Origin: a virus
Strand: one strand, 5' to 3'
DNA length: 31,025 bases
Virus record (IMG/VR): IMGVR_UViG_3300038701_001814
Span: 1 to 31,025 of that record
This document shows positions 1 to 31,025 of this stretch, in pieces. Position 1 is the first letter of the stretch, and each line of letters begins with the position of its first letter. The position numbers were made by a program, and so were the translations under genes. Under the pieces are notes generated by a model, which did no database searches, was not told the DNA's origin, and saw nothing but the letters and a program-made list of their open reading frames with translations.

Positions 1-24
1 AGAGAAGGGAGACCTCGGCCGCTA
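1..24. other. Left genome end, candidate cos half-site
   Basis: Bases 13-24 read CCTCGGCCGCTA and recur exactly at 31006-31017 in the same orientation. The first six bases, AGAGAA, complete a palindrome with the right end: joined, the ends read TTCTCT-C-AGAGAA. Direct repeats flanking a small palindrome at the junction, next to terminase genes on one side and an HNH gene on the other, fit a cohesive-end packaging site. The cut position and overhang cannot be read from one strand. Confidence 0.55.
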
Positions 25-30
25 GTCAAA

Positions 31-58
31 AAAAAACACGCGCGAAATTCTGTTTTTT
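31..58. repeat. A-tract/T-tract inverted repeat next to cos
   Basis: AAAAAACA at 31-38 is the reverse complement of TGTTTTTT at 51-58, inside a nine-A run (28-36) and a six-T run (53-58). It lies between the candidate cos site and the first gene. It could be bent DNA or a terminase recognition element, or a weak terminator for transcription coming round from the right end. A TACGCT hexamer at 72-77 could be a -10 element for the first operon, but no good -35 is visible. Confidence 0.4.
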
Positions 59-99
59 CGGCTTACCGCGGTACGCTGGGAGCTAGAAGGAGAGAACTG

Positions 100-930
100 A
101 TGAAGCTTGAGAGTGTGAAGATTGCTGATCTATCGTTTGATTCAGAGAATGCGCGGATTCACCCAACGGACAACCAAGAAGCCATCCGGCGTAGCCTTGA
201 GACGTTTGGGCAAAGGAAGCCAATTGTCGTATCCTCCGTGAATACTGTTGTCGCTGGGAACGGCACTATGCAGGCCGCTTTGGATCTTGGTTGGGAGACT
301 ATCACAGTAGTGCGGATTCCTGAAGACTGGTCTGAAGATCAAATCAGGGCGTTTGCGATTGCGGACAATAAGACCACTGACATGTCAAAGTTTGATGTGG
401 CTGTGTTGAAGTCTCAACTTCAGGATCTGCATGTGTCTGAATTTGACATTGACATGTTGGGGTTTTCTGTCGATGAGCTGGACAGCTTGGGTGAAGTGTC
501 TGCAGTTGCTGGTAGTGTCAGTGATTCTGACTGGGATGATGAAGATGATGACCTTCCGGTTGGAAGGGAAGTGGGTGGTGAATACACTTCCAAGATCATG
601 ATCCCGCAATACGAAGTGGTGGGTGATCAGCCTGGACTGGATGACCTAGTGAATGATCAGAAGGCTGAGCTGTTGCGGGAGCAGGTAAGGTCTTCTGAAA
701 TACCTGATGATGTGAAGGACTTCCTTCTGATGGCCGCTAACCGGCACACTGTTTTCAACTATAAGAAGGTGGCTGAATACTATCCTCACGCTTCACCAGA
801 AGTGCAAAGGCTGATGGAAGAATCAGCACTGGTGATCATTGACGTTGATGATGCTATTGCTTTGGGTTACGCCAAATTCAGTGAGCGGATGATGGAGCTT
901 CAAGCTCAGGATGGCTATGACTATGCGTGA
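100..930 (+). CDS. ParB-like domain protein upstream of a DNA glycosyltransferase
   Basis: This 276-residue protein has an N-terminal ParB/Srx-type domain over roughly residues 1-115. It shows the phage-type signature NARIHP (18-22), the SLETFGQRKPIVV strand-helix, and GNGTMQAA (53-60) in the nucleotide-pocket position. An acidic linker (about 140-155) leads to a second alpha-rich region (about 160-270) that I do not assign. The ATG follows a strong AGAAGGAG site. The stop overlaps the next gene by 20 nt, so the two are translationally coupled. ParB domains of this type are known beside phage base-modification enzymes, which suggests a DNA-directing partner for the TAGT-type enzyme. A role at packaging initiation is the alternative. 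Confidence 0.8.
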   Translation: MKLESVKIADLSFDSENARIHPTDNQEAIRRSLETFGQRKPIVVSSVNTVVAGNGTMQAALDLGWETITVVRIPEDWSEDQIRAFAIADNKTTDMSKFDVAVLKSQLQDLHVSEFDIDMLGFSVDELDSLGEVSAVAGSVSDSDWDDEDDDLPVGREVGGEYTSKIMIPQYEVVGDQPGLDDLVNDQKAELLREQVRSSEIPDDVKDFLLMAANRHTVFNYKKVAEYYPHASPEVQRLMEESALVIIDVDDAIALGYAKFSERMMELQAQDGYDYA

Positions 931-1774
931 TGACTTTGCCATCTTCATTCTCACTCATGGGCGACCACACAAACAGCGAACGCTGAGCTCCTTGAAAAAT
1001 TCCAACTATACGGGCAAGATCTTCCTGCTGATTGACAATGAAGATCCCACCGCTGGTGAATACTTTGATCTGTATGGGGATCAGGTAATTCAGTTTGACA
1101 AAGAAGCAGTTGGACAGACCTTTGATCCAGGTGACACATTCAACATCAGAGCAACCATTACCTTCGCCAGGAATGCTGTGCAACAGATAGCCAAAGATCT
1201 AGGGCTGAAGTATGTTCTGCAGTTGGATGATGACTACAACAATTTTTCGTACCGTTACCTATTCAATGATGTGATCTGCTCTAGGACCTGTCGAAGCTTT
1301 GATGATGTGGTGGAAGCGTACATTGAACTGTTGGAAGACACTGGTGCTGTGACTGTAGCGATGTCTCAGGGTGGTGACCATATTGGTGGGATAGGTGGAA
1401 GACTTCGCCGGGGACTGTTGAGAAAAGCCATGAACGCTTTTTTCTTCAAGGTTGACAACATGCCCACCTTTATTGGAAGCATGAATGAAGATGTGAACAC
1501 CTATGTCACGTTGAGCTCTCGGGGCAATTTGTTCCTGACAACTTTGCGATTCCAGCTAACACAGACAGCGACACAGTCAGAATCTGGTGGGATCACTGAC
1601 ACGTATCAGAAATTCGGAACCTACACGAAATCGTTCTACACAGTGATGATGCACCCATCTTCTGTCCGCGTTATGGAAATGGGTGACCGGGTTAGCAGGA
1701 TGCACCACAAAATCAATTGGGAAGCTACGGCTCCAAAGATTATCAGTGGAAAACATAAGAAGGTTAAGCAGTGA
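911..1774 (+). CDS. TET-associated glycosyltransferase-type (TAGT) protein
   Basis: This is a GT-A-like enzyme of 287 residues. Family-typical blocks are visible: ILTHGRPHK (13-21), LIDNEDPTA (40-48), the acidic LDDDYNNF (105-112) expected to bind metal and nucleotide sugar, QGGDHIGG (153-160), NEDVNTY (192-198), GTYTKSFYTVM (236-246) and a C-terminal MHHK-W-APKII region. I know this pattern from phage TAGT proteins, which were proposed to glycosylate hydroxymethylated DNA bases. The start at 911 overlaps the ParB gene; ATGs at 917 and 923 are alternatives. No TET/JBP dioxygenase or hydroxymethylase gene is seen in the window, so the acceptor is unclear. The family call rests on recognised motifs; the substrate is inference. 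Confidence 0.75.
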   Translation: MAMTMRDDFAIFILTHGRPHKQRTLSSLKNSNYTGKIFLLIDNEDPTAGEYFDLYGDQVIQFDKEAVGQTFDPGDTFNIRATITFARNAVQQIAKDLGLKYVLQLDDDYNNFSYRYLFNDVICSRTCRSFDDVVEAYIELLEDTGAVTVAMSQGGDHIGGIGGRLRRGLLRKAMNAFFFKVDNMPTFIGSMNEDVNTYVTLSSRGNLFLTTLRFQLTQTATQSESGGITDTYQKFGTYTKSFYTVMMHPSSVRVMEMGDRVSRMHHKINWEATAPKIISGKHKKVKQ

Positions 1775-2247
1775 GCCCTGCGGGAAGACCACCAAAGCCT
1801 GCTGAGCAGAAGCGATTGTTGGGCAATCCTGGGAAGCGAGCACTGCCTGATCCTGCTGAGCTTGAAGTGTTGCGCCCAGCCCAACAGGTGCCAGAGCCAC
1901 CCCGACCACTGTTGGAACCTGGGAAGACTTTGTGGGACCGCATTTGGAATTCAGGTGTCAACTGGATCAGTCCTGACACAGACATTGAACTGTTGCTCAT
2001 GACCTGTGAAATGGTTGATGAACGTTGGAATCTTCGCATCAAGGTCATGCAGAATGACAACATGCAGATGGCTAGAAGGTTGGACAACCTGTCAAGGATC
2101 ATCGCTGCCAATCTGTCACTGTTGGGATTCTCACCAGCTGATAGATCCAGGCTGGGATTGGCTGAAGTGGCGCGTGTGTCTAAGCTGGCTGAGCTGAAGC
2201 AAATGAAAAGGGACTTGGTAGAAGGTAACAATGATCACAGTGATTGA
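1771..2247 (+). CDS. Terminase small subunit (P27-like)
   Basis: The small terminase recognises phage DNA at the packaging site and loads the large subunit. The 158-residue product has the family's N-terminal signature GRPPKPAEQKRLLGNPGKR (5-23), a helical middle, and the C-terminal SPADRSRLGLAEVAR block. It starts with GTG overlapping the previous stop (GTGA), and its end overlaps the kinase gene by 17 nt. Its place just before the terminase large subunit and close to the candidate cos site fits the role. Confidence 0.85.
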   Translation: MSPAGRPPKPAEQKRLLGNPGKRALPDPAELEVLRPAQQVPEPPRPLLEPGKTLWDRIWNSGVNWISPDTDIELLLMTCEMVDERWNLRIKVMQNDNMQMARRLDNLSRIIAANLSLLGFSPADRSRLGLAEVARVSKLAELKQMKRDLVEGNNDHSD

Positions 2248-2647
2248 AGGTCCACCAGGTGCTGGTAAGTCAACCTGGGTGATGGACAATGCACACCCTG
2301 GTGATGTGGTCATTGATATGGACAGGATTGCTCAGGCTTTGTGGATTCCCAACACTCATGAATCACACAATTACCCTGAGACAGTCAGGACGATTGCGCG
2401 GGAAGCTCGCAACATGGCTGTGAAGACTGCGATTCAAATGTCACAAACTGTGAACAGATTGAAGGTATTTGTCATTCATGCTGACCCGTCATCTGAAATG
2501 CGGAGACGTTACCGCTCAGCAGGTGCCCGTTTTGTACATCTAGATCCTGGAATGGATGTGTGCATTGAACGTGTGAAACGTAGGAATCCCACAGCGCAGA
2601 GAACTATTGTTCCCTACATTCGTGAATACTATGCGAGGCACGGATGA
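2231..2647 (+). CDS. Small P-loop kinase/ATPase between terminase genes
   Basis: A 138-residue P-loop protein with a perfect Walker A, GPPGAGKS (7-14), an acidic VIDMDR stretch (27-32) and a basic C-terminal region (ERVKRRNPTAQR) that could act as a lid. It resembles small phage AAA/zeta-like kinases. It sits inside the terminase operon, overlapping its neighbours by 17 and 4 nt. Because the operon starts with a TAGT-type enzyme, a DNA-base or nucleotide kinase role is possible, but it is much smaller than described hydroxymethyluracil DNA kinases. End repair or packaging support is equally open. Confidence 0.65.
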   Translation: MITVIEGPPGAGKSTWVMDNAHPGDVVIDMDRIAQALWIPNTHESHNYPETVRTIAREARNMAVKTAIQMSQTVNRLKVFVIHADPSSEMRRRYRSAGARFVHLDPGMDVCIERVKRRNPTAQRTIVPYIREYYARHG

Positions 2648-4152
2648 GCTGGCCACCACGTTGGGTCACACCAGTCCCTGAAGAATCCCTTCTGTCTGGT
2701 GAAGGCCATCTAGCCATTGGCTTCACTGAGCGTATTGGAATGATCACCAAGGACAGTGTTGCTGGTAATACTGGTGAGCCTTTGGTGCTCAGGGATTGGC
2801 AGAAGCAACTTCTTCTTCGCCTGTTCGCTTGGGAGAATGGTGGTCTGAGACACCGTGTCAGTCTGGTGGGGATGCCACGAAAGAACGGAAAATCGGCTCT
2901 CGGATCTGTCATCGCTCTGTATTCACTGGTGATGGGCCCTGATGGTGGTGAAGTGTATTCAGTCGCTGCTGAAAAGGAACAGGCAAAGATTGTGTTTCGG
3001 GATGCTCGAAGGATGGTTGAGAATCAGCCAGAGCTCATGAGCCACATCAGACTGTATCGGGATGCGATGGAGAACACAGAGAATGGCTCCATCTACAGGG
3101 TGCTGTCTGCTGAAGCATATTCCAAAGAAGGCCTGTCTCCGACCCTGGTCCTTTTCGACGAGCTCCACGCCCAACCCAACAGGGAACTGTTTGATGTCAT
3201 GTCACTGTCTATGGCGGCCCGTGGTAATAAATCCACACTGATAGCGATTACTACTGCTGGTGTTAGGTCAGACAACACAGGCAGGGACAGCATCGCCTAC
3301 ACGCTTTACCAATACGGGCAGAAGCTGACACGGGGTGAAGAAGAAGATCCATCCATGTTCATGGCGTGGTGGGAATCTGATGGTGACTACAAAGATCCAG
3401 AGACTTGGGCGACAGCGAATCCTGGCTTTGGTGATCTGAATGATGAAGCGGACTTTGAATCGGCTGTTCGTAGGACACCTGAAGCAGAATTTAAAACAAA
3501 ACGTTTGAATCAGTTTGTCTCTGCTCAGACCGCATGGCTTCCTGATGGCACTTGGGAATCCTGTGAAGAAGAATTCACCATCAACCCTGATGACGAAATT
3601 GTGTTGGGCTTTGATGGGTCATTCAGTGGGGATGCTTCAGTGATTGTGGGATGCACTATCCCCAAAGAAGATGATGATGTGCCCAAGGTGTTCATGGTGA
3701 AGTCCTGGGAAAAGGACCTGACCATTCATGATGATCAGTGGCGTGTGGATATTGCTGATGTTGAACAGACAGTGTTGGACTTCTGTTCCAAACATAGGAA
3801 CGTCAGGGAAATTGCCTGTGACCCATTCCGCTGGCAAAGGACTATGGAAGTCCTTCAGGAAAAGGGCCTACCAATTGTGGAATGGCCATCTACTTCACCA
3901 CGAAGAATGGTGCCTGCCTGTGCGAAATTCTATGACGGTGTGGTGGAAGGGAAGCTGAAGCATGATGGCAATCCTGTCCTGGCGCGCCATATTGCCAACG
4001 CTGTGATCAAGATTGACAACATAGGTCCCCGCATTGTGAAGGATAAGAAGGAGAGCCCACGGAAGATAGATGCGGCGGTTGCGGCTGTCATCGCCGTGGA
4101 TAGGGCGCTTGCGGGTAGAATGGAAGAAGTCGTTCCCCAATTCTTTGGATAG
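2644..4152 (+). CDS. Terminase large subunit (ATPase-nuclease)
   Basis: This is the packaging motor that cuts concatemers and pumps DNA into the prohead. The 502 residues show a Walker A variant GMPRKNGKS (76-84), Walker B TLVLFDE (167-173), a coupling motif ITTAG (202-206), and an RNase H-like nuclease domain with acidic residues at about D324 (LGFDGS), D393 (ACDPFR) and D476 (KIDAAV). Length and motif order are normal for phages with HK97-type heads. The ATG overlaps the kinase stop (ATGA). Confidence 0.93.
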   Translation: MSWPPRWVTPVPEESLLSGEGHLAIGFTERIGMITKDSVAGNTGEPLVLRDWQKQLLLRLFAWENGGLRHRVSLVGMPRKNGKSALGSVIALYSLVMGPDGGEVYSVAAEKEQAKIVFRDARRMVENQPELMSHIRLYRDAMENTENGSIYRVLSAEAYSKEGLSPTLVLFDELHAQPNRELFDVMSLSMAARGNKSTLIAITTAGVRSDNTGRDSIAYTLYQYGQKLTRGEEEDPSMFMAWWESDGDYKDPETWATANPGFGDLNDEADFESAVRRTPEAEFKTKRLNQFVSAQTAWLPDGTWESCEEEFTINPDDEIVLGFDGSFSGDASVIVGCTIPKEDDDVPKVFMVKSWEKDLTIHDDQWRVDIADVEQTVLDFCSKHRNVREIACDPFRWQRTMEVLQEKGLPIVEWPSTSPRRMVPACAKFYDGVVEGKLKHDGNPVLARHIANAVIKIDNIGPRIVKDKKESPRKIDAAVAAVIAVDRALAGRMEEVVPQFFG

Positions 4153-4154
4153 TG

Positions 4155-4301
4155 ATGCAGAACACAATTTCGACCAGCCTACAAATTACGGGGTTAGCAC
4201 TGGCAGTGACCGGTGTCTTCCTGCTGTCCATTCCAGTTGGATTGATTGTGGCAGGTATTGCCACTGTCCTCATCGGTGTCTCGTTAGGTAATAACAAATG
4301 A
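4155..4301 (+). CDS. Small two-helix membrane protein between terL and portal
   Basis: A 48-residue ORF fills the gap between the terminase and portal genes exactly: its ATG follows the terL stop by two bases, and its TGA overlaps the portal ATG (ATGA). After a polar N-terminus (MQNTISTSLQ) it is almost wholly hydrophobic, with a proline-glycine break at about residues 27-29, which suggests a helical hairpin in the membrane. The tight coupling argues that it is real. Its function is unknown. Confidence 0.6.
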   Translation: MQNTISTSLQITGLALAVTGVFLLSIPVGLIVAGIATVLIGVSLGNNK

Positions 4302-5677
4302 TCTTCAACAGGCTTCTGAATCCTGGCTCAGAGGACCGAGCCATATCCTTCCAGACCATCTTTGAATCTGGGAATGATATTGCCATTGGTAATTTCTCAG
4401 GGACCAGGATTGACAGCGAAACAGTGTTCCAGGTGAACGCTGTGTTCTCAGCCGTCTCACTAATTGCTGACACAATCAGCACGCTCCCACTACACGCCTA
4501 TGTGCGGGATGGTGACAGGCGAGTGGAACTTGAACCTAGACCAGCATGGTTAGACAGGCCAGATGCTGACATGCCTGCAGAAGCCTTCTGGAACAGCGTT
4601 GTTGTCTCAATGCTGTTGAACGGTAACGCCTACATCCGTGTCTTCTATGGTGCTAGTGGACAGCCTGCAACCCTGACAGTGTTGAATCCCACGCAGGTAG
4701 AAGTGAAACGCACAAGTGTGGGGCGACTTCAGTTCACTGTTGAAGGTGATGACAGGCCACTGACCACTGACGAAATCATCTTCATCCCAGATCTAGTGTC
4801 ACCAGGGAAAATCAAAGGTGTCTCCAGGGTTGAAGCTCTTAAGGAATCATTTGGTCTCGCACTTGCGCTTGAACGATTCGCCAGCACCTTCTTCGGGCAG
4901 GGCACAAATTTGTCAGGGATCATCGAGTTCCCCGGCAACCTAAGTCAAGAACAGGCTGACAATGTGCGAGCTGGCTTTGACAACCGCCACAAAGGTTGGA
5001 AGCGTGGCCACAGGACAGGCATCCTGACTGGTGGTGCTACCTTCAAGCCCACACAATCAGATCCCCAACAGTCTCAAGCTATTGAAGCTCGCAGGATGGC
5101 TGTGGAAGATATTGCCAGAGCCTTCAATGTTCCACCCCACCTTCTTGGACTTCCTGGAACTAACAGTTACGCCAGCGTGGAACAGAACAATTTGGCCTGG
5201 GTCACCCATGGGCTCCGCCCCATCCTGACCAAAATCGAAGGGGCCTTCAACAAACTGTTGAATGTCAGCCCCAATGGTGAACACGCTCATCTGAAATTCA
5301 ACCTTGATGGGTTACTGCGAGCAGACATTCAGTCCAGATTCTCTGCCTACTCAACAGCCCTGCAGGGTGGATTCATGACCATCAATGAAGCCAGAGCTTT
5401 GGAAGACCTACCGCCACAGGAAGACAACAGTGCAAACATTGTCAGGGTGCCACTGGCAAATGTGGATGTGGATGATTCCAGACTACGGGCCGCTAGGGAG
5501 CGTGTCACCATGGCGCGCGACTTAGTATATGCAGGTTATGATCCTGCAGGGGTGCTGTCCGCTGTTGGGTTGGATGCTATTGACCACACTGGTCTTCCAT
5601 CTAGCCAGCTTCAACAAATTGCGGCGATTGATCCTGAAGACCCACAGTCCGCCTACCCTGTGGAAGGTGATGAATAA
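4298..5677 (+). CDS. Portal protein, HK97 family
   Basis: The portal forms the dodecameric vertex through which DNA enters and leaves the capsid. At 459 residues it has the normal length for HK97-type portals and shows their sequence features: VFSAVSLIADTISTLPLH near residues 50-67, LLNGNAYIRV (about 107-116), the FGQGTNLSGIIEFPG block (about 200-214), and RAFNVPPHLLG (about 271-281). Its last base overlaps the next start (TAATG). Confidence 0.92.
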   Translation: MIFNRLLNPGSEDRAISFQTIFESGNDIAIGNFSGTRIDSETVFQVNAVFSAVSLIADTISTLPLHAYVRDGDRRVELEPRPAWLDRPDADMPAEAFWNSVVVSMLLNGNAYIRVFYGASGQPATLTVLNPTQVEVKRTSVGRLQFTVEGDDRPLTTDEIIFIPDLVSPGKIKGVSRVEALKESFGLALALERFASTFFGQGTNLSGIIEFPGNLSQEQADNVRAGFDNRHKGWKRGHRTGILTGGATFKPTQSDPQQSQAIEARRMAVEDIARAFNVPPHLLGLPGTNSYASVEQNNLAWVTHGLRPILTKIEGAFNKLLNVSPNGEHAHLKFNLDGLLRADIQSRFSAYSTALQGGFMTINEARALEDLPPQEDNSANIVRVPLANVDVDDSRLRAARERVTMARDLVYAGYDPAGVLSAVGLDAIDHTGLPSSQLQQIAAIDPEDPQSAYPVEGDE

Positions 5678-5955
5678 TGCCTTGGACTACACAGCAGGTC
5701 ACGCTAGGTACGGCTGGTGAATTGATTGTGGGTGCTGACAACATGCCACACAATGTGGTCTTGCACAATCACACAAAATCATCAAATGAATATATTCACA
5801 TCGGCCCTGATGACACAGTGTCTGAGACTAATTCAATCCACATTGATCCAGGTCAAACAATTTATTTGGAGCTGGACCCAGGCGATGAAGTGTGGGCTAT
5901 GTCTGACCCTGATGGGTTAGTGGTTGGTGTTGCAGACTTTAGGATGGCGGACTGA
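5677..5955 (+). CDS. Hypothetical beta-rich protein, possibly a head component
   Basis: The 92-residue product looks like a small all-beta domain with alternating hydrophobic residues (GELIVGADN, NVVLHNHTKSSNEYIHIG, TIYLELDPGDEVWAM). It is coupled to both the portal and protease genes by one-base overlaps (TAATG, TGATG). Position between portal and protease and the small beta-sandwich look suggest a virion or capsid-decorating protein, but I recognise no named family. Confidence 0.55.
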   Translation: MPWTTQQVTLGTAGELIVGADNMPHNVVLHNHTKSSNEYIHIGPDDTVSETNSIHIDPGQTIYLELDPGDEVWAMSDPDGLVVGVADFRMAD

Positions 5956-7685
5956 TGCCCTACTTTGTAACAGATCAACATCCTGCCTGTGACAATTGGG
6001 CAGTGGTTAAGGAAGGTGGCGAACTGGTCGCCTGCCATGACACTCAGGATTCAGCAGTAGATCAAATGGTTGCCGCCAGTCTGGGTGAGAATCTTGAGCC
6101 CGGTGGCACTTATGAAGGTGACACCTTCAGGGCGACTAGGGATCTGCCAGACAACTACCGGCCAGCATTAGAAGAAGATGTTCCTGAAGGGCGTGCCTGT
6201 GGGAACTGTTTCTTCTATCAGGAAGACATGGTGTCCCAGGATGGGACTAGGGCTTGGTGTGCTCGGTGGGAAGAATATGTGGAAGGCGACCATTACTGCA
6301 ACGCCTGGCAGGAAGACAGTGAGACTAGGGCTGAGCCTGGTGAATTAGCCATTGGTGACTTTGTTCGCTGGGATGCTGGAACAGGTCAAGCACAGGGTGA
6401 CATTGAACGTATTGTGACTGATGGTCAAATAAATGTGCCAGATTCCAGCTTCACCATTCAGGGCACTGATGAAGACCCAGCCGCTTTGATCAGGATCTGG
6501 CGTGAAGGTGAAGAAGGGTGGGAGCCCACAGATACCTTGGTGGGTCACCGATTCTCAACCCTGACGAAGATTGATTCACTTCGTGGCATGGTTGCTGTCC
6601 GCCAAGTAGATCTGGACCCACCGGCTTACATGAGAGCCGCTGCCCGCCAAGGGTTGCGTTACTTTGAAGAAGGACTTGCAGGTGACGGGCTACAGGACAG
6701 CACCGTTAGGGAAGCCCGGGCTATGGCGCGTGGGAATGTTACCGCTGAAAAGTGGGTGCGGATTGCCGCCTGGATTGCCCGTCACCTCGCAGACCTTGAT
6801 GCACCAGCCGCTGATCCTTCTAATGAGGACTACCCTTCACCAGGTGTGGTTGCTCACCTACTGTGGGGCTCAGGCCCTTCTAAGCGCGGAGCAGAGCGCG
6901 CCCTGGCCTATGCTGTTGGCGTTGTTGATAGACTGGAAGCTGAAAACGAAGACCGAGCGACAGGGGAAGCTTTGGCCAAGCTGGAGACTAGGACCAGTCC
7001 ATCCGGGTTTGAAATTCGGGAAACATCAGAAGGTATGACCTTTGAAGGTTACGCCGCTCTGTTTGATTCCCCTTCAGAGCCGTTGCCATTCACTGAACGT
7101 ATTGCTCCCGGTGCCTTCACCCGTAGCTTGAAGTCTCGCAATGACATCAAAATGCTTTGGAATCACAGCACCAGTGAAGTGTTGGGATCTACACGGGCTA
7201 ACACTTTACGGTTGACTGAAGATGACCGGGGCTTGAAGGTGTGGGCGATGCTACCCAATACGACGACAGGGCGCGATGCAGCGGAACTGATCAGACGTGG
7301 CGATGTCGATTCTATGTCGTTCGGATTCTCCATCCCCCGTGGTGGTGACAGCTGGTCAACTGATGGATCAGAACGTACTTTGAAGGAAGTTCGCCTGCAT
7401 GAAGTTTCTGTGGTGGCCTTCCCGGCATATGAAGCCACTGCTGGCACCACATCTGTTCGTGGCCTGGACCGTCTTGCTCACAGGGCAGAAGTAGATGCTG
7501 ATGCTTTGGCAGATGCTTTGCTGAAGGTTGAAATGGGTGATGACATCACCAGTGGTGACAAAGACCTGTTGGAGCGTGTGCTGGCTAAGCTGGCACCAGA
7601 GGATGAAGAAGAAAAGCAGTCTGACACTGATCTGCAAATGCTTCAACTGAAGAAGAAGAAGCTCGAATTACTGATGGGATTGTAA
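5955..7685 (+). CDS. Multidomain prohead protease (S78) with N-terminal add-on domains
   Basis: At 576 residues this is roughly three times a plain HK97-type prohead protease. In order I see: a short N-terminal domain (1-45, DNWAVVKEGG-CHDT); a four-cysteine module (C82, C85, C102, C115) resembling a high-potential iron-sulfur protein; an SH3/Tudor-like beta module (132-206, GDFVRWD to VGHRFSTLTKI); a helical DNA-binding-like module (223-328, MRAAARQGLR to LLWGS); the S78 protease (about 355-500) with H404 in LWNHS and serine in SMSFGF (453-458); and a charged C-terminal helix (KKKKLELLMGL) that may act as scaffold. It cleaves capsid precursors during head maturation. The protease call is firm; the add-on domains are inferred. 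Confidence 0.85.
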   Translation: MPYFVTDQHPACDNWAVVKEGGELVACHDTQDSAVDQMVAASLGENLEPGGTYEGDTFRATRDLPDNYRPALEEDVPEGRACGNCFFYQEDMVSQDGTRAWCARWEEYVEGDHYCNAWQEDSETRAEPGELAIGDFVRWDAGTGQAQGDIERIVTDGQINVPDSSFTIQGTDEDPAALIRIWREGEEGWEPTDTLVGHRFSTLTKIDSLRGMVAVRQVDLDPPAYMRAAARQGLRYFEEGLAGDGLQDSTVREARAMARGNVTAEKWVRIAAWIARHLADLDAPAADPSNEDYPSPGVVAHLLWGSGPSKRGAERALAYAVGVVDRLEAENEDRATGEALAKLETRTSPSGFEIRETSEGMTFEGYAALFDSPSEPLPFTERIAPGAFTRSLKSRNDIKMLWNHSTSEVLGSTRANTLRLTEDDRGLKVWAMLPNTTTGRDAAELIRRGDVDSMSFGFSIPRGGDSWSTDGSERTLKEVRLHEVSVVAFPAYEATAGTTSVRGLDRLAHRAEVDADALADALLKVEMGDDITSGDKDLLERVLAKLAPEDEEEKQSDTDLQMLQLKKKKLELLMGL

Positions 7686-7885
7686 TGGCCACACAGGAAG
7701 AAATTAAGAAGACCATTCTCAAGGTTGCTGGTAACCCTGTCGCTGGTCCCGTCGCTTCACTTGCCGCCCAAATGGCTGAAGCAATTATTGAACTGGACAA
7801 TCCTGTTGCTCAGCCCAAGAAGCAGAAACGAGTTCTTGAAACTATGGAAACTCGGGAAGCTGGAAGTGTTGGCGAAGAAGCCTAG
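7685..7885 (+). CDS. Small protein following the prohead protease
   Basis: A 66-residue, mostly helical protein (EIKKTILKVAGNPVAGPVASLAAQMAEAIIELD) followed by a basic-acidic tail. Proteins of this look are common beside capsid genes of actinophages, but I know no function. The start overlaps the protease stop (TAATG). Its last 44 nt overlap the 3' end of a convergent minus-strand gene with no terminator between them. Confidence 0.6.
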   Translation: MATQEEIKKTILKVAGNPVAGPVASLAAQMAEAIIELDNPVAQPKKQKRVLETMETREAGSVGEEA

Positions 7886-8132
7886 TCAGCTTCGCTTCCA
7901 AGTCATCAATCAACTGTTCGGTCTGTTCGACCAGACTGCCTAAGAACTGCAGTTCGGGATCATCTGATTCTGTCCAGTTGAAGTAGTCAAGCTCCCGCCT
8001 GCAGTCATCAAACAGTTCCACGTAATGTGGGTAGCGTTCTGTCGCCCACACCAGTCTGTTGATGTTTGATTCTTGCTCAGGGTAAGCAATTCTGATCCAG
8101 TCAAGTTGAATGGTTGTCAGTGGTCTGTTCAT
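7842..8132 (-). CDS. Hypothetical protein, last gene of a minus-strand cassette
   Basis: A 96-residue acidic protein with a tryptophan-rich first half (LDWIRIAYPEQES, LVWATERYPHYVELFDD) and a C-terminal helix (SLVEQTEQLIDDLEAKLTRLLRQ) that could form a coiled coil. The start at 8132 is chosen because it overlaps the upstream stop (ATGA) and has AGGAAG in front; a GTG at 8165 is less likely. Function unknown. It probably belongs to the early minus-strand transcript starting near 8687. Confidence 0.65.
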   Translation of the reverse strand: MNRPLTTIQLDWIRIAYPEQESNINRLVWATERYPHYVELFDDCRRELDYFNWTESDDPELQFLGSLVEQTEQLIDDLEAKLTRLLRQHFQLPEFP

Positions 8133-8290
8133 TTGATCCTGCTTCCTGGGTGAATTCTTTGCCACCGTTCCAACATGTCACGCTTGGAACAGAGCGCATA
8201 CTGGTGATGTTTGATGGGGTGTCTGCCATCACAGGGGAGCCGATACCAGCCTGACCCTGTGGCTTCTACATCTTTGATGGTGAGTGTCAT
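8129..8290 (-). CDS. Small hypothetical protein of the minus-strand cassette
   Basis: A 53-residue ORF that begins MTLTIKDVEATGSGWYRLPC and ends GSRIK. Both ends overlap neighbouring genes by four bases (ATGA at each junction), which is strong support for a short gene. It is basic, with two cysteines (CDG, LCSK) and several histidines. Function unknown. Confidence 0.6.
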   Translation of the reverse strand: MTLTIKDVEATGSGWYRLPCDGRHPIKHHQYALCSKRDMLERWQRIHPGSRIK

Positions 8291-8475
8291 GATGCTCTCG
8301 CTACTGAATCACACTCAACACACCAGCCTTCAGGGTTGTCTGACAGGTTAAGGGCGTTCTTCAGGTTGTCACCTGGTGTCCATTCCCAATGGTCTTCGCA
8401 CATAACAATGTAGGGAATATCTTCAGGCTTTATCCCGTAGTCATCTATGTCTGTGTTTGCTGTGATGGTAATCAT
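8287..8475 (-). CDS. Small acidic protein of the minus-strand cassette
   Basis: 62 residues from an ATG at 8475 preceded by ACGGAG at good spacing. A longer upstream ATG is possible, but that extension overlaps the previous gene. The protein is acidic, with MCEDHWEW in the middle and WCVECDS near the end; the latter CxxC could bind metal. It overlaps the next gene by four bases. Function unknown; small acidic early proteins often bind host targets, but that is only a guess here. Confidence 0.6.
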   Translation of the reverse strand: MITITANTDIDDYGIKPEDIPYIVMCEDHWEWTPGDNLKNALNLSDNPEGWCVECDSVARAS

Positions 8476-8485
8476 TGGGGCTCCG

Positions 8486-8644
8486 TTACTTGGTGATGAA
8501 TTCAATTTCGTAGTGGTGACCAGGGATCTGGCCAGCACCCTGGAACAGTTCGTGCAGTGTGGCAATTTGTTTCTGTGCATCTTCCAAGGTGTCCCAGGTG
8601 TAACCCATGGCTTCACCGAATGTGTGAACAATAACTTTGAACAT
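8486..8644 (-). CDS. First gene of the minus-strand cassette, hypothetical
   Basis: 52 residues (MFKVIVHTFGEAMGYTWDTLEDAQKQIATL...). The start at 8644 has the leader GAACGGAAGGAAGC just in front, the same leader as before the 10271-10516 gene. The layout beta strand, W-x-T, then EDAQKQI helix loosely recalls the single minus-strand gene at 10271-10516. It is the first gene after the promoter-operator at 8687-8715. Function unknown. Confidence 0.6.
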   Translation of the reverse strand: MFKVIVHTFGEAMGYTWDTLEDAQKQIATLHELFQGAGQIPGHHYEIEFITK

Positions 8645-8686
8645 TTGCTTCCTTCCGTTCTGGGCTTCTGCCCTGTTGATACTCAA

Positions 8687-8715
8687 AGGCTAACAGGTAG
8701 CCAATGTGTATGCAA
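8687..8715 (-). promoter_or_regulatory. Minus-strand early promoter with palindromic operator
   Basis: On the minus strand: TTGCAT (8710-8715), a 17-nt spacer, then TAGCCT (8687-8692). The near-palindrome GGCTAACAGGTAGCC (8688-8702, plus strand) covers the -10 element. The same arrangement occurs at 10543-10571, 22468-22496 and 22501-22529. It should drive the four genes 8644 to 7842. Confidence 0.65.
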
Positions 8716-8837
8716 CCCCACACGGGAAAAACTTCACACGGTATTATAGAAGTGTCAGATGTGCGGAGCCGCTGCTGACCAATGCCATTGAGCGTCATCG
8801 CCATGGACCACACACAATCAACCATTGGAGAATAACT
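8716..8837 (+). promoter_or_regulatory. Leader region of the capsid gene
   Basis: This non-coding stretch precedes the major capsid gene. TATTAT at 8742-8747 could serve as a -10, but I see no convincing -35 at 16-18 nt. A short GCGGAGCCGC hairpin follows near 8762. The stretch can be read as an open frame continuous with the capsid gene, but the proper start has its own ribosome site just before 8838. Assigned as a possible late promoter and leader only. Confidence 0.3.
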
Positions 8838-9992
8838 GTGTCTGAATTCGTGAAGACCCAGCAGGAGCTCCGCGCTAACCTAGTCTCGCAAATTCGTGAG
8901 ACCATTGACAGCGCAGAAGCTGAGAGCCGTGGGCTCGCTGCTGAAGAACTGACCAAGATTGACCGCATCGAAGCTGACATTCGTCGCGCTGATGAAGCAA
9001 TTGAAGTTGCTAACCGCAATGAGGAACGCCGCTCTGAAGCTGAGCAGGCCGCCCGCAACTTCCAGGTTGCTGAGACCAGCCGTGATGGGGATGCCGAAAT
9101 CTTCCGCGCCATGGCTCGTGGTGAAGCTCGCGCTCACACCTTCAACTTTGAAAAGCGTGCCACCTTGGTGCCCAGCGCCAACACTGTCCCTGTTGACTTC
9201 CTGTCTCAGGTCTACGGCATCGCCCGTCTCGTAGGACCCATGTTGGATGTCTCAGACGTGATCACTCGTGAGAGTGGAAACGATCTGCGGATTCCCACCT
9301 ACACCGCCTACTCGAGCGCAACCGCTGCTGAAGCTGGCTCTGCAATTGAGGAAAGCGAACCGACGTTCTCAAGCATCCTTCTTCAGCCTGTCAAGCAGGG
9401 CTTCATCGTCAAGCTGGCCAACGAGCTGATTGCCGATGCAGGGTTCGACATTGAAGGTGTCATCGCTGAGCAGGCTGGTAACGCTATCGGCTTCCGTGTG
9501 AATGATCTTGCAACTGTGGGATCTGGATCAGGTGAAACTGAAGGTGTTGTCACTGCCGCTGCTTCTGCTGTTGAAGCTGGCACCACTAGCTTCACTGCTG
9601 ATGACCTGATCACCTTGGCGTACTCGCTCGATGGAGCCGCACGACGGTTGCCTGGCGTGGCATTCATGGCGAACACTTCCACTATGGGAGCTATCCGCCG
9701 CCTGAAAGATGACAACAACCAGTACATCTACAACCCACAGGTTGGCGGCCCGGACACCATTCTCGGCTACCCCGTCCTGGAGAATCCTGCCATGGCGGAC
9801 ATTGGCGCAGGTGCGAAATCGGTGGTCTTCGGCCACATGCCTTCGTACAAGATTGCGACAACCGGGCTCGAAGTGGCTACATCTTCGGATGCTTACTTCG
9901 CCAACGACGTGACCGCGTACCGGTTCACCTACCGCTTCGACGGTAAGCTGACCCACGCTGACCACGTCAAGTACCTGGTCCACGCTTCCTAA
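8838..9992 (+). CDS. Major capsid protein, HK97 fold
   Basis: The capsid shell subunit. From the GTG at 8838 (preceded by TTGGAG at 8 nt) it is 384 residues: an N-terminal helical delta domain rich in Glu/Arg (about 5-85), then a likely maturation cleavage zone, then the HK97-fold core (PVDFLSQVYGIARLVGPM, TRESGNDLRIPTYT, ILLQPVKQGFIVKLANELI, FMANTSTMGAIRRLKD, GYPVLENPAM, FTYRFDGK). An in-frame extension to 8706 is rejected because it lacks family-like sequence. It follows the protease in the usual order, except that the minus-strand cassette separates them. Confidence 0.92.
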   Translation: MSEFVKTQQELRANLVSQIRETIDSAEAESRGLAAEELTKIDRIEADIRRADEAIEVANRNEERRSEAEQAARNFQVAETSRDGDAEIFRAMARGEARAHTFNFEKRATLVPSANTVPVDFLSQVYGIARLVGPMLDVSDVITRESGNDLRIPTYTAYSSATAAEAGSAIEESEPTFSSILLQPVKQGFIVKLANELIADAGFDIEGVIAEQAGNAIGFRVNDLATVGSGSGETEGVVTAAASAVEAGTTSFTADDLITLAYSLDGAARRLPGVAFMANTSTMGAIRRLKDDNNQYIYNPQVGGPDTILGYPVLENPAMADIGAGAKSVVFGHMPSYKIATTGLEVATSSDAYFANDVTAYRFTYRFDGKLTHADHVKYLVHAS

Positions 9993-9996
9993 GCTG

Positions 9997-10031
9997 AAGG
10001 GGATCTGTTTTGTAGGTTGACAGGTCCCCTT
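9997..10031 (+). terminator. Strong hairpin just after the capsid gene
   Basis: AAGGGGATCTG (9997-10007) pairs with CAGGTCCCCTT (10021-10031), an 11-bp stem with one G-U pair and a 13-nt loop, four bases after the capsid stop. There is no real T-run after it, so it may stabilise capsid mRNA or pause transcription rather than terminate it. Confidence 0.55.
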
Positions 10032-10046
10032 CTGTAGGCGTACTAT
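10017..10046 (+). promoter_or_regulatory. Promoter upstream of the small RNA region
   Basis: A perfect TTGACA (10017-10022), an 18-nt spacer and TACTAT (10041-10046) would start transcription near 10053. The -35 lies in the loop of the hairpin after the capsid gene. The transcript would pass a six-codon ORF (10059-10079) into the terminator at 10083, and with read-through into the tRNA-like RNA. Confidence 0.5.
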
Positions 10047-10082
10047 GGTTGGGCGAGCATGTTTGTTCCTTCCATATGAGGG

Positions 10083-10120
10083 CCCCGTTAGATGACCACC
10101 ACATCTGGCGGGGTTCTTTG
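10083..10120 (+). terminator. Intrinsic terminator before the tRNA-like RNA
   Basis: CCCCGTTAGATG (10083-10094) pairs along its whole length with CATCTGGCGGGG (10102-10113), a 12-bp stem with two G-U pairs and a 7-nt loop. It is followed by TTCTTTGTTT (10114-10123). This is a textbook Rho-independent terminator. It ends directly at the 5' end of the tRNA-like RNA. Confidence 0.75.
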
Positions 10121-10123
10121 TTT

Positions 10124-10202
10124 GGGTCTGGAAGGTTTCGACAGCTGGGAGAGCCCGAAGTGGGAGCCCGGTTGGACCACAGTTCGATTCTGTGCAGATC
10201 CA
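10124..10202 (+). ncRNA. tmRNA-like tRNA-like domain without tag region (79 nt)
   Basis: The acceptor stem GGGTCTG (10124-10130) pairs with CAGATCC (10195-10201), giving a G3-U70 pair, the alanine identity element, and discriminator A at 10202. Next come GAA and GGTTTCGAC (10134-10142), the tmRNA D-loop signature at its usual distance. CAGCTGGG (10142-10149) pairs with CCCGGTTG (10167-10174) as a short helix 2. Then the tmRNA-typical GGAC, and a T-arm CACAG-TTCGATT-CTGTG (10178-10194). The segment between the helix 2 strands is only 17 nt, so there are no pseudoknots and no tag frame. CCA is not encoded (ACG follows). It cannot fold as a normal tRNA: the D-stem and anticodon stem fail. Reduced, tag-less tmRNAs are known from some mitochondria. 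Function here is unknown; an SmpB- or alanyl-tRNA synthetase-binding mimic is possible. Confidence 0.65.
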
Positions 10203-10233
10203 CGTAATTCAGTTGAGTGTTTTGGGCATAGAA

Positions 10234-10258
10234 AATCCCCCAACTAATGTGGGGGATT
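10234..10258. terminator. Bidirectional-type terminator hairpin
   Basis: AATCCCCC (10234-10241) pairs with GGGGGATT (10251-10258) around a 9-nt loop. On the minus strand a T-rich tail (GATTTTCTA) follows, so it best serves the minus-strand gene ending at 10271. On the plus strand it would also close the tRNA-like RNA transcript. Confidence 0.65.
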
Positions 10259-10270
10259 CTCTGCGGATAG

Positions 10271-10516
10271 CTAGACGGCTACCCAATACCACCTGTGTTG
10301 AGGATGCTTCTGCCCTTCTCGAAGCTTCCCACAAACCGTTCCGCCTTCATTGACGTAGGGTTGATAGGCTGGGTCAACTTCGTAGACTTCAAAGGCTTGC
10401 GCCTTCTTCCAGTCCTTCTGTGCCTTCAGATTGCTGATGGCTTCATTGCGATTGTGACCTGTCGCCCAGCACCCGTAGATGCTTCCGGTGGTTACTGCTA
10501 GGAATTGGTGTGTCAT
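10271..10516 (-). CDS. Hypothetical small protein, single minus-strand gene
   Basis: 81 residues from the ATG at 10516, chosen for the leader GAACGGAAGGAACAAG directly before it. The sequence has a strand (THQFLAVTTGSIYGCW), an EAISNLKAQKDW helix and an aromatic C-terminus (HPQHRWYWVAV). It sits alone between a terminator (10234-10258) and its own promoter-operator (10543-10571), facing against the late genes. I do not recognise it. Its promoter links it to the 8486-8644 cassette. Confidence 0.6.
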   Translation of the reverse strand: MTHQFLAVTTGSIYGCWATGHNRNEAISNLKAQKDWKKAQAFEVYEVDPAYQPYVNEGGTVCGKLREGQKHPQHRWYWVAV

Positions 10517-10542
10517 CTTGTTCCTTCCGTTCCAACACACTT

Positions 10543-10571
10543 AGGCTACCAGGTAGCCAGCGTGGTGTCAA
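10543..10571 (-). promoter_or_regulatory. Minus-strand promoter with perfect palindromic operator
   Basis: Minus strand: TTGACA (10566-10571), exactly 17 nt, then TAGCCT (10543-10548). GGCTACC-A-GGTAGCC (10544-10558) is a perfect 7+1+7 palindrome lying across the -10. This is the best copy of the element shared with 8687, 22468 and 22501. Confidence 0.75.
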
Positions 10572-10637
10572 TACCCGTTAAAAATAAACAGAATTTGTCA
10601 CACATCACAGGGACGTGTTAAGGAATTGGTTGGGGCT

Positions 10638-10665
10638 TTGACATTGTCACAGTTGGCGGTAAGCT
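10638..10665 (+). promoter_or_regulatory. Promoter for a leaderless glycosyltransferase gene
   Basis: TTGACA (10638-10643), a 16-nt spacer and TAAGCT (10660-10665) place the expected transcription start at the ATG itself (10672), six bases after the -10. No ribosome site precedes the ATG. A small palindrome, TGACATTGTCA, overlaps the -35 (10639-10649). Confidence 0.65.
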
Positions 10666-10671
10666 GACCGC

Positions 10672-11868
10672 ATGGCAACCTACGAGAAAATCAACGGTGT
10701 GGTGTCTCTGGCATCCAACAGTCCTGGAGCGCCCACAGGTTATGGCACCCAGGCACGCTACCTAGTTGACCGCCTAGTAAGACATGGCCTGAAGACAGCA
10801 GTGCTGTCCAACTATGGTCTAGAAGGTGGCATTCAAGATCTGAAGACACCATTTGGTAAGGCCACCCACTATCCAAAGGGTTGGGTGCCACATTCACCAG
10901 ATGTGTTGAAGCTTTGGCATGATCAGCACAGGCAGGCATGGCCAGAGCTCCCACACCTGCTAATGACTTTGTATGACGTGTGGGTGTACTCTCAGGCGAA
11001 ATATGATGGCCCGATGGCCTGCTGGGTGCCCATTGATCATGTGACTTTGCCACCCATGGTCAAGGAATTTATTAGTCGCCCCAATGTGCATCCCATCACA
11101 ATGGCACCACATGGTCACGAATTGTTGAACAGCAGAGGAATTGAGAACACCTACATTCCCCACGCTGTTGACACCACCATCTTCAAGCCCACAAAGAACA
11201 TTGAAGGAAAATCAGTGCGGGATTGGTTGGGCATTGATGAAGACACCTTCTTGGTGACAATGGTGGCCAATAACAAAGGCAACGGTTATGTTCACCGCAA
11301 AGCCCTGTCTGAAAACATTATGGCGTTCTCACTGTTCCTGAAGGATCATCCCAAATCGCATCTGTATTTGCACATGGACCCACGCCCAATGTTAGGTGGT
11401 GCTGACATTCAAGCGCTTCTTGAATCAGTCAACCTTGGACCAGACAATGTGTCTGTTGCTGATCCTGACCAGTTAATGATTGGCTACCCGCAGAGGACAC
11501 TCGCTGCCATTTACACAGCCAGTGATGTGTTCCTGGGAGCTTCTTATGGCGAAGGCTTCAACGTGCCGCTCATCGAAGCTCAGGCTTGCGGGACACCAGT
11601 GATCACTTCCAGTTGGACTGCTCCCAAGGATCTAGCTGGTCCCACTAGTTCTCTGGTGGATGGTCAACCCTGGTGGAACATCAAACAGCAGGCATATTGG
11701 CAGATTCCCATGATTGGGTCTATTGTCCAGGCGTTGAGCGACATGCGGGGCAAATGGGAAGGCCCAAGGGTGGACCATGCGAGCATTGAATTTGCCAAAC
11801 AGTTCCATGTGGAAACAGTGTGGCAACAGTATTGGATGCCATTCTTGAGAGACTACTTTGCTAACTGA
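10672..11868 (+). CDS. Glycosyltransferase, GT4/GT-B type
   Basis: 398 residues with an N-terminal acceptor-side half beginning SNSPGAPTGYGTQARYLVDRL, the glycine-rich loop of GT-B enzymes. The C-terminal donor half carries YGEGFNVPLIEAQACGTPVI (about 300-319), the E-x7-E nucleotide-sugar motif of family 4. It is probably translated from a leaderless transcript. It heads a three-gene set with a methyltransferase and a GT2 enzyme, placed between capsid and connector genes. It could glycosylate capsid or tail proteins or modify the host surface; the substrate cannot be read from sequence. Confidence 0.82.
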   Translation: MATYEKINGVVSLASNSPGAPTGYGTQARYLVDRLVRHGLKTAVLSNYGLEGGIQDLKTPFGKATHYPKGWVPHSPDVLKLWHDQHRQAWPELPHLLMTLYDVWVYSQAKYDGPMACWVPIDHVTLPPMVKEFISRPNVHPITMAPHGHELLNSRGIENTYIPHAVDTTIFKPTKNIEGKSVRDWLGIDEDTFLVTMVANNKGNGYVHRKALSENIMAFSLFLKDHPKSHLYLHMDPRPMLGGADIQALLESVNLGPDNVSVADPDQLMIGYPQRTLAAIYTASDVFLGASYGEGFNVPLIEAQACGTPVITSSWTAPKDLAGPTSSLVDGQPWWNIKQQAYWQIPMIGSIVQALSDMRGKWEGPRVDHASIEFAKQFHVETVWQQYWMPFLRDYFAN

Positions 11869-11870
11869 TC

Positions 11871-12401
11871 ATGACACTTGACGACATTTACACATATTTT
11901 TCCAGCCCTGATAAGGGTGGGGACAAAGGGACCCAACACAGTTACATAAGCATTTATGGTGAACAGATCCCACCCAGTGCGAAAAGCATTCTGGAAATTG
12001 GTGTGTATAAGGGTCAGTCTTTGGCGATGTGGCAACAGTATTTGATAGATGCCACAGTCATTGGGTTGGATGTCAATGTGGACCAGGTCACTCATTCTGT
12101 TGATGCTCGCCTTTGTGATGCCACAGATCCAACCCAGGTGAATAAAGCCCTGGGTGATCACACCTTTGACTACATCATTGATGATGGGTCACACAAAGTC
12201 CATGATCAGATTGCTTCCTTGAAGCTTCTGTGGGACAGGGTGAATCCTGGTGGTGCCTACTTCATTGAAGATATTGCTGGCCCTGATGCTTTGCGGGTCC
12301 TTCTGGAATACATTGACACAATGCAGGTCGCCTATCAGACATGGGATCTGCGGTCTGTGAAGAATAGGTTCGATGACATGTTAGTGATGGTACGAAAATG
12401 A
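11871..12401 (+). CDS. Class I SAM-dependent methyltransferase
   Basis: 176 residues with motif I ILEIGVYKGQSLAMW (about 39-53), the acidic strand end VIGLDVN (63-69), DYIIDDGSHKVHDQ (about 100-113), and PGGAYFIEDI (about 124-133). This layout resembles small-molecule or sugar O-methyltransferases (macrocin O-methyltransferase/CmcI-like) rather than DNA methyltransferases; no DPPY-like motif is seen. Between two glycosyltransferases, sugar methylation is the likely job. It overlaps the next gene by four bases. Confidence 0.75.
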   Translation: MTLDDIYTYFSSPDKGGDKGTQHSYISIYGEQIPPSAKSILEIGVYKGQSLAMWQQYLIDATVIGLDVNVDQVTHSVDARLCDATDPTQVNKALGDHTFDYIIDDGSHKVHDQIASLKLLWDRVNPGGAYFIEDIAGPDALRVLLEYIDTMQVAYQTWDLRSVKNRFDDMLVMVRK

Positions 12402-13048
12402 TCCCCAACCTGATCATCCCTGTGTTGAATCGGTATGACTTACTACAAAGAATGTTGGACACAGTTGACACCAGAATTGCACACCTGGTGTTGATTGATA
12501 ATGGTGACAATCTGGAGCAGGTGAACTTCCCTGACCTGGTCAAACATGTTCACTACATTCCGCTCCCAGGCAATCTTGGTGTTGCTGGGTCCTGGAACTT
12601 GGGAATCAAAGTGTTACCGCATGCTGAAAAGTGGATTATCGCCAGCAACGACATCATGTTGGGGTCAGGTGATCTGGATGAATTAGGTGATGCAAAGAAT
12701 GATGAGCTCACTTTGACTGAAGCTCGACCACATTGGCAACTTTTTTCTGTAGGTGAAGAAGTCATCAGACATGTGGGACTATTCGATGAGAATTACTACC
12801 CGGCCTACTTTGAAGATAACGATTATCAGCAACGGGTTGAACATGCAGGCTTCACCACTCGCCTTCTACAGCTGGGTGTTGAACATGACAATTCGTCTAC
12901 GCTTAGATCCAACAAACAATTCCAGGCACACAATTCCAACACCTACAAAGATAATCAGAAGTATTACTTGAAGAAGACCCAGGATGGGAACTATTCACCA
13001 GGGCATTGGTCCCTGACTCGCCGCCGCCGTAACGAGTGGCTTCGGTAG
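12398..13048 (+). CDS. Glycosyltransferase, GT2/GT-A type
   Basis: 216 residues with LIIPVLNRYDLL (5-16), LVLIDNGDN (30-38), PLPGNLGVAGSWNLGI (about 56-71), SNDIML where family 2 usually has DxD, and FDENYYPAYFEDNDYQQRV (about 129-147), the ED-containing acceptor-site motif. The C-terminus is strongly basic (LTRRRRNEWLR). It ends the three-gene sugar module; the stop is 12 nt before the connector gene. Confidence 0.78.
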   Translation: MIPNLIIPVLNRYDLLQRMLDTVDTRIAHLVLIDNGDNLEQVNFPDLVKHVHYIPLPGNLGVAGSWNLGIKVLPHAEKWIIASNDIMLGSGDLDELGDAKNDELTLTEARPHWQLFSVGEEVIRHVGLFDENYYPAYFEDNDYQQRVEHAGFTTRLLQLGVEHDNSSTLRSNKQFQAHNSNTYKDNQKYYLKKTQDGNYSPGHWSLTRRRRNEWLR

Positions 13049-13060
13049 AATAGAAGAATC

Positions 13061-13672
13061 ATGGCAATCACTAATGGCTACGCCACACTTTCTGACGTCA
13101 AGCAGGCTCTCCGCATTGAGGATGAACTGGATGATCCACTGCTTGAGCTGTCCATTGAATCAGCTTCCCGTCTCATTGATGGTTACACACAACGGTTCTT
13201 TTACAGCGCTGGCACTGCAACCAAAATCTTCAGGCCAGCAGATTCCTTCAGGACTGAAATCAATGACCTTCAGCAACTGGATGAGCTGAAGACTTCAAGC
13301 AACGGGTCCACATTCAATGTGACTTGGTCTGCAAGTGACTACCAGCTGGAGCCCTTGAATGAACAGGCTGGTGGTATTCAATCACCTGCCACCAGAATTC
13401 TGGCTGTGGGTTCACTACTATTCCCACTGTGGGACCCAAGGGACCCTGATGCTTATGAAGCAACAGTGCAAGTGACAGGCGTGTGGGGTTGGTCAGCTGT
13501 CCCCACAGCTATCAAACAGGCGACCATCATCATGGCCATTCGCCAATTCAAACGCTATGACAGCCCGTTGGGTGTGGCAGGCTTTGGGGATCTTGGTGCT
13601 ATGCGGGTGAGCTCCATTGACCCAGACATGGAAGCCTTGGTCTTACCATTCAGGAAGTTCACTGCAGTATGA
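13061..13672 (+). CDS. Head-tail connector, gp6-like
   Basis: 203 residues. The N-terminal half has the helical pattern of HK97 gp6-like adaptors (YATLSDVKQALRIEDELDDPLLELSIESASRLIDGYTQR), followed by a beta insertion and a C-terminal WGWSAVPTAIKQATIIMAIRQFKRYDSP block. These proteins ring the portal and join it to the tail. AGAAG lies before the ATG. The end overlaps the next gene by four bases. Confidence 0.8.
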   Translation: MAITNGYATLSDVKQALRIEDELDDPLLELSIESASRLIDGYTQRFFYSAGTATKIFRPADSFRTEINDLQQLDELKTSSNGSTFNVTWSASDYQLEPLNEQAGGIQSPATRILAVGSLLFPLWDPRDPDAYEATVQVTGVWGWSAVPTAIKQATIIMAIRQFKRYDSPLGVAGFGDLGAMRVSSIDPDMEALVLPFRKFTAV

Positions 13673-14076
13673 CAACAGTCAGGGAAATTAGGGAAGGGCT
13701 GGCTGTCAACCTTCAGACTATTGATGGCCTGCGGGTCAGTGAGGATCTGCCCGAACAGGTCAACCCACCAATGGCTGTGATTGCATTACAGTCAGTGGTT
13801 TACGATCAGAGCTTCCAGCGTGGCTTGGTTTTGTACAACTTCCAGGTTGCGTTGCTGGCAGCGAGAGCTTCTGACAGGTGGTCCCAAATCCGCCTTGATG
13901 AATTCACTTCCACCACTGGTGCGAAGTCTGTGAAGAATGCTATTGAATCTGACAAACAGTTAGATGGATTGGTATTTGATACGCGCGTAACCGAGATGGG
14001 TGCAATCGGTACGATACAATTAGATGACAACATTTATTTGGCGGCAGAATTTGTCGTCGAAGTTTATTCCGACTAG
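13669..14076 (+). CDS. Tail terminator or head-tail joining protein
   Basis: 135 residues, alpha-beta, with the N-terminal REIREGLAVNLQTIDGLRVSEDLPEQVNPPMAVI that typifies small proteins between gp6-like connectors and the tail tube. Position and size fit a tail-terminator protein capping the tube. The family is judged from pattern and gene order only. Confidence 0.65.
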   Translation: MTTVREIREGLAVNLQTIDGLRVSEDLPEQVNPPMAVIALQSVVYDQSFQRGLVLYNFQVALLAARASDRWSQIRLDEFTSTTGAKSVKNAIESDKQLDGLVFDTRVTEMGAIGTIQLDDNIYLAAEFVVEVYSD

Positions 14077-14085
14077 GGGAGAATC

Positions 14086-14493
14086 GTGGCGAAATTTGTT
14101 GCTACAGACTATGACATTGAAATTGCGAGCCAGGACTTTTCGTCTTCACTGGCCGCAGTGACACTAGACATCACTGTTGACGAACAGGAAACGACAGCGT
14201 TTGGTAATGGTTACCGCACACGCATCGGTGGCCTGAAGGATGCTTCAGTGACTTTGGACTTCCACCAGGACTTCGGCAGTGGATCAGTTGATGAAACACT
14301 GTTCTCGAACTTGGGTGGCACTGTTGCAATTGTGGTGAAGCCCACGGGTGGGACTGTTTCGGCATCGAATCCGTCTTACAGCTTCAACGCTTTGGTGACC
14401 CAAACGCAACCGTTCGCTTCTTCAGTCGGCGACCTCGCCACCATGTCGGTGACCTGGCCTGTTGATGGCGACGTGACACGGGGGACTGCTTAA
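14086..14493 (+). CDS. Major tail (tube) protein
   Basis: 135 residues, almost entirely beta strands (TLDITVDEQETTAFGNGYRTRIGGLKDASVTLDFHQDF), with the compact tube-protein pattern common in siphoviruses. It starts at GTG 14086 after AGGGGAG. It directly precedes the frameshifted chaperone pair and tape measure, the standard place for the tube gene. Confidence 0.82.
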   Translation: MAKFVATDYDIEIASQDFSSSLAAVTLDITVDEQETTAFGNGYRTRIGGLKDASVTLDFHQDFGSGSVDETLFSNLGGTVAIVVKPTGGTVSASNPSYSFNALVTQTQPFASSVGDLATMSVTWPVDGDVTRGTA

Positions 14494-14497
14494 GACT

Positions 14498-14746
14498 ATG
14501 AACTTCAACCTACTAGTCAAATTCAACGACGGTTCTGAAAAAGAAGTTGAAGGCAAAGCTTCTGACATTCTGGCCTTTGAAGAACGCTTCGACATTTCGA
14601 TGGCCAGCCTTCAGAAGAATGTGCGAGTGACACACCTTCTGTTCTTGGCGTGGCATGTTGAGAAACGTACTGGCAACACCAAGGCCGCCTTTGAAAAATG
14701 GGTGGAAGATGTTGACAGCATCGAGGCGGCTGAAGCAAAAAAATAA
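14498..14746 (+). CDS. Tail assembly chaperone, short (G-like) form
   Basis: 82 residues, the unshifted product: NFNLLVKFNDGSEKEVEGKASDILAFEERFDIS, then a helical LLFLAWHVEKRTGNTKAAFEKWVEDVDSIEAAEAKK. It helps tape measure and tube proteins assemble and is usually absent from virions. It ends at TAA right after a seven-A run that allows a -1 shift into a longer product. Confidence 0.8.
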   Translation: MNFNLLVKFNDGSEKEVEGKASDILAFEERFDISMASLQKNVRVTHLLFLAWHVEKRTGNTKAAFEKWVEDVDSIEAAEAKK

Positions 14747-14904
14747 TTCCGCTGGGTGACAGATCAGCACACTGGATCATTGCGAATCTGGCCTACGAAT
14801 TGAAGGTTAGTCCAAAGGATCTTCTGGATCTATCCCCAAGAATGTTGTTCACGCTCCAGAAGGTTCTTGAAGGTCATGCGAAACGGGCTAACCGTCGCCG
14901 GTAG
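14498..14904 (+). CDS. Tail assembly chaperone, -1 frameshift (GT-like) product
   Basis: A -1 slip on A-AAA-AAA (14737-14743) bypasses the TAA and adds 53 residues from the -1 frame, ending at TAG 14902-14904 (total about 135). The added part starts IIPLGDRSAHWIIANLAYEL and ends KRANRRR, a helical domain like the T extension of other tail chaperones. Lambda-type G/GT frameshifting at this locus is known across siphoviruses. The open frame without its own start, its position before the tape measure, and the slippery run all support it. Confidence 0.82.
14737..14743 (+). promoter_or_regulatory. Slippery heptamer for -1 ribosomal frameshift
   Basis: A-AAA-AAA fits the X-XXY-YYZ rule in the zero frame (GCA AAA AAA TAA). 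The stop codon immediately after the slip site should raise shifting by slowing the ribosome. I see no strong downstream pseudoknot. Confidence 0.8.
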
Positions 14905-14930
14905 AATGGTGGTGAGGGTTAGGGGTCGCT

Positions 14931-15494
14931 GTGCTGAAGATGAAGATTGGGCGTGACCGCTCGGTTGATAGGTCTTCAGTGCGCCAATTGAATGATTGGT
15001 TGAAGAATCTGGACAAAGATTCTCAGCGTGAAATTAAGCGGGGCATTAAGGCTGAAATTGGGTCTGTGACTAAGCAGATGACCAATCACATTAATGCTCA
15101 GCGACCCATGCCACCAATGTCTGGATTCAATAGTGGTGGTGATTGGGGCTGGTCTGGTCCTGTGGTGAAGCCTTCACTTCGTCTGTCTGCTGGCCGTGGT
15201 AAGCCTGTGGCTCAGATCACTGCTCAGGGTAAGAAGTCTGGCATGAAGAAGATGTTTGCTATTGCTGAGCGTGCTGGGACTAGATCTGCTGGGTACACAC
15301 CTGAAGGTGTCAACATGATTGATGTTCTTGACAGCCGTTATCCTGGCAGTGGTGATGGTGGGCGTTTCGCTTGGGAGAGCTGGCTGGAATACAGGCCAGA
15401 GCTGATTGATGCTGTCCAGTCTGCTTTGGATGGGTTAGCGAAGCAATACAGGCGACGGGGGTTGCGAGCAGTGAAGGGGTTATTCCGTGGCTAG
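14931..15494 (+). CDS. Hypothetical basic protein between chaperone and tape measure
   Basis: 187 residues, rich in Lys/Arg and Gly, with a helical N-terminus (RQLNDWLKNLDKDSQREIKRGIKAEIGSVTKQM) and a C-terminal helix (ELIDAVQSALDGLAKQYRRRGL). The GTG at 14931 follows AGGGG at good spacing; ATG 14940 is the alternative. A tail or joining role is likely from position, but I assign no family. Confidence 0.65.
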   Translation: MLKMKIGRDRSVDRSSVRQLNDWLKNLDKDSQREIKRGIKAEIGSVTKQMTNHINAQRPMPPMSGFNSGGDWGWSGPVVKPSLRLSAGRGKPVAQITAQGKKSGMKKMFAIAERAGTRSAGYTPEGVNMIDVLDSRYPGSGDGGRFAWESWLEYRPELIDAVQSALDGLAKQYRRRGLRAVKGLFRG

Positions 15495-17721
15495 GAAAAC
15501 AACGACAGTAACAATTCCGGTCACATATTTGACCAATGACAAAGCCCTGCAGAAGTCCAAGGGCATGTTTGGGAAGTTTGCTGGTGGTATTGCTGGAGCC
15601 GCTGCTGGTGTTGTCGCTGCTGTTGCTGGTATTGGTACCGCCGCCGCTCGCATGTCTAGTGAGCTTGAAACTAGCTTTGCAAAGATCCAGGGCTTGGTGG
15701 GTGTTTCTGCTAGTGAAGTGGCGAAGCTTGAAGAAGCCGCTATCAAGCTGGGTCCTGCTTATGGCAAATCGGCTCAGGAAGCCGCCGATGCTTTGTTCTT
15801 CATTACTTCTGCAGGGTTAAGGGGAGCGGAAGCTACAGAAGTCCTTGAAGCTTCTTTGAAGGCTTCAGCCGCTGGCCTTGGTGATGTTGAATCAATTGCT
15901 AACGCCGCTACTGCAGCGATGAACACTTATGGCAGTGAAACACTGTCAGGTACTGATGCTGTGGATGCTTTGACTGAAGCTGTCAGGTTGGGTCAGCTGG
16001 CACCTGAAGAACTGTCTAGCGCTTTGGGTAAGGTCATCCCAATTGCTAATGAGCTGGGTGTTTCATTTGAAGAAACTACTGGACTAGTTGCTGGCCTGAC
16101 CCGTGGTGGTCTGTCCGCCAGTGAAGCTGTCACAGGTGTTCGTGGTGCTATGCAGGCGGTGTTGAAGCCTACTGGTGAAGCGGCTGACATGCTCGAGAAG
16201 TATGGCATGAGCACTGATGATGTGCGGGGAATGATTGAGGATGATGGCTTACTGGCCACCTTCGGTCATCTTCGTGAAGCGTTTGGTGAGAATGAGGAAG
16301 ACTTCACCAGGCTGATTGGTTCTCAGGAAGGCTTGAACGCTGTTCTCGCCATGACTGGTGAAGCATCTGAAGAATACACAGACATAGTGTCTCAGATGAC
16401 TGATGAAGTTGGTGCTCTCGATGATGCCTTTGGTGCTGTTGAGGAAACTGCTGGCTTCAAATTCAACCGCGCTATGGAGACAGCGAAGGCGGCCCTGCTT
16501 CCAGTAGGTGACACCCTGCTGGATATTGGTGCGAAGCTTCTTGATGGGCTGATGCCCACCATTGAACTACTGGCACCAGTGCTGGAAGAAATGTTCTCCC
16601 ACCTTGAACAGCCGCTTCTTGAATTGGCGGGCCTGCTTCCTGGTCTGATTGAAGCGTTTCTTCCCTTCATGCCAATCATTGGTGAACTGGCTGGGATGAT
16701 TGCTGAAATTGCTGTGGCTACCATGCCTGTGTTTGTGGCGCTGATGGAAGCCTTGGTGCCAATCATTGAAATGTTGATGCCTGTGATCAGGACTGTGGTT
16801 GACATTTTCATAGCGTTCATGCCAGTGCTGGTGACCTTGATTGAAATGTTCACCATGATGTTGGAAATGATCCTGCCTGTTTTCATTGAACTGTGGGAAA
16901 AGCTTGAGGACCCTTTGATGAGAATCATTGAATCCTTCATTCAGATCCTTGAAGACATCCTGCCACTGTTCATTATTTTGTTGGAAAACATTGTGATGCC
17001 ATTGCTTCTTCTGCTGGCCGAAATCTTTGGTGAAGTGCTGGTGGGTCAGATTGAAATCTTTGCAGGCATTTTGGAAGTGCTGGCAGATGTGATCAGCACT
17101 GTTGCTGACTTCTTTGTGGAACGATGGTGGGCAACTGTTGGGCCGTTCGCTGACATCATGAACAGCATTATTGAAGGCGCTGAAAACATGGTGAATCAGG
17201 TGATTGCTGGGATCAACAAAATCATTGAATTTGTTAACAGTGTGAGAGAAACGTTGGGCAAAGATCCAATTGAAGTGGTTGGTGAAGTTACGTTTGGGCG
17301 GGTGGAAGCACCTGGCCGTTTTGACAGCATGACCTTTGAGGAAAAAGATGTGAGCGGGATGCTCAATCTTGAGAATCGTTTCGCTGGTGTTGGTGGTAAT
17401 ACTTCAGCGTTAAGTGATGTTCAGGGCTTGATGCAGGGTGGCACTGGATTCACTGGTGGTCTAACAAGTGGATTCCAATCTATTGGGTTAGCTGAAGGTG
17501 GCATTGTTAGGAAGCAACCTGGTGGGATCATCGCCAACATTGGTGAAGGAAACTATGATGAAGCAGTGATTCCCCTACGCCCTGGCATGGGGTTGGGTAA
17601 TACTTACAATGTGACAGTAAATGCTGGCATGGGGACCAATGGTCAACAGGTCGGTGAAGAAATTGTCAATCACATTCGGCGGTTTGAGCGGACTAGTGGT
17701 CCAGTGTTTGCGAGAGCCTGA
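15487..17721 (+). CDS. Tape measure protein
   Basis: 744 residues. It sets tail length and probably takes part in membrane passage of DNA. After a hydrophobic segment (about 32-55) comes the TP901-like core (about 58-330, including SAGLRGAEATEVLEASLKAS and GGLSASEAVTGVRGAM). A long amphipathic, methionine-rich stretch follows, with recurring MP motifs (FMPIIGEL, TMPVFVALM, LMPVIRTVV, FMPVLVTLI; about 385-520), then a globular C-terminus. At about 1.5 angstrom per residue the tail would be near 110 nm. It starts at GTG 15487, overlapping the previous gene by 8 nt, with AAGGGG in front. Confidence 0.92.
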   Translation: MARKTTTVTIPVTYLTNDKALQKSKGMFGKFAGGIAGAAAGVVAAVAGIGTAAARMSSELETSFAKIQGLVGVSASEVAKLEEAAIKLGPAYGKSAQEAADALFFITSAGLRGAEATEVLEASLKASAAGLGDVESIANAATAAMNTYGSETLSGTDAVDALTEAVRLGQLAPEELSSALGKVIPIANELGVSFEETTGLVAGLTRGGLSASEAVTGVRGAMQAVLKPTGEAADMLEKYGMSTDDVRGMIEDDGLLATFGHLREAFGENEEDFTRLIGSQEGLNAVLAMTGEASEEYTDIVSQMTDEVGALDDAFGAVEETAGFKFNRAMETAKAALLPVGDTLLDIGAKLLDGLMPTIELLAPVLEEMFSHLEQPLLELAGLLPGLIEAFLPFMPIIGELAGMIAEIAVATMPVFVALMEALVPIIEMLMPVIRTVVDIFIAFMPVLVTLIEMFTMMLEMILPVFIELWEKLEDPLMRIIESFIQILEDILPLFIILLENIVMPLLLLLAEIFGEVLVGQIEIFAGILEVLADVISTVADFFVERWWATVGPFADIMNSIIEGAENMVNQVIAGINKIIEFVNSVRETLGKDPIEVVGEVTFGRVEAPGRFDSMTFEEKDVSGMLNLENRFAGVGGNTSALSDVQGLMQGGTGFTGGLTSGFQSIGLAEGGIVRKQPGGIIANIGEGNYDEAVIPLRPGMGLGNTYNVTVNAGMGTNGQQVGEEIVNHIRRFERTSGPVFARA

Positions 17722-18908
17722 TGACTGTCACTGTTGAACTGGCTCGTGTCAGAGGATTCATTCTGGATGATCCTGTGGCTGGTGTCCTAGACAACACTGA
17801 ATATCCTTTGGGTGGTATTGAATTTGTTGATGTCACTGACAAAGTGAGAACTGTCTCAACTGCCCGTGGCAAGAACAGGGATCTTGACAGGTATTCTGCT
17901 GGGACCATGCAGGTCCAATTCAATAATCAAGATCGATTCTTTGACCCACTATCGGCTACTGAAATAGATCCCATTCCAAGAATCCCTGTCCGCTTCAGCT
18001 ACAACGGGACCGCACAGTATTACGGAATCGTGGATGATTGGAATCTGTCCTACAATCCTGGCGGTGTTTCTTATGCCAGCCTGACTGCTTCTGACGAACT
18101 AACAAAACTGGCTCGAACAAATGTTCTTGAATCTGGGACAGCCACACCAGCCCTATCAGGTGCCCGTGTCACTGAAGTGTTGGACATGTTCACTGTGGAC
18201 TGGCCTGCAGACAAACGTGACATTGACACTGGTGACAGTCAACTGTGTGTGGACACTTATGAAGGCCAGAATGCTTTGGAATATCTGCAACTGATTGAAA
18301 CATCAGAGCAGGGTCAACTGTTCATTGGCAAAGAAGGTGACCTGGTCTTCAGGTCTAGGACTGATTCCAGTCCCCGTAGTACTGGCCTGGTGACCTTCGC
18401 TGATGATGGTACTGGCATTGATTACAGTCAAGTGTTGGTCAACTATGGGACCGAGCTGATGGTGAACAGGGCAATTGTCACAGCCCCATTAACTTCTGGA
18501 ACTGCTGAGAATGAACTGTCACAGATTACTTATGGTGTGATCAGTGAAGAATTTGATGTTCTGTGTGCTCCAGGACCAGTAGTGCAAAACATTGCGGACT
18601 TCACTGTGGCCAAATATGGTCAACCTGAATACCGTTTTGAATCATTAGTGGTCAACCTGGATAGTCAAAACTATACCGAAAACGGTACAATTTTGACATT
18701 GGAAATTGGTGATGTGGTGCTGATCAAGTTCACACCCAACCAAATTGGTGACCCGATTGAACAGTACGCTCAAATTATTGGCGTGAATCATGAAGTCACA
18801 CCTGACCGTCATGATGTCAACTTCAGATTGTCTAGTCTCGCATTCACTTCATTGGTACTTGATGACAGCGAGTTCGGTAAACTAGACAAGTACACACTCG
18901 GTTTCTAG
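17721..18908 (+). CDS. Minor tail protein (distal tail/hub region)
   Basis: 395 residues, mostly beta. Features such as STARGKNRDLDRYSAGTMQVQFNNQDRFFDP and VPVRF-type strands near the N-terminus, and a late block VLIKFTPNQIGDPIEQYAQIIGVNHEVTPDRHDVNFRLS, recall hub or baseplate-like proteins of actinophage siphoviruses. It follows the tape measure with a one-base overlap (TGATG). The exact position in the tail tip is not readable. Confidence 0.7.
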   Translation: MTVTVELARVRGFILDDPVAGVLDNTEYPLGGIEFVDVTDKVRTVSTARGKNRDLDRYSAGTMQVQFNNQDRFFDPLSATEIDPIPRIPVRFSYNGTAQYYGIVDDWNLSYNPGGVSYASLTASDELTKLARTNVLESGTATPALSGARVTEVLDMFTVDWPADKRDIDTGDSQLCVDTYEGQNALEYLQLIETSEQGQLFIGKEGDLVFRSRTDSSPRSTGLVTFADDGTGIDYSQVLVNYGTELMVNRAIVTAPLTSGTAENELSQITYGVISEEFDVLCAPGPVVQNIADFTVAKYGQPEYRFESLVVNLDSQNYTENGTILTLEIGDVVLIKFTPNQIGDPIEQYAQIIGVNHEVTPDRHDVNFRLSSLAFTSLVLDDSEFGKLDKYTLGF

Positions 18909-18916
18909 GGAGACTA

Positions 18917-19183
18917 ATGGCTGGCGCTGGCTTCAAAGACTTTACCGCTGGGGATGTTCTCCGCGCTGACGACGTAGATCAATACTTGATGCAACAGGCT
19001 GTGATGGTCTTTGCTGGGACAGCTGAGCGGGCTTCCTCACTAGGCACTGTGGTCAGTGAAGGAATGTTTTCCTACCTGTCAGACACCAATTCGTTCCAGT
19101 ATTATGACGGGGCAGCGTGGCAGGATGCTGGCGGTGGTGCTGGCGGTTCACTGGCAGATCAATTCCTTCTGATGGGAGCATAA
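18917..19183 (+). CDS. Small tail-tip or fibre-associated protein
   Basis: 88 residues. The pattern FTAGDVLRADDVDQYLMQQAVMVFAGTAERASSLG-VSEGMFSYLSDTNSFQYYDGAAW is one I know from short tail proteins of aquatic phages. A Gly-rich linker (DAGGGAGGS) and a short C-terminus suggest attachment to a larger assembly. Confidence 0.65.
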   Translation: MAGAGFKDFTAGDVLRADDVDQYLMQQAVMVFAGTAERASSLGTVVSEGMFSYLSDTNSFQYYDGAAWQDAGGGAGGSLADQFLLMGA

Positions 19184-19187
19184 CAAA

Positions 19188-19523
19188 ATGGCGCAAAGCT
19201 ATAAGATACTGGGTCAGGCTAACCTGACTACTACTTCACCGACGGATGTTTACACGGTGCCGTCTGCTACTGAGACGGTGGTGAGCACTTTGATTGTGGC
19301 CAACCTGGTCACCACTGCTACCACGTTTGACATTGCGATTCGTGATGGTGGTGAGACGTTGGCGGATAAGCATTACATCGCTAAGGAAGTGCCGATTGCG
19401 GGGAATGATTCGACCACGCTTACGCTTGGCATTACTTTGGAAGCTACTGATGTGGTGACCTGTCAGGCTGGGACTGCGGATGCTTTGACATTCAATGTCT
19501 TCGGCGCTGAAGTAACCGTCTAG
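19188..19523 (+). CDS. Beta-sandwich tail protein
   Basis: 111 residues with alternating strands and many Thr (SYKILGQANLTTTSPTDVYTVPSATETVVSTLIVANLVTTATTFDIAIRD). Such domains occur in aquatic-phage tail genes as structural or fibre subunits. Its stop codon TAG runs into a nine-G tract that precedes the next start. Confidence 0.6.
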   Translation: MAQSYKILGQANLTTTSPTDVYTVPSATETVVSTLIVANLVTTATTFDIAIRDGGETLADKHYIAKEVPIAGNDSTTLTLGITLEATDVVTCQAGTADALTFNVFGAEVTV

Positions 19524-19531
19524 GGGGGGGG
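19523..19531 (+). repeat. Nine-G homopolymer at a fibre gene ribosome site
   Basis: The G of the previous stop codon starts a run of nine Gs, which ends five bases before the TTG start at 19537. It probably serves as the Shine-Dalgarno site. Its length could vary by slippage and change initiation. A sequencing length error is also possible. Confidence 0.6.
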
Positions 19532-19536
19532 TTGTT

Positions 19537-20427
19537 TTGTCTATTCGTAGCCTTTCCACGTCAACCATTACGCAACAAACTCGCTACCCAAACATGGGTG
19601 TGTGGTTCGCGCCATTGTACGAAAAAGAGTTTGACTTTCTGGTAGTAGCTGGTGGCGCTTCGGGTGGCCGTGGCCCGTTTGGTCAGTTGAGCGGTGGTGG
19701 TGGTGCTGGTGGTTATCGCACGTCTTACGGAACATCGGGTGGCGGTGCTAGTGCAGAGTCCGCGCTGACAAAAACTGGCGGCGAGTCTTTCACTGTTACG
19801 GTTGGCGCTGGCGGGTCTTCAGCGTCGTCTCCGGGTTCTAATGGCAGTAACTCAGTGTTTTCTACTGTTAGTTCTGTTGGGGGTGGGCGAGGCGGTATTT
19901 CAGGTCTTGTGGGCCAGTCTGGCGGTTCGGGTGGCGGTGGCGGTGAAGACTCCGGGTTAACGCCCAATGGTGGCGCTGGTACTGCTAATCAGGGATACGC
20001 AGGTGGAAAAGCTACTGGCGGTGAGGCCGGTGGTGGTGGTGGTGCTGGCGAGGCCCGCAGTGTCACCACTGTGGATAGGACTGGCGGGAACGGTGTTGCT
20101 TCGACTATTACCGGTTCATCGGTAACCCGTGCTGGTGGTGGTGGTGGTGGAACTACTGGGGTGTCTGCTGCTGGTGGTACAGGTGGCGGTGGTTCTGGCG
20201 GTTTAAATGGCAGTAGTGGCACAGCTAACACTGGTGGCGGTGGTGGTGGTGCCCGTGATGCTAATCCAGTTGGGAACGGTGGTTCTGGAATTGTTGTTCT
20301 GCGTTACCCAGCCGCATTTAATTTGAATATCGGGGCCGGATTAACAGCGAATACGGCAACAATAGGCGACGAAAAAGTGACTACTTTTACTGCGGGGACT
20401 GACACAGTGACTTTGGAGGCCGCATAA
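19537..20427 (+). CDS. Glycine-rich tail fibre/adhesin
   Basis: 296 residues with a non-Gly N-terminal part (to about 35, FDFLVVAGGASGG) and then many glycine tracts (GGGGAGGY, GGSGGGGGEDSG, GGEAGGGGGAG, TRAGGGGGG) up to a conserved-looking GSGIVVLRYP, and a Thr-rich tail. Such proteins resemble the polyglycine-rich adhesins of other phages and may bind the host receptor. The start appears to be TTG, as no ATG or GTG is near the ribosome site. The next gene begins on its last base. Confidence 0.75.
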   Translation: MSIRSLSTSTITQQTRYPNMGVWFAPLYEKEFDFLVVAGGASGGRGPFGQLSGGGGAGGYRTSYGTSGGGASAESALTKTGGESFTVTVGAGGSSASSPGSNGSNSVFSTVSSVGGGRGGISGLVGQSGGSGGGGGEDSGLTPNGGAGTANQGYAGGKATGGEAGGGGGAGEARSVTTVDRTGGNGVASTITGSSVTRAGGGGGGTTGVSAAGGTGGGGSGGLNGSSGTANTGGGGGGARDANPVGNGGSGIVVLRYPAAFNLNIGAGLTANTATIGDEKVTTFTAGTDTVTLEAA

Positions 20428-20834
20428 TGGCACATTACGCATTTATTGACGACACCAATATGGTTGTCGAGGTTATTGTCGGGCGGGGCGAAGATGAATT
20501 AGTGAATGGTATTTCAGATTGGGAAGAATACTACTCGAGCAAACGTGACGGTTTGACCGCGGTTCGCACGTCTTACAACACGCGGGGCGGTGTGCATTAC
20601 ACCGATGGGGAGCCAAGCGCAGACCAAACCAAAGCACTCCGGTTTAACTATGCCGGTGTGGGGTTCACGTATGACCCTGACCGTGATGCATTTATTCCGC
20701 CGCAACCATTCGACAGTTGGGTGTTGGACGAGGCGACCTGTCTCTGGACAGCACCTATCCCTTACCCGGCAGACGGTGGCAACTACGTGTGGGATGAGGC
20801 GACGACAGACTGGGTCGAGGTTGTCTCAGAATGA
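20427..20834 (+). CDS. Tail fibre-associated protein of aquatic-phage type
   Basis: 135 residues. The run of motifs MAHYAFIDDTNMVVEVIVG, TSYNTRGGVH, FNYAGVGFTYDPDRDAFIPPQPFDSWVLDEATCLW and YVWDEATTDWV is a pattern I know from many cyanophage and other aquatic-phage structural proteins. It sits between the fibre and the endolysin and overlaps the endolysin by four bases. Exact structural role unknown. Confidence 0.7.
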   Translation: MAHYAFIDDTNMVVEVIVGRGEDELVNGISDWEEYYSSKRDGLTAVRTSYNTRGGVHYTDGEPSADQTKALRFNYAGVGFTYDPDRDAFIPPQPFDSWVLDEATCLWTAPIPYPADGGNYVWDEATTDWVEVVSE

Positions 20835-21394
20835 TTCAACTGTTTGATCCCTGGCCAGAAGGGTACCGTGTCAACAGCAGAAGCCCGTATGGTCCCAGGA
20901 AGCATCCAATCACTCGCAAGGTGACCATGCACCATGGTGTGGATGTGGCGATGCCTGTGGGGACACCACTGATTGCTGGAGCTGATGGGACGATTGCACA
21001 CAAAGGTGCTGGCGCTTCAGGTGGCCACACACTGCTGATCAGGCATGAAGGTAACTGGCATAGTGTCTATTACCACCTGCAGAAGCCTTCCCATAGGAAT
21101 GTGGGTGAGCAGGTGAAGGCTGGCGATGTGGTCGCTGATTCGGGAAACACTGGCGCATCCACCGGACCGCATTTGCATTTTGAACTGAGACGTTCTCGCA
21201 GGTGGGGTGACACGGTTGACCCGCTGCCACATTTGAAGGGGTCATTCAGAAGTAGGGCTCAGACACCACAGGATGCCCGCAGACGGCCTGCACGCCCTTC
21301 AAGGATTGGCAGGGTATCCCCTGGGTTGGAATCGCTCAGTCGGTCCTGGATGGCTCGTGGCGCTCATGCTATTAGGCGGGGGTTGGGAAGATGA
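20831..21394 (+). CDS. M23-family peptidase, probable endolysin
   Basis: 187 residues. This LytM-type zinc endopeptidase cuts peptide cross-links of the cell wall. Zinc ligands fit H34-x3-D38 (HHGVD) and H116 in HLH (114-116), with catalytic H82 (YYHL). The domain fills residues 15-135. The C-terminal 50 residues are Arg/Ser/Pro rich and may bind the wall. No signal peptide is visible, so release would need the downstream membrane proteins. A virion-bound lysin is a less likely alternative. Confidence 0.85.
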   Translation: MIQLFDPWPEGYRVNSRSPYGPRKHPITRKVTMHHGVDVAMPVGTPLIAGADGTIAHKGAGASGGHTLLIRHEGNWHSVYYHLQKPSHRNVGEQVKAGDVVADSGNTGASTGPHLHFELRRSRRWGDTVDPLPHLKGSFRSRAQTPQDARRRPARPSRIGRVSPGLESLSRSWMARGAHAIRRGLGR

Positions 21395-21627
21395 CCGAGA
21401 ACAACACCAGCGGGGTGAGGATCACGACAAAGGACATCTTCGAGGAAGTCCAAAGGCAGGGTCGCCTTCTGGAAAAAATTGCCAATAGTTTGCCCGACAC
21501 TGAGAAAACAGTGGATGATCATGAGCAAAGACTGCGCCGGTTGGAAATGCGAATGGGGTGGATCTTTGGTGCTTTGGGATTGTTGGGGGCCCTGTTGGGG
21601 GTGTTCTCGGTTAGTTTGACTGGCTGA
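21391..21627 (+). CDS. Small coiled-coil/membrane protein, lysis cassette
   Basis: 78 residues: an N-terminal coiled-coil-like helix (DIFEEVQRQGRLLEKIANSL, VDDHEQRLRRLEMRM) and a C-terminal transmembrane helix (WIFGALGLLGALLGVFSVSL). This layout resembles XhlA-type lysis accessory proteins. It overlaps endolysin (4 nt) and the next gene (1 nt). Confidence 0.65.
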   Translation: MTENNTSGVRITTKDIFEEVQRQGRLLEKIANSLPDTEKTVDDHEQRLRRLEMRMGWIFGALGLLGALLGVFSVSLTG

Positions 21628-21854
21628 TGACTGGTGGGAATGACCGCTGGAAAATTCGGCGGAAGCTGATCTTTGGTGCCGTGTTCTTTGGAGCCGGTAT
21701 GATTGTCGCTGGTGGAATTGGGTTGTTTGAGGACCGATTCACTGGCGAGCTGGTCTATGGTGGCGTGACTATTATCACTGGAGCTATCAGCGCGTATGCT
21801 GGATTCGCAACATATGACGACAAATGGCACAACGAAGGGAATCCTGATGGATGA
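21627..21854 (+). CDS. Two-helix membrane protein, lysis cassette
   Basis: 75 residues with a basic N-terminus (DRWKIRRK) and two hydrophobic helices (LIFGAVFFGAGMIVAGGIG and VYGGVTIITGAISAYAGFA). It is a candidate holin or antiholin together with the next gene. Its start overlaps the previous stop (TGATG). Confidence 0.6.
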   Translation: MTGGNDRWKIRRKLIFGAVFFGAGMIVAGGIGLFEDRFTGELVYGGVTIITGAISAYAGFATYDDKWHNEGNPDG

Positions 21855-22104
21855 ATTTATGACGAAACAATTCTGGACAGCTGAGCGGCGTGCCTGGATG
21901 TATAAAGTGGCTGTGACTGCAGTGCCACTGTTGATTGCTATTGGCATTGTGACTGATGACATGGCGCAATTGATCTTGAATGTGATCGCTGCTGTGTTGG
22001 GTGTGGGTGCTGGTGGAATGGCACTGACTAACATCACACCTGACAATGTGTGGAAGATTGCTGTCACTGAAGAAGATGCTGATGAGGATGGGGATGGTGA
22101 GTGA
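21847..22104 (+). CDS. Probable holin
   Basis: 85 residues from ATG 21847 (GAAGGG in front; ATG 21859 is possible). Two hydrophobic helices (VAVTAVPLLIAIGIV, LILNVIAAVLGVGAGGMAL) are joined by a short TDDMAQ turn, with NITPDN after them and an acidic tail (EEDADEDGDGE). This matches the look of small actinophage holins. Together with the two preceding membrane proteins it forms a three-part lysis membrane set. Confidence 0.65.
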   Translation: MDEFMTKQFWTAERRAWMYKVAVTAVPLLIAIGIVTDDMAQLILNVIAAVLGVGAGGMALTNITPDNVWKIAVTEEDADEDGDGE

Positions 22105-22181
22105 TGGACTTTGACACTGTGAATCAAATTGAAGTGCCGATTGACCCGTTTGAGCTCGTAATGTGTGACAGTTGTCAGTAG
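22104..22181 (+). CDS. Possible 25-residue micro-ORF at the end of the late operon
   Basis: The ORF starts on the last base of the holin stop (TGATG), encodes MDFDTVNQIEVPIDPFELVM and ends CDSCQ-stop just before the terminator. The coupling and the CxxC support it, but at this length chance is quite possible. Confidence 0.3.
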   Translation: MDFDTVNQIEVPIDPFELVMCDSCQ

Positions 22182-22192
22182 AATAGAAGAAC

Positions 22193-22240
22193 GCCCCAGG
22201 CCCCGTATTCCTCCGTTCCGGGTAGCCTGGGGCTTCTTTA
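22193..22240 (+). terminator. Strong terminator ending the late genes
   Basis: GCCCCAGGC (22193-22201) pairs perfectly with GCCTGGGGC (22225-22233). An inner CCCG/CGGG pair (22202-22205 with 22219-22222) closes a loop, and TTCTTTATTT follows. It separates the plus-strand late operon from the convergent minus-strand HTH gene. The loop carries CTCCGTTC (22211-22218), the exact complement of the GAACGGAG leader found before early genes. Confidence 0.85.
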
Positions 22241-22245
22241 TTTGG

Positions 22246-22443
22246 TCAGTCAGTCCACAGTTGAATTGTACGTTTCGCCACACCGATGGTGTCAGCTATT
22301 TTCTGAGCTGACCAGCCATCATTCCTGGCATCTTTGGCAGCGACTTTGAGCATTTCGGTCACTGCCATTCTGTCTACTTCAATCTGTTCACGCTTTGTGG
22401 CTAGGTCCATCAATCGCTGTTCTAGCATTGTGTTCACAATCAC
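22246..22443 (-). CDS. Small HTH protein, candidate regulator
   Basis: 65 residues from GTG 22443 (GGAG at 5 nt). A helical N-terminal half (MLEQRLMDLATKREQIEVDRMAVTEML) could dimerise. The C-terminal half (DGWSAQKIADTIGVAKRTIQLWTD) is a clear helix-turn-helix. Its own promoter carries the GGCTACC palindrome, so it is a candidate autoregulator of the early regulon. A replication- or packaging-related HTH protein is the alternative. Confidence 0.7.
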   Translation of the reverse strand: MIVNTMLEQRLMDLATKREQIEVDRMAVTEMLKVAAKDARNDGWSAQKIADTIGVAKRTIQLWTD

Positions 22444-22467
22444 ATTGTCTCCATTCTCGTTCCCTGC

Positions 22468-22496
22468 AGGCTACCATTCAGCCACACCTGTGTCTA
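22468..22496 (-). promoter_or_regulatory. Promoter-operator of the HTH gene
   Basis: Minus strand: TAGACA (22491-22496), 17 nt, TAGCCT (22468-22473). GGCTACCATTCAGCC (22469-22483) is a degenerate copy of the shared operator. It diverges from the promoter at 22501-22529, so one regulator could set both directions. Confidence 0.6.
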
Positions 22497-22500
22497 ATGC

Positions 22501-22529
22501 TTCCCAAACTGGCGGATACCTGGTAGCCT
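22501..22529 (+). promoter_or_regulatory. Plus-strand early promoter-operator
   Basis: TTCCCA (22501-22506), 17 nt, TAGCCT (22524-22529). GGATACC-T-GGTAGCC (22514-22528) is the shared palindrome with one mismatch, again across the -10. The leader ends with GAACGGAG (22546-22553) before the ATG at 22560. It should drive the recombination genes. Confidence 0.6.
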
Positions 22530-22559
22530 TCCTGGTAACCCTACAGAACGGAGAACAAA

Positions 22560-22796
22560 ATGGGTTACTTCAAAAGTCAGATTGTGGCTGATCAGGTGGA
22601 ACTGGGTGACCGTATCCCAACACCTAAGCCAGCGGGGTCAGTGTTTCCTTCTAGGAGACTTCACCGCAATGCTCAGAAGCGACACCGTAACATGATGCGG
22701 TCCTTGAATAGGCGACTGCTATTGGATGCTGTGGTGTACATCGGAATGGGGATCATCTTTGGTGCCTTTGTCACCTTCGTGGTGGTGGCACTGTGA
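22560..22796 (+). CDS. Hypothetical membrane-anchored protein, first early gene
   Basis: 78 residues: a polar N-terminus, a basic middle (RRLHRNAQKRHRNMMRSLNRR) and a C-terminal transmembrane helix (VVYIGMGIIFGAFVTFVVVAL). The next gene begins on its last base. Being first in the early operon and in the membrane, it could act on the host envelope or exclude other phages, but nothing in the sequence shows this. Confidence 0.6.
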   Translation: MGYFKSQIVADQVELGDRIPTPKPAGSVFPSRRLHRNAQKRHRNMMRSLNRRLLLDAVVYIGMGIIFGAFVTFVVVAL

Positions 22797-22948
22797 TGGG
22801 TTGGGTCCTGCTAATTGGTGGGGGAGCTCTCGCATTGATTCCAGGGATGATCACTCACACTGTGAATGGTGCCAGCATGTTGGGTGCCATCGTGTCAGTG
22901 GTGGGTGCTTTGATGATAACTATGGGGGTGAATAACTATGCAGATTGA
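22796..22948 (+). CDS. Small two-helix membrane protein
   Basis: 50 residues, starting on the previous stop (TGATG). Two hydrophobic stretches (WVLLIGGGALALIPGM and MLGAIVSVVGALMITMGV) are separated by THTVNGAS. The stop overlaps the next gene by 11 nt. Tight coupling and an uninterrupted hydrophobic pattern support it. Function unknown. Confidence 0.55.
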   Translation: MGWVLLIGGGALALIPGMITHTVNGASMLGAIVSVVGALMITMGVNNYAD

Positions 22949-23111
22949 ACGGGATGGCAGGATGATCAGGGTTCGCCCATTGGATGCCCTGTCTGTGCAA
23001 GCTGAAGATGGCTGGCTGGTCATGGAGCAGAAGACAGCTTTGGAGCTGGCTCAGGCTTTGGCAGAAGCTCGCGCTTTGGATCAGATGGAGAATGAAGGCG
23101 AAGATGGCTGA
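22938..23111 (+). CDS. Small acidic hypothetical protein
   Basis: 57 residues (MQIERDGRMIRVRPLDALSV, then a long Ala/Glu/Leu helix ending MENEGEDG). A GGGGGTG site sits before its ATG, and its end overlaps the next gene by 8 nt. No family recognised. Confidence 0.55.
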   Translation: MQIERDGRMIRVRPLDALSVQAEDGWLVMEQKTALELAQALAEARALDQMENEGEDG

Positions 23112-23295
23112 CAATGTGACTACTTTGTACCCGCTCCGCAGTTGGTCTATTGAAATTTTTGAACAGCGGGATGGTTGGATGGTCATTGTTCACCGCAATG
23201 GTGAACATTTGTTCGACTATAAGTCAGAATCGTTTACCAAAATGAGCGCGATGGTGATGAAAACTGTGGGGAGCATTGATGATTCCAGCGGATAG
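23104..23295 (+). CDS. Small hypothetical protein before the exonuclease
   Basis: 63 residues from ATG 23104 (GAAGG in front). The pattern YPLRSWSIEIFEQRDGWMVIVHRNGEHLFDYKSES suggests a small antiparallel sheet, followed by a helix (KMSAMVMKTVGSI). It overlaps the exonuclease gene by 17 nt. Function unknown. Confidence 0.55.
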   Translation: MADNVTTLYPLRSWSIEIFEQRDGWMVIVHRNGEHLFDYKSESFTKMSAMVMKTVGSIDDSSG

Positions 23296-23866
23296 GTTTA
23301 TTGCAAACAAAGCCTTGGACCATTCTGGGTGGCTTAACGCTAGACGTAATGGTGTGACAGCGACAGAAGTGGCTAAGGCAGCGACAAAGTCTGGCATGGC
23401 TGAAGTGTTGGACAGGTTAGTGAATCCACAGGAAGACTTTGACAATGCCTTCATGGCCTTTGGTAGGGACATGGAAGGTCCACTGTCACTGTGGGTGAAG
23501 GATCAGTTTGATGTGATGCCAAATGAGTGGTTGATTGCTCATGAGAATCCGGCGTTCATGGCGACACCAGATGGCCTGTCAATTGGTCATCTGACAATAA
23601 GTGAAATTAAGACGACAGGGAAGGACTTCAGCAAAGGCATCCCCATTCAGTATCGCAGGCAGGTCCAATGGCAGATGTTTGTCACTGGTGCTACTCGGTG
23701 CCATTTTGTGTGGATGCTTAGGGTTGAAGATAAGAATGGCGACTTCCAGCCTGGGTGGATTGAGCCCAAGCATGAAGTGATAGTGCCTGATTATGAAATG
23801 CAGGCTGACCTGGAGAAATCGGCTAGGTCTTTATTGATTGAGAAACGGAGAATTACTGATGGCTAG
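23279..23866 (+). CDS. YqaJ-type recombination exonuclease
   Basis: 195 residues of the PD-(D/E)xK lambda-exonuclease/YqaJ class, which resects double-stranded ends for recombination. Visible are GVTATEVAKAAT near residue 25, FGRDMEGPL (about 61-69), ATPDGLS (about 95-101) and SEIKTTGKDF (about 107-116) forming the D...E-x-K core, and the YRRQVQWQM helix. The ATG at 23279 is preferred over TTG 23276 because of spacing to GGGGAG. It is coupled to the annealing protein gene. Confidence 0.82.
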   Translation: MIPADRFIANKALDHSGWLNARRNGVTATEVAKAATKSGMAEVLDRLVNPQEDFDNAFMAFGRDMEGPLSLWVKDQFDVMPNEWLIAHENPAFMATPDGLSIGHLTISEIKTTGKDFSKGIPIQYRRQVQWQMFVTGATRCHFVWMLRVEDKNGDFQPGWIEPKHEVIVPDYEMQADLEKSARSLLIEKRRITDG

Positions 23867-24368
23867 ATTCAACTTGAACGATTATGACATGGTGGAAAAT
23901 CGGATTGCCCGATTCCTTGAGGACTTCCCTGATGGCAGGATCATCACCAGGGAAATGACCACTGACAATGACAGAGCCAAAGGGTACTGGGTGGTGATGG
24001 CTGAAATTTTCACTGACCATGAAGATCAACATGCCCGCTGTGCAAAGGCGAGTGGTTGGGCCTTTGAAATTGAAGGCACTGCTGGTGCCAACGCTACCGC
24101 TGCCCTGGAAAATTGCGAGACGAGTGCGATTGGTCGCGCTTTGGCGAATGCTGGCTACAGTGGCAATAAGCGTGCTAGTCAGTCTGAAATGAAGAAGGTG
24201 GCCAGAGCAGATAAGCCTATCCCTGAAGAATTTGTCAATCAGATCAGTGAAGCTTCATCAATAGACGAATTGACAAAATTGTGGGATACTGCCGTTAATG
24301 AAGGCTACGCTGAAGATCTAAGGAAGGTCTTTGGTGCCAGGAAGCAACGGTTGGAGAATGATGCCTAA
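23859..24368 (+). CDS. Single-strand annealing protein (Erf/Sak-like)
   Basis: 169 residues from ATG 23859 (GGAGAATT in front). The blocks YDMVENRIARFLEDFPDGRIIT, VVMAEIFTD and TAALENCETSAIGRALANAGYSGNKRASQSEM match a family common in actinophages and annotated as a recombinase or ssDNA-binding protein. With the exonuclease just upstream it should form a Red-like end-resection and annealing pair. Which annealing superfamily it belongs to is not certain. Confidence 0.75.
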   Translation: MARFNLNDYDMVENRIARFLEDFPDGRIITREMTTDNDRAKGYWVVMAEIFTDHEDQHARCAKASGWAFEIEGTAGANATAALENCETSAIGRALANAGYSGNKRASQSEMKKVARADKPIPEEFVNQISEASSIDELTKLWDTAVNEGYAEDLRKVFGARKQRLENDA

Positions 24369-24534
24369 TCAAATTGAATGGACGATGATTGCTCAGGACC
24401 ATGGAAGGCGTTTGCGTTTCGTGGAAAAGGCAGATGACTATGTTGAACAGTTGAAGGAAGGTCAGATGACATTCCGCAACTATCATCAGGATGTGATCAA
24501 GGATGTCTTCGCAGAGCAACCTGACACCCGCTGA
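24361..24534 (+). CDS. Small hypothetical protein
   Basis: 57 residues (MPNQIEWTMIAQDHGRRLRFVEKADDYVEQL...). GGAG lies four bases before ATG 24361; ATG 24358 is too close. Charged and helical, no family recognised. It overlaps both neighbours, as genes do throughout this operon. Confidence 0.55.
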   Translation: MPNQIEWTMIAQDHGRRLRFVEKADDYVEQLKEGQMTFRNYHQDVIKDVFAEQPDTR

Positions 24535-24850
24535 AGTCATTCACACCCTGTCTCAGATTGGTAAGGATATTGATGAAGCCACTGAGACATTGGGTGATCT
24601 TGATGAAGCTGTGGTGAAGGCTCGCAGGGCTTACGAGACTGAATATGCTCGCACCTTCTTGAGCACTGAAGGTGCCATGGAAGTTCGCAAGTACACTGCA
24701 AAGCTGGCCACTGATCAGTCTGGCTTCATGTTGGAGCTGGCTGAGCAGAAACACAGGTCACAGGTGGCTCACATTAGGGCTTTGAGAGACAGGCTTGAAG
24801 TGGGTAGATCTATTAGTGCCCTGGTCAGGTTGGAATGGGGAAATAGTTGA
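24503..24850 (+). CDS. Coiled-coil protein of the recombination operon
   Basis: 115 residues, nearly all helical (TPAEVIHTLSQIGKDIDEATETLGDLDEAVVKARRAYETEYARTFL, then EGAMEVRKYTAKLATDQ). Similar proteins accompany recombination genes in actinophages. Its role is unknown; binding a recombination enzyme or ssDNA is possible. Confidence 0.6.
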   Translation: MSSQSNLTPAEVIHTLSQIGKDIDEATETLGDLDEAVVKARRAYETEYARTFLSTEGAMEVRKYTAKLATDQSGFMLELAEQKHRSQVAHIRALRDRLEVGRSISALVRLEWGNS

Positions 24851-24993
24851 CAGCCACACACCCGTGTGTCAGGTGTCACACACCAGTGAATGCTGACATT
24901 CATGAAGAAGAACTGGGATTCTGTTTGGACTGTTCCAATCTGTATTGGGAGCACAAACTTGATCCAGTGACTTTGGAAAAATATGAATGCTGA
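24847..24993 (+). CDS. Small zinc-ribbon protein (TTG start)
   Basis: A 48-residue ORF that begins with TTG overlapping the previous stop (TTGA). It carries CVRC (residues 7-10) and CLDC (29-32), the two knuckles of a zinc ribbon, then NLYWEHKLDPVTLEKYEC. The paired knuckles in a coupled frame make it likely to be real. Such proteins often bind nucleic acid. Confidence 0.6.
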   Translation: MTATHPCVRCHTPVNADIHEEELGFCLDCSNLYWEHKLDPVTLEKYEC

Positions 24994-25008
24994 CGTCCAT
25001 AAATAAGT

Positions 25009-25057
25009 GAATGTCTGCGAACGCCTACATTGTTGGAATGTGTGCGAACGCCAACAT
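25009..25057 (+). repeat. Two 22-bp direct repeats in the resolvase promoter
   Basis: Copies at 25009-25030 and 25036-25057 (GAATGTSTGCGAACGCCWACAT) agree at 20 of 22 bases with a period of 27. GAATGCTGAC also occurs upstream at 24888 and 24984. They lie in the otherwise empty 24994-25121 interval, which suggests regulator or initiator binding sites. Confidence 0.6.
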
Positions 25058-25108
25058 CAGGTCAATATGGCCATTGTGCGATAGCGACTGCATATCGTTA
25101 TTGGACGA

Positions 25109-25114
25109 TAAACT
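25109..25114 (+). promoter_or_regulatory. -10 element of a likely leaderless gene
   Basis: TAAACT lies seven bases before the ATG at 25122, the same spacing style as TAAGCT before the leaderless gene at 10672. No ribosome site is seen. No clear -35 is present, so activation through the direct repeats at 25009-25057 is possible. Confidence 0.45.
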
Positions 25115-25121
25115 AGTGGCC

Positions 25122-25448
25122 ATGTCAGGGTCAACTTCAAGGCGCAAAGGTAACAGGGCTGAGACTGAAGTGGTCAAGGTCCTGAAGGCTCATGGTTGGG
25201 ATGTGCAAACATCGAGAGCGGCGCGTGGTGGCTACCAGTCTGGTGAGGACATTGTGGGAGACTTCCCTGCTTCCATTGAAGTGAAGAATCAGGCGAAGCT
25301 GGATCTGTCTGGGTGGTGGGCTCAGGCAGAATATCAAGCCAATGGTCGCCCAGCTGTGGTGATTCATAAGCGGGTTGGGAAGGGTCAGGCTGAAGACTGG
25401 TGGGTGACTATGGACTTGAAGACTTTGATTAGGTTGCTGACAGAATGA
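25122..25448 (+). CDS. Hjc-like PD-(D/E)xK nuclease, probable Holliday junction resolvase
   Basis: 108 residues from ATG 25122. An in-frame extension to 25011 would run through the direct repeats and is rejected. Motifs: SRRKGNRAETEVVKVLKAHGW with E14, GEDIVGDFPASIEVKNQ with D43 and E53-x-K55, and the WWAQAEYQA helix. These fit archaeal-type resolvases used by phages to clear branched DNA before packaging. It overlaps the HNH gene by four bases. Confidence 0.75.
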   Translation: MSGSTSRRKGNRAETEVVKVLKAHGWDVQTSRAARGGYQSGEDIVGDFPASIEVKNQAKLDLSGWWAQAEYQANGRPAVVIHKRVGKGQAEDWWVTMDLKTLIRLLTE

Positions 25449-25810
25449 ATCAGAAGCAGTTTCGCAAATACTTGGACAGGGATGATGGGTGTGTGCATTG
25501 TGGCGCTACTGAAGCTGTGTCCCCACATCACAGGCTGAATCGTGGCATGGGTGGCAGTAAGGTCAGGGATGTTCCTTCCAACATCATCACTGTGTGTTCA
25601 TGGTTGAACAGTGCCATGGAGAGTGATAGCACGATAGCGGAACGGGCTCGCAAGATGGGGTGGAAGCTTCGAGCAGGTGACCATCCTGCCCTTGAACCTG
25701 TCTACCATTACTCGATGCAGTGGCGAATGCTTGATGATCACTTTGGATTCCATCATGACTTGAATGAAAATTCGCGGGTGATTAGACAACTGCGACTGAC
25801 AGGACTATAA
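25445..25810 (+). CDS. HNH-fold nuclease-like protein
   Basis: 121 residues. The first part has a CVHCGA knuckle, SPHHRLNRGMGGSKVRDVPSNIITVC in the place of the HNH core, and SWLNSAMESD. Only one CxxC is complete. The second half (YHYSMQWRMLDDHFGFHHDLNEN) is not recognised. It may be a recombination or DNA-processing nuclease of the operon, or a degenerate homing-type HNH. Confidence 0.65.
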   Translation: MNQKQFRKYLDRDDGCVHCGATEAVSPHHRLNRGMGGSKVRDVPSNIITVCSWLNSAMESDSTIAERARKMGWKLRAGDHPALEPVYHYSMQWRMLDDHFGFHHDLNENSRVIRQLRLTGL

Positions 25811-25839
25811 CTAGACAAACAAAGTGAACGGGGGAAAAT

Positions 25840-26535
25840 ATGCTGATTCGTGGTCACCATGACCTTGATGATCAATTCACACAGGTGCCGAATTCTTGGT
25901 TGAGAGACAGCAGGCTGAGCCTGGGAGCCATTGGGCTTCTCGGTCAACTGTTGTCCCACAGACCTGGATGGTCGGTCAGCCTAGAATCGTTGGCTCATTC
26001 CAATAATTGTGGGCGGGACAGAATCAGGACATATGTTGGCGAGCTGTCTGAAGCAGGCTATTTGACTAGGTCAAAGAAGCAGCGAAGGAACAGCAAAGGA
26101 CATGTGACTGGGTATGACTACCACCTTGGAAGTCCATCGTTGGATTATCCTACGAAGGCTGACCCTACGAAGGGTGAACCTACGAAGGAAAACTCGGCGC
26201 ATAAGAATACTAGGGTTAAGAACACCATTAGTAAGAACACTATTGATGAAGAAGTATCCATCGAATTTGATCAATTTTGGGACGTGTATCCAAAGAAGGT
26301 TGACAAACCTTTGGCGAAGAAGTCCTTCCAGAAGGCTTTGGTTAGGGCAACCTTTGAAGACATTCTGAAGGGTGCTCAGGCGTATGCTGATGATCCCAAC
26401 CGAGAACAGCGTTTCACTAAGAATCCATCGACTTGGTTAAATGCTGATGCTTGGGAGAATCCACCACTGCCTGCTAAGGGTAAGCGTGCTGAGACAAAAC
26501 GGTTGATTGATGAGTGGAAACAGTCAGGTGCTTGA
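25840..26535 (+). CDS. Replication initiator with winged-helix domain
   Basis: 231 residues. Residues about 13-95 form a winged-helix domain (NSWLRDSRLSLGAIGLLGQLLSHRPGWSVSLESLAHS, RDRIRTYVGELSEAGYLTRSKKQ). A linker carries PTKAD-PTKGE-PTKEN (104-118) and KNTRV-KNTIS-KNTID (122-136). The C-terminal domain (143-216, FDQFWDVYPKKVDKPLAKKSF to NPSTWLNADAWENPP) is typical of phage and primosome-type replication proteins. The linker DNA is made of 15-bp repeats that look like an origin. GGGGG precedes the ATG. Confidence 0.78.
   Translation: MLIRGHHDLDDQFTQVPNSWLRDSRLSLGAIGLLGQLLSHRPGWSVSLESLAHSNNCGRDRIRTYVGELSEAGYLTRSKKQRRNSKGHVTGYDYHLGSPSLDYPTKADPTKGEPTKENSAHKNTRVKNTISKNTIDEEVSIEFDQFWDVYPKKVDKPLAKKSFQKALVRATFEDILKGAQAYADDPNREQRFTKNPSTWLNADAWENPPLPAKGKRAETKRLIDEWKQSGA
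26149..26246 (+). repeat. Candidate replication origin: two iteron sets inside the initiator gene
   Basis: CCTACGAAGG occurs at 26149, 26164 and 26179, and TAAGAAYAC at 26202, 26217 and 26232; both sets have a strict 15-bp period. The first set is identical at every base, including silent positions, and the second is A/T rich, like the iteron plus unwinding-region layout inside lambda O. A recent tandem duplication of a protein linker is the alternative. Confidence 0.55.
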
Positions 26536-26564
26536 CATCTAACCAATATGGCTACACACTAGCT
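26532..26564 (+). promoter_or_regulatory. Promoter with variant operator
   Basis: TTGACA (26532-26537) is perfect; a 17-nt spacer gives a weak CACACT -10 (26555-26560). GGCTACACACTAGCT (26550-26564) keeps the GGCTA-N5-TAGCY half-site spacing of the shared operator. The leader GAACGGAG (26578-26585) leads to ATG 26592. Confidence 0.45.
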
Positions 26565-26591
26565 GTGTGGATTGATAGAACGGAGAAAAAG

Positions 26592-26813
26592 ATGAACAAT
26601 CCAGTTACCCAATACCTGGCAGATACCAGGGATGAGCTTCTGAGACTGGCTGATGGCCACCAGATCTGCTTTGAACATGATCCTGATGAATGTGTGTTTG
26701 ATCTGGTCAGGGAATCAGCAGAGCTGTTGGACCAGGCAGTGATTCAAAGATCACCCGGTGGTGTTGATGGTGCGATGTGGAGGAAGATGGTGATGGAAGA
26801 TGAACTTGCGTGA
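26592..26813 (+). CDS. Small acidic hypothetical protein
   Basis: 73 residues (MNNPVTQYLADTRDELLRLADGHQICFEHDPDECVFDLVRES...). ATG 26592 has GAACGGAG in front; the longer frame from 26514 is rejected. Helical and acidic, no family recognised. It sits between initiator and loader-like protein and overlaps the latter by 14 nt. Confidence 0.6.
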   Translation: MNNPVTQYLADTRDELLRLADGHQICFEHDPDECVFDLVRESAELLDQAVIQRSPGGVDGAMWRKMVMEDELA

Positions 26814-27294
26814 GACGAAAGAACTATTGGCCAGGGTCGCTGCTGTTGATAATCGTGAATTATCTGAAGCGATGGCTGAGCAGTGGCAGGAACTGATTGG
26901 TGACCTGAACTTCAAGGTGGCAAAACGGGCTTTGAAGCTGGCACAGCGGGATCAGAAGGTCCAGTGGGTCCAACCCAAGGACATTGTCGCCAAGATGCAT
27001 GATGCAATCGCTGAGCTGAATCGTGAAGTCCAATCTGAGAAGTCTGAGGAACAAGAAGAATGGGTGCCATGCCCTAAGCCTTCCAACTATGACCAGATGG
27101 TGTCCTTCTATCGTGAGCTGTATCAGAAGGCCCCATGGGCGACTGAGAAGGCCACAGGGATGTTGACAGTGGGAACCACACATTCAAAGCCACAGCCCCA
27201 CCACAGGCAACTTTATAACCTTGAATTAGATCGGGAAGTTGAGAAGTCAGCGGAAGCTGTTGGATGGACTATCCCCCAACCGGAATGGAACTGA
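26800..27294 (+). CDS. Helicase loader-like protein
   Basis: 164 residues. The N-terminal half (MNLRETKELLARVAAVDNRELSEAMAEQWQELIGDLNFKVAKRALKLAQRDQKVQWVQPKDIVAKM) has the W-x-x-L helix, repeated helices and PKDI motif of small G39P-like helicase loaders. A Gln/Glu hinge and an unassigned second half follow. After the initiator gene this fits delivery of host helicase to the origin. The call rests on pattern and position. Confidence 0.5.
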   Translation: MNLRETKELLARVAAVDNRELSEAMAEQWQELIGDLNFKVAKRALKLAQRDQKVQWVQPKDIVAKMHDAIAELNREVQSEKSEEQEEWVPCPKPSNYDQMVSFYRELYQKAPWATEKATGMLTVGTTHSKPQPHHRQLYNLELDREVEKSAEAVGWTIPQPEWN

Positions 27295-27296
27295 TT

Positions 27297-27635
27297 ATGA
27301 ATCACAGCGAAGCAGTGTCACATGTGATGCGGTCCTTGGAAACTGTCATGGTTGCTTACCAGGCACAGCCCTACAGTGTGGAACGAGAGAAACATGTGTG
27401 GGGCCTGATGTTAGCTATCAACAGCCTTGATTATGTGCGAGAGCTGGTGGATGTGGATCTGGATTCTGTGACTGTTGAAATTGGTGCCAATCGGGAACGG
27501 TGGGACGTCATGGAATACATGGAAAAGATTCAAGCTGATCTAATTGCTGAAGGGCACATGGACAGTCAAGCTTTGAAGCTGGTGAGCAGTTTGATCAGGT
27601 GGTTAGAAGATCGAGAACTAAGAAGTGATGATTGA
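27297..27635 (+). CDS. Hypothetical helical protein
   Basis: 112 residues from ATG 27297 (GGAA at 6 nt; ATG 27285 is possible). Sequence such as HVWGLMLAINSLDYVRELVDVDLDSVTVEIG and SLIRWLEDRELRSDD is helical and acidic. It is the last sizeable gene of this operon before a regulatory gap. No function recognised. Confidence 0.55.
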   Translation: MNHSEAVSHVMRSLETVMVAYQAQPYSVEREKHVWGLMLAINSLDYVRELVDVDLDSVTVEIGANRERWDVMEYMEKIQADLIAEGHMDSQALKLVSSLIRWLEDRELRSDD

Positions 27636-27744
27636 AGTCTTGCATTTGAAGACAACAAATGTAAGGAAAATTCCTTACTTGAATGCAACAATCGGTGATG
27701 TCAATGCTGTGTGTTCGGGCCGATTTGATGGCGAAAAGGGTTGA
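27628..27744 (+). CDS. Possible 38-residue ORF in the regulatory gap
   Basis: It overlaps the previous gene by 8 nt with AAGAAG in front, encoding MIEVLHLKTTNVRKIPYLNA and a short C-terminus (ending GRFDGEKG). It runs through the perfect palindrome at 27661-27678. Coupling supports it; length and the palindrome count against it. Confidence 0.3.
   Translation: MIEVLHLKTTNVRKIPYLNATIGDVNAVCSGRFDGEKG
27661..27678. promoter_or_regulatory. Perfect 18-bp palindrome, possible operator
   Basis: GTAAGGAA-AA-TTCCTTAC is a perfect inverted repeat with a two-base centre, too tight for an RNA hairpin and typical of a dimeric repressor site. Outer inverted similarity (TTGCATTTGAAG and CTTGAATGCAA) surrounds it. 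Confidence 0.5.
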
Positions 27745-27837
27745 CAGCAGGGAAAATGGTTGCTGATATGAGCTGGCGCACATATTTTGTGGCATTGATA
27801 AGTGACACTTATCTGGGTGCCTAGTGTCACTTGTGAC
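27741..27837 (+). promoter_or_regulatory. Promoter with two downstream palindromes
   Basis: TTGACA (27741-27746), 17 nt, TGATAT (27764-27769). Downstream lie the perfect palindrome GATAAGTG-A-CACTTATC (27797-27813) and, shortly after, TAGTGTCACTTGTGACTA (27822-27839), which repeats the AAGTGACACT core in reverse. A bound dimer would block elongation into the gene at 27867, whose leader has GAACGGAG at 27854. Confidence 0.5.
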
Positions 27838-27866
27838 TAATTTGAAAACAAAGGAACGGAGAACTG

Positions 27867-28169
27867 ATGAGTGAGTACACACCGGAGACGTGGGAAATCA
27901 AACACGCTTACGTTGATACCACTGAGTATGTTGAACGGATGGAAATGGAAACGAGTCGAAGTCTTGACCTAATCAACGCGGAGTTTGACCGTTGGTTAGA
28001 AGCTCATGATGCAGAGGAACGGAGACTCGCAGTCAACAATCTGATCCTGATTCTTGAAGTCTGGTCAAAGACATCAGATGTGCCACAGGAACAGCTCCCA
28101 GGTCTTCACAGGGCCCTTCAAATCGCCAATCTATACGCCAGCAGGCAGATTCAACACAATGAGTACTGA
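27867..28169 (+). CDS. Hypothetical early protein
   Basis: 100 residues, acidic and helical (AYVDTTEYVERMEMETSRSLDLINAEFDRWLEAHDAEERRLAVNNLILILEVW). It is the first gene after the double-palindrome promoter, with GAACGGAG five bases before its ATG. It overlaps the HTH gene by 11 nt. No family recognised. Confidence 0.6.
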   Translation: MSEYTPETWEIKHAYVDTTEYVERMEMETSRSLDLINAEFDRWLEAHDAEERRLAVNNLILILEVWSKTSDVPQEQLPGLHRALQIANLYASRQIQHNEY

Positions 28170-28491
28170 GTGGAATGAAGCTGACCTGTTGGGGATTGAC
28201 CTGGATCAGCTGAAGACTGAATCACCCACCCATCCAAAGCAGGCAAAGAACCACAGGCGAATTGAGAGACAGGGCAGGGCCTACTGGTCACAGCAGGTAC
28301 CAGCCCCAACTACTTGGGTCACTTTGGCTCAGGCAGCGAACAGATTCTTTGTTCACCCTGAAACAATCAGAAGGTGGATCAAGGCTGGCCATATTGACCA
28401 TGACAGGGCAGGCCAGAGGATCATGGTGGATGTTGAGCAGGTTGAGGATTGGCTAACGACACGCCGAGAGACCCAAACAGCAATCCACTAG
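28159..28491 (+). CDS. Excisionase/MerR-like HTH protein
   Basis: 110 residues from ATG 28159. A basic N-terminal part is followed by a winged HTH of the excisionase family (WVTLAQAANRFFVHPETIRRWIKAGHID, 53-80; RIMVDVEQVEDWL, 87-99). No integrase is present, so a transcription factor acting on the palindromes at 27661-27839 is more likely than a recombination directionality factor. Confidence 0.7.
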   Translation: MSTEWNEADLLGIDLDQLKTESPTHPKQAKNHRRIERQGRAYWSQQVPAPTTWVTLAQAANRFFVHPETIRRWIKAGHIDHDRAGQRIMVDVEQVEDWLTTRRETQTAIH

Positions 28492-28528
28492 CTCTAGTAA
28501 GCTAAGACAATAGAACGGAGACAACATC

Positions 28529-28723
28529 ATGAGCACATCAACCACTGGACTTGAGCTGGCAAAGATAGTCGAAGACTTCCTGACCCAGCTTGCTGAGAAC
28601 CACTTCATTCACCCATGTGAGTGCTGTGGCTTCCCAACACCAACACCATTCCTTGATCTGGATACAGACGAGCTATTGTGTAGAAACTGTCGAATCAACC
28701 ACGTGAACGGAGAGCACCACTAA
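28529..28723 (+). CDS. Small zinc-ribbon protein
   Basis: 64 residues with a helical N-terminus (LELAKIVEDFLTQLAENHF) and four cysteines in two knuckles, CECC (residues 30-33) and CRNC (52-55). GAACGGAG lies eight bases before the ATG. It is coupled to the SSB gene by one base. Nucleic-acid or protein binding is likely; function unknown. Confidence 0.65.
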   Translation: MSTSTTGLELAKIVEDFLTQLAENHFIHPCECCGFPTPTPFLDLDTDELLCRNCRINHVNGEHH

Positions 28724-29040
28724 TGGCAATCATCAACATTGAAAACGCTGAAGTACTCAGGACTATTAGTCAGAAGGGCTTCGCATGTGCGGAGAACTAC
28801 ACGACAAAGGATGGGCAGGAACGCCAAAACAAATTCACTATTTGGTGTAAGCCTGAAGACATCCCCGCTGAAGGATCAACAGTCAATGTGTCTGGTGTCC
28901 TCACTACCCGTATGGAGAACTACAACGGGAGAGACTTTGTGGGTCAACATGTGAACTTCCCACGGGTTGAAACTGTGAAGGAAGCCGTCGTTGAACAGGC
29001 TCCAGAGAACTGGCCGATTGATTCCAACACCCCATTCTAG
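28723..29040 (+). CDS. ssb: Single-stranded DNA-binding protein, OB-fold
   Basis: 105 residues. An OB-like strand series (ADVLRT-type N-terminus MAIINIENAEVLRTISQKGFACAENY, NKFTIWCKPED, GSTVNVSGVLTTRMENYNGRDFVGQHVNFPRVETV) and a C-terminal tip PIDSNTPF that recalls the acidic hydrophobic tail of SSB used to recruit partners. It is short, so family membership rests on the fold pattern and tail. Confidence 0.65.
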   Translation: MAIINIENAEVLRTISQKGFACAENYTTKDGQERQNKFTIWCKPEDIPAEGSTVNVSGVLTTRMENYNGRDFVGQHVNFPRVETVKEAVVEQAPENWPIDSNTPF

Positions 29041-29053
29041 GAAGGCGTTTCAC

Positions 29054-29206
29054 ATGAAACAAATCAGTTACCTAATTGTGGTCATGTTCGCTGCCCTGTT
29101 CATTTTGTTGTCATTCCAGGCTGAGCCTGTAACAGCAACACTGGGATTCATCGCAGCGGGAATGCTGATGCTGTCACTGATTGCTTCAGTAGTGAAGGGC
29201 AAATGA
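29054..29206 (+). CDS. Small two-helix membrane protein
   Basis: 50 residues from ATG 29054, preceded by AGGAAGG. Two hydrophobic helices (YLIVVMFAALFILLSF and LGFIAAGMLMLSLIASVV) are joined by QAEPVTAT. It is the only membrane protein of this part of the operon. Function unknown. Confidence 0.6.
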   Translation: MKQISYLIVVMFAALFILLSFQAEPVTATLGFIAAGMLMLSLIASVVKGK

Positions 29207-29207
29207 C

Positions 29208-29435
29208 ATGTTGGAAGGCATGAAGCCTGCAGTGGATGCCCGTGGCTGTCGAGTAGGAAGCGTACTGGCAGAGCTAGATGATTCTGACAGGCAGATTCTT
29301 GAAGATGCACTGGCCGATAGTGTCCGCTGGTCAGCACACGGTCTGATGAATGCACTTAGGGAACGTGGTGTTCACATGAGCATCCACCCCATTTTGAATC
29401 ACCGGAAGGGAATCTGCAGGTGCTCGAGAATCTAG
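29208..29435 (+). CDS. Small HTH-like actinophage protein
   Basis: 75 residues. CRVGSVLAELDDSDRQILEDALAD-WSAHGLMNALRERGVHMSIHPILNHRKGICRC is a pattern common in actinophage early regions, with a likely DNA-binding helical core and a cysteine pair at the end. Its role is not known. ATG 29220 is an alternative start. Confidence 0.6.
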   Translation: MLEGMKPAVDARGCRVGSVLAELDDSDRQILEDALADSVRWSAHGLMNALRERGVHMSIHPILNHRKGICRCSRI

Positions 29436-30595
29436 AACCGGCCAATCCAATCCCAGCCAAACAAAATTGGCGACCCGGGGTTGACTTTGATGGTGAGAGT
29501 GGTGTGGCAACGACACCAGGCTATGATCATGAGCCACAGAACTTTGACGAATTCCTTCTCGATGCTGGGTTAGATCCCACCAACATTGAAGTGATCCCAC
29601 CAGTCAGAACATCCAGATGGCAACAGCAGAAGGATGGCGAACTAGTTTGGTTAACTTCCTACCGTTTCAACTTTAGGCGGTCTAACGTTGATCTAGATCT
29701 ACCACTGCTGTGGTCCCAAGCTAAGAAGCAGGCGAAAAAGCCCAAGCCAGTGACCAGTGACACTGATGCTCTAGTGGTGCTGTGGTCTGATCTTCAGGTA
29801 GGTAAGTCAGACAAACTTGGTGGCGTAACCGAACTGACCCAACGTGTGACCAATATGCAGGCCAAACTGCAGGACATAGTCAAGGCAGGCAAATTCTCCA
29901 AGGTTATCTTTGTAGATCTTGGCGACACGGTGGAAGGCTTTGAAAACAAAGCCAGCACACACCAGCTCCAATCCAATGATCTAAGCATTATGGATCAAGT
30001 GGACCTGGCCACCACCTACGCTTGGGACACACTATCCATGCTGGCCAAACATGTCCCAGAAATTATCTACGCCAGTGTGGGAAGCAACCACTGTCAGTGG
30101 CGTATCCGTGGGCAGAAGGTAGGCAAAGCCACAGATGATTGGGGTGTGTTCATTGGCAGACAACTGGCACGCCTAGCTCAACAGACAGGGCATGACCACA
30201 TCAGATTCATTGAGCCCCAACCACATGATGAATCCCTAGCAGTAGATGTCTTCAATGATGAATTCCACATTCTAGGAATAGTCCACGGCCACCAAGTCAA
30301 CCAACCCAATCAGATCAGAGAATGGTGGATCAAGCAGGCGTTTGGAGCCCAACCCGTATCGGCAGCGAACATCCTGGTGCATGGGCACTTCCACCACGTC
30401 AGGATCATCGAGACCGGGGGAATCCACCGCGGGGACAAAACCACATCCAGATTCATAGTGGGAGCCAGCACCCTAGACAATGGGTCCAACTGGTACCGCA
30501 TGACCAGTGGTGAAGATGCCCAACCTGGTCTAGTTTGTTTCCCACTAGCCAAGGGCAAAGAATTCACTGGAACAATTTGGAAGCTCACTGAGTGA
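29420..30595 (+). CDS. Calcineurin-like metallophosphoesterase
   Basis: 391 residues. Metal-binding motifs run in order: SDLQVGK (123-129; Q126 replaces the usual His), GDTVEG (168-173), GSNHCQW (221-227), HGH (289-291) and HGHFHH (321-326). The fold is that of phosphoesterases including Mre11/SbcD-type nucleases, so a DNA-processing role is plausible, but a nucleotide or RNA substrate is possible. An N-terminal extension of about 110 residues with a basic stretch (KKQAKKPKP) is unassigned. It starts at GTG 29420 after GGAAGGG. Confidence 0.75.
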   Translation: MLENLEPANPIPAKQNWRPGVDFDGESGVATTPGYDHEPQNFDEFLLDAGLDPTNIEVIPPVRTSRWQQQKDGELVWLTSYRFNFRRSNVDLDLPLLWSQAKKQAKKPKPVTSDTDALVVLWSDLQVGKSDKLGGVTELTQRVTNMQAKLQDIVKAGKFSKVIFVDLGDTVEGFENKASTHQLQSNDLSIMDQVDLATTYAWDTLSMLAKHVPEIIYASVGSNHCQWRIRGQKVGKATDDWGVFIGRQLARLAQQTGHDHIRFIEPQPHDESLAVDVFNDEFHILGIVHGHQVNQPNQIREWWIKQAFGAQPVSAANILVHGHFHHVRIIETGGIHRGDKTTSRFIVGASTLDNGSNWYRMTSGEDAQPGLVCFPLAKGKEFTGTIWKLTE

Positions 30596-30930
30596 CCCCA
30601 CGCTTTCCCCGACCATGTCTCACCTGTGGCACCCTGACCCAGACAGGCAACCGATGTGTTGAATGTCAAGCAAAGAAGGATGCCCAAAGACCCAAACAGG
30701 TAGACAGTCCCCAGAGGAAGGCTAGGAAGCGTTGGCTGTATGACAGTCATTATCAACGCCAAGCAAAGCTGGTCAGACAAACAGCTACACACTGCCACCT
30801 ATGTGGTCAGGGCCCCAGGGAAGGGGACCCATTCCAGGCAGATCACCTGATTCCAGGCGAAAAAAATTCCCCACTAGTACCAGCACACAGGTCCTGTAAC
30901 GCCCGCAAAGGCAACACTTCACCCCTATAA
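30592..30930 (+). CDS. HNH endonuclease next to the cos end
   Basis: 112 residues. An N-terminal zinc knuckle pair (CLTC, CVEC) and a basic region lead into an HNH domain: CHLCGQ, FQADHLIPGEKNSPLVPAHRSCNARKG. HNH proteins beside cos and the terminase genes assist cos cleavage in HK97-like phages. In the circular order this gene lies immediately before the terminase operon. It starts at GTG 30592, overlapping the previous stop (GTGA). Confidence 0.82.
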   Translation: MTPRFPRPCLTCGTLTQTGNRCVECQAKKDAQRPKQVDSPQRKARKRWLYDSHYQRQAKLVRQTATHCHLCGQGPREGDPFQADHLIPGEKNSPLVPAHRSCNARKGNTSPL

Positions 30931-31005
30931 AAACGGGCCTATCCCCCACTACGCCCTGGCCTTAATACGGGGTGGGATAAATCATTAAGACGTGCAAAGA
31001 CCCAC
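30931..31005. other. Non-coding right end before cos
   Basis: No gene fits here. TATCCC (30940-30945) can pair with GGGATA (30974-30979) with a partly paired interior, a weak candidate for a terminator or terminase-binding structure. Nothing else is evident. Confidence 0.35.
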
Positions 31006-31025
31006 CCTCGGCCGCTATTTCTCTC
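31006..31025. other. Right genome end, candidate cos half-site
   Basis: CCTCGGCCGCTA (31006-31017) repeats 13-24 exactly. TTCTCTC at the very end completes the junction palindrome with AGAGAA at 1-6. The repeat is not at the extreme ends, so it is not a simple assembly overlap. Confidence 0.55.

Follow-up and report, generated by a model that had tools for sequence, protein, structure and literature searches.

A putative replication origin with dyad iterons and an A/T-rich unwinding element inside the initiator gene of an IMG/VR virus

In phage SPP1, oriL consists of direct repeats and an A/T-rich unwinding element inside gene 38, and G39P is the helicase loader (PMC6316719). In lambda, iterons followed by an A/T-rich tract lie midway along the initiator gene, the loader gene follows the initiator gene, and the helicase is supplied by the host (PMC7466680). 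The gene 18 initiators of P22 and phage L are distantly related, and each has iterons of its own within the coding region (PMC8022706). Because intragenic iterons have already been published for lambda, P22 and L (PMC8022706), the origin described here is of a known kind and is a new member of it. In the part of the literature that was covered, neither this origin nor a family-wide frame test of the sort used below was found described.

We analyzed an IMG/VR virus record of 31,025 bases, which may be incomplete and which we call the window. Judging from its sequence, positions 26134–26260 are very probably the phage replication origin, located inside the initiator gene and composed of dyad iterons and an unwinding element. 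The gene in question (25840–26535, plus strand) was assigned as a replication initiator from its protein families, its AlphaFold model and the fold matches of that model: the protein matched HTH_36 (E 7e-7) and the replication initiation protein family phrog_270 (E 2.4e-33). The AlphaFold model, built from 52 relatives, showed a confident winged helix up to about residue 96, a low-confidence linker, read as disordered, at residues ∼100–131 and a helical C-terminal domain at residues 132–230. The repeats described below fall in the low-confidence stretch with a domain on either side, in agreement with a preliminary description of this DNA that had placed them in the linker between domains. Among the solved folds nearest to the winged helix were primosomal DnaB, RctB domain 1, plasmid RepA and DnaD; solved structures sought by sequence for the initiator and the predicted loader gave no convincing match.

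Exact matches confirmed the two repeat sets that had been reported for this gene, three perfect copies of CCTACGAAGG and three of TAAGAAYAC, each set at 15-bp spacing. The CCTACGAAGG iterons occupy positions 26149–26158, 26164–26173 and 26179–26188 on the plus strand; all three are exact copies, and their wobble bases are conserved in relatives. The iteron is dyad-symmetric, with 4/5 complementary pairs. Exactly 15 bp upstream of the first perfect copy sits a possible degenerate iteron, CCATCGTTGG (26134–26143, plus strand), which is weak, matching 6/8 fixed bases of CCTACGnnGG; the nearest relatives (L056–L062) likewise have a 6/8 match at the equal offset. No copies of CCTACGAAGG with up to one mismatch were found besides the three in the whole record, which may be incomplete, and a search of the window for a second iteron array found none.

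No 60-bp segment of the window is less stable than the proposed unwinding element (26200–26259, plus strand). Its GC content is 33%, and it ranked first in nearest-neighbour instability across the 31 kb at 40, 60 and 80 bp. It contains exact TAAGAAYAC repeats on the plus strand, TAAGAATAC at 26202–26210 and TAAGAACAC at 26217–26225 and again at 26232–26240, and relatives carry AT-rich repeats as well, at 15–16 bp. This second set had been called A/T rich from the outset, and it sits where the duplex of the window is weakest. The stability minimum of the linker was within the weakest 1% of the locus in 88 of the 93 relatives examined below.

The iterons might alternatively be an intragenic operator at which the initiator, or some other regulator, governs how the replication genes are transcribed, with replication beginning elsewhere. 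A pairing of dyad sites with a winged-helix protein would suit a repressor site too, and one promoter-like site lies upstream, though the count of such sites equals the shuffle expectation. An operator leaves unexplained, however, why the iterons have an A/T-rich partner with repeats of its own, in nearly all relatives on one and the same side, and why that partner is the least stable DNA; moreover, no promoter of the window has a further copy of the site. We therefore consider an operator in place of an origin improbable. Autoregulation could take place in addition to origin function.

The window repeats, both sets, are all in frame. Taken alone, they thus leave a role in the protein and a role in the DNA unsettled, and for this reason we collected relatives, from which the frame argument comes. 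In the window gene itself, the three PTK motifs are all codon-identical (chance 0.0024 under window codon usage), and the in-frame repeat count was reached by 0/200 synonymous shuffles; the codon-identity excess of the window linker alone was modest and at most suggestive (P 0.036). These data leave room for a protein feature alone, a charged repetitive linker (PTKxx, KNTxx) whose DNA is alike through repetition or recent duplication, and the protein repeats are indeed real.

Relatives were drawn from IMG/VR and bacterial genomes and reduced to 93 non-redundant linkers. In these we counted 11-mer repeats whose spacing is not divisible by three and compared the counts with synonymous shuffles, including, as a stricter null, shuffles with the linkers' own codon usage. 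At such spacings, the same DNA word is read in different frames and therefore encodes different residues. Out-of-frame spacings were present in 43 of the 93 linkers, against an expectation of 2.5 under synonymous shuffling and of 2.3, with a maximum of 5, under the stricter null, and in 26 of 43 clusters after protein clustering. The domains on either side of the linker had such repeats in 1/93 and 2/92 of these genes. Lambda O, a proven case that served as the positive control, also gave an out-of-frame signal in the same test. For example, L003 carries CCCGTCACGGT at 16 bp, with one copy encoding PVT and the next SRHG; CTACGGAA is repeated at 16 bp in L025 and L026, and ATCCGCCCACCCC at 22 bp in L023. 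Every relative carries repeats of its own, and the spacings are almost confined to 15–16 and 21–22 bp, that is, ∼1.5 and 2 DNA turns.

Codon choice within the iterons pointed in the same direction. The iteron class of the window (CCT) comprises 24 relatives with CCTACGnnGG or CCTnnnnAGG. At the iteron positions of this class, Pro is encoded by CCT in 60/61 cases, compared with 25% elsewhere in these genes (P 7e-29), Leu by TTG in 12/12, compared with 17% elsewhere, and Lys by AAG in 33/33. In the sister CCG class, the iterons use CCG for Pro in 44/45 cases, TCG for Ser in 17/17 and ACG for Thr in 16/16. The codon for one residue hence depends on the iteron class, since Pro is CCT in one and CCG in the other. 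Within the repeats, and nowhere else in these genes, wobble bases are almost invariant, and they stay so while the encoded residues vary among K, L, Q and Y. The preliminary description had proposed conservation of silent positions in relatives as a check, and within the repeats they are conserved; it had also named conservation of the linker at the protein level only as an outcome that would speak against an origin, and this is contradicted by relatives that keep DNA repeats while frame and residues change. For the family, an explanation by the protein alone is already contradicted, and for the window we regard it as highly improbable. The origin-like reading of the iterons gained support from this conservation at the DNA level and from the local instability, the initiator families and the fold predicted for the loader.

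Several groups of relatives had features of their own. In L056–L062, the winged helix is the closest to that of the window, the C-terminal domain is clearly divergent, and iterons of the form CCTAC(G/T)AAGG are retained. The initiators of L038–L051 have a different N-terminal domain and an invariant GGGGTGACA at 21 bp and, downstream of it, CCTTA/AGAACC repeats at 11–14 bp. In the initiator of L172 (Oenococcus phage Krappator149), GGACGAATCGTG-type words around residues 147–153 repeat at 11 and 22 bp, equal to one and two helical turns, and run through all three reading frames.

The A/T-rich set also behaved as a DNA element. A/T-rich 11-mers at 16-bp spacing were present in 22 relatives versus 0.3 expected, and AGAAC occurred in at least two frames in 26 relatives versus 5.9 expected. 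In Cinna and Matzah, two Microbacterium phages in culture, AAGAACACAA and AAGAACACCA are followed 16 bp on by GAGAACACCA, even though the C-terminal domain of their initiators is unrelated in sequence. It is because of these frame-independent repeats, and of the copies in Cinna and Matzah despite the unrelated domain, that we assign the A/T-rich set to the DNA.

An element acting as RNA, such as a hairpin or an antitermination signal in an early transcript, is very unlikely indeed: the iteron array of the window folds into a nested hairpin (z −2.65 for the sense strand and −3.5 for the other strand), but any row of palindromes can fold so, in single folds from other classes it is no better than shuffled (L042, z +0.45; L107, z −0.36), and what the classes retain is the DNA repeats with their helical spacing, not the fold.

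Sequence-specific binding of A/T-rich repeats on one strand has been described for RK2 TrfA and F RepE (PMC4081077). By analogy with these two proteins, we infer that the A/T-rich repeats of the window may serve in single-strand recognition. The present locus resembles the RK2 and F systems in having a winged-helix initiator, iterons and an adjoining A/T-rich element with repeated motifs. The iteron plasmid origins of RK2 and F are located outside coding sequence and use DnaA boxes. Unlike them, the proposed origin is intragenic and has no DnaA boxes nearby: a search for TTRTCCACA with up to one mismatch found none within 600 bp of the iterons. We suggest tentatively that the A/T-rich repeats could be a sequence-specific single-strand site common to many phages whose double-strand iterons differ. 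It is also conceivable, with similar reservation, that this candidate site, made up of AAGAAC-type words at 15–16 bp, has a role comparable to that of DnaA-trios or plasmid 13-mers.

The initiator model also offered a candidate for iteron recognition. The codons of C57-G58 and of the predicted recognition helix (residues 59–71) lie at 26011–26052 on the plus strand, and this segment differs between iteron classes. The residue preceding the helix glycine is C, V, I or M in 24/24 members of the CCT class; the CCG class has E at this position, the CCCG class T. Covariation of helix and iteron was rejected as proof of recognition, there being about five class changes on the tree, and was kept as a lead. 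A counterexample comes from Cinna and Matzah, which share the helix segment PDGRDSVRA and differ in the third base of the iteron (CCTACG versus CCGACG).

Downstream of the initiator, the gene at 26800–27294 (plus strand) encodes a predicted helicase loader with matches in 62 of the collected loci. Its predicted model (mean pLDDT 78.5) aligned in VIA-align with SPP1 G39P (1NO1), whose fold its N-terminal part shares, with Z 9.8 and an rmsd of 1.8 over 63/67 residues; the next unrelated fold scored Z 5.1. Foldseek alone missed the G39P match that VIA-align recovered, and a Pfam search of the loader gave no match. No DnaB-type helicase (PF03796) was found in the record, which may be a fragment, and for this reason the likely partner of the loader is a DnaB-type helicase of the host. 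Between initiator and loader lies a small ORF (26514–26813, plus strand) that is kept in only 7 close relatives and whose true start is probably internal, at the M at 26592. The surrounding genes all point one way, and no GC-skew switch was visible at the origin site.

The preliminary description had likened the arrangement to lambda O. That comparison holds for the intragenic iterons and the A/T tract, for the order of initiator and then loader, and for the use of a host helicase, which here is the likely partner; lambda iterons are also mutually out of frame, as are the repeats in 43 of the 93 relatives. Yet SPP1 genes 38 and 39 are at least as close. Lambda iterons are ∼18 bp long at 20–24 bp, whereas those of the window are 10 bp at 15 bp; similarity of the initiator to O-like PHROGs was marginal (phrog_391, E 0.0046; phrog_345, E 0.024); and the loader of the window resembles G39P. 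With the G38P/G39P/G40P system of SPP1, the window shares repeats and an A/T-rich element in the initiator gene, a loader gene near it and the G39P (1NO1) fold of the downstream loader model. It differs from SPP1 in that neither a phage DnaB-type helicase nor an oriR-like second repeat array was found in this record, which may be a fragment. Like gene 18 of P22 and L, the family of the window has class-specific iterons, but the protein belongs to a different branch and the repeat sequences are unrelated.

We infer that 26134–26260 is bound by the initiator, melted and loaded with a helicase, and that replication starts there. The winged helix of the initiator would bind three, perhaps four, dyad 10-bp iterons 15 bp apart, or ∼1.5 helical turns, and the resulting complex would melt the adjoining A/T-rich stretch. 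The TAAGAAYAC repeats would probably then provide a single strand preferred by the initiator or by a partner, and the G39P-like downstream protein would recruit a DnaB-type helicase, probably that of the host.

Origins are unmapped in most phages known solely from metagenomes, and repeats at helical spacing in several frames of one gene both locate an origin and support it from sequence alone. Within the family, DNA-binding domains and their cognate iterons occur in many natural pairings from which one could learn how such winged helices choose DNA, and cultured Microbacterium phages allow a test of the motif that the unwinding elements share.

Elsewhere in the window, the phrog_11717 gene at 23838–24368 lies beside a YqaJ exonuclease gene, has matches in 124 collected loci, and so counts among the conserved members of the recombination module. 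By eye, and from translations only, glycosyltransferase-like and methyltransferase-like ORFs were seen amid structural genes at 10672–13048 and 911–1774. Short minus-strand ORFs at 7842–8825 and 9967–10540, between plus-strand structural genes, resemble accessory-gene insertions.
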